A stretch of 64,000 bases of DNA, from NCBI GenBank assembly GCA_950295325.1, contig OX485804.1:54126001-54190000 (forward strand), in the 5' to 3' direction. Shown here one piece after another: positions 1 through 64,000 of the stretch. Position 1 is the first letter of the stretch. Each line of letters opens with the position of its first letter. The position numbers and the translations under genes were made by a program. The stretch is from Polytrichum commune (Eukaryota > Streptophyta > Polytrichopsida > Polytrichales > Polytrichaceae). The notes under the pieces were generated by a model, which was not told where the DNA came from, did not search any database, and saw nothing but the letters and a program-made list of their open reading frames with translations.

Positions 1-687
1 TAATCGGACGTAGGTTGATGCACCGTGCGACCGTGAATTTTCTTTCCAGGTATTATGGTCTTTTATATTGGGTTAACCTTATAAAATGAATAGTATTCAA
101 TTTGAGTATTGTTCACCATTTGACATCTAAATTGGTAGTTGCTAAAGGATTTATGATAAAATTGGCCTATTTATAAATGAGGAAGGTCCACGATTCGCTG
201 ATGCATTTGCAAAATGGAATAAAATTCAATACGAGTTAACAACTTGCTCAATGTTGGCCAAATAAAGTCGTCATGGCTCTCGACATGAGTTAGGAACAAG
301 TATTTGGTTCTCCGTGCTATCTCGCCTAAGCCCTAAACCCTTTATCAAGCGTGGTAAAGGGAGTAGGCTTAGTAATGTTATGCACTTCAAATATTTGCAA
401 AACATGTGTTTTGCTTCATGCCCAAAATAAATTACATAATGAGCGTAAAGTCTTCTTCCAAGACTTTCTACCCCCATAAATACATGATTGAAGTTGCATC
501 AACTTCATAGTATACCTAGAAATCGTGGACCACTTAGAGTACATGCCTAATTTATGGGGTTGGACAAATCTACAACAAGGCAATCATGATATCCAACCTA
601 TGGACCTGTCAACTTCCAAATTTGTTGTGAAAGCCAAATCACATATTGGTCCATTGTTGGGACCAAACATTCCACACCTTGGACAAC
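1..687. other. AT-rich intergenic DNA, no gene recognised
   Basis: Only short open frames on both strands, none with a recognisable domain. No structured repeat was found here up to the PIF/Harbinger-like element that begins at 691. Confidence 0.5.
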
Positions 688-690
688 TAA

Positions 691-1173
691 GGGCCACTTC
701 ACATGCGAGCCAAGGGCCATGACCATGAAATGGCGAGAGCGCAAAAGAAAGCATCCAAAGGCCGTCCCAAGACACCTCCAAAATCATGTCTTGTGGTCAC
801 GGACCCTCAAGTGTAGTGTGAAGCCATATGTGACCGGGCCCTCAACCTAATGCTATTCATGCGAGTCCTCACACATGATTCAACAAAATAAACCAACGGT
901 TGTGAGTGTTCAGAGTGCCATGGTCTCCTAGTTTTGTGTTAGGCCTGCCTCCAAGAGGTGGATTTTGAAAATAGTGCTAGTGACCATGAAACATGACCCA
1001 TTTGATGGCACGTAGGAATCCATGTAGACTTGAGATCCATCTTGCATTCACATACTCCGTTGGTCCCTCGAGCGTAGTGTGAAGCGAACTTGGACCGGCT
1101 CCGCCTTTTCCACCAATGAGAGTGCTTGAAGTGTAATGGTCACGGGTTCTTAGTCTTGTGTGTGAAGTGGTCC
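691..1173. mobile_element. PIF/Harbinger-like MITE, copy 1
   Basis: The ends are inverted repeats: the left end reads GGGCCACTTCACA and the right end is its complement (TGTGAAGTGGTCC). The element is flanked by the 3-bp direct repeat TAA (688-690 and 1174-1176), as expected for PIF/Harbinger (Tourist-like) insertions. The interior has no coding capacity, so it is non-autonomous. Related copies lie at 10236-10688 (same orientation) and 23954-24452 (inverted). Superfamily assignment rests on target duplication length and size only. Confidence 0.75.
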
Positions 1174-1176
1174 TAA

Positions 1177-1767
1177 CTAACTAATTCAACTATTTGTTAA
1201 CTACTCGTCTTTCGTAGCTATAGTTATTCGCGATTTGACTTGCCAAAACATGTACTTAATTATATTTGTTCAAAATTTGGTCTACCCAAAAGTCTACTTA
1301 ACTATAGTTATATCTAGTTCACTAAATATCTAGTTAACTAAAGTTGAGCGCAACATGTTCACGGAATTCTGTTGTAATGCTATAGTGTTGTAGTGTACTA
1401 GTGTGTTATTTGTGTTGGTGGTGTACATGGAGGTTGTCCTGGAACCCAACATTGTGATTGATTGTATAAAAGCATTTATCGATGATCCTCAATGGCATGA
1501 GCATATTAAAGACCCTCAACTGAAGCAAATCAAGAGGTGAACTTCTTCAATTTTGACAGGAGATTTTGTGTGAATTTTTTTTCTGGTTAACTATCATTGT
1601 TCTTGAATCTGGTCTTAAGTTTTTCCAGTTAACTATAGTTATTCTTCAAATTGGTTTGAAAATTTCCTAGTTAACTATAGTTGCTCCCTAAAATGTATTG
1701 AAAAATTTCTAGTTAACTATAGTTATTTTGGCAATTATCCAAGGTTTAAAACATTCTATGACATCCA
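1177..1767. other. Intergenic DNA with short repeated motif
   Basis: No gene seen. The phrase AGTTAACTATAGTTAT and close variants recur about five times between roughly 1290 and 1730, giving an irregular, palindrome-containing short repeat. Confidence 0.45.
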
Positions 1768-1775
1768 CTCATAAT

Positions 1776-2187
1776 CACGGGGAGGTCACTCCATTGTCAA
1801 GTTGAAAACCACGTGCGAACAAAAAAAATCTACTTTTTCTAAGTTGCATCAACAAAATGGGTCAAACTTTTATCAAAAAAAAAATTATGAGTACATATAC
1901 ATGGTATCTATTACATAGTAAAAATTGATAACCAAAATTGATAATTTGTTTTTTCTAGAAAACATACCGTTTCTAACTAGAATGACGTAGAATTGAACTA
2001 AAACAATTACTAGAAAAAATGGAGATGACTAAAAATTTCAAAAGAATATACAAAAGATATTATCAATGGATATGTATATATAGAAAAAATATCATAATTT
2101 TTAAAATTATCTATGGCATATAATATAGGGGTAGCAAACTTTGTTCGCACGTGGTTTTCAACTTGACAATGGAGTGGCCTCCCCGTG
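1776..2187. mobile_element. hAT-like non-autonomous element with 46-bp inverted ends
   Basis: Starts CACGGGGAGG and ends with the complement CCTCCCCGTG; the inverted repeats run about 46 bp with one or two mismatches. A perfect 8-bp target duplication, CTCATAAT, flanks it at 1768-1775 and 2188-2195. Eight-base duplications are typical of hAT transposons. The interior is AT-rich and non-coding. Confidence 0.85.
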
Positions 2188-2195
2188 CTCATAAT

Positions 2196-2834
2196 TCAAA
2201 CCCAAAAAACGATCAACATCACATTAGAGACTCTATATTGCAACCCCAACAAATGGAATTGGCCACTTTATTACAAAAGTCAAAACTATACATGCTTACA
2301 CACAATGGCAATCATGAACCCATTTGACAACAAGTCCAACAACACAAACCCCACTCAAAGACATGCCGCAAATCCTAGCCTTTGATGTGGTGGGAAGCGA
2401 CTCCTGCAAACCCTAGGGATACTTGGTTCAACCAATATTCAACAATGGAAAATCAATTTCATTTGCCCTTGTCTCATGAATGATTTTGACAATAGTGTGG
2501 TAAAAGGTAATGATAAATATTTCAAACTCCTTTTTATCATAGTTGCCAATTGACATGGATGATTTTCTTGAAAGTGCAAAGGACATGGTGGGGACCATGA
2601 GTCCCACCTTTCGCAAGAGAAAGAAAAAAACTATATCACACCACGTCCAAGGGAAGTCAAAGCAACAAATATTGACTTTAACATGATTGGTTCCATGTCC
2701 ACTCCAATTTTGTTGTCAACTCACTTTGTACTTGATCACATTTGCCTTAACATCCACGACACCATTTGAGGTGGTTGGTGTCATGCACACTACTTGCGAA
2801 GGGCCTAAATCAGATGTTTAGAGGTCTCAAAGTG
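2196..2834. other. Intergenic DNA, nothing recognised
   Basis: AT-rich unique-looking sequence; short frames only and no domain recognised. Confidence 0.4.
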
Positions 2835-3232
2835 TCTTGTTTGCTAATTATCAGTATGATACTATTCATTGACATAGGTAACTTGTTTGAGTGAAAAATC
2901 ATTTACATTATGACATTAAATGTAGTACATTGGGATACTTGAGATGATAGTTTTGCATCTTAGTATGCAAGAGTAATGTCTTTTGAACATACTAATATCA
3001 AGTGTCGTTTGCATACACTTTAGTCAACTTGTAGACATTGTGTGACATAGGCATTCACTTCAAGAACATTATTGAACATACTCACGAAGACATTAATAAA
3101 CACAATTGAACGTCAAGTGTCATGAGGTGACACTAATGGTGAAGTTGATCATTAGTATAACCTAACATACGCCTCAAAATAGGGTAAATGACACTATTAT
3201 ACATATGACGCTAGATATTACAATAAATAGTG
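2835..3232. mobile_element. Diverged inverted-repeat element (TAGTG/CACT ends), copy
   Basis: The right end resembles the ends of the elements at 20280-20766 and 22613-23709: a GACGCTAGATATTAC-type block, then AATAGTG followed by TA. Its interior (ATACTTGAGATGATAG, TTAGTATGCAAGAG) matches the complement of 20480-20620. It is therefore an inverted, diverged copy of that family. The left boundary is uncertain. Confidence 0.45.
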
Positions 3233-3590
3233 TAGTGTTTCAAAATTGACATAAACGAAAGGTTGAGGCAACAACATAATCTAGTAGAATCAAATGGTTT
3301 ACCTCAATGTTCTCAATCTTCCTATATTCTTGAATTAGGAAGTGAGGTTGGATGCTTGGAATTTGCCAACTCAATGTTTTTATTAGATGTCTCATCCACA
3401 AATAGAAGTGATAGGATGTGAACATAGTGAGTACTCGAAAAATTCAAGAATTGCCACAGGTTGCCACCCTAGCTAATGAGTCTTGTTGAGATTGGACGCT
3501 TGGGAACAAGGGGACGTAATGGGAGTGGAAGAATCAAACAATTAGTGTAGCTAAACTCAATCAGGTAAGTAGGATGAGTCAACATAACAA

Positions 3591-3700
3591 TATTCAGATC
3601 CATAACAATGTTTTGTGGGATTGACAATATTTCATGTAATAATCCTGATTATTACATGGAATATTGTCAATCCCACAAAACATTGTTATGGATCTGAATA
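3591..3700. repeat. Near-perfect 54-bp hairpin with 2-nt loop
   Basis: The left arm 3591-3644 and right arm 3647-3700 are reverse complements with one mismatch (an A/G difference near the loop). The loop is the two bases CT. No coding frame overlaps it. It is too tight for a normal miRNA precursor loop and looks more like a very recent foldback duplication. It would fold into a stable cruciform or a long double-stranded RNA if transcribed. Confidence 0.9.
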
Positions 3701-3759
3701 ATGGTATGCATTTGCCCATAGAAAAGAAAAAAGAAAAGAAATATTGGTGTTCATGCAAC

Positions 3760-5990
3760 AACGTGAATGTCAACCCATTAGCCTTAACTTATATTGATCA
3801 CGATTGTCCATGATGCAATATAAGGGGTTATGCCTCTCTTTTGGGAGGTGGGTTATGGGGGTGAAAACAAAAAGCAGTGGGGGGGGGGGGGGGTTGTTGT
3901 TATTTATTTTTCTTTTGTTTAGGATGAGGTATGTGAGGTGTTTGATGGCATTTTTGTGTATGTTTTTCATGGGATTTTGAATGGTGGGTTTTGGGATGTT
4001 TACATTGTTGAGTTCTTCAATGGAGTGTTTCATATATGGTGCCTCTTACCCTAGCCGTGATAGTTATGAGGGGATATACTTTCTATCTTGTAATTCTTTA
4101 TGCAATCATTAGTGGGATGTATTTAATATGTTTGTATTCCATGGCTTGTTATGGGAATCTATTAGCAATGTGTGGATTATATGAATTGTATTGTGTGGGT
4201 GTGGAGGCATTTTTGGGTGTTTGGCTATTGTTGGGTACTCCCAATATGCATAGGATGTCCGCTCTTAGTTTCACTAGGCAATGACATGTTGGGTGGGTGC
4301 ATGTGCATCATTGAGCCAATTTGAAATTATTGAGTTCGGGGGTTTCTCGTTGATGTTTTCTCTCATTAATTAGTATAAAGAATCGGGTGAATTTTTTGAC
4401 TTGCAAATTTGGGTAATGAGTGTATTGCTTTACTATATTGGGCGAGTTTTAGTCCCTATATTGCATGTGGATTCTTGCATGTGGATAGGAGGTGTGGCCA
4501 TGTATCTTTATTGTTTGTGTTGCATAGTGTGCAATTTGGGTTAAGGTGTGTGAGGGGCTAGAGGATGTTTGCCTATGGTTGCCCATATATTGTGTGTATC
4601 AAAACTTTAAGGTTTGTGTGATTTGAGCATCAAATATGCCCGTGGCTTCCTAAAAGTGGTTGGATAATTTGTGGTTGATTTGGTTGTTTGATAGCCATTT
4701 ATCCACAAATGGTAATATGTTTTTGATGGTGGAGGTTTCTTGTCTTTGGTGTTCTTTATTGATAAATGTATGGAGGTTGCGGATAGCTCCGTTGTGTGTC
4801 GCAGGCAGCCAACTCACTAGCCAGTAGGAGGTGATATGGGCAATATGTATGCGTGGTGTGGGGTTGAGTTGTTTTTGTGTGTGTATTTGTTTGCTAGAGC
4901 GTTTGCCATCTTATTGCCAGCAATTTTCGCGTGCACTCTAACTTTGTGGATATCAAATTTTATGTGGGGTCCAATACAATTGGTGCATAATTGCCGTTAT
5001 AAGTAGTTTGTTGGGGGTGTTGTTGTTGTGAGGATGGGTGTCTCATATGGTCGTTGATTAGGAATATGATGTTGAGGTTGTTCGTGAAGATGTGGGTGTC
5101 TAGCTCAGTGGGTTTTATGGTGGTTAGGATGGTGGTGAGTTATGATTGGAAAATGTTTTGGTAAATGGGCAATCTTTCTAATATTTGAATGTAGTTGTGG
5201 GGGATGTAGATTCTTGACCATGAAATTTTACCTTCTATGTGACACTGGGCATTAAGGGTGGAGATATGAAGGAGCCGTTTGTGTATATGCATTGTTGAGG
5301 ATAAAATTTGAGGGGGTGTGTGTGTGGTTATATTCGGTTGGCAGGGGAATTGTGTTGTTGGTGTTGGGGGGGGGGGGTGCTTTGGTGGGTGTCTATGTGG
5401 ATAGTTTTGGAGACCCGTTTGTGGTTGCAAGTTTTTTGGAGTGTTTGTTTAGTTGTGTATGCATCTTTTGAATGTAAAAGATGGTTCCATGTATTGGTAA
5501 TATTTTGCCTATTATGGCGTTGGGTGTAGCATATGGCGTGTGGTGGTATGGTTGCCAATGTGTGGATGTCATTGTTTTGTGTGAGGGGAGTTGTTGTGGT
5601 TGACGATGAGTATAGTTATTATGCTATTGTCTTCCTTGGCGGCCATTCGGGCCCAATGAATTGCTTCTAGGGTGGTGTGGTAGTCGGTTAGGTATGCTAG
5701 GCCTATTCTACACCATTTGGAGGATTAGGCATGGCCTATTGATCCAAGTAGGATACCTGGGTGTGGGGCGAGTTATAGTGTGTAAGTTGTAGTGAGCATG
5801 TGAGAGGGGATGAATAGTAGGAGTTTATGATGTTCAATGATGCTATTAGTAGGTTGTAATTTCGGGATTTAGAGTGTGGTGTTGGTTGATGGAATTTATG
5901 ATTTTTGGTTTTTTTCTTTGGTAGGGGATTTATGTGATTACTAAAGTACTTTGGTGGCAAAGTCTTGTGGTGCGGGTTGGAGGGGTATAG
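3760..5990 (-). pseudogene. Decayed LINE-type retrotransposon, ORF2 3' part (RNase H and C-terminal region)
   Basis: On the minus strand, conceptual translation switches frame repeatedly but gives recognisable LINE ORF2 C-terminal pieces. RNase H pieces at about 5200-4870 include RLPIYQNI, DTHIFT, LLITAIMHQLYWTPHKI and IHKVRVHAKIAGNKMANALA (compare HxVRAHxGIxGNExADxLA in the family). The acidic residue after DTHIFT is Asn here. A zinc-finger-like CTLC...HLL..C piece follows at about 4530-4460, then a conserved tail with PMKNIHKNAIKHLTYLILNK (4033-3770). Several frameshifts and stops make it non-functional. The A/C-rich coding strand explains the very strong G/T bias of the plus strand here. 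The 5' part, including most of the reverse transcriptase, is missing or unrecognisable. Confidence 0.75.
3879..3893. repeat. Poly-G run of 15
   Basis: Uninterrupted run of 15 G inside the LINE relic. A second run of 12 G lies at 5366-5377. Confidence 0.95.
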
Positions 5991-7489
5991 ATAGGTTGAC
6001 TTGATTGTTTTGGGAGAACCTATTTCATAGCTAATGCATTTTATCTATTATGATGGTGGTCATATTTATACCTCGGGATCATTCATTTGAGGTCGATGGT
6101 AAAAATGACTTGGTGATAAATGTGGACAATAAGAGGCCATTATAATGGAGGTCAATATGAGCCATCCAAACTGCTCGTGGTTTGAGTTAAGACTTATTTC
6201 TTAGTTAAGAGTTGAAGCTAAGTGTTGGGAATTAGATTAATATCAATTAGTTAGCAATATTAGATGACTAGGAAATTCATGAAGATCCAACATGTTGTAT
6301 TAAATAATGAGTGAGAATATATTGAAGACTATGTCAAAGAATAAATAAGAAACTATTTTGAAGAACATTCCCGTTGAAGATGGTGCGGACAAAGGCATTG
6401 CATGGATCAAGGTGGCGGTGAAGAAAAACTTTAGGATTTAGGAGTGTAAAAGACAGATAAATAATGTGGTGTCGGCTATAAATTATGATAGTTAGATTTA
6501 GGTCCAGCCATATCTATGGTCGGTAGGCCTTGTAGACCCTATAAGACTAGCCCTCGCAGACTACCCCTTTCAACCAACAAGACCTAAATCCCTACCAAGC
6601 AACTCTGATTGGATGGTCTATTGGATGAATGCATTAGATATGATGGATGAAAGTTAGATGAAGTTATAATGATTTAGGTTGGATGAAGAACAAGTTTGTG
6701 ATGAATGACTTAAGATAAACATATGATGGTTTGCATGATTGAAAAATGGTTGGATGAATGTTATGCATTTGGATGATTACATGATATAGAAGGTTATTGC
6801 TTAGAGGCACTAGGATAGTCCACCCATCTAGCCAATCTTGTGGATTGTTACTTCAATTAGTAGCAATTGTTTCCATAGTCATTCAAATTTGTTTTGTTAG
6901 AAAATTATTTAAGACATGTAAACAAATAAGCACTTGGACAAAAGATAATCAAAGGCCAATGATTAAAATTAAAATTTTATCCAATGTGTTTTTAAAACCT
7001 AGAGTCCACTTTGTCTACATGCTATGCCACTAACCAATGTAGTCACCTCAACATACAAGATGTAAAAGAAATTGAGTCTTACGTGGGGGGTGGCTCCAAG
7101 CTTCTTTGGTGGAGGATTGCTTCTGCTCGTTTGATTAGGGCTACCAGTAGGTGTGAGGGCACATATGATGAATTGGATGGCACACACAACAACATGATGA
7201 CGTGAAAATACTTTGGGGGGCAAAAAATTGGCTAGGTTGTCATTGCTCACGTTGTGTCCATGCTCTCATCTGAACATGGCTTAGGAATGAGGCCTAGGGA
7301 TGGCGGTGAGTAGATGTAGACATCTCACATGTGTCCAGTGTAAAATGCATTGGACGACTAGGGAGCATGAAATGCCCCATGTTGTCTTGTGTGTTAAGAG
7401 TAGGAGAGTGTGTATCAATGTAGTTGGCTTCCATATTTTGTCTTCTTGCTTTATTTTCTATCCTAAAATGAGGTATAGAGGGGTTTGCA
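5991..7489. other. Intergenic DNA, no gene recognised
   Basis: Between about 6600 and 6790 the words GGATGAA and GATGAATG recur irregularly. A complementary ATCCA-rich stretch occurs at 62930-63010. Several small open frames are present but none resembles a known protein. Confidence 0.4.
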
Positions 7490-7835
7490 TACCTATTACA
7501 ATGCCTAAAATAAGCGAGGTATGTGGGTGTTATTCAATTAGTTTTCTTGTTCTCCATGCTCTTGATCCTATTTATGATGAAACATCAATGAAAACCAAAT
7601 TGAAAACTAATCCTCCCCTTGTTTAGTTATGCTTATCAACAATGCATGTTTATTGATTCCTAACTTCGAAAAACATAAGTCCTCCCAATTGTGTTCATTA
7701 TTGCGTTAGTCGATAAAATTTTAAGACATCGTCCATTCTCTTTCCAACATATGTCTCCATAGTATGTGTTCTTTAATCCTCACCAAACCACACACCGAAC
7801 ATAGGATCCCGATCAAGAAAAAGCAACTGCAAAAC
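7490..7835 (+). repeat. Dispersed repeat family B, copy 1
   Basis: Shares diverged blocks in the same order with 14085-14440, such as ATGTGGGTGTTATTC, CAAACATAG/CGAACATAG and the final GATCC(C)GAT-AAGAA. Non-coding. Identity is only moderate, which points to an old repeat. Confidence 0.55.
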
Positions 7836-9480
7836 ACCCGCTTACATCACACTTTAGTGTGTGTTTGTCAATAAGAGCAACTCCATCAATAACTTCACTG
7901 CTGCACTAAACCCCTAGCAAGGCCATTTGAGCGGAGCAGTGCAATACATTGAAATCATGCCAATGCCCCACACCTCTGGTCATCAACGTTCTTCCGAATT
8001 TCATGCTCATCTAGAGCGTCCTGCTTCATGTACTAGGTGATTTTCATATATGTTTGCGATGTCAGAGGCTCTGCAATCTTGGACATGTCTCGGAAAGATG
8101 CCGTGTCAGTGGCCCTCACAGTGGTGTGTGAGGACAGTTCCGGAGCTTTGGCATGGCTGTGTGTTCCTTCCACGCTCATGGGGCCATCATAAGCGTTATT
8201 GGTGGAGTTGCTCTGAGGAGCAGGGGTCTCCACTGCATAGCTTCCATGCAGCTTAAGTTAGGGCGCCTCTGTGCTAAGGTTATGACTAATGTCATCGGTG
8301 TTCAGGGAGATTTTTGGGCATAATTGGTCAAGATCCCCGTGTTTCCACGTCCAGCCGGTTACATGTTGACATCTTTCGGGATAAATTGGGATATATTCTC
8401 TAGATTTTCTCCAAAACGATAGGATGTTTTCCTGGAGTCTTGAACTTCAAGCGGTGATTTCTCAAACTCAACCGGTTCATCTGTAACTAGCAGCCGGTTC
8501 TCCCCGTTCATTGCACGTCATGACCCAAAAAAGTTGTCCAGATAGGAATTTCACCTTCCATGGATGCTTTACTAACTGTGGGTAGAGCTCTTTGTTGCAC
8601 TCCTTTTCTTGCGTTCGAAGAAGCTTACGATATCCGTATGCTTCCTGTATCTCTGAACAACTAGGTCTCCTCATCATATGTCAGGTGGCGCTCGAACTTG
8701 CGAGATGAAGAACTCCACGGTGCCAACGTTTTGTAATAACAACTCTCTTCGATTCTTATGGCGGCGGCTAACGCTACTTTCATACGCTCCCGTACGATTC
8801 ATACATGGAACACTCTTGAAGCTGCACAATTTATGGCTTGTGCTAATTTTTTGTTGAGAGGTTTTCCGAGCCCTCAACTTCTCACCTCCTTGCTTCTCAT
8901 TTTTGTATTGTGCGCAACAGATCTTCCAGCCCTCCTTTCATGGAAGAAGGGGAGTAATACATGCCTTTGATCTGCTTGGTTCCAACCTACGTCAGGGAAC
9001 GCATTGGTTTTCACAGAAAGAGATCTGGACCCGTCCATAATTTTAACATGCTGAATTGTGTGGTAGGATTTTCCAATTCAATGCACAGATGTCTTGATGA
9101 GATTCTTGATATTCATCAATCAATTATGTAGATTTAGCAATAACACATAATATATCACATGTAGTTATGGAGGATTCACATGTTTCCCATGGAACTTGGA
9201 TCTAATGACAGTGTGTTGACTGATTTGCCCATTGAGGTAACGAAAAGATCCAGATTTTGAAAATATGTCCAGGTTTTCTCAAATTCGATTTTAGAGAAGC
9301 ATTGTGCTAGGTGGCATGGATACTTGTACTAAGACACTTACCAAGGTATGAAGTTTTATTTGGTTTGTGGTGAAGAATTTACGTTTAGTACAACGCAAAG
9401 ATCATGTGTGACAACAGTGATGATTTATATGTGGTATGTCATGATGGGATTCCAAGTCATTTATACAAGCTCAAATGTCC
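7836..9480. other. Higher-GC stretch of unknown nature
   Basis: Roughly 8000-9000 has a more even base composition than its surroundings. On the minus strand two frames (8877-8674 and 8677-8477) are open but not recognisable. They could be the remains of a retroelement or a host gene. No motif supports an assignment. Confidence 0.3.
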
Positions 9481-9487
9481 CTAATAG

Positions 9488-9514
<27 letters not shown>
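9488..9514. repeat. (TA)n microsatellite
   Basis: About 13 uninterrupted TA units. A short GATA/GGAT-rich tract follows at about 9580-9612. Confidence 0.95.
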
Positions 9515-9519
<5 letters not shown>

Positions 9520-10235
9520 GAATGCTTGTGATATATGCAATAATTTTAGATAGGGTTACTTTTGATTTTCTTTTAGCTAAAAAGATAGATGGATGGATGA
9601 ATAGATAGATTCTTTGTGGAGCACACATGAATGAAGAGCCTCTTTGCCCCCAGGTTAAATACTACCCCCTTTCAGGAGTGGGCTTCATTCAAAGTAACTA
9701 GGTAACTATAAGACGTGGTGGTCACGGTAGTTTGTATGTAGTAAATATTAATTAGGAGTATCCATATGTGATACGATCTTGGCCACCTTTGGGGTGAGTA
9801 AGTTGGTTGGTGGGTACTGTGATTTAATCAAAAATATGAAAAACAAATCTTAAACCCCTCCTTATGACACATTGATGTTCTAAATGGACCTTTTGAACCT
9901 TTAATGGTTCGAGGTTTCAAAATACCATTGCATGATAGTCTACATGACAATTTGTATAATCCCCCCCAAGAAGTATTGAAGCTGCCTTTCACTTGTTCTA
10001 TGGGATTGAACCCTTAATTACACAACCAATACAAGGAGGAGGTGATCACATGTGACAAATGATTCAAATCAGATACATGTATTGAATCTGGATCATTTGT
10101 TTTGTGTGACTCAAAATATGTCAATCTTCATTCATGTATCGTATTCATACTTGTAATGGTCCAATTCAAAGAATACAATTGGATGAATTTGTTCTAACTG
10201 GGTTTACCTTTGACATCATCGGCTTATATCACTTA

Positions 10236-10688
10236 GGGCCACTTCACACACGAGCCAAGGGCCATGACCATGTAATTGTGAGAGCCCAAAAGAAAGTGTC
10301 CAAAGGTCGTCCCAAGGCACCTCCAAAATCATGTAGTGTGGTCACAAACCTTCTAAGTGTAGTGTGAAGTCATATGTGACAAGGCCCCTTAACCAAATGC
10401 TATTTCAATGTATTTTTATTCATGCGGGTTCTCACACAAGATTAAATAGAATTAATCAACGGTTGTGAGCGTTCGGAGTGCCATGGTCTCCCGGTTTTGT
10501 GTTAAGCTTACCTCCAAGAGGTTATTTTTGAAAATAGTCCACGTGACCATGAAACATGATCCATTCGATGCCATGTAGGAATCCATGGAGACTTTACATC
10601 CATCTTGCATTCACATATTCCGTTGGTCCCTTAAGCGTAGTTGAAGTGTAATGGTCACAAGTTCTTAGTCTCGTGTGTGAAGGTGCCC
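10236..10688. mobile_element. PIF/Harbinger-like MITE, copy 2
   Basis: Starts GGGCCACTTCACACACGAG and ends with the complementary GTGTGTGAAGGTGCCC, flanked by TTA on both sides (10233-10235, 10689-10691). The interior is collinear with copy 1 (691-1173), including AAGGGCCATGACCATG and the CCTCCAAAATCATGT block, with small deletions. No coding capacity. Confidence 0.75.
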
Positions 10689-10792
10689 TTAGTATCCTTA
10701 AACACCTTTGTATGATGCCTTAAAGCCTAAAATAGGGCTATGAGACCCTTGAGGGTGTACCCCTAAGTCTTTTTCTTTATTTGGGTCTTATG

Positions 10793-11373
10793 AGGAATTG
10801 TTTACATCATGGACCATGAAGTTGTCACAAGGCCATGTACATTCTGTGATTGGTTGTTGAACTCGTCTCAAGACCGCTTCGGTTTACATCAAGGAAAAAT
10901 TCCAGAGTGACTATATGGAGTTTGAGGTCTCCAAAAGACATATTCTAAGGCCTACATTATCCACTAACATGATCCAACATGTTTTGCACTGGGAGAGGCA
11001 AAAGAGGTGCTCTAGCAGAAAAAAAAAACAATGACCCATGGCAGAGAATTTTTTGCTATATTAAATTTTAATGAATTTTTTTGGGGAAGAGGAGATGAAG
11101 ACAAGAGAAGACAAAAGAATGGTCACAATAAAATTATTATTATTCATAATTGCCCTTTTTGGACATATATTAAAAAAAATTAGCACATTCACTTTTTGGT
11201 GCATGGTCATTCCTCTTGGTCCACATTCGATTTACACCTAATGAGTGGCCCAAAGACTTTGTAGATTGATTTATTAATAAATCGGACCATGAAAGTTGGA
11301 CCATCAAATCAGACCATGGAAAAAGGCCTTCTTCCATGGTCCAACTTCATGGTCCATTGTGTAAACTGGCCCT
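10793..11373. mobile_element. Candidate inverted-repeat element
   Basis: A 25-bp inverted repeat (10800-10824 and 11342-11366, two mismatches), core ATGGACCATGAAGTTG, bounds a non-coding interior containing further GGACCATG words. Target duplication is not clear, so the superfamily and exact ends are open. Confidence 0.5.
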
Positions 11374-11669
11374 GAGTCATATATTCTACTAAAGGTCTCT
11401 ACCCACCCAACACTAGCTAACAAATGATGGCATCATCTAAATCCATGGGACCACTTAACCATCTAGTCCATTCTTACTGCACTAATGGTTCAGTAAGGTA
11501 TGGGACATTTTCAGGATTTTATTACTAAATGTCTTGCTCACACCTGTTATATTGTCTTAGCTAGTAATAACTCCATCACTTCTTGAGTATTATTTAGAAG
11601 GATGTATGTTCACACCTTAAATACTTATATGAAACTAGTTGATTTATTGTCATATTTAAACATTGGAAA

Positions 11670-12272
11670 CAAGGTTGTCTATTGTGTCGTGACAGAGGCA
11701 AATCTCGGCATAATGTCGTGCCGTCACGATACGTATCCGTCACGACATTATGCCGGATGTTGTCTTTATCCTGACGGACTTGAATTTTACCGAATTCTGT
11801 GTGTAATTACATTACCCCATTTCGGACACGTAGGATGTAAGATGTCCACGTGTGATGACATGTCAGCAAAGTAGAGGTAAAATAGGGAAAAAATTACTAG
11901 CCCCCGTCCGCCCCTGTTGCTGCCCCCGGTCCGCCCCGTTCCCGCCCTGTTCCCACCCTACCCCCCTTTCCCACCCCCGTTCCCCCCCCCCCCCCCGTCC
12001 GCCCCACACACTCCTTAGTCATATTTTACTACTTTGATTTTAACAGAATGGCAAACTAGTTTACCTGGCGCTAGGCATATCCACGTCCACGTCGGTCTTT
12101 TCTGCCACATAGGACGCCACCTTGGCAAGAAGGTAAGTATTTTACCCACCCTACTAGCTGCCCCCTAGGTTGACCCTAGGTGGACCCTATTGTGTCGTGA
12201 CGGAGGGGTCCGTCACGACACGACACGTCATGACGGCACAACACCATCATGACGTCGGGATAGACAACCCTG
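11670..12272. mobile_element. hAT-like non-autonomous element with internal foldback
   Basis: The ends are CAAGGTTGTCTAT and the complement of CAGGGTTGTCTAT. The flanking 8-bp duplication ATTGGAAA is perfect (11662-11669 and 12273-12280). Near the left end is an internal hairpin: GGCATAATGTCGTG (11707-11720 region) pairs with CACGACATTATGCC (about 11741-11754). The right part repeats CGTCACGACA-type words. A C-rich tract at 11900-12008 lies inside. No transposase frame. Confidence 0.85.
11900..12008. repeat. C-rich low-complexity tract
   Basis: The plus strand is made almost entirely of CCCCGTCCG/CCCTGTTCC-like words and a 15-C run. It lies inside the hAT-like element. Confidence 0.8.
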
Positions 12273-12280
12273 ATTGGAAA

Positions 12281-14084
12281 AATATAGACATCGATGGGAC
12301 AAAACATTATAGACATTAAAGTAATCTTCTAGCTCAATGTGTCTTTCTTTGGAAGTTGGTCTCCTTTTTTTTTTCATTGGTCGTTTTGCATACAATATTA
12401 AAGAAAAAATAACCACTTCTAGTGCATATTTGGAGGTTGTGTTGAATCTAAATGAAGAACAACTAATTGTAGTTCATTAAGGGCCAAACTCATTTTATCA
12501 TCTCTTGGCATGCCGCAAAGTGTTTGACCCTTGATGAACCAATATAGAATGTTCTTCATTCGAACACCCACACTACCTCCAAGCATGCACCCCCAAAATT
12601 ATCAAACATCTAAGATATCTTATGCAAAACAACCAAGTTCCAACCAAAAAAATCATGTTGAGTTAGGGGACATTTCTATTTCCTAGAACATAACCACATT
12701 GATGAGCACATGAAACATTGTGCACAATCCAAGGTGTGTGGCCTTGTTATAGGCACTTCCAACTCCACATATGATTTTGACCATTTGATTATATCAAAAG
12801 TACTCTTGTTCAATCGTTAGTTGCAAATCACAACAATTGTCCTTTCAAGGCTCAAAATCTATTTTGAGATACACAAATTATAAGTGGTCAAAGTGAATAT
12901 TCTCCTTCTCTATAAATGTCCACGTAGACCTTGTCAATTGTGTTTACTATTAAATTTAGGATGGTGCCTATATTTTGAGCGCATAGTCCAATTTCCTCGT
13001 AGCACGTGTCTTTTGGTGTCCATCCTTAATTGCAAGCCATGTCATGTACCACTCAAACATAGGCATCTAGTTAAGAGGAGTGACCACATTTAACTCATGA
13101 AGGTAGTAGGGCTTAATGTATAACATATATACACAGATTCTACGAGCCTCACCAAGTCTTAAAACAATTTGGGTATTTGTAGCTTTATTTAGTACATTGT
13201 CTTATGTCCGGGGCACAATAAAATTCATGTTCATAAATGACCTTGATGATCAAAACACAAAGTATGTATTTGTGTTAAGAGGTCCTCATGTTGTGTATTT
13301 GAACTTGAAATTTTGACAACATTAAAATAATCAATTGATGCAAAGCTTTCACTCTAGTCAATCTAGTATATGACCAATTTTGACACAATTAGCTTAAAAT
13401 GGAAGCAATGAACGGGAAGAACTAGCTACTAGATGTAGATGAACTGGTTGAGTTGGAGTAATAATGGGTTGTAGTTCAAGACTTCATGAAAATTACCCAT
13501 CATTTTAGAGGAATCCATGGAATATACCCCAATTTAATAAAGGAAAATCAAAAGATGTCAACATGTAGCTGGTTGGACTTGGAAACACTAGGATATCAAC
13601 CAATCATGCCCCAAATCTCCTTGGACACTGAATGGAAATATGTAGTTCAAATATACATTTTTGTGTATGGAGAAGCCCAATCTGGCCTATATGGACACTT
13701 AAGGGTTAGGGCCCACATAACTTACGTTAAGGTAGATGGACTTTATTGGACACCTAGATTTGAGTCATATATGGTTAGATGTAGATATGAGATTGGACTT
13801 TAAATTGGTATGTATTTAGAAGAGATTGGATTACGTGCTCAAAATATGTTAACCATTCTAGATTCAATAACTAACATAAATAGAGGGGGTTCTATATGAC
13901 CACTTCGTGAGCACAATAATCTTTGCTTGATGATGATAAAGATATCTACATGCGCCCCACAATCATGAGGCAAATGACTATGGGCACAATTTGAATTTGC
14001 TAATCATCTTCCCCTAATTGCATATTTCATATCATACAATAAGTGGGTGCATATAGAAAAGTGTCCAAATAACATACATCTCAT
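12281..14084. other. Intergenic DNA with old repeat fragments
   Basis: No recognisable gene. A stretch near 12980-13090 (CACTCAAACATAG and its surroundings) resembles 55430-55510, suggesting another old dispersed repeat. The open frame at 13486-13803 (105 codons) has no recognisable domain. Confidence 0.4.
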
Positions 14085-14440
14085 GTATGTGGGTGTTATT
14101 CGGTTTGTTTTTCATGCTCTCCAACTTCTACCAATTAGATTTACACAACAAAATTGTGTTGCATTAGCAAATCTACAACGAAGCATCAATAGAAATCGGA
14201 TTGAAAATTGGACTTGCCTAATTTAATTATGATTATTGAAAGTGCACATTTGTTGACTCCTTAACTAAACATAGACCCTCCCATTTGTGTTCACTATTGA
14301 ATATAAAGTAGTTAATAACATTCAAATACGCAATCTGATCTCTTTTAAACATGTGTATTTATGATGTTTCTTCGTTGATCCTCACCAAACAAATATGCCA
14401 ATCAAACATAGAGACCCGATTAAGAAGACGAACTAATTAA
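14085..14440 (+). repeat. Dispersed repeat family B, copy 2
   Basis: Diverged direct copy of 7490-7835. Shared blocks include TATGTGGGTGTTATTC, CCTCACCAAACA and the closing AGACCCGAT/ATCCCGAT-AAGAA. Confidence 0.55.
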
Positions 14441-14929
14441 CACTCGCGTACCTTACCTTATATCGAGTGGAGAAGGAGCGGTGAATGCTCACTAGGTGAT
14501 AGTTGGTGGTGAGCCACTTGTTTATCTCCTTGGTCACAAGACAAGCTTTCGAAAGCATCACCATGGGCACGCCATCGCAATTGGTAGTGAGCCTCCAACG
14601 CATTCTTTTGACGATCCGGGTTGCTTGCGAAGCACTCTTGTGGAAGCCTTTGGAAGCATGCAAAGTTGAGGACCGTTCTCTAGACGACATAGTAGAAGCT
14701 GCGGCAAAACCTTGAATGCATGTAGCAGTGTGGTGGTGGAGCCTCTATTCGTCGTCCCTCTCCCCGCCGCCGGTCTTAATTGCCGCACGAGAGTGGGCCA
14801 AGTGGCCTCGGTAACACCGTCGGATGCTCACGCCAGCTTTCAACTTTCCTTTTGCCGCACCGCTATTGTTGGATGCTTCATAGGGCCACGTCATCGCACT
14901 GTGACTGTGCCATGCGCTCTCTCTGCTAC

Positions 14930-16445
14930 CTTTGGACTTCAATCAGTCACTTAAACTCTCTCGCCCTCCTTGTCCTTTTCTCTTCTTCTTACACTGCCAA
15001 CATCTGAGCCCAAGGCAATCGTCCTTTGTCGACAATACACCCTCACCTCCGTAACCTCACTCCCTCTCTTATATCCCAAAAACCCTGGGAAATTGCAATG
15101 TGATTGTGCCATGCTCTCTATGCTACCTTTGGACTTCAATCAGTCACTTAAACTCTCTCGCCCTCCTTGTCCTTTTCTCTTCTTCTTACATTGCCAACAT
15201 ATGAGCCCTAGGCAATCGTCCTTTGTCGATGATACACCCTCACCTCCGTAACGTTACTTCCTCTCTTATATCCCGAAACCCTTGGAAATTGCAATGTGAT
15301 TGTGCCATGCTCTCTATGCTACCTTTGGACTTCAATCAGTCACTTAAACTCTCTCGCCCTCCTTGTCCTTTTCTCTTCTTCTTACATTGCCAACATATGA
15401 GCCCTAGGCAATTGTCCTTTGTCGATGATACACCCTCACCTCCGTAACGTTACTTCCTCTCTTATATCCCGAAACCCTTGGAAATTGCAATGTGATTGTG
15501 CCATGCTCTCTATGCTACCTTTGGACTTCAATCAGTCACTTAAACTCTCTCGCCCTCCTTGTCCTTTTCTCTTCTTCTTACACTGCCAACATATGAGCCC
15601 TAGGCAATCGTCCTTTGTCGACGATACACCCTCACCTCCGTAACCTCACTCCCTCTCTTATATCCCGAAACCCTCGGAAATTGCAATGTGATTGTGCCAT
15701 GCTCTGCTACCTTTGGACTTCAATCAATCACTTAAACTCTCTCGCCCTCCTTGTCCTTTTCTCTTCTTCTTATACTACCAACATATGAGTTCTAGGCAAT
15801 TGTCCTTCGTCGACGTACACCCTCATGTCCGTAACGTCACTCCCTCTCTTATATCCTGAAACCCTAGGAAATCGCAATGTGACTGTGCCATGCTCTCTCT
15901 GCTACCTTTGGACTTCAATCAGTCACTTAAACTCTCTCGCCCTCATTGTCCTTTTCTTTTCTTCTTACAATGCCAACATATGAGCCCTAGACAATTGTCC
16001 TTTGTCAACAATACACCTTCACCTCCGTAATGTCACTCCATTTCTTATATCCCGAAACCCTAGGAAATCGCAATGTGACTAAGCCATGCTCTCTGCTACC
16101 TTTGGACTTCAATTAGTCACTTAAACTCTCTCTCTTTGTCCTTTTCTATTCTTCTTACAGTGCCAACATGTGAGCCCTAGGCAATCGTCCTTTACCGATT
16201 ATATGCCCTAGCCTCTGTAACGTCACTCCCTCTCTAATATCCCGAAACCCTAGGAAATCTCAATGTGACTGTGCCATGCTCTCTGGTACCTTTGGACTTC
16301 AATCACTCACTTGAACTCTCTCTCCTTTTCCTTTTCTCTTCTTCTTACATTGCCAACATATGAGCCCTAGGCAATCATCCTTTGTCAATGATACACCCTC
16401 ACCTCCATAACGTCACTCCCTCTCTCATATCTTGAAACCCTAGGT
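14930..16445 (+). repeat. Tandem repeat array, ~190-197 bp unit, about 8 copies
   Basis: The phrase GGACTTCAATCAGTCACTTA recurs with starts near 14935, 15132, 15328, 15524, 15716, 15911, 16105 and 16295 (spacing about 190-197 bp). Each unit also holds TTGCCAACATATGAGCCC and TATATCCCGAAACCC. Copies 2-4 are almost identical, while the right-hand copies carry more substitutions and small deletions. The 74-codon frames in the first copies simply repeat with the array and are probably not genes. Confidence 0.93.
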
Positions 16446-17011
16446 AATGGATGTGCTCAATTTAAATCTCCCTCCTTGTTGTCACATTTCCCTCTCATCT
16501 ATCACATATTTTGACATTAAATAATTCATCAAAGAATCTAAATCACACGTTCGCACGCATCATGCTATCATCATTATTATATTGTCATTATCGTAATGCC
16601 AACTTTGTGTTATTCCATAATGTCACATGCTACATTGATTCTCTATTATCATGCATCCATGTTAACATTATAAACCTGAATATCATGTGTATTTTGATTG
16701 TCACGTGCATGATTTTAGGGAGGTTAGAGTGCAAAATGATGCAAGTTTTGTTTGTTGTGGTAGATTCATAGATTTATTAGTGACATATGACAATTTTTTC
16801 AATGACGCATGTCAATTTGCCTATGACTCACATGCTTGTATTTTTTTTTTAAATTACAAGTTGAGTTAAATTATAATTACCATAAAGTTATGAAAACACA
16901 GCCCCCACAACATATACCTCAATACCAAACACTCCATAGTTTCTTCCAATCAGCCAATCATGTTGGGACTTCCTAAGCTCTTTGGAGATAGAGAATCATC
17001 GCATACAAACA
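16446..17011. other. AT-rich intergenic DNA
   Basis: No gene or clear element seen between the tandem array and the repeat that begins near 17012. Confidence 0.4.
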
Positions 17012-17230
17012 TATCTTTAATCCATCCAACAAAAGAAAAAAAACTTGTCTTTTTTAGGTTTGTGGTCGATTAATCTCAAATGACTTGGACTGGACTAATC
17101 TGGGGGTTTTTGAAACTACTAATGATATCAATTTAATAGGAATAATAACTTTTGGGATGTGTATTATTTTAAGGCTTTTATGTTAGATGAATAAGAGGTA
17201 TGCTCATATGCCATATGCCATAATCCCCTC
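17012..17230 (+). repeat. Dispersed repeat family C, copy 1
   Basis: Similar in order and sense to 46575-46795 inside intron 2 of the MYB gene. Shared words include ATCCATCCAACA, AGGTTTGTGG/AGGTTTGTGA, TCTCAAATGACT, TATTTTAA, GATGAAT-AGAG and the final AATCCCC. Non-coding. Confidence 0.55.
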
Positions 17231-17589
17231 TCTCTCTCCAACTTCTTTAGGTAAGCGTTTGTCAAAGAAGACATTTCATTATGCTATTATTAACTTATCG
17301 TGTGCCATTATTGTTGGCTAATTTATCATCTTCATATGCATTTGGGGGGGGGGGTATATAGCAATTCTATATTGTGAATCATATCTTCACAAGCCCTTAG
17401 GATTTCTAAGGAAAACCAATAACTTTGAGCATGTCTTTGAGCATGAAAATTCATATAAAAAATTGCATGTGCACTTGGTGGTGAGATTTAGAAGGTCACA
17501 TGCCTTTAATGTTTCATCCATTTCTCAATGGTATTCAACTCGCAAGAAATGTAGCTAGGGATTTGTGGTGTCTACATAAAGTTATCCCT

Positions 17590-18326
17590 TGTGGACATAG
17601 AGGGCAGACTCTTCATGCCATGTACAAACTAACATGAGTGTTAGAAGAGACCATATTATTCGAGGCATTAGCGTACATAATATACATAAGGAAGAGGTAT
17701 TATTTTTCTCTATTGTGTACATTGATAAAGGCTATTAATTTTCTTGAAGTAAAGGTCAATGTACAAAAGGGGGCCCTAAGGTTTAGAGAGAAAATTGATA
17801 ATAGATGTGTTAGTTTCATCCAATTCACGTTTTCATCCATTGTTGTCATATGGTCATAATCATGAATGACTTCCATGTGTGTTCTTGTTAGGGTTTGCAT
17901 TTGAGTTCTAGGTTTTCACAAACTAAAGGCTCTTGGAACACTCATGGGCTTTCTTAAGTTTTCTCTTTGGATTATGGCTAACTTATTGTGCTCTTGTCTT
18001 TGTTTGTTTGATAAAATCATTGAGTTACATGCTCTGGTTGAAGAGAAGTTTATTGACTTTATTTGGAAAGTAAAAATGGATTTATGTCTAATAAAGGCCT
18101 ATTCAATTCATGATTTATATTCTATACATTTAGTAGAGGCATTTATCACTATAAACTGAAAAAACTCAATATAAATACATGAGTCCATTTTATAGCATGC
18201 CATTAGTACATACACATTTGTTCCTCTCTATAAACTTCACATATATAGGAGGGGGGGTTCGATTTCATAGTGACCCAAGCAGGTCATTTAGGTTTCCAAT
18301 GAAGACTCCACCCCCGGGGTTGTGGA
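17590..18326 (+). repeat. Dispersed repeat family A, copy 1 (long)
   Basis: About 740 bp collinear with 24990-25712 and, over the first 230 bp, with 27700-27930. Shared blocks include GAGGCATTAGCGTACATA, ATATACATAAGG, AAAGGCTATTAA, TACATGAGTCCATTTT and CAATGAAG-TCCACCCCC. Copies 1 and 3 keep a similar short open frame, but copy 2 does not, so coding is doubtful. Confidence 0.75.
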
Positions 18327-18936
18327 GGTGAAAACATAGTACATTATATTATCATTTGTATACCTTTATTTTGTGACAAATTGAGTATAATAATAGCATC
18401 AAAAACCTCAAATTAATGTGGTGTAGTCTAATTCGGAATGATTTGGCACTCAACCTTGCAGGGGACACGTTTTTACTAGAGCCCCTTCATCCAAAATGGA
18501 TGAGTTTACATAGATGCCATGAATGCCAAGCTAACAAATACAGTCAACTATAACGGTACCGCTACGATATACCTATAATTATTAGTGCTGAATGTCGTTC
18601 CCTTTCTCTTGAGCAGAAGTGGATGTTAATCAATTGGCTTGAATTTGTGAGCCAAAAGTCCCTAATGTGGCTGGTTTTACATTGTGTTATTTCCCCCTCA
18701 AGATTGCTATATTTGGTCATTCTTGACACTTGCAAAACATGCTGAAGATCCTCCATAAGGCAATCCGATTACTTAATTTATTTCATAATTAAGTGGTTTG
18801 TTTACTTAGCTGTCAATGTGTTAAGCCTTCATGTCCATGGGGTTTTATGTATTTTGAAGATAAGTTATAAAGGGGGAATTGCAAACCTGTTTTTATGAAG
18901 AATTCACAAGGCAAAGTTGTTGACACAAAGTCAAAG

Positions 18937-19276
18937 ATGCCCCAAGCTAGATTACATCTTCATTTGGTTGGGCCCCGCCCCTCCCATGATTCTTTCACTG
19001 CCCGGTCTTCTTGCCCGCCCTTGAGTGGGAACTCTTCCTTTTTGAGAACCAATGTGACAATACCTGATCACTTAAGCCGTTAAGCTCCTTTGGCATGTGA
19101 AGGAACCCCATCAATTAACTTAAGAATAATGAAAGTGATGTGAACTTGACTATTGCCACATTGGCTCCCAACGAGGAGGAGTTCCCACGCATGTGCGAGT
19201 AGGAATATTGGGCAGTGAAGGAGGTGTTGGAGGGGTGGGGCCCAGTTGAATGAAGATGTGATCTAGCGCGGGGCAT
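18937..19276. mobile_element. Foldback-type element with long inverted arms
   Basis: The two halves are near-complementary. The left arm starts ATGCCCCAAGCTAGAT and contains GGGCCCCGCCCCTCC and GTGGGAACTC. The right arm contains the complements GAGTTCCCAC, GGAGGGGTGGGGCCC and ATCTAGCGCGGGGCAT. Arms are about 140 bp with a short centre. The 5-bp sequence CAAAG occurs immediately outside both ends (18932-18936 and 19277-19281), a possible target duplication. No coding capacity. Confidence 0.75.
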
Positions 19277-19281
19277 CAAAG

Positions 19282-20185
19282 ATCACATCCATATAATTGG
19301 ACCTTCCATATAAGGTCATGAGTATTTTTAAAACCTAAACAAAAGGAAACTTCATAAAGTGGAGATGACATTAGTTTGCGAGGATATGTTGAGCTTTCGA
19401 AAACTTATGACATGTTTCAAGATGCTTAAGAGAATTTGACCATTCCTATAGAGTGTGAACAACAATTATTATTGAAGTTGAAAACTCATCTTTTAGTATT
19501 AAAAAATATGTTTATGTCTACTTCATTCTCATGCAAACGGAATCATCTTGGTGATACACATACCAAAATTGAAACATGATCAATTGTAATTCTTATAAAT
19601 TATTTAAGTCTAATGTTTTGACATGATATTTAGATAATTTCAAATTTTCATTATATTTAATGCTTCTTGTGAATAGTGTATCATATTTTCAACATTTTTT
19701 TAATAAAAAAAAGAGAAACACCATTTGAGAATTGACAATCAATGATTTTTCATGATAATACTGATTCCGTAATTGTGAAGCCATCAAAGTGGGGCAGTGA
19801 AACCTCATTTTTATAGGAATCTCCCCTTTTTGCCACTTACAACCCTTGTGTCATTGAGCTTAAAATAAGGGAGCAAATCCCTTTTGCTTCTATTCGAGGC
19901 GTTAAAACTTTGAGATATGTTTGAGTTATTTTCTCTAGTTTGATTCTATTTGGAGATTAAAGCAAGGATTACTTGATAAGCATGTGCACATTAGTGGCAA
20001 AGAAAATGAGAGGATTTTTTGGTTATATAAAGATGAAACATGTCGGCGCCTAAAACTCAAAGAAACCCTCCAAGACTTTCCGGTTACACTCAAACAAGGG
20101 ACCATTAGGGAATTTGGACCCCAATTTATCCTCATACTTTATATGCTTTATTATAGTGTGTCTCAAAAAGGCTCTCACTATATAA

Positions 20186-20195
<10 letters not shown>
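19282..20195. other. AT-rich intergenic DNA
   Basis: No recognisable gene or bounded element. Confidence 0.4.

Positions 20196-20221
<26 letters not shown>
20196..20221. repeat. (GA)n microsatellite
   Basis: About 13 uninterrupted GA units, preceded by a short TATA-rich tract. Confidence 0.95.
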
Positions 20222-20279
20222 TCCAAAACCTCCGTTGTTACCTTCAATGGAAGTTGACTAGACCCAAAAGACCTAACTA

Positions 20280-20766
20280 CACCATTTGTGGTATTTAGTG
20301 TCACCAGTCTAAAATGTGCTTTCTAATATCTTGAAATTAGCATGGTCAATAATATATAAGGTCTATGCCTAGGTTGCTTAATGGTCAACATGTTGACCAT
20401 ACGTGTAAAACATGACACTTGACAATAAAAGTACCCTCAATTATATTTTCCCCTTTGCATACTAAAAGGTAAACACACGGCACTTGCTATTAGTATGCTC
20501 AATAATATCTTCCTTGCATTCTAACTTGTAAACACATGACACTTGACATTAGTATGCTCAATAATATCTTCCTCTTGCATACTAGAATGTAAAATTATCA
20601 TCTCAAGAACTCCAATGTGCTACGCTGAATATTTTACCATAGAAAATTATTCACTTCAAAAGTAACTTATGTTGACAATTAGTAGATTTTACACTTTTGA
20701 ATCTCCAACAACCTAGTTTAGACCATTCGCCAATAGTGTACGTGACACTAGATACCATAAACGGTG
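20280..20766. mobile_element. Inverted-repeat element with CACC...GGTG ends
   Basis: The left end CACCATTTGTGGTATT then TAGTGTCACC mirrors the right end (CGTGACACTAGATACC then ATAAACGGTG). The left flank is TA; the right flank is TC, perhaps a mutated TA. The sequence CTAAC also occurs on both sides. The interior shares several blocks with 2835-3232 (inverted) and with the element at 22613-23709. The superfamily is left open. Confidence 0.6.
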
Positions 20767-20878
20767 TCTCTAACCAATTCGGGTAAAAAATTGACTACAT
20801 TTGTGATTGGACACACTAATCAAACTCTGATCGGTCACGTTGGTTGATTGGACCAACTGATCAAACCTAATTACAAAT

Positions 20879-20890
20879 CCCCCCCCCCCC
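20879..20890. repeat. Poly-C run of 12
   Basis: Uninterrupted C run. Confidence 0.9.
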
Positions 20891-20965
20891 TCTTAATATC
20901 AACAAGCTCTATGCCTCAGAACAACAAAGGTATACACAAAGCCCCTCAAAGATGGACCAAACTAA

Positions 20966-21540
20966 GGGCCGCTTCACACTATGGCTGTCCAAGTCAAGAG
21001 GCTGTGGGATTGAATGGCCAAACTTTGTTGAGAGTCCAAAGATATGGGCTGAAAATAGTTGATAAAATATAGGAATTGGAGCCTTCGGCCGGGTATAGTG
21101 TGAAGCCTCCAAAGGCCAAGCCCAAAGTCCAAACCTTTGGCCATGAATTCCCATGGCCTCTTGACTTGGACAACCATAGTGTGAAGCCTCCAGACGCTAA
21201 GTCCAAGTCCAAAGGAAGAAGGAGCATCCCACTTTATTCCCTGCCCAAAACAACCCCTCCAATCTAACCGCCAAGATCTTGTCAGTTTTTGATATTTCTT
21301 TATGAAAAAAAATGACAGCCTCTCGACCATAGTTTGGGTCCATTCCTGTCCGACCCAAACTTCCTTCGAGAGTCCCTCGCCTTGGTCAAAATGTCTCGCC
21401 ATGTACGCATTTTGGAGAGCGACAATCTTTGGACTTTGGCCTCTAGTGTGAAGGGTGAGAGGCCAAATCCTTGGCTACTTGCAATATGATTGGTGGAAAT
21501 CGACAGCCTCTCGACCTTCGGTCATAGTGTGAAGTGACCC
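20966..21540. mobile_element. PIF/Harbinger-like MITE with nested inverted repeats
   Basis: Starts GGGCCGCTTCACACTATGGC and ends TCATAGTGTGAAGTGACCC, flanked by TAA on both sides (963-965 and 541-543 of their kilobases). Its left half is itself an inverted repeat: the first ~45 bases, containing TGTCCAAGTCAAGAGGC, recur as complement near 21150-21195, ending CCATAGTGTGAAGCC. The ends resemble those of the 691/10236/23954 family but the interior differs. Non-coding. Confidence 0.75.
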
Positions 21541-21543
21541 TAA

Positions 21544-22610
21544 GAGTTTAGTCTTTTTGAACGATTCAACTTTTGTAAGAAAATAACTAAAGACCTTATT
21601 TTTTTGTTGTAGCTTAAATTTGAAAGTTGGGTGAAAACCCTTGGACTCCTCTTTCAATTCCAATTTTTTCAAGAACACTTCAAATCTAAAACATGGTGTG
21701 TCCATGGGATCCATCACCCTGAATCTTGAATTAGCATGTGCAAGGTTAGCTTGGACAACCCATCTGAGTACAATGAGTTAGAAAACAATTTGTTACTTTT
21801 TATTTTTCAAAAAAGTAGTCCAACACCACTCTTTTAAGTTTTAGCACATAATTTTAATCCTCATGAAACTTAGGTGACCTTACAAAAACTCTCTGAAACC
21901 CATCTTTTAGCCAACTAACATGGAGTTTCAACCTAAACCCTTTAAAGATTGATTGTAATGTGTTTCAAAAACCTACAGAAAGTTAGTTGATGTCTAAAAT
22001 GCCAGACTTGATTCTATCAAAGCTTGTCAATAGCATATTGCTCTAGCCATATAGGAATACAAAGACAAGCAACAACACTGAAGCCATAACATATTAATCC
22101 ATGTGGAATTGTTGTACGTGAACATACTTGTTGTGTATATTCATCCATTGCAAGAGTTGGAACTATTATAACTTATGATTTTCCTTGTAAAGGTGTTTGC
22201 ATGAGTATTAGCTTCAAAGACCTAGGAGTGAGACTATTTCACTCCGATAGTTGGATGAATGCACCACATAGGGTTTACTTGATTTCAGAAAGAACATTTT
22301 CATCATTGATTCATGAAAGGTGCTAAGAATATGAATGTGTCATGTTAAAATGATGGTGATAACATAGTGTCACATTTATTTTGTCACTTCTAGGTCAAGA
22401 TTTGATTTTCATAATTTCATTGTCACGACTCCAAGATGTGCATGTTTTCATTTTGTCATTTTTTGAAAATATTATGAATGAACTAGGGTCACTGCTTTGA
22501 TACTTTGAAGAGACATCAAGTCAGATGAAATGACCACAAACCTACATGGTACATGTTTTAAATTTGGATGAATGAGAGGCATACTTGAATTGCAATGTAT
22601 CCACAAAAAC
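21544..22610. other. AT-rich intergenic DNA
   Basis: No gene recognised and no bounded element seen. Confidence 0.4.
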
Positions 22611-23085
22611 TACACTAAATATGTTATCTAGTGTCACCAATTCTAATTGTCATGCTCAATACTAATTGTAAACCGAGGTATAGTGTCACCAACATTAAAT
22701 GTTAGCTAAAAATTATTTGTCATTCCTTGGAAAAGTTTTGGGGGATTGTAGATTTACAATGTTGCGATTACAATAACCTCCCGCTTAAGTACGCACCCAT
22801 TTAAGTACGCATCCTAGTTAAGTACGCATCCCGATTAAGTACGCATTTTTTGGCAAAAAATTTAGGGTTCAAGATTTCTTAAATGAACATGTCGTGAATC
22901 GTCATTTGGCGTAAGTTTTGAAGTTTTTTTGCGTTTGGCTTTGAGGCCGACCACTCGGATCTTGCTCTGTAATGATTCAAACGATTTCTTAAGGCCATCA
23001 AAAATTTCCTTTGCTTCTGCTTGAACTTCAAGGTAGAGCAGCTAATCTCGATGTCAAGAACCTGCTTATAAAGAGAGTCAAAACC

Positions 23086-23265
23086 CTAGAATATAATATT
23101 GTTTTCTAAACTGACATTCAGTCCCTGAGTGTTAACATCGCCTTCACTAACGATGTACTCTCGGGCTAGAGCCCTTTTACTCGGAGTATTCGTTTTGCTA
23201 AGCTTCAAGATGATTTCGCAACGTTGTTGCTCATTGAGACGCTTTCTGTTTGGTTTCTTCGACAT
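23086..23265 (-). pseudogene. Relic of pogo/Tigger transposase, N-terminal CENP-B-type helix-turn-helix
   Basis: The frame starts MSKKPNRKRLNEQQRCEIIL and continues with KRALAREYIVSEGDV before losing similarity and stopping at 60 residues. Basic-rich, then QRCEII-K and RALAREY-VSEG is the pattern of the CENP-B/Tigger/Jerky N-terminal DNA-binding domain. The catalytic DDE region is absent, so the protein cannot transpose. A further charged piece lies downstream in another frame (about 23020-22900). The match is from pattern recognition only. Confidence 0.65.
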
Positions 23266-23430
23266 TGTAGTGAAACACAAGCGATTTGGGAAACCTTAAA
23301 CCCTAAAGTACACACCTACCGGCTATAGTGAAACACAAACGATAGCGATTTGGGAAACCCTAAATCCTAAAGTACCCACCTACCAACTATAGCGAAACAC
23401 AAGCAATTTGGGAAACCCTAAAGTACGCAC
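23266..23430. repeat. Three imperfect ~60-bp direct repeats inside the pogo-like element
   Basis: Each unit contains GCGAAACACAA/GTGAAACACAA, GATTTGGGAAACC, CCTAAAGTAC and CACCTACC. They lie between the transposase start codon and the right terminus and may be a promoter or binding array. Confidence 0.7.
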
Positions 23431-23953
23431 CTACCAGCTAAGTACGCACAAACTACGCATGTTCAAGTTGCGTACTTAAGTGGGAGGTTACTGTAATGTC
23501 ACTTACCAAGTAATTTTTCATCCAAATCTCAATCATCCACGACAATTTTTCATCACAAGTTTTTGACAAGAGAACGTAGGGTTTTGGCCAATGGATGAAC
23601 TCATCCATCATCCATGACAACATTTGTTCACTTTATCACAAGGAGTGTCACCTGAAAAGTTACCATAGTGACATAAAGTACCATATGACACTAGATTTCA
23701 TATTTAGTGTACCTTTCTTTTGAATTAGCTTAAAACTCTTAAATGCATGTGGAAATGCAGCAATATCTTATTTCATCATCCAAGTATGTTTACTTTTTTG
23801 AGTTATAATATTTTTTCTCATAGTCATATTCTTGGTGATTGCAAATTATTTATTTTTCCGACACATTTTAGGAACTTCATGCAAACAATCTTCTGGGCAG
23901 AGCGTATGAAGTCCAAGTACCGTATCCAAGCAGTCAGTAAGTCAGAAGTCTTA

Positions 23954-24452
23954 GGGCCACTTCACACACGAGACTGAGAGCCCGTGACCATTACACTTCA
24001 AGCACTCTCATTGGTGGAAAAGGCGGAGCCGGTCCATGTTCGCTTCACACTACGCATGAGGGACCAATGGAGCTATGTGGATGCAAGATGGATGTAAAGT
24101 CTACATGGATTCCTACATGGCATCAAATGGATCATGGTTCATGGTCACTTGGACTCTTTTCAAAAACCACCTCTTGAAGGTAGGCCTAACACAAAATTGG
24201 GAGACCATGGCACTCCAAACACTCATTACCGTTGATTTGTTTTATTTATCATGTGTAAGGACCTACATGAATAGAAATTCATTGAAATAGTATTTGGTTG
24301 AGGGTCCGGTCAAATATGACTTCACACTACACTTGAGGGTCCGCGACCACACTACATGATTTTGGAGGTCTCTTGGGATGGCCTTCGGACACTTTCTTTT
24401 TGGCTCTCATAATTTCATGGTCACAACTCTTGGCTTGTGTGTGAAGTGGTTC
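23954..24452. mobile_element. PIF/Harbinger-like MITE, copy 3 (inverted)
   Basis: Starts GGGCCACTTCACACACGAG, ends GTGTGTGAAGTGGTTC, with TTA before and TAA after. The interior is the reverse complement of copy 1, including the GGCGGAGCCGGTCC block. No coding capacity. Confidence 0.72.
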
Positions 24453-24529
24453 TAAAGGGAGTCTAGGGATGTCAACAATAAATCCACTTGGGATCTGTAG
24501 TTTTTACTCACCGTCAATGGCCTAAAGTG

Positions 24530-24819
24530 CACTAAATAAACCTATTAGTGTGGGTGGAGAATCATTGTGGAAATAATTAGTGTGGACTACACTAATTTTT
24601 TAGTCAAGGTGGAATCAATGCGGGTCCAACAAAAGTAGCACAAAATTAAGTAATCACCCACATTGAGTTTTCAAAAAATAATTAATGTGGCCCACGCTAA
24701 ATTTCTATTAGAAATTTTGTGTGGGTTGGAAATTAATGTGGCCCACATAATTCTCATTATGAGAATTAGTGTGGACTCTAGAAAATCATTGTGGCCCACC
24801 ATAATAGGACTTTTTAGTG
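24530..24819. mobile_element. Short inverted-repeat element with CACTA...TAGTG ends
   Basis: Left end CACTAAATAAACCTATTAGT and right end complement CACTAAAAAGTCCTATTATG. The interior is built of recurring words ATTAGTGTGGAC and TTAATGTGGCCCA in both orientations. TG flanks both sides. Non-coding MITE-like element. Confidence 0.6.
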
Positions 24820-24989
24820 TGCTTACAATATGTATGACTTCCAAAATTAGTTTCAACAATTTTGGGTCAAAATAATATTTTGATTTTGATTTTAACTTTG
24901 AAGTATATTTGGACAAACCACCTGTTCAAAAATAATAAGGGATGTGCAGTTATGGGGACAAAAACATCAAATGACAACGATAAAAACAA

Positions 24990-25712
24990 CACATGGGGGG
25001 TGGACTCTATATACCATTTACGAACTAGAGTGTAAGAAGGGGTATTAGTTGAGGCATTTGCATACACAATATACATAAGGGAGAGGTATTGTTTTTATCT
25101 AGTGTGTACATTTAAAAAGGCTATTAAGAATGTTGAAATAAAGGTAGATTTACAAAAGGTGGCCCTAGGGTTTAGAGTAAAAACTGACAAAAGATTTGTT
25201 AGTTTCATCCATTTCATGTTGTCATCCATTGTTGTCAAATGTTAATGATCCTCAATGACTACCTTGTCCATTCTTGTTGGAGTTTGCATTTGGGTTCTAG
25301 GTTTGTACATATTGAAGGCTCTTGGAGCGCTCATGGACTCCCTTGAGTTTTTCTCTTTGGATTGTGGCTAAATTATTGTGCTCATGTCTTTGTTTGATTT
25401 GATGCAATCGTTGACTTACATCCTATGATTGGAAAAATGTTTTAGTAGCTTTTTCATTGGAAAGTGTAACATATTTATAAGTAATAAATTCTTGTTTAAT
25501 TCAAGCTTTATATTTTGTATATGTAGTGGAGGTAGTTATTACATTACATTGAAAAGCTTAATATAAATACATGAGTCCATTTTCTAGCTTGCCGTTAGTA
25601 CGTATACATTTGTCTTTCTCTATAAACTTCTCGTATATAAGGGGTTTAATTTCATAGTGACCCATGCATGTCGTTTAGGTCTCCAATGAAGCGTCCACCC
25701 CCAGGAAGCAAC
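24990..25712 (+). repeat. Dispersed repeat family A, copy 2 (long)
   Basis: Collinear with 17590-18326 from ATATACATAAGG through TACATGAGTCCATTTT to the final CAATGAAGCGTCCACCCCC. Confidence 0.75.
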
Positions 25713-27699
25713 GATACAACAACCACAACTTCAAATGTTTGTATTTCATATTCACCAACCATCATATTTGTGTAGATTTGGTGGAATTGTCCAAAATTCA
25801 TGCACAAATTCAATTATACTTAAATCCTAGTTTTGACAATTTTCATCTTTGATATGAAATGCCCTTGATATTAGCCTTTATGTTTTCCTTCACTCATAAA
25901 GACCTTATGGGATGCCATGGCCTTTATGATCACAACAAAATTCAGTGTTATTATTTAAACCGTAAAGGACGTGGGAGTAGACCTCACATCAAAGATGTGT
26001 CATAAATTGCGAGGGAAGCTAGCATGTGAGCGGTGAGCAATAATATGAGATATAAGTTTCCATTTAAAGAATGTATTTCATAAAAAATGAATATTTTGGC
26101 TTTAAATGGAATGCAAGGGGACATTTGACATTAAAAAAACCCTATTATAGTGGAATTCTTGTTCTACATATTGTCAAGGGGTCTATTACCACATAATTAA
26201 CCTGGTATTTCTAGATCTAGAATTAAGCCTTAATATATTATTTTAGCTTGAATGTTATTAAATGAAACCAAAAAATAGCCACAGATACCTACATATATTA
26301 AAAGTTCATTTTTTATATCAACAATGTACTAATATCACATCTTGATTATATATTATTGATTGTCAATGTTGGACAAAAATTGTAACTCTATATGATTTAA
26401 GTATGATGTGCATGACCTTATTATAGTTCAAGTTATAATTGCATACATGAAGTTGTTTGCCATCATGTATTCAACCTTGCATGTAGATACATGAATACAT
26501 AATACACACGTGTTTGTAGTATATTCCATTGGCATTTCTTCCCCACCGTGGCATAGGTTGTAAGTATTCTATTCTCCCATTTGTTCCTATGATTTGCAAC
26601 ATGTGCATTTGGATTGTGCCAAGTTTTGGAGTTGGAAAACAACATCTTCTAGATTAAATATCTCATCCCAAGGTTTGCTTACAAATTAAATACCTTATCC
26701 CCATCACTTTCGCTTTCAAATTTGAGAAAGGTTTTGAAGAGTTTTTCATTGATGTGATGTAGCTCATGAGAATTTGATCATGCAACATGCATCACTGAAG
26801 CTAGAAAAATAATAGAATCTACATCTACCAACAAATAATTTCTTAAGTTATAAGGTAAGCACAAATACTATCAAAATTTTAAAACTTTAGGGTTGTGATT
26901 TGTACATCTACTTCTACTTTAAAATTCTCAATAGCCATTTTATTTGTAGACAACAACAAAATATAGTAAACAATAACTCCCCCTTACATACATTATAAAC
27001 ATCAATGCCTTTAAAATTCTCTTTTTATACGCTCATGTTTATATATATATATGAATTTTTGAATTTTTGAATTTTTGAATTTGGTGTCCGAAGAACACAC
27101 TTACCTCCAAAAAATTGTAGCACCATATTGATCGTGTAGAACTAGGTGGAACAACACCCCCCCCCCATATGTATATTTTGTAAGCCAAAATTTCAATAGG
27201 AGCCTTAGCTACTAGATCATACTTGTAGTGTACGTAATTTGTGTATTTTATGTTGGGTTGTTGGATGTAAGCACATATGTTCTAGAACAACAAAAGTTAT
27301 TAATCAAAAACTAAATTTGTAACAACTTGAGCGTGTTAAAAATTTACGTTTGCTACACCGTCTAAGTAACGATAGGATCAATGAAATTGACAAAAAATGA
27401 TGTTATGTATAACAATTGGGTGCAATCAAATCAAGATCATGCACTTCATACCCCCCCAAATAATTACCCTCTTTATGCATATGTATACCACAACACACAT
27501 TAGTTGTCCTCCTTACGAACCTATCAAGAACATGTGACCAATTCATTATTTGTAATAGGAAGGCTGCAAACTCAAATGTTTTGAAAGATTATGAAAACCT
27601 TCCTTTGTGACCGCACTAGAAGACAACCACCAACTTAGTATTATGTTTCAACATCATCGATTGTATTGTGTACATCTACTTCTTGCAAGGTTTTTGTTC
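25713..27699. other. AT-rich intergenic DNA
   Basis: No gene recognised. A four-copy GAATTTTT minisatellite lies at about 27051-27082, and short C runs at about 27160 and 27452. Confidence 0.4.
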
Positions 27700-27930
27700 T
27701 GAGGGATGGATTCTTCATACCATTAACAAACTAATGTGAGGTAAAGAAATGGTCTTATTTGAGGCATTAGCGTACATAGTATATATAAGGAAGAGGTACT
27801 ATATTTCTTTAGTGTGTACATTTAAAACGGCTATTAAGAATTGCAAACTAAAGGTAGATGCACAAAAGGGGCCCCTAAGGTTAAGAGGAAAATTGACAAT
27901 AGATGTGTTGAGACATAGTATTATGTTTCA
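27700..27930 (+). repeat. Dispersed repeat family A, copy 3 (short)
   Basis: Matches the first ~230 bp of the family A copies: GAGGCATTAGCGTACATA, AAGAGGTACTAT, ACGGCTATTAA and AAAGG-GCCCCTAAGG. Confidence 0.7.
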
Positions 27931-28194
27931 ATAGATTGTTGGGTGATCTTCATCATAGAGAGTTGTCTAGATCATAGTTGGGTTGTGACATCTACAATTT
28001 ACTTATCACAACAATCAACCCTCCATATTGTATGTAATTTGCTATCACACTCATGGCAAGAAATTATGGTTTTATCCTTCAAATGTTGGCCATGGTTACA
28101 TCTTTCAAATGCTTAAACTTCAAACAAAATATAATATATAAGAAATGGCCTTCGATGAAACAAAATAAAAACTAATATTGGTCACAATTTTATT

Positions 28195-28470
28195 TATTTA
28201 TTTGTTGCAAATGGCCCTTGTAGCGCTTCCCAAGGCTTTTACACAAGTTTTTGAAAAATCTACAAAAATTAAAACCAATCATCTTGGTGTTGAGATGACT
28301 AATATCAATATTTGGGTGCCTTTAAGTCTCCCACTATTTTGTTTGATTTTCTTAAATGGTTTACAAATGGCCCTCGCAACACTTCCTAGGGCCTCCCAAG
28401 TGGTTTTGAAAACTCTCAAAAAATTTGAAATTAGCTATCTTGGTGCCAAGATGACTAAATTGGAATCACT
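28195..28470 (+). repeat. Two diverged ~170-bp direct repeats
   Basis: The block TGCAAATGGCCC-TTCC-AGGC...TCTTGGTG(T/C)-AGATGACTAA at 28205-28310 recurs at 28362-28460. An open frame of 117 codons spans both and shows the same internal duplication, but no known domain. It resembles retroelement leader repeats more than a gene. Confidence 0.5.
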
Positions 28471-28531
28471 TATTCATGCTTATGCATCTACATGTGAATT
28501 TAAAAATATAACTATGGATTTCAAACATTGA

Positions 28532-29949
28532 ATATAATCGCTATGTTTTATGTGGATTGCACATGCATTTATTCATGCTTGTTGGTGTAGTGGCGCTACT
28601 TCATTGCATTCACAAGAGACTTTGCTTTATTTGATCTCATCTTGGCACCTCCATACAACATTCTATCCTCACCTCATAGTGTTGGCTCAATGGCGAAGAT
28701 GATCTCTCTCAATGATAATGAGGATCCTATTTGGAAAGTTTGTATGAAATCCCAATGGAGTACATAAGTTTGCCATTTGTTCCAAGTTGTTTAGTTTTGA
28801 AATCATTCAACATGTTATTATCCAATAATAAATGCCGACTATTTGATTTTAATTCTTTAAAATGTGAGAAATGTGATGTCCCCTCCCATTTGCATAATAA
28901 TTTCATTACATGTAAAGGCAGTCACAAAGGTTTTGAATCCAACCTCAACAACATCGCATTGTAGTAAGTTGTTGAATTATGATCGTTGCATCATGCCATT
29001 CGTAGATGTCAAGATGAAGGAGTGTATTGAATATGTTAGTGACAAAAAGGAGGAGGAGGGAATGAAAGATGATAGGGGTAGTTACGGAGCTTCTATGCAC
29101 GGTTCCACATTGACTACATTGAATGTGCTCATTACTTTTGTGGGCATTGAATCATTGATACGTGTAAGTAATTTCCTCTTGTACTTTCATCCATGTCCAA
29201 AAACTTTAGTTTCCAAATTTTCCGCACTGCCTCCACTAATTCATTTCTCAAACTTACATGAAGTCTAGAGCATACTCAATACTTGCATTTTTATAGATAA
29301 TGTAATGAAATGTTGAATCTAACGACAATGTTAAAAATAATCTCCAAACTCTCATGCCAAGCTTGCGGTTGTTGGTTGTAAGAGTAAAGTAAGCATTCAT
29401 AGGTTGATTACACTTTATGTGAACTTTCCACTCATATAATAATAATAATATTTTAAATTATTTATGCCAAAATACCGCGGTTATAGGATATTAGTAAGTG
29501 TATCTTCAAATATTCTGCCAACCTCATTGTTCACAAGTTACCACTCATCGCTCACTTGTAAGCACTTCCCTTATATGGTTGGAATCAAGATAAATATAAG
29601 TCATTCTCATAAAATAAATACAGAAGCAATTCTTTTAAGAAATGATGATATGGATGTATATATGATAAAACGAAACATGTTTAATTGAGCCTGAGATGAT
29701 GCCTTTGAATACAATAATTGCCTTATCACAAGGGAGTTGCCAAATGTCTATGATTCTTTCACATGTCTCAAAAAGAGAAAGAAAAACACATGATTAATAT
29801 TCAAGAGACTTATTGGAAAATGCAAATATTCCCCTTGTGTTTGTAATTGTTATTGTAGGGCACTAGCTAAGGTAAGCTCATCATTGGAGTGACAATTTTT
29901 TTAATTTTTAATTTTAATTTTAATTTTTCTATATGGATGAGACCTTTGT
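28532..29949. other. Intergenic DNA upstream of the retrotransposon
   Basis: No gene recognised. Overlapping small frames at 28731-29268 lack any known domain. A TTTTAATTTT low-complexity tract lies at about 29899-29930. Confidence 0.4.
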
Positions 29950-29953
29950 AAGG

Positions 29954-30391
29954 TGTCACGTGAGGTGACATCGGGGGCTAAGTTACATCAATTTAGGAGT
30001 AAATGGACTCCATTAGGAGTCCATGTGTGTTGGGATGAGTAACGGACTCCATTGGGAGTCCTAGTTAGTTGTTCATCCACTCCATGGATGAACTCCACAT
30101 AGGATTAGGGTTGTATGGAGAGGAAGGCCTCTTGACTTGCCATTGTTGTCAAGTCAAGTCTTGTGAGTGTGTTTTGAGAGAGAGAGAGCTTGTTGTTGCT
30201 TTCTCATGGCTATGGTGTCGTAGATTATGAGTAAAGCCTTTGCATTCTTTCTCCACCACTTGCACTCTTGGATTCTCCCTTCGTGGAGTGAGAGATAGCT
30301 TGACTCTTGTGTGTGAATTTTAGAGTTTTTTAAGCTTTGTAAGGAGACATTTTAGTTTCTTAAGCTTGGAGAGAGAAACCCTCATACTTGA
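29954..30391 (+). repeat. 5' LTR (lacks the last ~103 bp of the 3' LTR)
   Basis: Aligned over 438 bp with 39215-39652 with about six differences. The first ~205 bases hold five short perfect hairpins: TGTCAC/GTGACA (29954-29970), GGACTCC/GGAGTCC twice (30005-30022, 30044-30061), TTCATCCA/TGGATGAA (30072-30092) and CTTGACTTG/CAAGTCAAG (30131-30158). After the shared CTTGA at 30387-30391 the sequence departs from the 3' LTR. Confidence 0.9.
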
Positions 30392-31539
30392 CAACACTGG
30401 CTCAAATTTTTCATTTTTGGTTGTATTTCTGAGCTAGAATGGCCCAGTTATGAGAGCAAATGAGTGATACAAGTGTTTGAAAGCTTAGTTTGTCATTTCT
30501 TGCAACCCTCAAGAAGATTTTGAGAGAAATCTTCCCATTTTTCTTTTGTTGTCTCTTTGTGTTTTCTTCAATTGTTGATGCTTGAATCTTGAGATTCCAT
30601 TTGGTCTCAAGATTCTCAAGTCATATTTTTCTTGCTTGAAAATTGTGGAAGCAAAGTTTAATTTTTTTAAACACAAACACAAACCAAATTCAAAATCCGA
30701 TTTAGTTTTAATTTTTTTTTGAGCTCCGGACGGATCCGGAGCTCACCGGACCCTCTTGGAGCTCCGGTTCTGGACACTGCGGCGAAAACCCGGGCCGGGG
30801 AGCTGAGGAGCGGGCCAGGCGGGCGGGCGTTTGCCGGGCCCCACCGGCGGGCGGACGCCAGCCAAGCCTGGTTGGCTTAGGCTCTACTTAAGGTAAGCTT
30901 AAGCTTACCTTTGTTTTTTTTTAAATTTTTTAAATTTAAAATTTGTTTGTTTAAATTTTCTGTTATTTTTTGTTGAAAAATAAATAAAATAAAACCCATT
31001 AATTTTTAATTTTTTAATAGTATTTTTACTTTTTATTTTCACATTTTTACTTTCCCCTTTCATACTTGGCATTTGACTCTCACAACTTTGAGGTTCAAAT
31101 TTGGGGGCATACTAGCTCCGATTGGAGTGAAATTTGAGCCTATCTTGTGTGAAATTTGCCAAGGAATCCAATGGTGTAATTGGATTGTTGATTGGAATTC
31201 AAAATCATTGCTGAAATTATTAATTTCAACGCTGATTTTTGTTTTTGGGAGCAAATTAACTCCGAATGGAGTGAAATTTGAGCCTAATTTGTGTGAAATC
31301 TTCCTAGGAGTCCATTGGTGCACTTAGTTTGTTGATTGGAGTCCATAATCACCTTGGAAATGAGCCTTTTCAACGCTGATTTTTCATTTTAATTACCAAT
31401 CTCAAACCTTTGCACAATTTTGGAATTCTGGGGGTATAAACACTTGGCATTTGGCAAGGGATTGCCATTTAGATAGCCCGCAACAGGTGCAGGTTGCCAT
31501 TACCTTGTAGATAGTTGCAGGTACTCAAGTGATTATTTT
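30392..31539 (+). promoter_or_regulatory. Retrotransposon untranslated leader
   Basis: About 1.15 kb between the 5' LTR and the Gag start. It has a GC-rich island at 30721-30870, opening with a perfect palindrome GAGCTCCGGA/TCCGGAGCTC (30721-30744). It also has two diverged direct repeats (about 31095-31230 and 31245-31390), each containing GGAGTGAAATTTGAGCCTA, TTGTGTGAAAT and CAACGCTGATTTTT. A leader of this type would hold the primer-binding and packaging signals, but none can be pinned down by eye. Confidence 0.6.
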
Positions 31540-34500
31540 ATGGTGCAAACTAGGAGCCGATATTATCGATCTCCATCACAAGATTACTTGGAGGACGTGC
31601 ATACCACAAATCTTGAGCCAGAGGTAGATACCAACGAGGCTTTTGAGCCTATTTCGGCATTGGACACTACTAGTAGGCTTCGGATTTGGAGTGTCGGCAC
31701 GTTCGACGAAATGGAGGACGATCGCCACAATTCAGTGCGTGATCGGTTTTCAGGTCGAGTTGGGGACATTTCCTTGCCCGATTGGAAACTCCGGTTTCGT
31801 ACCTGGATTAAGGAGAAACGCCAAAGGTCTTCCAATTTCAATGATTGGTATGCCTTTGAACTTCTGCCTCAACATTTGGAGTATGAGGCACTCCAAACTT
31901 ATGAACGCTGGACAGAGGGTCATCAGCGACAACTTCGGGAGGTGGAGCAGTATTGGGAGGCTCGGGTTGAGCTCATTTCAGCCCTTAAGGATGGGGCGGT
32001 TGCTACCTTAGCTCCACCCACCTTAAAGGAGGAGGAATCGCCGGCGGAGTCTAAGGACACGGAACTGGCACTTGGGCCAATGGTGGCTAGCAGTAGCACG
32101 GCAACCCTTTCACGGGTGGCACGTGCTACACAGGCAGCATTGACGGCTGTTGGTCCACCACATCCGTTTAATCCCCTTACTGAATTTGTCGCACATTTGG
32201 AAGTGGAGTATGGTGGGTTTCGACGAGACCAGATGCAGCGCATCCAGGATTTCCGCCGAGAGAAGGATGATACTCCACGGACCATGTATACGCGATTCGC
32301 GCGATTTGCTGTGGAGTCGGGAGGTGTTTTTGCTGAGAGTCAGCTTGTTAAAATTTTTTTGTCTAAGATTGACAAGCGGCTACTTGAGTTGGCATCACCT
32401 CGGATTATCCTCGACTACGAGGGCCGAGCTACGCTTGCACAAGCGTTTGCCGTGGTTGAGAGATATGATCGGACTCTTTGCCAACATGATGCCACGGATA
32501 TAGTATCTTGGATGACAGAGAGTCCGAAACCAAGAAGAATTGTCACAGCTACTAGTAGTTTAGCTGAGACTCAACCCGTCAAGGAGCAAAAGATTTTGCA
32601 TTGTTGGGGTTGTGGAGAAGCTGGTCATTCGAAGAATGATCCCAATTGTCCTAAGAAGAAGAAAACTCAGCCTTTGGGAAAATTAAAACAAAAGATGGAA
32701 CCAGTAAAGGCAGGGGACCATTCTAAGAAGAGACAATTGAAATGTAACCATTGTGGTGGCACTAATCACGATGTGGATCATTGTTTCCAACTTCATCCTG
32801 AGATGCGGCCTGCCAGTTATGTCACTGGAAAGTCTCCAAGGGAGCAGAGTCTTGAGGCTAAGGTGGCAAAGCTTGAGCAAAAGCTCAAATCTTCTGCATC
32901 TTTTGCTCAAATTTCTGAGCCGCATGTGGATGGTGGCACCTCGGGTTCGGACATGTATATGTTTGGAGCAGCAGGAGAGGTGGTGGCGGCGGCTTCTACT
33001 CGCTCACAAACATTGGCAGATGCGGTGGCTTCCACGAGTGGTGGTAGCAATGAGGTGCTACATCCTCGCCATGCCGGACCAGCTGATCAAATTGGTCAAG
33101 CACGTTTACCTCTTTCATTTGGATTGGTAGACACCACTGTTGTTGGGGCTAAAAACCCTGTACCTTTGAGAGATGGGGATTCCATCTCGAAGGATGTTAC
33201 GCAGGCATTGGCATATAAAATTCTCCATATGCCAATTTTCTCGGGTTCGGAGTTTTTGGCTTCGGATTTCAAACCTGCTGCAGTTTTTCATTTAGCTGGG
33301 AGAATGTTAGAAGGTAAGGCGGATTTGCCATCCTTTCAAGTATCCCAAGCTGTGGTTGACGTACCTGTGGCTGAGGAGGTGGAGGACTTAGCCAATTTGC
33401 GAGCGAGTCTTGCGGATGCGGCGATCCTTGCTTTTGGTAAGCAAACTGATATTCCTCCAGCATCAATTTCAACAGTGGATACGTCATTTTCGAATTATGC
33501 GTCGGGAGCGGCATATCTTGCAGATATTTCTGCAAGGCCTGCACGCGAACAACATAATTTGCAACCTGGAGTTGTACGGCTGATGAACGACAAATCTTTG
33601 TTTGTCGTTTCACGCACGGATATGCCTACTATCCGTGCTACACCACTGAGAGTTATGATGGATTCCGGTGCTCAACCGGTTATGATTGGCAAAGGACTTG
33701 CTGACAGTCTTGGATTGACGCCAGCAAGCTTGGATCCTTGTCCATTCACTATTGTGACTTCAGTAAGGGGCATTGAATGTGCAACAGGTTACACCAAGGC
33801 ACCTCTACGTTTGATTTTTCATGTGGGGGCAGGGCCTACTTACACTCATTTGTCAATGAAGTGTGTTGTTACTAATGCTACCAACTATGATATACTTGTT
33901 GGTCAGCAAGCTCTTTACCCACTTGGCTTTGGTTTGGATAATTGGACGGAAGAGGCATGGATTAGACCGGGATGGTCCACTGGAGATGGCAGGAAGGTAT
34001 TTATTCCCGTTACATTTGTAGCCACTGCTATGACTATGGTTGCGGAGGCAATGTTTGGTTACAACGGTTCAGTTGCAGATTTGCCTTGTGCTTCAGTTTT
34101 ATTGGAGGAAACAATGGACTACACTTGTAATGCGGCAGAACAACAATTTTTACCATCTTTTCAAATTCCTGCTCGACATTTCAAGGATCCACCTCCACCA
34201 TGGCGAACTCCTAAGGAGTTATCCGACCATTGTCAACACATTGTAGCGGATTTGGAGCTTGGAGAGGCACCTCCAACTTCATCCTCATTTTCTTTTGCTC
34301 AACCCATTCGTTGGCAACCATCACCTGAAGGTATTGTCCTTGTGGAGATCTTTGGAGGCATTGGCACAAGTTTGGCGGCAGTGTTGGAAGCTGGAATTAC
34401 AGTTTGGCGATATATTCATGTGGACAATGGGTATGCAGCCAACAGAGCCGTCCGACACCACATCCAACAATTGTTGTTGAGATACCCCGCACAATTGTCA

Positions 34501-35364
34501 GCCTCTGCCATTCATGGATGTTGTGGTCAGCTTCCTCAAGATGTCACTATGATTAGTGATGAGGATTTGAGAAGGTTGGGCCACGTGGATTTGATTATTG
34601 CAGGATGGCCTTGTCAAGGCCATTCGCGGGCAAAAACTGGCCAGGGATTGGATGATCCTAGGTCTAGTTTGTTTGCGGATTTGATGCGATTGACGCAATG
34701 GTGGTTTACCTACCAATCAACTCCGCCAGGGTACATTTTCAAAAATGTACCATTATTGGGTGATACCCGGCACAAAGTGGTGAAGGATGGTGAGTACATT
34801 AACCAAATTCTGGGTACTCCAACATTTCTGGATGCTGCATCTTTGGGGTCCTTTGCTCATCGGCCTCGTTGGTTTTGGACCAACTTGGTATCACCTCGGG
34901 TGCTTTCAGGGGGGATTGCCCGCATTCCCCGCCTTAGGGATCGCAAGGTGGATGACATTTTAGATTATCATCGTGTTTCCTTGGCAGTTACCAAGGATGA
35001 CACCTTGCCATTTGCATTAATTAACAAGGTGGGAATTCCGAGAGGTGCACTACCTACTTTTGTGACATATCCACAGTCTTTTGCATTTCGATCTCGTGGA
35101 CCTGACATGGTTTGGGATTCAAAATCCCAAACTTATGAGGAGCCTACGGCAGATGAGCGGGAACGCGCCATGAGTTTTCTTACAGGTACCACGGCTGCTC
35201 ACGGGCTTCAGGAAGGTCAGAGACGTTTCCTATTGGGGCAAGCTATGGATCTTAATAGCATTGTGTGGATAATTGGAATTTGTCTTGCTGCTCAACAACG
35301 TATGGATGACCAATTGCTTACTCTGAGGACAGAGAACAATGGTCAGGGGGCAATGGAGCCGTAA
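31540..35364 (+). CDS. Gag - zinc knuckles - protease - DNMT3-like methyltransferase polyprotein part (1274 aa)
   Basis: Longest open frame in the window, starting at an ATG after the leader. Residues about 212-330 are a Ty3-type Gag core (FRREKDDTPRTMYTRFARFA). Two zinc knuckles follow: C355-x2-C-x4-H-x6-C and the canonical C402-x2-C-x4-H-x4-C. A Ser/Ala-rich linker leads to the protease active site MMDSGAQPVMIG (Asp708-Ser-Gly-Ala). Residues about 925-1255 are a C5-cytosine methyltransferase, placed before the reverse transcriptase, which is not a normal gypsy arrangement. The frame ends at TAA 35362-35364, but translation stays open in the same frame beyond it. That stop is probably a mutation, though a programmed Gag/Pol boundary cannot be excluded. 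The transcript presumably starts in the 5' LTR. Confidence 0.93.
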   Translation: MVQTRSRYYRSPSQDYLEDVHTTNLEPEVDTNEAFEPISALDTTSRLRIWSVGTFDEMEDDRHNSVRDRFSGRVGDISLPDWKLRFRTWIKEKRQRSSNFNDWYAFELLPQHLEYEALQTYERWTEGHQRQLREVEQYWEARVELISALKDGAVATLAPPTLKEEESPAESKDTELALGPMVASSSTATLSRVARATQAALTAVGPPHPFNPLTEFVAHLEVEYGGFRRDQMQRIQDFRREKDDTPRTMYTRFARFAVESGGVFAESQLVKIFLSKIDKRLLELASPRIILDYEGRATLAQAFAVVERYDRTLCQHDATDIVSWMTESPKPRRIVTATSSLAETQPVKEQKILHCWGCGEAGHSKNDPNCPKKKKTQPLGKLKQKMEPVKAGDHSKKRQLKCNHCGGTNHDVDHCFQLHPEMRPASYVTGKSPREQSLEAKVAKLEQKLKSSASFAQISEPHVDGGTSGSDMYMFGAAGEVVAAASTRSQTLADAVASTSGGSNEVLHPRHAGPADQIGQARLPLSFGLVDTTVVGAKNPVPLRDGDSISKDVTQALAYKILHMPIFSGSEFLASDFKPAAVFHLAGRMLEGKADLPSFQVSQAVVDVPVAEEVEDLANLRASLADAAILAFGKQTDIPPASISTVDTSFSNYASGAAYLADISARPAREQHNLQPGVVRLMNDKSLFVVSRTDMPTIRATPLRVMMDSGAQPVMIGKGLADSLGLTPASLDPCPFTIVTSVRGIECATGYTKAPLRLIFHVGAGPTYTHLSMKCVVTNATNYDILVGQQALYPLGFGLDNWTEEAWIRPGWSTGDGRKVFIPVTFVATAMTMVAEAMFGYNGSVADLPCASVLLEETMDYTCNAAEQQFLPSFQIPARHFKDPPPPWRTPKELSDHCQHIVADLELGEAPPTSSSFSFAQPIRWQPSPEGIVLVEIFGGIGTSLAAVLEAGITVWRYIHVDNGYAANRAVRHHIQQLLLRYPAQLSASAIHGCCGQLPQDVTMISDEDLRRLGHVDLIIAGWPCQGHSRAKTGQGLDDPRSSLFADLMRLTQWWFTYQSTPPGYIFKNVPLLGDTRHKVVKDGEYINQILGTPTFLDAASLGSFAHRPRWFWTNLVSPRVLSGGIARIPRLRDRKVDDILDYHRVSLAVTKDDTLPFALINKVGIPRGALPTFVTYPQSFAFRSRGPDMVWDSKSQTYEEPTADERERAMSFLTGTTAAHGLQEGQRRFLLGQAMDLNSIVWIIGICLAAQQRMDDQLLTLRTENNGQGAMEP
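34312..35304 (+). other. C5-cytosine DNA methyltransferase domain (DNMT3-like) within the polyprotein
   Basis: Motifs appear in the linear order I, IV, VI, VIII, X, unlike the rearranged plant DRM enzymes. Motif I is LVEIFGGIGTS (SAM binding, about residue 935) and motif II-like RYIHVDN follows. Motif IV is GWPCQGHS with catalytic Cys1025; compare GSPCNDLS in DNMT3. Motif VI is FKNVPLLG: the family ENV has become KNV at Lys1068 (codon AAA, one G-to-A step from GAA). Motif VIII is AHRPRWFWTNL (His1107-Arg-Pro-Arg), very close to AHRARYFWGNL of DNMT3. The C-terminal RRFLLGQAMDLNSIVWIIG fits DNMT3 RQRLLGRSW-V. The domain is structurally complete, but this copy has probably lost activity. Retroelement-borne methyltransferases are known from dinoflagellates and charophyte algae. 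Confidence 0.9.
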
Positions 35365-35649
35365 TCCAAGGATCACATTGAGGTCAATGACACCGAGGGA
35401 TTATTTCCTTTGAAACTTCATGTTGCGGAAGAGCTTCGAGCCCAACGTGTTTTTTCGGCTTTGGCCCAAGAGTTTGGGAAGTTGGAGGCTCATAAAATGT
35501 TTCCACTTCTATTTCTTGGTGATACTTCATATGTGGGTAGCTATTTAGCTACACAAACTGATTGTAGTGGAGATGATACACATTTGGATTCAAGTGCAGA
35601 TGATGGGGGCAAAGGTGTTGCCCTCTTCACGGACTAGCAATCACAGGCT

Positions 35650-36684
35650 GTGCTGGTACCAAGTGGCAATCCTTCTATGAAGAAGGAAACCACAGAGTTT
35701 GACGATTGGCCAATTGAAGTGGGGCCAAAGCTCACTGGTGCCGAAGCACGAAAGGTACGGGCATTTATTCGCTCTTACCGTAATTGTTTTGCCTTTAGTC
35801 TTCATGATCTTGAAGGATATAAAGATAAACCTGTTCGTATTCAACTCGAGGACGACCACCCTATTTTCAGACGGCCGTACAGACTTAGTACCTCTGAAAT
35901 GTTGGGTGTTCAAACTCGATGTCAAGAGTTATTGGCAGCGGAATTGATTGAACTCTCCAATGGAAAGTACGCTTGTGCCACGGTTATGCCGTCAAAGAAG
36001 GAAATCTTTGGCAACTGGACGGAAAAACGGATGTGTGGTGATTATCGTCCAGTCAACCGCAAGACCAAGTCGGATCGATATCCAATGCCGATGCCGGAGG
36101 AGTTGTTTGATGCACTGGGATTTTCTAGAATCTTCAGCACTCTGGATTTGAGGTCTGGTTATCACCAATTACCTTTGTTGTTGGGTGATCGGGTGAAGAC
36201 CGTATTTTGGGGAATTGATAAAGATGGCAAGGATCAACTTTATCATTGGAAATTTCTGCCATTTGGTCTCAAGAATGCACCAGCTGAATTTCAGCGGGTG
36301 ATGGACCAATTATTGGCTGGTTTGCCGTTTGCTAGATGTTACATTGATGATGTTATCATCTTTAGTAATAGTCCACAGGATCATGTGAGACATTTGCAAG
36401 CGGTATTTGAACGACTTCAACGGTGGGGACTCCGTTTACATCATGGAAAATATAAGTTTTTCCATGATCAATTGCCCTATTTAGGCCACATGATTGTTCC
36501 TGGCGGTCTTGGTGTGCAACATGCGAAGGTGGATGCTTTGCACAAAATTCCCGCACCTAGTGATGTACCACGGCTTCGTGCATTTCTAGGATTGGCAAAT
36601 TATTATAGGAGGTTTGTCAAAAACTTTAGTTTGATTGCCAAACCTCTTATCATTCTCACGGGGAAAGACCAACCATGGATTTAG
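35650..36684 (+). pseudogene. Reverse transcriptase segment
   Basis: Ty3/gypsy reverse transcriptase. Visible blocks are MCGDYRPVNRKTKSDRYPMP, STLDLRSGYHQL, WKFLPFGLKNAPAEFQRVMD, the catalytic YIDDV (36340-36354) with its two Asp, YLGHMI and LRAFLGLANYYRRFVKNFS of the connection to RNase H. All catalytic residues that can be checked are present. It ends at the TAG at 36682, in the conserved F-x-W region just after the thumb. The upstream stop at 35635 separates it from the methyltransferase part. Confidence 0.93.
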
Positions 36685-37173
36685 AGTCGGGAACAACAAC
36701 ATGCATTTGATATATTGAAGCAGAGGCTTGGTTCAGCGCTAGTGCTTCGACGCCCGGATGTGTCTAGAGCTTTTCAATTGCACACGGATTGGAGTGCAGT
36801 GGGATTGGGAGCGGTATTGACACAGAAAGATGAAGAGGGAAAAGAATATGTGGTAGCTTATGCATCTAGAAGCAATAATAGTGCTGAATCTAATTATTCT
36901 TCTTATGAAGGCGAGGCTTTGGCGGCCGTTTGGGCCATTGCACATTTTCGACCTTATTTGTATGGGCAAAAGTTTACTTTGGTGATTGATCATCAGCCTT
37001 TAAAATGGCTTATGGAATCAGATAAACTCACCGGGAAACTTGCTAGGTGGGCATTGTTACTTCAGGAATATGATTTTGAAGTTGTTCACCGAGCAGGAAT
37101 TGCCAACTTGGATGCAGACGGATTGTCTCGTAATCCAAGTCCTTCAGTTGAGGATTTAACTGGAGCCAGGTGA
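36685..37173 (+). pseudogene. RNase H segment
   Basis: RT-associated RNase H. LHTDWSAVGLGAVLTQ carries the first Asp, YEGEALAAVWAIAHFRPYL the Glu, VIDHQPLKWLM the next Asp, and NLDADGLSRNP the last acidic residue. Order and spacing are normal for Ty3/gypsy, and the active site appears intact. Bounded by stops at 36682 and 37171. Confidence 0.92.
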
Positions 37174-37329
37174 CATGGAGATTATGATCGTGAGGCAGTG
37201 CCGGGTTGGCATGCTGCCACATATCTCACAATGATGTCGGGATTGGCTGCTGAGATCCTTGTAGAAGAACAAGATGAGGAGGTTGATAAATCTCTCGTTG
37301 TTAGTGATGTGTGGGAAGACTAGGCGGTC

Positions 37330-37665
37330 TTGCACAAACTTCAACAAGGGATATTTCCTCTTGGACTATCTGCTATGGAGCGAGATAGAGTTAGTCACCG
37401 GATAACAAGGTTTCGTTGGGCAAACAACTTGTTATTTCGTGTGTGGCCGAACGGAACGAGGCGCATCGTTCCAAGGCCAGATCAAAGAGCTTCTTTGGTG
37501 CGGCAAGTGCACGAGGAGCTTGGATATTTTGGAGTGCGAAGGAAGCACTCTATGTTGCGCAACCAATATTGGTAGACTGGTATGTATCAACAGGTTGCCA
37601 CTTATGTTTCTCGGTGTGAAGTATGTGACCGGGTCAGGTCAAGTTTTAATACTTTGTCACCTTAA
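37330..37665 (+). pseudogene. Integrase N-terminal zinc-binding domain, broken
   Basis: Fits the HHCC domain: LVRQVHEELGYFGVRRKHS, YW, a TAG stop at 37573, then GMYQQVATYVSRCEVCDRV. The second His of H-x4-H is Tyr here (codon TAT, one C-to-T step from His CAT), so zinc binding is probably lost. A further TAA lies at 37663. Short open linkers (37174-37320) connect it to RNase H. Confidence 0.85.
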
Positions 37666-37683
37666 CTTCAGCCTTTACCTATT

Positions 37684-38781
37684 ATGGGCTTGGGATATCG
37701 TTGGTCTTTGGATTTTGCCGGACCGCTTACTATCACTCCACGTGGTTCCAAGTATGTGCTTGTGATGGTGGAGCATTTTAGTAAGTGGATTGAACTCGTG
37801 GCTCTTCCCCAAAATTCCTCAGAGTTGGCGGCTATGGCATTTCTTGATCGAGTTTTGGCACGGTTTGGAGCACCTGCAGAGGTGTTGACGGATCAAGGGA
37901 GAGAATTTCTTGGATCTTTCGAGGCTTTGTGTACCAAGGCTTTGATTGATCATCGTACAACTTCCAGAGATCACCATGAGGCAGATGGTTTAGCGGAACG
38001 AGTTGTTCAGACGGTTAAGCGCGGACTGCGGAAGTATGGATTGCTTCATGGCAACCATCGCGATTGGGACTTGATGTTATCATGGATAGCAATGGGTTAT
38101 CGTTTCAGCAGGCAAACATCTTTGGCATCCTATAGTCCTTACCAACTCTTGTATGGACGGGAACCAATTTTACCTAGCTCGGTGCGAAAAAAATTGGCTC
38201 CCGTGGTAAACTTGGATGATCTAGATGTTTGGGCTCAATGTCTTCATGACCGAGCAACGTTCTTCCAAAAGGCCATGCCTATGGCTATGGAGAACTTAAA
38301 TATTGCTCAACATCGTGATACATTACGGTATGCCCGGATCCGCAGTGGAGCTTATCGACCTCAGGTTCGTAGATTTTCCAAGGGGGATTATGTTTACTTG
38401 CAACGGGAGGCGCCTACGACATTGGATGTCAAGGCTGGGCGCACGATTTTGCGAGTAAAAGATGTCTTGCCAAGTGGTATATTATTGCTTGAAGGCAAGG
38501 ATGGACGGGAATGTCGTGAGCATTCAAAGAATTGTGCTCCATGTCACCTTCCCATCGACGGCTCTGTGCATCCCGAGTTGGCGGTTGTACCACAGGGTCT
38601 GCCTTGTTATGTTTGTGGAGAGAAGAAAAGAGCTACAACAATGTTATTGTGCGACCAATGTCAACGTGGATGGCACATGGCATGTTTGACACCTCCCCTT
38701 TTTACTCTTCCTTCTGGTAATTGGGTTTGTCCTCGTTGTCGGAAAACCTCTCATTCCGTGGCCGTTAATGGTCATGATTGA
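37684..38781 (+). pseudogene. Integrase catalytic core and C-terminal PHD finger
   Basis: The core shows the three acidic residues: LDFAGP (first Asp), LTDQGREFLG (second Asp) and HHEADGLAERVVQTVK (Glu), with 34 residues between the second Asp and the Glu instead of the usual 35. A PYQLLYGREP block and a GDYVYLQRE (GPY/F-like) module follow. The last ~50 residues are a PHD zinc finger, and the frame ends at TGA 38779-38781. This segment alone is open for 365 codons, so the integrase core itself is not disrupted by stops. Confidence 0.92.
38605..38745 (+). other. PHD finger at the integrase C-terminus
   Basis: Cys4-His-Cys3 pattern: CYVC, then LLCDQCQRGWHMACL, then WVCPRC, with the Trp two residues before the last pair that is typical of PHD fingers. 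PHD fingers usually read histone H3 tails. In chromoviruses a chromodomain occupies this position and steers integration, so a targeting role is likely by analogy. Confidence 0.9.
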
Positions 38782-39105
38782 GAATTTTGTGGATGTTTAC
38801 CACATGTTTTAGTGGTGAAGTTGTTATTTAGTTGGTTGGAAATTTTATGGAATTAAGACCACATTGAAAGAGTTATCCAAGAATTCAACATTAATTGTTG
38901 AAGGCGATTAAGGATGGGGCTCACATTGCACCCAGCCTACAGTTCTTGGATTACTTTATCAATCACGAGTTTAATTCCTTTGATTACTACTATCCAATTA
39001 AATATGTATAGATGTAGCAACAACTTCATCATGTTCAACAACTCTACCGATGAGTGTGTTTGTTCCTAGCCGATTGGAGGGGCTCCTTATCTGCTAGTGG
39101 GGGCA
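38782..39105 (+). promoter_or_regulatory. 3' untranslated part with polypurine tract
   Basis: Non-coding stretch between the PHD finger and the 3' repeat region. The purine run AGTGGGGG near 39096-39103 is the best polypurine tract candidate. Unexpectedly it is followed by the 107-bp block at 39106, not directly by TGTCACG. Confidence 0.5.
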
Positions 39106-39212
39106 CTTGAAGAGGTGGTTGTTTAGCATTTTAGTTTGCTATTTTATTTTGCTAATTGATGTTGACAACGACACTCGATCTGTTGTATTTAACGATCTTA
39201 GTTTACACGACA
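39106..39212 (+). repeat. Extra 107-bp copy of the LTR end
   Basis: From CTTGAAGAGGTGGTTG to TTTACACGACA it matches 39648-39754 with one difference (A versus G). It is followed by GC and then the LTR start TGTCACG, giving a GACA-GC-TGTC junction like two LTR ends joined. Confidence 0.9.
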
Positions 39213-39214
39213 GC

Positions 39215-39754
39215 TGTCACGTGAGGTGACATCGGGGGCTAAGTTACGTCAATTTAGGAGTAAATGGACTCCATTAGGAGTCCATGTGTGTTGGGATGAG
39301 TAACGGACTCCATTGGGAGTCCTAGTTAGTTGTTCATCCACTCCATGGATGAACTCCACATAGGATTGGGGTTGTATGGAGAGGAAGGCCTCTTGACTTG
39401 CCATTGTTGTCAAGTTAAGTCTTGTGAGTGTGTTTTGAGAGAGAGAGAGCTTGTTGTTGCTTTCTCATGGCTATGGTGTAGTAGATTATGAGTAAAGCCT
39501 TTGCATTCTTTCTCCACCACTTGCACTCTTGGATTCTCCCTTCGTGGAGTGAGAGATAGCTTGACTCTTGTGTGTGAATTTTAGAGTTTCTTAAGCTTTG
39601 TAAGGAGACATTTTAGTTTCTTAAGCTTGGAGAGAGAAACCCTCATTCTTGAAGAGGTGGTTGTTTAGCATTTTAGTTTGCTATTTTATTTTGCTAATTG
39701 ATGTTGACAACGACACTCGATCTGTTGTGTTTAACGATCTTAGTTTACACGACA
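39215..39754 (+). repeat. 3' LTR (540 bp)
   Basis: TGTCACG...CACGACA, the most likely full-length LTR. Its first 438 bp match the 5' LTR with about six differences; its last 107 bp match 39106-39212. AAGG follows at once, equal to the four bases before the 5' LTR. Confidence 0.85.
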
Positions 39755-39758
39755 AAGG

Positions 39759-42116
39759 TTTATTTGCAAGAATTTCAAGAAATTTCATCACAAGTTTAAA
39801 AATATAGTGAAATTAGAAATTGAGCCCGTAAATAAATATAGACACAAAATATTGCATTTAATTTATTGCTCCTTATGGCATGAGCTCCAAGATTTCACAT
39901 GTTGTCATGTTTTTGATTTTATATTGGGTTTTTGATGTTATTGATGTCCAAAGGTCACTAGTAGTCTAGTACGGATCTAAAGTATTCTTTTGATTGATTT
40001 ACCTTGGCTTCCTTTTCATAGCAATGATCAAATAATGGCATTATTATTATTATTCCTTTTCCCCCCTTCTCTTTATAAATGACAAATGGGATGGGCATTA
40101 CAAGCCAACATGAGCTTACTAACCAACAATGTTTGGATGAATCTAGTTGAGAAAAGTTAGGGCACATGACCATGAGAAGGGTGCCTCTATGACCAAGATT
40201 TGGGGACATGCCCACATGTTATGTGAACCCAATTTAAGGGTGCTTTGCCCATTAGATTTAAGCTCATCACAATGTTTCTTTTTGGCTTTTTGTTAGTTTC
40301 AACTTTTTGATATGAAAAATTTGGATCCCCTCAGAATTTGTGGGCAACCCTTCCCCAAAGCCTATGACTCCCTATATGCAAGTCTTGAAATCCCTTAAAA
40401 TCTATCACCAAAGGGTATGACGTAACATTTCTCATTATAATTTGCTCATGTTCTATAAATCCAGAAAATTATGTTAATTATATTAATTTTTGATTTAATT
40501 TTTAAATATTAATTTTTGATTGATTCCTCGAATATGGTCAAATTATAATGATGATACATAAGTACAAGTATAGAAAAACACAAGTCGGAGGAATATTGTG
40601 TGCCCTTATACATTGTTTACCACTTGAGCCTACAACAAGGAGTTGTTATTTAGGTAATTCTGGACTTTTGATGATTTTGAAAATGAGCAAGCAATGTTTG
40701 GAAATGTGAACACCTACCACTAGAATTTGGAAAAATGTTCTCTTGGATGCACTCAGTGGAACCACTTGACCTCAAGAAAGGTGATGATACTAAACTTGAT
40801 TAACGCATCCTACTCTAGGACCACGCAGGTTCCACACAATATTAGAGTTAAAACTGGAGTCGGGGAGGTTGTTAAATTGCCCGGCCCCCTCCGCGTCCTT
40901 CACATTTTTAACCCACTTTCTCAATTCGAGCATAGTCCAGTTGAGTTGCTAAACTTGTCCCTCATTCCATCTAGTGTTGGTGAATGTAAGGCCCATTCTC
41001 TCAATTCATATCGTCCATACGGCTTGATGCCTCTAAGGAGGCGCCACACCCTTGAGTGCTTTCGAACATCTGATGTTGGAATTTTCTTCCAAGAATGCCA
41101 TAATGCTAGTCAAGTGGCTTCCAGGGTCCTCTTTGATTAGATGCAGTCTTCATACAGTTGATGATCCCACACCCGTCTTGCGACCCAACATTCCGAGAAC
41201 CTGTGAGCTATGGTCGCATGTATGTTGCTCAAGGCCTAGGATTTTAAGTTCATATGGACAAAGGGCTTGTCTAGAATTAATAATGCATCGAGAGTATTTT
41301 TTTCGCATAGTTGAGACATGCACATTGCACAACAAATAATATGAAGTAAGAAACTAGAAAAATATGATAAAATCTCAATTATATATACTTTGAGAAGTGA
41401 TAGGACAAGTGACATATTTGCATGCAACTAACATGTGCTATTAACAAGAGATGCAATCCGCATCTAGGAATAGTTGTTGTCATTTCCACTCATGCATTTT
41501 GACTGTGTTAATGTCACAAAGTTGACAAACGAATATGATGTTAAGTCCATTGAATTCCAGTATTGTTCTATCATAGGATGGATTGATAGAAGTGCACATA
41601 TAAAAGTTCGCTTTTGTTTAGAACTCATGAACAAAGTCTAGATTTACTTAAAACATAAGTCAAGCACATTAGGCACTTACCATCGATCCCATCAATGAAC
41701 TTGGCCTGCCAAGAGTTCATTGCAACCGCCGATTCTAGAGACCATATTATAAAGGATCCCTCTTTCTTGCTCCAGAATCTATTCCAAACATTACCCCATT
41801 AAGCTTGATATTAAGAAGCAAAAACCTATGCCATTTGTCACCTTCACTTGTGATGCGTAGTATATATATACACACCCATAACCAACACTAAACGTAGCCA
41901 CAATTGCACCTCCATGTGTGTCTCTAATATACACATACCCAAAACCAACAGTATACACACCTTTCAAACATTTGAAGCCCCCAAATGTATGATAGTGGTA
42001 AACATATCTCTGTTTTCTTACTCAATTTTGCTACTTGTCTCTGTATCCATGGCTCAGGACATCTAACTTTGAATTCCATATTCCTCAGTTTCAGTGGCGA
42101 CCATCGAGTTGCCATC
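39759..42116. other. Intergenic DNA
   Basis: No gene recognised. Open frames at 40727-41140 (137 codons, from a TTG) and 41052-41339 have no recognisable domain. They may be a short relic, because composition is less AT-biased at 40840-41280. Confidence 0.35.
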
Positions 42117-42125
42117 TGAACATAT

Positions 42126-42651
42126 GTCCTTCTAGTAGGCTACAACTATGTTCTCATCACAACAATGAACTGATGTTGCTCACATGAGCCATATGAAGAA
42201 CACCCTTTCGAGCGATGTTACTTTCCCTTACTGTATCGACAATTGGAATTTTGAAATCATTCATGTTGTCCTAATTTTACTTAAATGCCCTATTCTGCTC
42301 ACATATTGTACAAGCCATGAAATAATGTGCTGTGATCCTTCATGGCTACAAAAACTAGCTTTATGAGGTTTGGCATGAGCAGCGGCTAGAAAGTCTGTCA
42401 GCAATATTTTGTAGATGATTGACAAACCGAACTCTAGCTCACATTCAGGTACCATGGTCACCATAGACTATGCTTTGATCAAGGAATGATTCTACTGGCA
42501 TTGAGACCAGGTGCATGCAGCTCTAGAACACGAGAATGTTATCGTTTGATTTGTGGTGGATTACAAAGAGTAAACTGACTCAGTGTGGGTCAAGATGTTG
42601 TTGTGTTAATATCATGCATTTCCCGCCATAGCTGTAGCCTACTAGAAGGAC
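42126..42651. mobile_element. Candidate inverted-repeat element
   Basis: A 25-bp inverted repeat with one mismatch at each end (GTCCTTCTAGTAGGCTACA at 42126 and its complement ending 42651). The six bases TGAACA lie close outside both ends (42117-42122 and 42656-42661) and could be a target duplication if the element extends 3-4 bp further. Non-coding. Confidence 0.55.
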
Positions 42652-42661
42652 CAGGTGAACA

Positions 42662-44172
42662 AGATAAAGACTTCTAATTGAGATGATTTGCAGGTGTCAG
42701 AAGGCGTATGAAACAGCGAGATTGGCTCAAAGCCGCCAAATAAACACAAAATTTTGTAACCTTGTAAAATTATAAGGTTGCACTTGGGCTGGTGACCTTG
42801 TAAATGTTTTTTGACAATGGAGTGAACCTGATTCGTTTATTTCCCAGAAAGAAAAAACACTAAAGAGGATTGTATTCTTATGTCGTGGTCAGAAAATTCC
42901 TTCTCTCATTTATACATGACCAGTAATCGTTAATGAGTGTGACCTCTGCGGCAGAACCACCAATATCAACATTTATTAAGAAACTATGAGAAGTTAGTCA
43001 TGAGATCCATAATACATCTCTTAATTGTAGTAATAATTTGTGGATGAAGAGACTCTATAATTCATGCTAGTGTTTGCAAACACAAACATTATCTTCTTCC
43101 TTAAGGTTCTACAAGGCAACCTTATATCTGAAAGAGCTGGTGAAGTTTCATGTTGTTACATGCTACGCTATAGTGCGTTGAATGCTTGTTTCAAAGTGGG
43201 TCGATTCCCAGTTATACATTGTTGATGATGTTCCCCATCCTATCTATCCAGTGCTTATTGCAGGAACTCACTGGTTGGTAATAAACTTTCAGGGGTGTGC
43301 GCTATATATGTCTATGATCAATGGATAATGAGTTGACCAGTATAAAAATCGTCGACCTATCTAGCTGCGGCTAAATTGTCACCATGTTGAGCTACAATTT
43401 TCACAAAACTACAAATAAGAACAGGATAGTAAGTTTGGCATTATGATGGCCGACTCCTTCGCCAATTGGTATATTAGCGTCTGCACCTTTCCCACACTCA
43501 CACAAGAGCTGTTAATTCCTCAATGCGCCTCTGAGGGTCTCGAAAAGTCCATGTGGTCAATTGACAAGAGTTGGCAATGCCAGCATTTGGCACATGATGA
43601 ACACATGATATACAGATCATGTAACTTGTGATCGGCGTGGAGCTGAGCTAGCCATGCTGATGATTTTGTATGCATCATGGGTACTGCGAGAGAGAGAGGA
43701 CGCCAACTTCACGAAAGAGAGACGCTTCACCCTTGGGCATAGACTGCGTTTATATGTAAACCCTGACATGGATTTACGGAGCTAGGTTGTGGATGAAGTG
43801 TTGCTGCATGCGTCGTCTGAATAAGAAACAGTTCACCCCTGGACAAATCTTGAGCTCATATATGAATCCGGAGCTAGGCAATGGGTCAAGTGTTGTTGGA
43901 GCCCCACGATACTAGGATCGGAGTATCCTAATGTCTAAAACATAAAATGCAGAGAGTGACATTCTGGCTGCCCACATTGTTCGGTGAGGGTAGGCGAGCG
44001 CCAAGCCCGTGACATTTGTTGCTTGAATGACGCTTTTGTCGGCCCTCAGAGGCCGAATGCTCCACGTTTCACCCCTTGGCAGTAGAGACTAAAGATTGAG
44101 CTCATATGTGAACCTGACACGGGTTACGGAGCCTAGGCTATGACCCAAGTGTTGTTGTTGGCTCTGGTCTCT
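42662..44172. other. 3' flank of the MYB gene with imperfect direct repeats
   Basis: Downstream of the MYB stop codon (minus strand), so it probably includes its 3' UTR. Three imperfect copies of a block with GCTTCACCC/GTTTCACCCC-TTGG, GAGCTCATAT-TGAA and AGTGTTG-TG lie at about 43725-43810, 43828-43905 and 44065-44165. No other gene seen. Confidence 0.45.
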
Positions 44173-46096
44173 TCAGATCTGATCAAGAACAGCCGCCATC
44201 CTTTGAAGCTCGGGGGACATCGAGGCGACCGGCCCTTCCGAAGGATAGTACATGTCTTGACCCCCCTGGTGCTGGATCTGCCATGTCATGGGAGTTTGGG
44301 GGACTGGATGATGAGTGCTGCGAGAGTTCATCATGAGTGCCTGATCGGCCAACATCGACACTTTGACTGGATGATGCAGCTCATTCTCAGGGGCTTGGTG
44401 GTGGACTTGAGCTCCTCCTCTTGTTGATGCTTCCTGAGAGGATACTAGATTGCACCATTTCATGACAGTGAGATCACCTCCAGACAGCTGATGATCATGT
44501 TGGTGGCCTGATGAGAGTTGGGCAGTGCTGGTATTACTGCAGGGTTGATGATCACTAGAAGTACCAGCTGATATCATGTCTATTGTGCTGGAAGATCTGA
44601 CCATTTGTTCATCAGCATGGTTACTAGAGTTTGCACTGGGTTTCTCCCCATTAAACCCTGCCCAGTGCAAGCTACTCTCATTAAACTGCAGCTGATTGCT
44701 GCCTGCTGTGTGACTGATGTTGTCAGTGCTGTTGTTGCTGGTGCTGCTGCTAGCCCTAGTGCTGGTGTCATCCCATGAGACGTGATGATTATACGGTTGC
44801 CCGCGAATGCCACCCTGAAGTTGACTCATCATATGGCCATGAACATCATCAAGGTTTGGATCATGTAGAAATCCATGAGGAGCCCCTTTGTGGAAGTTAG
44901 CAGTGATGGAGCACAAGTCACCCCTAGTGTCCACCGATGATCCGAACCCTCCACTAGCTCCTCCTCCATGGAAGTGATGATGAGAGGTTGAAGAAGGTGG
45001 TGCAAAGGGACCCAGCCTCATCTCAATCTCAGGTAACTGATGGTGCTGATTCTCCAAATTAGCAGAGTGACATAACTGTTGCGCCTGATCATGGGACTGA
45101 TGCTGCAACATGATCTCTGGCAAAGCTGCAGTAGCTGGTTGGTGGCTTGGAGCTCCTGGAGGATGAGGGTGATGATGGTGAAGCTGGTGGCCACCAGATT
45201 GGTGGGAATTATGATGATCAGAGGAGGAAGCAGATGCGCCCTGCAGTAGCCAAAAGACAGGATTGAAAGCGGCGGGCACCATGGTGGCAGGCTGATGATC
45301 TGGAGGTTTAATGGCATTGCCAGCTGATGATCCATCATCATGTGGTCCATGACTAGCTGGGTGGTCATGAGGCTCAAATTGAGAAGTGCTATGAGAATAA
45401 CTAGTGGGGGAGAGGGAGGGTACCTTGGGGGGCTGCAGCTGATGCAACATCAACATCCCTGCGGACATCTGCTGATCCCCATGGCTACTCATGTTCCTGA
45501 GGCGCTCACGAAGATTAGAAGAATCTGTCGCTGAGAGCTGCTGATGAAAGGTGGAATTACAGCTCACTAGACTGGGGGTACTGTTGATTCTCCTGAAGTC
45601 CAGAAACTTTGATCCAGATCTATCCCGGAGGATATTAATATTGGTACCTCCTGCTCCTGCGCCTCCTGCTGCTGGATGGGAATTATTTCTGGTTGGATTG
45701 CACATCACATGATGATCCTCCATGCTATAGCAGCTGCTACTGCTGCCGGGTTGCTGCTGATGCAACACGCGAGGAGTACTAGACTGAGATTTGAGGAACT
45801 CATAATGAGTACCATTGCCGAACCTCGACATGAACCCTGCTGCAGGTGCTGCTGCTGTTTGGGAGTTAGCTGGGTGTATTAGAGTGTCGTCTTGAGGGTT
45901 AATGATACTGGAGGAGCTCTTCTCCTGGATATTATTCATGCCTGAGCTGTGGTGGTGATCTGCTGCAGTACTAAGGACCTTGTGGGTGTTTGGGTCGATG
46001 CCGATGCTTCGCAGTTTCTTCTTGATGCATGAATTCCAGAAGTTCTTGATTTCGTTGTCCGTGCGGCCAGGGAGTTGAGTAGCAATTTGTGACCAT
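44173..46096 (-). CDS. MYB exon 3: end of R3 and long C-terminal region
   Basis: The acceptor ACAG precedes ATGGTCACAA; the split Arg codon AG|A joins exon 2, then Trp89. It encodes the DNA-recognition part of R3 ([15 protein letters not shown]) and the whole tail up to the stop at 44173-44175. Low-complexity stretches include His runs ([11 protein letters not shown]) and Gly/Ala-rich and Ser-rich tracts typical of activation regions. [10 protein letters not shown] is a hydrophobic patch in an otherwise polar tail. Confidence 0.92.
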
Positions 46097-49000
46097 CTGT
46101 GACGTCATCAACAGACATTGAGCATCACTTCTAATGACCTCCCTATATGCTCATTGACGTGCACAACTCCAAGTTCATGACATAAGGTAGATGGGTCTTA
46201 AATGGTTTATTTTTCCAGCTTGCCCACTTCTCCTAGGATATGAAATGCGTGATTAGTACTAGATGGTCCAAATGAAGGCCGTAGCCACTTTCCTCATAAT
46301 TTTTAGAGTTCATATGAATATCTTATTCATTATCTATGTGTGCACACATGTGCACACATGTGCTTAAGATGTGGAACTTTGTCTCTAGGTTGGTCCCCGC
46401 TTCTTTTGGATCGGTTTTCAAATTCAAACCAGAACTTAACTTCTAGTCATGTAAAGTCTAGTTACTACAAGTTCAAGTTCCGGCTAGATCTTCAAAATCA
46501 ATCCAAAATAAGAAGGAACCAAACTCCGCTATCTTAGGCACATATGAAGGGAGAGGAAATTATCCCGTATGATTGTACCTCTCATCCATCCAACATAAAA
46601 ACTCGACCCTCTATAGGTTTGTGACCAAATTATCTCAAATGACTCGGACAACACTAATTTGGAGTCTTTGAAGCTAATTCCAATGTCAAATCTACTAATA
46701 ATAATAGCGTCTAGCTTTCAGTTATTTTAATACTTTTATCTTGGATGAATGAGAGATACGCTTGTATGCAATAAATCCCCGTATCCCACATGAAGGTTCA
46801 TTTTCTTTTACCTTGGCCCACCAAACTTGCAAGGTTGATCTCAAGCTCTGTGTGCTTGGTCCTATATATTGAGTCTGACAAATATGTGCTTAACACAAGG
46901 CACATGGCCGTAGTGCCACAAGGGCTGTGAGGTTTGTCACATGTGTCCACTATCTAGGATAATGATATATGGTACCATTGGTGGAAGTGGTACATCTACC
47001 ATATCCTAGACATTGGGACAAGTGGTGATGAGCTTCAGGGTTCTATGGGACATCATCTCAGGTTCGGGTTTCATCATTGACAATGTTGGATGTGTCTCCT
47101 GGCTACAATGATGCCAGAACTTCCACAATTATTAAGTCTTGATGAATTGGCCAATCTCTATTTATCATGATAGTTCAATCACTAGGAGAAAATGTGTCCA
47201 TTCCAATCATCCGTTGCAACTTGTCCATTGCTGCTACTCATGGCAAGAAAATGTATGAAAAAATCGTTTTGGTCGTCACCCGGAGATATTTATGTGTTGA
47301 TTCTCCCAAATCTGGAACCAAAACCTCCAATTGACAACCAAAATGATTTATACATTTTCTCACCATGGGTTGCCATGGACAAGATGCAATGTATGGTTGG
47401 AATGGACAAGTTTTCTCGTAGGAAAACTACTTGCATCCTGCAAAGATGCATTATGATGTTGTATGTATCAAGGTTGAAGATATAATGAGGTGAAGATTCA
47501 AAAGACCTGTTACCAAGAACAGCATGAAGGTCGATGATGAGGTTTTCCTCCGCGGCTGAGAAAACCCCACGCTTCAAATCTGGCCTCAAGTAATTGATCC
47601 ATCTTAGCCTGCAGCTCTTCCCACACCGCTGTAATCCTGCTCCACTCACCATCCCATGCATTGGCTTGATTAGATCATCATTTTAATTAACAGCACCGAG
47701 AATTTCAGATTGTAGGCTCTCCCCAAGACACATGAGAAGTGAAGGACATGCATAGATTCCTGTAATTTTAGCCATGTATAAACCATGTATCATATCGTTG
47801 CAGAATTCTTGGAGTTCAATATGCATGGTTTCTATATCGTGCCTAAGTATGTAGCAAAATCTACAGCAGTAGTTCTTGATACATGTAATTGCAATGATAT
47901 GCCATAATTGGTAAGTGGCTTAAATTCAAGGCCTTAAATTGGATCCCTAGGGAACTTTGAGGTTGAGGATGGGTTTCCATGATCGTCACTAACCCACTAG
48001 ATCCTAGATAATAATGAGTTGGATATTTTGGTTTCCTACTAGAATGTGGAGGGTCATGATCATGGGCCACTAGCTATAGATTTCTATGTGTTCACGGAAC
48101 ACTAAAGATAACAATGGTTGGTCCAGCATACTTCATCTATATTTGTCCTTACTGCCATCATAATATAGTGGGCGAGCAACATACATGGAAACCCACCCTA
48201 AGTTGCCAAGCCGGAATAATACTTGGATGGGTGACCTTCCTAGCACTTGATTTCTAGTGCACCCTACCACATATGGTCCACCCAATCATATGGAGTAATC
48301 CATGTAAACTGAATATTTTCAACCAATCATGTGGAAATCTAGGGGCTTGCCCTTGGTGAAGATAAATATTGGCTGACTTGTCTGCACCCCTTCAAGGTGT
48401 TCACCTTTGAAAGGAGATAGTAATAAGTAATGCTTGTTTGGGATTACATATTGACTCAGACCAACCCGAAAATGAAGCAACACCATAATACACCCAATGG
48501 CAACATCAGAGTCGTCTTTTTCTTCCATCGAATGTGGAGCCTCTGAAGTATCCTTGATATCAAACCAAGTACAATCAATGGAGGGCTTTCTAACACCAAT
48601 CTTTTTACTGAGGGAAATGAAATGATCAGGGCCCAGGCACGTACTGACATGGCGGATTCATATGTATTTGAGATAAGATTGAAAGCCGTGGCAGCTTGTT
48701 CATGCGCTTCTACTATTCTACCTTATAAAATTTAATAACCATGATGCCTCATTCACAAGACGCAGATCTTGATGAATCCTGTTGAATCCAGAGGAAAGGC
48801 CTACACGTACGCGTACCAACTCCTTATGATCTGATCGACGTCCACATTAGTACCGGCCTGACATGCATACAGTCTTCCAACAGGCTTTGTGAAAGACCAG
48901 AGTAAATCCACCCCACTACAAATGTAGCCAAAAAGTGGTACTCGGTGCTTGGTCGCACTTTAACACCCTCTCATGAGCTAGCTAGTCCAGTGTACATAAG

Positions 49001-49909
49001 GATATTTGTTTGCAAACTCATCAGTCCCTTAATCAAGTGACTCTATTATGAAGTCATCAATAACTGTAATAATTTTGCGCAGCAGATTAGTTCGATAAGC
49101 CTCGGGTTTGGTGGAAATTGTCACCCCTTTCTGTGTCTACCCAGCGGTTGAATGCTCAATATCTGGCGAGCACTATAATGAATTTTACTGCTGGCCAAAT
49201 TAGAGAAGTCTAGTGGTGTAAATAGAATTGCACAAGTTCTTCAAGCTGTTCCTCCTAAAGAAATTCTTGAGTAACATGACAACAGCCGTGAGTCCGTACA
49301 ACGTGAAGGCAATGATGACGTTGGACTTATGTTTGACAATCATTTGCAACTGAGGACGAGGAGGTAGTTATAACTATAACTATAAGCTTGGTAAACCCAC
49401 CAAATATGACCTCTATTATGGACTTAACAATAACAGTGATTTTTGCATAGCAAAAGTTAAATAAACCTCAGGTTTAGTGATAATAAACACTCCTTCTGTC
49501 TGTATAACCAACAGGTGAATGCTCAATATTTGGTCAGCCGAAAGATGAATTATAGTGCTGGCCAAATTAGAGACTCGAGGTAATGTAACCATGGATCACG
49601 TAATATTAGAAGTGCAAAAGTTCTTCATAATGTTCCTTCTAAAGATATTCTTGGGTAACATGACACTAGCCATAAGCAATTATAACTTGAAGACAATGTT
49701 GAGATTAAGAGTTATGTTTGAAAGTCATCTGCAACTTAGGTGGAGGAGGAGGAGGTTATAAGTTGTGTAAACTCACCAGCTTCCTTCGGAACGGCACTCC
49801 AGCAGCCATGACCATGCTTGGTAATGTAGCGCACCAGCTTCTCATCTTCTTCCGGCGACCAGAGCCCTTTCTTGAGTTTCTGTTTGTGAGAACACGAATG
49901 GCGGCCCAT
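44173..49909 (-). CDS. R2R3-MYB transcription factor, MYB61/50/55/86-type (3 exons, 728 aa)
   Basis: Spliced as 49909-49777, 47636-47507 and 46096-44173 (minus strand), giving 2187 bp in frame with GT-AG introns. Exon sizes 133 and 130 bp are the standard for plant R2R3-MYB genes. It starts [21 protein letters not shown]2 has Trp17, Trp37 and Trp57; R3 has Phe70, Trp89 and Trp108, and [20 protein letters not shown] follows. This N-terminus and linker fit the MYB61/50/55/86 subgroup, known for secondary-wall, lignin and resource-allocation roles in flowering plants. The ~600-residue tail is Ser-, His- and Gln-rich with no known domain and is far longer than in Arabidopsis relatives (about 370 aa). 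It should act in the nucleus. No stop or frameshift is visible, so it is probably functional. The specific role here is inference. Confidence 0.9.
46160..46335 (+). repeat. Dispersed repeat family D, copy 1
   Basis: Matches 55170-55345 in order and sense: GGTAGATGGGTCTTAAA, CTCCTAGGATATGAAA, TAGTACTAGATG, CCTCATAATTTTTAGAG and ATTATCTA. Confidence 0.6.
46575..46795 (+). repeat. Dispersed repeat family C, copy 2
   Basis: Counterpart of 17012-17230, located in MYB intron 2. Confidence 0.55.
47507..47636 (-). CDS. MYB exon 2: end of R2 and start of R3
   Basis: 130 bp, bounded by AG|GATTAC on entry and AACAG|GTC on exit. It encodes [20 protein letters not shown] and the start of R3 ([20 protein letters not shown]). 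The R2 recognition helix is fully conserved. Confidence 0.95.
48190..48275 (+). pseudogene. 5S rRNA-like fragment
   Basis: The sequence ATAATACTTGGATGGGTGACC and its flanks follow the 3' half of plant 5S rRNA (GTAGTACTAGGATGGGTGACC), and a CTAAGTT-GCC-AAGC block stands where AAGTTAAGCGTGCTTGG is expected. The 5' half is missing and the rest is diverged. It could be a retroposed 5S pseudogene, a 5S-derived SINE, or part of a Cassandra-type LTR, whose LTRs carry 5S-like promoter sequence. It lies antisense to the MYB transcript. Confidence 0.6.
49039..49776. repeat. 370-bp tandem duplication inside MYB intron 1
   Basis: Copy 1 (about 49039-49401) and copy 2 (about 49409-49776) align from CTCTATTATG (49041, 49411) through GAATGCTCAATAT, GCTGGCCAAATTAGAGA and CTAAAGA-ATTCTTG to the donor region. 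Copy 2 ends at the real exon 1 donor. Copy 1 carries a donor-like GGTGGGTTTAC (complement of 49391-49401) at the same place. Confidence 0.85.
49777..49909 (-). CDS. MYB exon 1: start codon and most of R2
   Basis: 133 bp from ATG at 49909-49907 to the split Gly codon before GTGAGT. It encodes MGRHSC and the first two helices of R2 ([20 protein letters not shown]). A pyrimidine-rich ...CTTCGATACAG ends at about 49931 just upstream, so a 5' UTR intron is possible. No other in-frame ATG precedes the start. Confidence 0.93.
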
Positions 49910-49931
49910 TATAAATATTAGAACCACAAAC

Positions 49932-52900
49932 TGTATCGAAGAAGAGGATCAACTTGATCACTCCGTCGACAGCCTGTTGTCGCTAAGTTTCATCAACACT
50001 CATCACAATCTTTCTGTCCGTGCACATGAAGATGGCTTATAGCCGCATGCGAGTAGTACTGTACTTTGCAGCTTCGGCTTGCAGATCCATCTCATGCTAC
50101 CGTGGTGAGAGATCATTTACCTTGCTTGAAGTCATCGATCAACCTTAGTCTCCGAAAACTCAACAACTGAGCTGTATGCACTTTATCTTCATCCTTTCAC
50201 ACATGACTCGATCGACAGCATCTTTGCAGGACTGGAAGGGAAGGCCCGGCCAGGAGAGTATTAATCTTTTATCAATGCCTTGCAGACTGTGTACAACACC
50301 AAATACGGCACTGCAGCATCCTTGACCCACAGTGCCGGTGCTACCTGGGGGATCAATGCATAGAAAATCACAGCTGATCGATACAAGAGTGTCATGGCAC
50401 TCCGTTGTTAGAACTATGTGACTGTCGGATATTTCTTTGTGAAGCACTGCAATTATAATGTCCTAAACATTATATTTGGCGGCGGCTAACCCTCTCTCGA
50501 ATATAGAGGTATTGCTGGGAATAATCACTATAATGTGAGCTCAGGTCAGTTAGAGTCCTCAATCTTGCTGGTCTGGTTGATCGCACATGGCAACGATTCT
50601 AACACCGACATTCAAGATTTGATTTTGGGACTTCTATGACACCTAATTAGAAAACCGTACACTAATACAGCTGCAGCTGGCTGGTTGACTTATTGACTGC
50701 AATCCATTGGTTGCATATTTTGCTGACACAAAAATAATGAATGTGGGTAAGGTACTAGAGCCAGCAGAGCACTGTAACTGTTTCTGATATCAAGATTAGA
50801 GGGAAGAAGAATAAGGAGAATAAGAAGATTTCTGTGAAGTCGACGACACTGAAGAAGACGGCTCTGTTGGAAGCTGTGAGATTCCCACAAGATGTTGATG
50901 ATGTGAAGAATTTTACAGGCAGATATAAGCCCTCCCATATCCCGTCTACCGTATATATGATCTCTCCCCTCTCTGAAACTAAGACGATGAACCCCTTAGG
51001 GAGGACCGTAGCACAATCTTGAGGACTATATCTCGCTTGCTAGGATGCTCGGTAACGAGTACATCGACACAATCAATATGAAGGTGGTGTTCTCCCCTCT
51101 CCTTCACCTATCCAAACATAATTCCAAGCTCTCTGAAGATACTGAGAAGTTTGCTCAATCTGCTGCCTCGGATGACGATGCCTTGCAGTAGATAGTTCCT
51201 GGTGTGATCGGTGGAGATGCCAATTAGAAGCAGTGCAACCTTCTTGTAAAATGAATCAGATTGTCAATTCGGTTGGAAATCTATAAGTACTGTCTCCGAC
51301 TGTAACCTCTGAGTGCACAATGATGGTCTTCGACCCTGAACTAGAAACAAGAACGCCATCACTCAGTGCCGACCTAGCTAGAGATGGAATGATAGTACAT
51401 GAAGAGCAGCATTGAAGTCTGAGGGTAGAGTTAGGAATTTCATGGAGCACATCATGGGGACCTCATGGGGACAATATGCGCACTAGCTACTTCTTACCTG
51501 GTAACAAAAATCGGGTAGGAGATTATGGAGTGGAAATTACAAACTAAAGTACTTACTGGCTCGAAATATGTGTACCAGTAGGAGTAGCTCAGACCTGTGG
51601 TACATGTGCAGGTATGTGGTCCCTCACTTGGACCAGCATGGATTTCCGACAGCTTTTTCAGGTTACAGGAAGACTATGTAGCTAAAGAGTAAGTACTACT
51701 TGTTGTCATCAGGTAAAGCTCACTAACATATTGATATTCCTCCCGAAGGTATAACGAAGCATCAGGAAGTTGAAACATCAACGTATTATTGGGAGAGAGA
51801 TAGTTCATTTGACACGGCACTCTTAATTCGACTGTCCTCACCCTGATGGCCATCCAAGTTTTGACCAATTCATTAAATCCCGCGGGTGGTGAACATGCTA
51901 AGATTAACACTACGTTACCTTACCCAGATTCTAAATGGAGTTGTGGATAATTTTACATAGTCGGTTATACTCTTGATGAAATGTGGTTTCAAGTGAATGC
52001 AGGTTAGTAATAAGTATACCCTAGCTTCATGCCAAACTTTGTCAAACTGAGAGTTCTGAACGTGGTGAAGTCGTTGACACCAGTGTAGGACGAGTCACGA
52101 AGAGCTTTCCTTCATTAGCGCTCGAATGTTATGAGTTACAGACCTGAGTTTCGGGCAAGTGACGCTTCGATGTGACTTTTTACTCTTCGGCATCAGAAAA
52201 TGTAAAATATAGAGCTGTGGGGAGTAGTAGGTGGAGATTGGTGGCCGGAAAAAAAATTCTTACCCAAAAACACTGGATCTGTGTCTCTGAATACCATCGG
52301 TCCAGTTTACAGTAGTTTCCGAATAATCCCACTCAAGCACCGCTTCTGGAAGAAAGCTCCAAGAGCATTGAACCCGCATTGAACTCCACTCCACCCAACG
52401 GTACTCATCGATCAAAGTAGCATCGCATAATGCAAAAGTTGGCTGGGGAAGTGGACGAAGGTTAGATACTGCAGGAATGAGGGTGATGAAACCGTGGGGA
52501 ATTCTTTAGATGATGCTCTCAAACTCTTGGCATCGATTGATATTCTGAGTCAAACCCCAGTCGGCCCCGTAAAAAATTACGCCTCTCTCTCTCTCTGCAG
52601 TCCAAAACGGTAGGCTTGAGTCAGTTGAGTCGAACATGGATAGGAAACATCACACTCTGAGGCAGGCCTCTCTCACACGTAGAACTTTTGGTTTTCATGA
52701 ACTAATTAACTGCCTACTGTCGTTCACCAACACACTTATCTGGGTTGACTGGGATCGTTCACATCGAGAAGCACAGCAAAGCCTTGGAATATCCCTTAAG
52801 CTGACGTCTGGAGGTGTCAAGAATGTAGACTTAAAGGAGATAACTTACACCCACACAATTTATTCTTGAGGCTTGATTGTTTAATATGTAAACCTTTTGC

Positions 52901-53429
52901 CACTCGTGATGGTGAGCACTATAGTCACAGTACTTGCGGCATCAACCTTTTGAAGCAGCAGCTATGGAATATATTCTAAGCAAGGATTTGGTCTCCTTCT
53001 TGAAACCACCAACCGACAGTCACTCCTAAAGGTTCTTAGGATTCTTAGGCTTCGGTCCTACAACACCCATCACTACCTAATATCATGCCACCAAGTAGAG
53101 CAACAAATGAAGATTAAGCCTACTGACCCTGCAAGAAGCACCAACACATTCGAACCCGAGACTATGTAGGATTAAACTATCGAGGTAGGGAAGCAGGCGA
53201 ACGTCCTAAACTTCATCAACTCCTCAAGAAGGTTTTCATCTAACAGATCAACCACCATTTCACTCTTCAGCTCTGAAATATGCCTCAAGAACGGCCTCAA
53301 CACTAGTATCAGAAGTTCATAACCATGTACAGTACTAACAACCTGCAACCCGTACGTATAACCTCCGAATCTTTTGCTGCGCTCATGTCGATCCCTCAAC
53401 TGACGACCAAAACCCACTTCAGGGAATTT
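49932..53429 (-). promoter_or_regulatory. Upstream region of the MYB gene (leader or leader intron)
   Basis: No protein gene recognised. Base composition is more balanced and repeat content lower than elsewhere, which fits conserved upstream sequence. Several short frames on the minus strand could act as uORFs if transcribed, but nothing supports any one of them. Confidence 0.4.
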
Positions 53430-54600
53430 CACACTCACTCACTCCTAGCGGTCTCTCTCTCTCTCTCCCTCTCTCTCGCTCTCGTACCTGCAGCAGGAGC
53501 GGGTGCTCATGCATGGGCCTTGCTGCACCCAATTAATTTAAATGGCAGCAGCAGCAAAAGCATAAGAGAAAGCACAGCACAAACTCAGAGTCTCAGAGCA
53601 TGACACAAAGGTTACTGCCGACCTGCGAAAAAAACTCTCCTACCATAACTTAGTTGCTGCGCATGATGAATGGGCATGCACCAGCAAGGCAGTGGAATAA
53701 ACGAACCCTGGAGGGGAGCTAGGCTGGTAGCCAGGTAGCTACCTAAGGAAGGCGAGCAGCTGAAGGAGAGGAGGCCCGGGGGGCCAAGTAGCTAGAGGAT
53801 CGATCAGGCGTGCAGGAATGATAAGGTGCTGGCGGCATGGATGCAGGCACCAGCAGAATCCATTCATTACTGCAGCAGCAACACTGTCTAGTCTCTACTT
53901 AGTCCAGACATGAGCAGCTTCATAAATAAGGTGGTGGCAGGCAGGAAGGGACTCTAGGGAGCAGCATGCAGGCATGGTTGACATCAGTGCGCCTGGAGCC
54001 TGGACCAAAAGTGCACTTGAGAGAAGGAAACAAGGAAGGAACTGGATCAAGGACTGCGGACGACTGCAGGCTCCCTGCCTTCCCAGCTTCTCTACCCTGC
54101 CCTTGCCCTGCCCTGCCCTGTAACGTAGTTTGTGGAAGGGCAGGGAAGGGAAGGGAAGGGAAGGGGTGGGCTGGTACTTTCCTTACTTAACAATCACCAT
54201 TTCCACATACCTGATCCCATCCCATCGCCTTAATTACCCCTTGTTGGCTTAGCCTTACTTAGCTTAACTTTTGCTGGTGGTGAAGGCTGTGGGGGGTTTG
54301 TGAGTTGGTTGTTCTAGAGTCAGCGCCGAACAAGCTGGGGGAGAAGCACCAAGGGTGTGGGCACCCTGATCCTCTCAGCCGACGCCACATGGTCGACCCC
54401 CATGCTTCATGCGCCTTGTACTCTGCCCAAGTCTCCTGTCTGTACTTACAACCTAAGCATAAGCAGCCCCCACATCTCCCTTCCTACTTTCGCCTTCTTC
54501 GTAAGCTAAGCTTACCCCCCTTCTCTCTCTCCCCCACCTCGCTTGCTCGCTCATGCTCTGAGGTAAGGCAAGGTAAGGTAAGGAGGCCTTACATGGATAC
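53430..54600 (-). promoter_or_regulatory. CT-rich / G-rich probable promoter-leader zone of the MYB gene
   Basis: Contains a CTCTCT tract (53453-53482) that reads as GAGA on the MYB strand. A C-rich stretch CCCTGCCCTTGCCCTGCCC (54094-54120) is followed closely by the complementary G-rich GGGCAGGGAAGGGAAGGG (about 54137-54165), so the two can pair into a hairpin or form a quadruplex. GA/CT tracts are common at plant core promoters and 5' UTRs. No transcription start can be fixed. Confidence 0.4.
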
Positions 54601-54955
54601 GTAAAATGAGTTTCTAGTTTCCTTAGTACGGTAATATTCGTCTGCTCTTCAGTATAATGTCCTCATGTTGAAGGGGGCTGTTGCCAACGCTGAATGCCCG
54701 TCCGTACAATTCCTTCCTCATAATGGCCACCGTACAAGGAAAAATAAACATGCTCTCGCTTACAAGCTGCTCTAAGATAAGAAAGCCTTACATGGACGCG
54801 TTAAGCAAGTATCCAGTTTCCTTAGTTTGTTAATATTTGTCCGTTCTCGAGCATAACACCCTCGTGTTGGGAGGGGATGTTGCCACTATGGAATGCCCAT
54901 TCACACAGTTCCTTCTCCATAATGCCGACCATACAAGAAATATTATATGTGCTTT
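54570..54955 (+). repeat. Two diverged tandem copies of ~205 bp
   Basis: The block CCTTACATGGA-ACG...GTTTCCTTAGT...TTGCCA-C-C-GAATGCCC...CATACAAG/CGTACAAG occurs at about 54585-54740 and again at 54785-54940. Confidence 0.7.
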
Positions 54956-54956
54956 G

Positions 54957-55061
54957 TAATGCACTGAGTGTAGGGCATTGTGGGATTTTTGGGCATTGTC
55001 CTAAGGGTGGGATTTGAGGCCAGTGGCTGAAAATCTCACAATGCCCTCCCTCAGTGCATTA
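54957..55061. mobile_element. 105-bp hairpin MITE-like element
   Basis: Arms TAATGCACTGAG-GTAGGGCATTGTG and complement CACAATGCCCTCCCTCAGTGCATTA pair over about 31 bp around a ~40-bp loop. Bounded by TA. Too small to code. Confidence 0.65.
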
Positions 55062-55169
55062 TTCTCCACTCTTAGCTCTCCACCCACTTCTTATAGGATG
55101 CAAAACAATAGTTAGTGGGAGATGCTCAATGCCAATTTCAAACCCAGGACACTCATGAATGCATGTGGA

Positions 55170-55345
55170 AATTTATTCCTCTATTTCATGCTAAGGTAAG
55201 CGGGTCTTAAACATGCACCCATTGCTCCTAAGATATGAAACACGCAATTAGTGCAAGATGACTAGCAAATCCAAGTCTTGTCCATAGCCATTTTTCTCAT
55301 AATTCTTGGAGCTCATATAAATTTTGTAATCATTATCTAAGTAAA
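55170..55345 (+). repeat. Dispersed repeat family D, copy 2
   Basis: Counterpart of 46160-46335: GGTAAGCGGGTCTTAAA, CTCCTAAGATATGAAA, TAGTGCAAGATG, CTCATAATTCTTGGAG and CATTATCTA. Confidence 0.6.
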
Positions 55346-57554
55346 GTTTATCCCCCGCCCTCGCCCCCAACATTATGTTGACTATGGGGCCTAGAATGGT
55401 TAACAAACCTTGAGAACACAATCCAATCTCTTTAGAACACATGGTTTTTGGTGTTCATTCTTAGATCCACACAACACCACTCAAACATAGCTATCCAATC
55501 GGAAACATTGACCATCAAACCTGGGGGCATATTCTTCATATCAAGTATGAACTAACGTGAGTGTAACTACACTTGGATTGTGACTCCAATCCTCTTTGGC
55601 CTTCCAGGAGTTTCCCCTTGCTAGATACTAGTAAAGGCATGTGCCATCCCCGCCCTCTGCATAGTGCACCCTTGCATATGACACATCACTTTAACGCAGT
55701 TCCCATGCCTTTCTGGGCCAATGGGGATTTAGGAACAACAGGGCAACAACCATAGCCATGATCACTACCATGTCTTATGGTGCATAGTGTTATAGAAACA
55801 CACCAAACCCACATGATACCTTTGCCATAGATGTCTCAACTAATGGACCAACCATGGTCCACTTTCAATGGATAGACGACAACCAGAAAGCTAAAGGCCA
55901 ACCTAGCTAGAGAAATACTAGAACATGAGCAAGCTCATATTAGCATGCTCGTGAAAAAGGGGTCCTCTGGCCATGGCCACATGGTATCCCTTGACAGTGG
56001 AATTTTGACATTACTCATGAATTTTTTCCCATACGGATTTGTTTAGTGGATAGGTGTGTGTTTTAAGGTGTTTGTAGATTGATAAAATACATATATCTGG
56101 AAACACATATGAATAATGCAAAGTGTCGATAATGTTAGTTTATAGTGTTGGGATGAGCAATGCTTCCTACATCTTTTGGTGGCACAAATTTCATAATGTA
56201 AAGAAATTCAATATTACCTTCCCTAATTTCCCACGCTTAATATTAGCCTTTCCTCACTAATTCAGATAATCAATTGACGATGCAAAAAAATGTGTTATAA
56301 AAACAATTACAATGTGATACATATTTATGCGGGACCTCTTTTTGGATCAGTTTAATAATGCAAGTTTTATACTGTACTTCTATTTTTTAAAATCTTCATA
56401 TCTTATATCATATCATTGTACTTCGTTAACATATATATTTTTTCCAATGGCAAATTGCCGAGACCAAAGATTTGGCCCCCACAAAAACTTTGAGCTCAAT
56501 CTAGAGCATAACTGGTCCTTTGAAGATCTCACTAAGTTCATAAATGCAACAATAGACGCTAAACGTCATAACATAAATTCTAGTATTGTGAAGCATATGT
56601 CCATTGCAGATTCTTGTGTAGGTCCAGAATTCTTGGCTCAAGTTAAACAACATTATCATTTACATTATAATGAGCCTAAAATGAATCAAGAAAAATTTCA
56701 ATAGGTTATGACAACAAATGGATCCCCCCAAAAAAATCAAGTGGTTGGAGCTTTGGAATTCTAGTTCCGCGTTTCAAATGGCTTCAAAGTTTCCAAAGAT
56801 GTTTATCTTTAACAAGGTTTTTGATATTTGGTTACACAAAATTACATTCTAGATTCAAGTATAAAAAACTTTATGCACATATTTTCTTTACTTTTAATTC
56901 TAATATTATTTTTCTATTATATATTTTCAATATTTTTGTTCTTACTTGACATGTTTTTGTGCACCACTTGAAAAAAAATCTCTTGTGTTTTATGATTCTA
57001 TAATTATTTAGACGAACATTATCAAAGAAGTGACCTCAAATATAACTGAACTTTTGCCAATATTTGCTGATTATATTGAGTCTCGGAAGAAGACTTGCTG
57101 GAAAATGACATTTTTCAACATGTTCAACTTGAATGATGACATTAGGGGTAATAAGATTTTTTATAAAGAGATTTAATTCCACTTTATAAATAACAATATA
57201 TAAGTGTTGAACCTTTTGACAAGAAATGTAAGGTCCATCAATGTTGTCGGGTAGAGAGGTTTCTGCCTTGGGAAAGCACTGGGCTTTTGGCTGCAACTGG
57301 ACTTGTTTACCGGACCGTCGAATCTTCTAGTCTTCAAGAGTCTTGGTCTTCAGTTTCTTCAAGTCTTCAAACTCTTTCCCGTCGACCTATCCTGTTGCGG
57401 CTCTATATGGGTCAAGGGTAAGGGTAGGGTGATAAGATACCACATGCCTCGGACGGGTAAAACGGGACGTCAGAACACGAGCTGACATCCGAAAGATTGG
57501 CTCCTAAATTTTCAAACCCACGGTGACCAGCAATCGCGCCTCACCAATGGGAAC
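55346..57554. other. Intergenic DNA
   Basis: A small open frame at 56442-56704 (below) is the only candidate of note; otherwise nothing recognised. Confidence 0.4.
56442..56704 (+). pseudogene. Unrecognised short open frame, possible TE gene relic
   Basis: The frame from the ATG near 56442 (MANCRDQRFGPHKNFELNLE, then NWSFEDLTKFINATIDAK) has protein-like composition for 87 residues, then stops. W-S-x-E-D-L is weakly reminiscent of Myb/SANT-like domains of transposon genes, but this is not enough to name it. More protein-like pieces separated by stops occur further along (for example near 59100-59460). I do not recognise it. Confidence 0.3.
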
Positions 57555-57653
57555 GACAGAAAACAACCTTGTGGGTCATTAATCCCACTTCGTTGTCACA
57601 AACATGAAACAACCTTGTGGGTCATCAATCCCACTTTGTTGTCACAAACATGA
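57555..57653 (+). repeat. 46-bp tandem duplication
   Basis: The block CAACCTTGTGGGTCAT-AATCCCACTT-GTTGTCACAAACATGAAA occurs twice in a row with two differences. Confidence 0.9.
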
Positions 57654-57812
57654 AACGGGGGTTTGTGGTTTCCCACATAACCTGCAACAAATTTACGATG
57701 AAAAATACAAATGCAACTAGCCTCCAAAACCGGCTTGGAATCACAAAAAAAACACAACGAACAACGCTCTTGAGTCTTGTGAAGTTCTCAAATCTTCAAA
57801 TTTGTCCGTCTT

Positions 57813-58373
57813 CACGGGTAGGTCACTTAGTGCATTTTAAAAACGACGTGCGGCATAATATAGAGAGGATTAAAATCATTTGAAATAAAAATTATAAAGA
57901 AATTCCAAATAATGAAGGGGCCATTAAATGTAGACAATCCCATTATAAGTAAGTTAGATGGACATAAAATGTGGGCCATTATTTTTTTGTAAACTTAATA
58001 TAGGGGCTGAAGATAAGGATCCTAGAAGGTATGTTTAGTATGTTTGCTATGGTCTCCTATGTGTTTTCTTCATAACTTTTTTTGCAATGATATTATTGTT
58101 TGCACCCTTCTTTGTTTCCATGGTTTCCCTTAACACTCATCAATGCGTTAGGAAGTAGATTAGCTTTTATTACTTAAAAGGAATATAGAGTACAAAAAAT
58201 TGCAGTGACTTGGACAATATAAGTAATGGAAGGGTGCAAACAAATGGGCCATTTTTGAAATTTAAGTAATTATAGGGAGGCTTTAATTCAGCCCTTGAAG
58301 GTAAATAGCCCCAAAACAAAAAACCCCCAGCCGCACGTGGTGCACAAAAATGCCTTAGAGTGACCTACCCGTG
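57813..58373. mobile_element. hAT-like non-autonomous element
   Basis: The ends CACGGGTAGGTCACT and its complement are inverted repeats of about 45 bp with mismatches (GCATTTT and CGTGCGGC are also shared). A perfect 8-bp duplication TCCGTCTT flanks it (57805-57812 and 58374-58381). The interior is AT-rich and non-coding. The start CACGGG resembles the element at 1776. Confidence 0.85.
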
Positions 58374-58745
58374 TCCGTCTTTTATGGTCGGTCGAAGCCT
58401 CGGCTCTTCTTTTTTAAGAACCAACAAACCTCCCTCCACTCAAACTAGCACAGATTTCGATTGCTAACTTCAAAACAAACAAGTGATATCACTCTTAAAG
58501 AAACAACTTTTTGAATCACAACTCCTCAGTATTTTATTTCAAAATTCCTCTCAACACAACACATACCATGCTTCAAATCAAGTCCCTTCTTCTCTACAAC
58601 CTCCTCAATACCATAATAACACCACAATTCTCATCTTCACAATGTCTCTCTCTCCTCAATGCCCGAGACAAAGTTCCATCTTATCCCCATCACATAGCTT
58701 CTAATCACCTATTGGTCCAAAGTAATTCAAGATAACTAAAAGGCA

Positions 58746-58936
58746 AGAGTAAACTATGAGTAAACAAAAAGGTAATCTATTTCTATCCTTTAGTAAAGGT
58801 AACTAAGAGTAAACTATGAGTAGAGATAAAGGTAATCTATTTCTATCCTTTAGTAAAGGTAACTAAGAGTAACTATGAGTAAACATAAAGGTAATCTATT
58901 TCTATTCTTTAGCATAGGTAACTAAGAGTAACCTAT
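58746..58936 (+). repeat. Three ~60-bp tandem repeats
   Basis: The unit AAGGTAATCTATTTCTATCC-TTTAGTAAAGGTAACTAAGAGTAAACTATGAGTA is repeated three times with few differences. Each unit itself contains AGTAAACTATGAGTA-like short repeats. Confidence 0.9.
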
Positions 58937-58939
58937 GGG

Positions 58940-61185
58940 TACTAAAATCACAATGCAATTCTAAATACGTACACATCTATACAGTATACATATTTACATT
59001 ACGACAACGTGCAACTTCATCATATACCAATTATGTTCTTCCTATTGTTTTGGAGTCATTCTGCTCTTTGAAAATCAAGACCAAAGCTCCTCATATTACA
59101 CAATATAATTATGATACGGATTCATTTGAGCTCATTTTGAATGATTCATTTTTTAACATTTTGAATATGAGAAAAAACCAAGACTTGGTCTCAATGGTTT
59201 TATGACATTAATGCAAATCTTACAAAGGTATTTTTCTTACTAATCCTTTCAAATTGTATATTAAATTGTCAAAGGAATTTTATTCTTATTTTATTAATTA
59301 ATAATATATTGACTTTACATGAGATATATTTTATGTTGACAAGGTTGGTGCAAATCATACATTCGACTTTCAAGGTGTTAAGAAAATAACACTAACAATT
59401 GATTTGGTTATTGTAGATACTCCGGAAGGGCTTCATGTCCCTGAAGTTTTAATACCTTCTTCTTCAATACCTTGAAATTCAAAGTTTGATATTTATTTAT
59501 TTATTTTGGTATGCAATGTGTTCATTACCATGGTGTATTGTTGGTATTTTATCATGAAAGTGCAAAGTTGATGATGAACACCATAGATTATTCTTTTGCA
59601 ATAAGCTAGGTAGACACTCGATCGAACATCATGTTAATTTATAATCACTTGAATAATATTGTGTCTCATTAATGTATTCGGTCAAAAACCATTGCTAAAA
59701 TGTTAAGCTCTCTTTCTCATAATTTGAATGTGATTGCTTTGGGGTTTAAAAGATCTTAATCTTACTTATTGTCACTCTCAATGTAAGGCTCATCGATCGT
59801 GAGAACAACTAAGATAAAGTAAGCTCTTAGAAGTATGTCAATATACTAAAGTCCATCTATATCCTTCAAAATTAAATCACATCAATCAATATCATTAATT
59901 ATTGATAACATAAGATCTTTCCAAGAGTTTTAATTAAGTTTCCTGAAGAAGGTCAAATGCGTAGTTTATTTTATGGTTTCCATGATATATAAGTCCTTCA
60001 ATATCAAATCATACATACATATACTTGTGTCAATTTTACATAATTATTATTATAAGGTACATTACCTTTCGTAATATCAAAACACTTTCTTAATAAATTA
60101 AAGTAGTATTGAAAATTGAATATCAATGTCTTAAATAGAAAATGCATGTTCTGCGTTTTTCTTCTTTAAGCTCAAGTGTTATCACTTAAAATACAATTCT
60201 TATAACTATATTAAAAATGTCTGTGACAAGTTTAACTATATTGATGTAAACATGAATACAATATTTCTCATACTTAAACATATATCACTATAAATCATCG
60301 TATCAATAATATAACAACTTGAATATACTTCTATTGTTATTTTTTTCAAAGCATGAGCTATAGTTCTTCAATTTATAAATAATCAATTTCAGTGTTCTCA
60401 GTTGAGGAGTTCGATTATAAGTGCTCCATTATGAGAAGAAAAATAAACGTGATCTTAAATCTATCAATTCATTGATAAGAATTGAGGTTTGATTCAACAT
60501 CACTTTATTTCTCTAAGCTTCATTAATTCTCCAACTTCTTGAATACTTCAATCTCATCCTTACACTACTCTTTTGAGTGTTTTCTTAAAATAGGCTATTT
60601 CTTCTCAATTGACAAATCATTCAAGTATCACAATATCCAACAACTCACAAAGCATTGAGATAGAAGAGCTAAAAATTCTTGACTATAAAGAAATAGTTTG
60701 TGTATTGAGAATGATGCCTTGAAGGAGATGAGATATAAGATAAGCTCAATTGTTGTTTGACATTCAATCTTATAATAACTTTGTTCCTATAGAAAGAGGT
60801 TTTCTCCCAAAAGCGTTATCTTTTATATAGTCTTCTATTCCAAACTCAAATCTATTTTATGTGGTCACATTCTTCTTTTGCCTAGATATTAGCTTATCTA
60901 TAATATTTGTAGATAAGATCCTTCTCAAACAATTATAACCGTCAAGCTCCTCAAATGTTTATATTCTAAATTTTACTCATAGTGTATGAGGTGGTTACAT
61001 ATGTGTATAGGTGAACCATTATTTGAGAATTAACCCAATTCTCACAACTTAATTACGGTGACATAATAAAAATGTATACTAATCACTAGTCCTATATTCT
61101 TCTTCCTCTATGTCCTAAATCATCCTCATAATTTGTTCTTCCAAATGATGCCATTAATATTCCTAATTTTCTTTATAATCTTTGA
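58940..61185. other. Very AT-rich intergenic DNA
   Basis: No gene or bounded element recognised. Long runs of A/T-rich sequence suggest decayed non-coding DNA. Confidence 0.45.
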
Positions 61186-61193
61186 GATTTTTC

Positions 61194-61536
61194 CTCGGGG
61201 GGGGGGGGGGGCAATGTGTTAAAAAGTTAAGGATATAGGTGCGAACAACTACTATTTTATAGGGGGGTATTACTTTCAATTCTCTTCTTTTTTTCACATG
61301 CTATCATTATGTAAATTTCTACTTTGGGTTAATATAAAAATGGCTTGCATTACTTATAATTCCAAATTACCTATTATTCCATACCCTATAGTACTTTAAA
61401 GATGTCCAGTGCCATTTTTGATACCCTATATTACTCTTAAGTCCAATTATAATTTTTATGCCCCCATGTTTTTAAAATACCCTATCATTTGTTCGCACGT
61501 ATATTGCTACTCCAACCAATGACTACACCCCCCGAG
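61194..61536. mobile_element. hAT-like non-autonomous element with poly-G end
   Basis: The left end CTCGGGGGG (a 16-G run at 61197-61212) mirrors the right end CCCCCCGAG. A perfect 8-bp duplication GATTTTTC flanks it (61186-61193 and 61537-61544). The interior contains TTTGTTCGCACGTA, also found next to the right inverted repeat of the element at 1776-2187. Confidence 0.8.
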
Positions 61537-61544
61537 GATTTTTC

Positions 61545-64000
61545 TCATTAATGCCACTGCCTACCTTTTCCTTGTTGCTAGTTTATCCTATAACCGTGTA
61601 TCTTCCTCATAATTCCGCGGACGCCTCCCCCTTTACTCCAGTGTGTTCCATTCAGATTTTTTCTAGTCCTCGTGCAAACATGAGTACTCAACCTTGCTCC
61701 AGCGTGCTTGGCCGCCTTGCTTGGCTCTCTCTTTTATCCTCTTAGTTGTGGTTTGTTGCTACATGGAGGTGTGAAGCTTGTGGTTCCATTTTCATACTTC
61801 AAGTGCAATCACTCATCTTTGAATCAAATTGTTATCTTATCAGTGGACAAAAGAATTATTTCTAATTTTTTCACCTAAAATTCCAAGGTTGGTCATGAAC
61901 CTTGGGTTTCTATAAACCCAGTCCATCTAGCCAATCCTCCCAGTCCAAAAAAACTGTTTAGTCTCCCAAATTTTTTCACCATGATTTTTTTCATTTTCAT
62001 GGATTTTTTTTGTTTGTTTGCATTATATTTTGTATTATGTTTTACACACAGTCACATTCACAATGCTTTTACTTGTTCACTCTTTTAGTAATAATTCCAG
62101 ATTGGAACGCATGCCTTTGCTTTTTCAAATAGATACCAACAAAAATTTCCAGAGAGTGATATGGATTTAGATGATGATGTTTATAACAACTTTATGAATG
62201 CTATTTTTCAACTTACAGGAGATGATGATCTCACACCTTGGAGGGGTTCATGAGAAAAACATCCACTGTTATTCCAAATTTTGATTGATGTTTTGCCAAA
62301 ACTGAAGGCATTGTTGTAGACCTCACTACATCTGCAACTATAAATCCATTTGTTTTTACTTTCATATTATCTTTAATATAATCTCAATACCAACCAACAA
62401 GCATCACCTCTTGGCATTGGTAAGTGACAATGATTGTGTTGATTCCATCTTGAAGCCTTTGATTATACAATCTCCTTTAGCTATTGCCAAGAACACCAAT
62501 TCTGAAGACTTGGATGATTCTCCAATTCTGGATCGCAAGGCCATCAACCTATTTTATGACTAGGTTTTCTTTTTGTCTTTTCTTTAGATGCTTCATGTGG
62601 TTGGTTTTATAAAAAAAATTGAAGCATATTATTTACATGATTTTTTGAATTCTTATGGAGTAATCAATAATTGTAAAGAACTTTATGTTATCATGTGCCA
62701 AGAATGTGATACCACAATGTTGCCGACGTTGGTATCATTCTTTGAAGATCCAAGATCTTTAGTAAGTCCACCGTCCCTACAAGGCCTCCCTATCTATGCT
62801 CTAACAATGGCTTCCGTTCTTACTACATGTGGTGACAATTGCTGGTCCAATTGAAGTAGCAACCCACAAGATTGGCCGTATGGGTGGACTACCCTACTGC
62901 AATGACCTTTTATATCTTATAATCATCCAAATATATCACATTCATCCAACCTAAATCATCTTAATTTCATCCATGATACCTAGTACATTCATCCAATATA
63001 TCATCCAAGAACAACCAACTTATTCACCTCACCGTCATTCAATTATTAACTGTTGGATTACATTCAAAGAATTGATTATGATCTACAGTAATTTCAGTTA
63101 TAAATTCATATCTCCCTTGTTATTAAATCAATTTGGACGTGTAATATATCATTGGAGAGATATTGGGAAATACTAATAAAGACAAATAAAAATTCCAAAA
63201 ATTCCAAAAACTTAGAAAAAAACATATAAGGGCTAGATTGCGGATAAACACTGCCGTAGTGACAACTATTAGACAAAACTTCAAAAATTCCTAATTAATT
63301 CATTCCAACTCGGAATTGGGCACGTAAGGTGTCATTAGAAAGCTATTGAAGCAAAATATCTTATTAAATTACTCACACTTAGTAAAACCGTTTTGGAAAT
63401 CTACGATATACTTGCTACCGCAAAAGGGGGTTGGCTCAAGGTACCTAATTTCCACCAATTTCTACACTAGCCACCCTTGATTAGGTTGGCCGAGTGATGG
63501 AAAAAATTGAGGGTTAAGCCACCCTTCCAAGAAATAACAATTAAATGGATGACCTTTTGCCAACCTCCAAGCCAATATTCCCACACTCCAATCAAGCTAG
63601 AGCTGAAGCTTTAGCTCTAGCATTACCCTCAACTCTATCACTAATTTTGTTGCTAACTACTAACTTTATCTCTACCTCATGCTTCTAAGCCTCAAACAGT
63701 GCAAAACCCATAACAACCAACAATACAATCAGCAATACAACCAGCATATTATATAATATAGCCAGCAATACAACTAGTAGAACTTGGAAACAACAATCGA
63801 TAGCAAAATTTACTCCAGCAACTGTAGTTTCATACAATAATTCTCCAACATGTGTCAGCCACAAACCCCCACCCTTATGCGTCGTAGTGCGGGTGAGAGC
63901 CCATGACTCACATTCAATTGTTGGGCACCATTGGCCTTGGAATTCACACTCCAATGCTCCAACAACACTAATGTTAACCACACAACTTTTATTCAAATAT
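61545..64000. other. AT-rich intergenic DNA
   Basis: No recognisable gene. An ATCCA-rich stretch (62930-63010) and a CAATACAA-CAGCAATACAA short repeat (63715-63775) are the only structure noted. Confidence 0.4.

Follow-up and report, generated by a model that had tools for sequence, protein, structure and literature searches.

Methylation is a tool with which hosts silence their retroelements. A retroelement that itself bears a DNMT3 methyltransferase has been described as KnitGypsy-Dnmt3, a gypsy element of Klebsormidium nitens whose DNMT domain, when tried in yeast, produced no methylation, a result called inconclusive by its authors (de Mendoza et al., 2018; PMC5890265). Tested copies of SymbioDIRS-Dnmt3 from Symbiodinium, by contrast, methylate CG in yeast (PMC5890265), and DNMT3 in streptophyte retrotransposons is mentioned elsewhere with reference to the 2018 paper (PMC12344493). 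Here, we analysed a stretch of 64,000 nucleotides (the window) from the moss Polytrichum commune, in which an earlier note had described a DNMT3-like methyltransferase between the protease and reverse transcriptase (RT) of a gypsy element.

The element in the window is bounded by matching AAGG target-site duplications (29950..29953 and 39755..39758, without strand), and all other features lie on the plus strand. The Gag-protease-DNMT frame as broken in this copy (31540..35364) contains a zinc knuckle CX2CX4HX4C (32743..32784), the protease motif DSGA (33661..33672) and a DNMT3-type cytosine methyltransferase domain (34312..35304). RT (RVT_1; 36022..36495), RNase H (36757..37071), a DDE integrase core (rve; 37696..37968) and, downstream of the integrase, a PHD finger (38605..38739) follow. 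The order of RT, RNase H and then DDE integrase is that of Ty3/gypsy elements (Metaviridae), and the domain order supports a Ty3/gypsy-like element with the DNMT in the place given by the earlier note. We use the name gypsy-like because the element lacks two full identical terminal LTRs, one repeat (B) being absent from the left end. An assignment to DIRS elements, which have a tyrosine recombinase and no target duplication, was rejected in view of the rve domain and the four-base duplications.

Profile, fold and unrearranged motif order confirmed the methyltransferase domain and support its assignment to the DNMT3 type. In the profile search against DNMT families that the note had proposed, DNMT3A scored best with 89 bits, compared with at most 57 for DRM, at most 38 for DNMT2 and 32 for HhaI; DNMT1/CMT chains were absent from the 54 profile matches at E 0.001, an absence that does not exclude these families. 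Mammalian DNMT3A/3B were the best PDB match both by profile and by structure, at 24% identity, and families missing from the structural match list are likewise not thereby excluded. The motifs run I-IV-VI-VIII-X, as in DNMT3, which led us to reject a DRM identity, where VI-X precede I-V; the DRM of the host (L043) has rearranged motifs. No ADD or PWWP match was found in the first frame of the element. At the position of the catalytic Glu of motif VI (34741..34743), the window copy has Lys. We rejected Lys as a family trait because it occurs in only two of the 30 copies (window and L019), Glu being kept in the other 28, and the PCQ motif of the catalytic Cys is kept in 18 of the 19 plus-strand loci, on which this tally was made. 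Since the window copy carries several stops in addition to this Lys, the proposal that it could methylate its own or host DNA was not borne out for this copy.

The fusion is widespread in the genome. A protein search scored 121 places; a DNMT match lay upstream of 118 of the 141 scored RT matches, and the five sampled from the remaining 23 all had one as well, one of them truncated. The DNMT is a family trait of a multicopy element with many dozens of copies, and the private insertion that the note had named as a refutation is rejected. That the window copy alone captured a host DNMT3 is next to inconceivable given these copies; furthermore, the host's own multi-exon DNMT3 and DRM genes fall outside the retroelement DNMT clade (support 100/98.9), so that the host DNMT3 is not supported as a recent donor either. 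In the same analysis, a tentative grouping of the retroelement and DNMT3/DRM sequences apart from HhaI and P0158 had support of 91/72, on long branches. A first, 42-row tree had joined P0158 to DNMT3A (91/56), a placement flagged as long branches meeting, and the later tree omits 14 of these rows for speed and cleaning, several of them short or near-duplicate. At least one copy is recently inserted, as its A repeats are identical over 334 bp and its B repeats over 107 bp; in the window, the two A repeats are 98.6% identical over 438 bp.

Among the database matches listed, named relatives come from Sphagnum, Calypogeia, Marchantia, Riccia, Closterium and Chlamydomonas eustigma, and none of those listed is named K. 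nitens. The statement that no such land-plant gypsy element had been described agrees with the accessible portions of the literature retrieved, yet the fusion is present among database proteins from several bryophytes and green algae. In P0132, P0134, P0136, P0137, P0149 and P0154, the DNMT lies beside the integrase or after RNase H, a placement that may stem from a single move or from independent captures. Pairwise dN/dS in the moss family was 0.44 for the DNMT (24 copies), 0.46 for the protease region (19 copies), 0.26 for the RT region (20 copies) and 0.91 for the linker (21 copies). Between the two subfamilies, at about 63% identity, dN was about 0.28 and dS was saturated or above 2.4.

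The earlier note had read a single open frame through RT, a reading that the sequences do not support. Frame 1 (Gag, zinc knuckle, protease and DNMT) closes at UAG-CAR-YYA, and frame 2, in the same phase, encodes RT, RNase H, integrase and, at its end, the PHD finger. In the window, the family stop is UAG-CAA-UCA (35635..35643), in a readthrough-type context between DNMT and RT, as distinct from the TAA at 35362-35364 of this broken copy. TAG-CAA-YCA was present at the stop in 30/30 copies read, and the second subfamily has TAG-CAA-TTA in all three copies with full context; the readthrough consensus of plant viruses is CAR-YYA (PMC2194720, PMC2754532). We suggest that the UAG would stop most ribosomes, so that the DNMT would be made at the level of Gag and packaged, and that the few ribosomes passing it would produce Pol.

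The left copy of repeat A (A1, 29954..30385), which starts with TGTCACG, contains the self-primer ATTGTTGTCAAGT (30142..30154) at the putative RNA 5' end, and the primer binding site abutting A1 (30386..30396) is complementary to it. In subfamily 1, the complement spans 13 bases in the five left ends outside the window and 11 in the window; it reaches 15 bases in L053, and L031, another fetched left end, showed no A end. Self-primer and primer site carry two matched changes between the subfamilies. When RNA folds were begun at the self-primer, it paired with the primer site (z of -3.15 and -3.20, with 1 of 200 shuffles equally good in each). Inspection by eye after A1 revealed no standard tRNA primer site, and tRNA priming was rejected in favour of the self-primer. 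As in Tf1-type elements, the primer site is complementary to the putative 5' region of the RNA within the LTR, and the element RNA would prime its own reverse transcription through this complement of 11-15 bases. For SM-Tcn1, the available part of the report found neither self-priming nor tRNA priming (PMC2864245).

At the right end, the purine-rich GTGGGGGCA (39097..39105), a putative polypurine tract, abuts the first B repeat (B1, 39106..39212), which ends in ACGACA. Then come GC (39213..39214), the centre of the palindrome GACAGCTGTC, the right A copy (A2, 39215..39646), a single extra T at 39647 in the window copy, and the terminal B copy (B2, 39648..39754). The repeats are arranged A-coding-B-A-B with four-base target duplications, exact in four of the five copies with both ends read and with one mismatch in the fifth. 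An exact pattern search of subfamily 1 found B-GC-A|B at 62 places, the window copy lying outside this count owing to its extra T, and B-GC-A-primer site, the product of ordinary integration, at 0 places; the sensitivity of this zero rests on six left ends (window, L033, L035, L037, L039 and L041), all of which fit the search pattern at the boundary of A and primer site. The product of a mirror cut was also absent from this search, and for this subfamily we rejected a mirror cut as well as ordinary LTR integration. Two of the six fetched subfamily-1 right ends showed neither the B-A-B end nor the PHD finger. At these two right ends, L032 and L036, a B-GC-A|B match lies about 10 kb further on, which suggests copies with internal insertions.

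We propose that reverse transcription would yield a cDNA whose LTR is B-GC-A, that the cDNA ends would be joined (A|B), and that the DDE integrase would cut on the side of the 5' LTR, at the B|GC|A palindrome, with loss of the GC. The integrated A-int-B-GC-A-B would then start with TG, finish with CA and be flanked by a four-base duplication of the target. A joined-end cDNA cut inside the LTR is our reading of the repeat sequences, and the single product counts against it, because a circle containing the same junction twice would be expected to yield the products of either cut. DIRS-type replication would account for that single product: the internal B-A junction would itself be the template for completing the terminal copies, the A2|B2 joint would be inherited through RNA without end ligation, and the DDE integrase would insert a linear product. 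The A-coding-B-A-B layout is indeed that of DIRS-type elements and KnitGypsy-Dnmt3 (PMC5890265). However, in both subfamilies A ends exactly at the self-primer site and B starts exactly after the purine tract, boundaries needed by retrovirus-like reverse transcription and not by DIRS-type replication, which we consider rather unlikely.

What the methyltransferase does is the weakest step of the joined-end model. We favour, tentatively and as an approximate judgement, methylation of the cDNA of the element itself, either while reverse transcription proceeds or once it is complete; the yeast result for the K. nitens domain, inconclusive as its authors call it, counts against it. C-to-T differences between copies showed only a mild excess in the CG and CHG contexts, a faint hint that copies may be methylated. 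If enzyme activity were lost, the domain could persist in the polyprotein in a structural role or to bind nucleic acid, as its position adjoining protease and RT and the Lys of the window copy and L019 might suggest; the Glu and PCQ retained in nearly all copies, and a constraint equal to that of the protease region, make this improbable. The PHD finger is similar to those of CHD4, KDM5, PHF21A, ATXR5 and UHRF1, several of which read unmodified H3, and it could aim a DNMT acting mainly on host DNA or chromatin at insertion sites. This too seems unlikely, because the UAG places DNMT and PHD finger in different frames and we saw no sign here of methylation of nuclear host DNA.

Taken as a whole, the model of a gypsy-like family with Gag-level DNMT, self-priming, joined-end integration and cDNA methylation is reasonably probable, with the motif VI Glu lost from two copies and the two right ends that showed neither B-A-B nor PHD finger among the points against it. 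More speculative, though possible, is a DDE-integrase lineage across green algae and bryophytes, with joined cDNA ends, a one-sided LTR cut, a Gag-level DNMT3 and cDNA arriving methylated, in which the DNMT occupies two places of the polyprotein. Across several plant groups, and in many copies, a methyltransferase has been kept under selection despite host silencing by methylation, and the repeat layout, for which the model predicts a precise intermediate, could not be maintained by ordinary LTR integration. With many copies in a single host, at least one of them very young, both questions are open to testing, and the element is a good case for how mobile DNA uses host epigenetic marks.

The domain shares fold and motif order with mammalian DNMT3A/3B, which are host genes with introns. 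Tf1 and Tj1 of fission yeasts have ordinary LTRs, and neither is known to carry a DNMT. They resemble the moss element in that the 5' part of their RNA acts as the primer, and Tj1 also in a stop between gag and pol (PMC4600332). SymbioDIRS-Dnmt3 likewise has split repeats and a retrotransposon polyprotein that includes a DNMT3, but a tyrosine recombinase instead of a DDE integrase (PMC5890265). KnitGypsy-Dnmt3, compared by its published description, shares gypsy-type domains, DIRS-like repeats, purifying selection and a DNMT3 that has no introns, keeps its motifs unrearranged and belongs to a divergent clade (PMC5890265). Its DNMT is reported to lie in the Pol ORF, whereas that of the moss element is the last domain of the Gag-protease frame, ahead of a putatively leaky UAG, and the accessible text of its description mentions no PHD finger, self-primer, target duplications or LTR-internal cut (PMC5890265). 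The retroelement-DNMT3 kind is already known from Klebsormidium (PMC5890265); the DNMT frame ending at a UAG in a leaky-type context, the PHD finger, the self-primer and the A-coding-B-A-B layout with target duplications go beyond it.

The DNMT3-type domain (34312-35304) in the Ty3/gypsy-like retrotransposon at about 29954-39754 (+) is real, family-wide and under selection, and the function of its methylation is putative. We searched the host genome (408 Mb in 64 contigs; C1-C7 measure 42-78 Mb each, and the window lies on C2) for further family copies. The domain query scored 121 places among 578 candidates and the Pfam model 123 of 353; with 45 in common, their union holds 199 places, of which at least one, among those inspected, is the host DRM. 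An RT search scored 141 matches among 2203 candidates. A DNMT match lies 0.5-2.9 kb upstream of RT in 118 of these 141, and the domain was present in all five sampled from the other 23, truncated in one; the DNMT domain ahead of RT, as described in the earlier note, thus recurs in further copies. A second subfamily, with about 63% amino-acid identity, is represented by the pieces L044, L046, L048, L049, L052 and L053.

Mean pairwise dN/dS, calculated from copies that are stop-free within the respective stretch and taking in post-insertion changes, was 0.44 for the DNMT (24 of 30 copies), 0.46 for the protease region (19 copies), 0.91 for the linker (21 copies) and 0.26 for the RT region (20 copies). 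The motif VI residue is Glu in 28 of 30 copies and Lys in the window copy and copy L019, the codons differing by a change from CpG to CpA. C-to-T differences between copies amount to 0.0215 in CG, 0.0183 in CHG and 0.0129 in CHH, a mild context effect.

The earlier note followed one frame from Gag through the DNMT motifs, with the phase carrying on into RT. The phase does continue into pol, and a TAG (window position 35635) closes the Gag-protease-DNMT frame in the copies read, separating DNMT from RT. The context TAG-CAA-YCA was found in all 30 loci read from the domain-query search (29 TCA, one CCA), and TAG-CAA-TTA in all three subfamily 2 pieces with full context (L044, L048 and L049; L046 ends after CAA and is hence outside this count). 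In many of the 141 RT matches, the pol frame that comes after the TAG in phase stays open for 1047-1048 codons. In the window copy, a break at 35362 is followed by five more in pol, all ahead of the pol end. In the related proteins P0111 and P0124, DNMT runs into RT without a stop.

The window element begins with TGTCACG, ends with ACGACA and is flanked by AAGG duplications. Of the five copies for which we read both ends, four have exact target duplications (window, L037/38, L039/40 and L053/52), and L041/42 has a one-base mismatch. Repeat A (432 bp) occurs on both sides of the window element, and repeat B (107 bp) is confined to the right side, before and after the right copy of A. The same B-A-B right end is found in L034, L038, L040 and L042, and also in L052, which belongs to subfamily 2; it was not seen in the fetched right pieces L032 and L036. 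A terminates right at a primer site complementary to a stretch within A itself, the putative self-primer. The match spans 13 bases in five copies outside the window, 11 in the window copy and 15 in L053; L031 was unreadable. Self-primer and primer site carry two matched changes between the subfamilies. When the RNA was started at the self-primer, our choice for folding, its 5' end was predicted to pair with the primer site (z -3.15 and -3.20). A 144-bp tandem duplication (31083-31370) lies in the leader between primer site and Gag.

The purine stretch GTGGGGGCA or GGGGGGGCA directly precedes B. Because A ends at the primer site and B starts after this stretch, reverse transcription would yield LTRs of the form B-GC-A. 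Instead, integrated copies have the layout A-int-B-GC-A-B. In the subfamily 1 pattern search, B-GC-A followed by B was found at 62 exact places in the genome, and B-GC-A followed by the primer site, expected from linear integration or a mirror cut, at 0. The subfamily 2 insertion L052/L053 (C5:8.78-8.79 Mb) is, judged by its sequence, very recent because its repeats are 100% identical (A across 334 bp, B across 107 bp).

Downstream of the integrase, a PHD finger is present in the window copy and in four of the six fetched right pieces. Among solved structures, its nearest relatives include CHD4, PHF12, lid/KDM5, KAT6A, PHF21A, ubi-d4 and ATXR5; several PHD fingers of such kinds read unmodified H3. 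Of two papers listed in a literature search on PHD fingers in gypsy integrases, neither treats the subject by its title. Elsewhere, the window holds a tandem array (14896-16448; period 196, 8 copies, 90% matches) and a large host ORF of 588 aa (44173-45939, -). Of the 11 relatives listed for this ORF, only one carries a species name, that of the moss Ceratodon purpureus, at 37% identity, so the host is probably a moss. Some relatives contain PF00249 (MYB-like).

The 120 related proteins listed, of 127, are mostly unnamed metagenomic ones; the named ones among them come from Calypogeia, Sphagnum, Marchantia, Riccia and Closterium. Another search, with 60 proteins in its list, added 37 to these, P0154 from Chlamydomonas eustigma among them. 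DNMT stands ahead of the integrase zinc domain in P0132, P0134, P0136 and P0154 and after RNase H in P0137, and P0149 carries DNMT, integrase and a PHD finger; the domain therefore occupies two places in related elements. Motif IV reads WEC or FEC in five of these six proteins, and motif VI reads EHV in place of ENV in P0080, P0085 and P0091. The protein P0003, 75% identical to the element DNMT, is assigned to a MAG of bacterial origin (Candidatus Obscuribacterales) and is probably plant contamination. In a 31-row tree with some long branches, 26 retroelement enzymes formed one clade (support 100/98.9), outside which fell human DNMT3A, host DNMT3, host DRM, HhaI and P0158. In the first, 42-row tree, also with some long branches, P0158 joined DNMT3A at 91/56.

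Consistent with the earlier note, our searches, within the set of papers covered, found no description of a DNMT3-bearing gypsy element in land plants. PMC12344493 mentions streptophytes and names the elements Copia and DIRS, citing the 2018 paper PMC5890265. PMC5890265 itself places DNMT3 within a gypsy element of K. nitens with DIRS-like repeats. The chief additions to this known kind are the putatively leaky stop, the putative self-primer, the PHD finger and the apparent one-sided integration.
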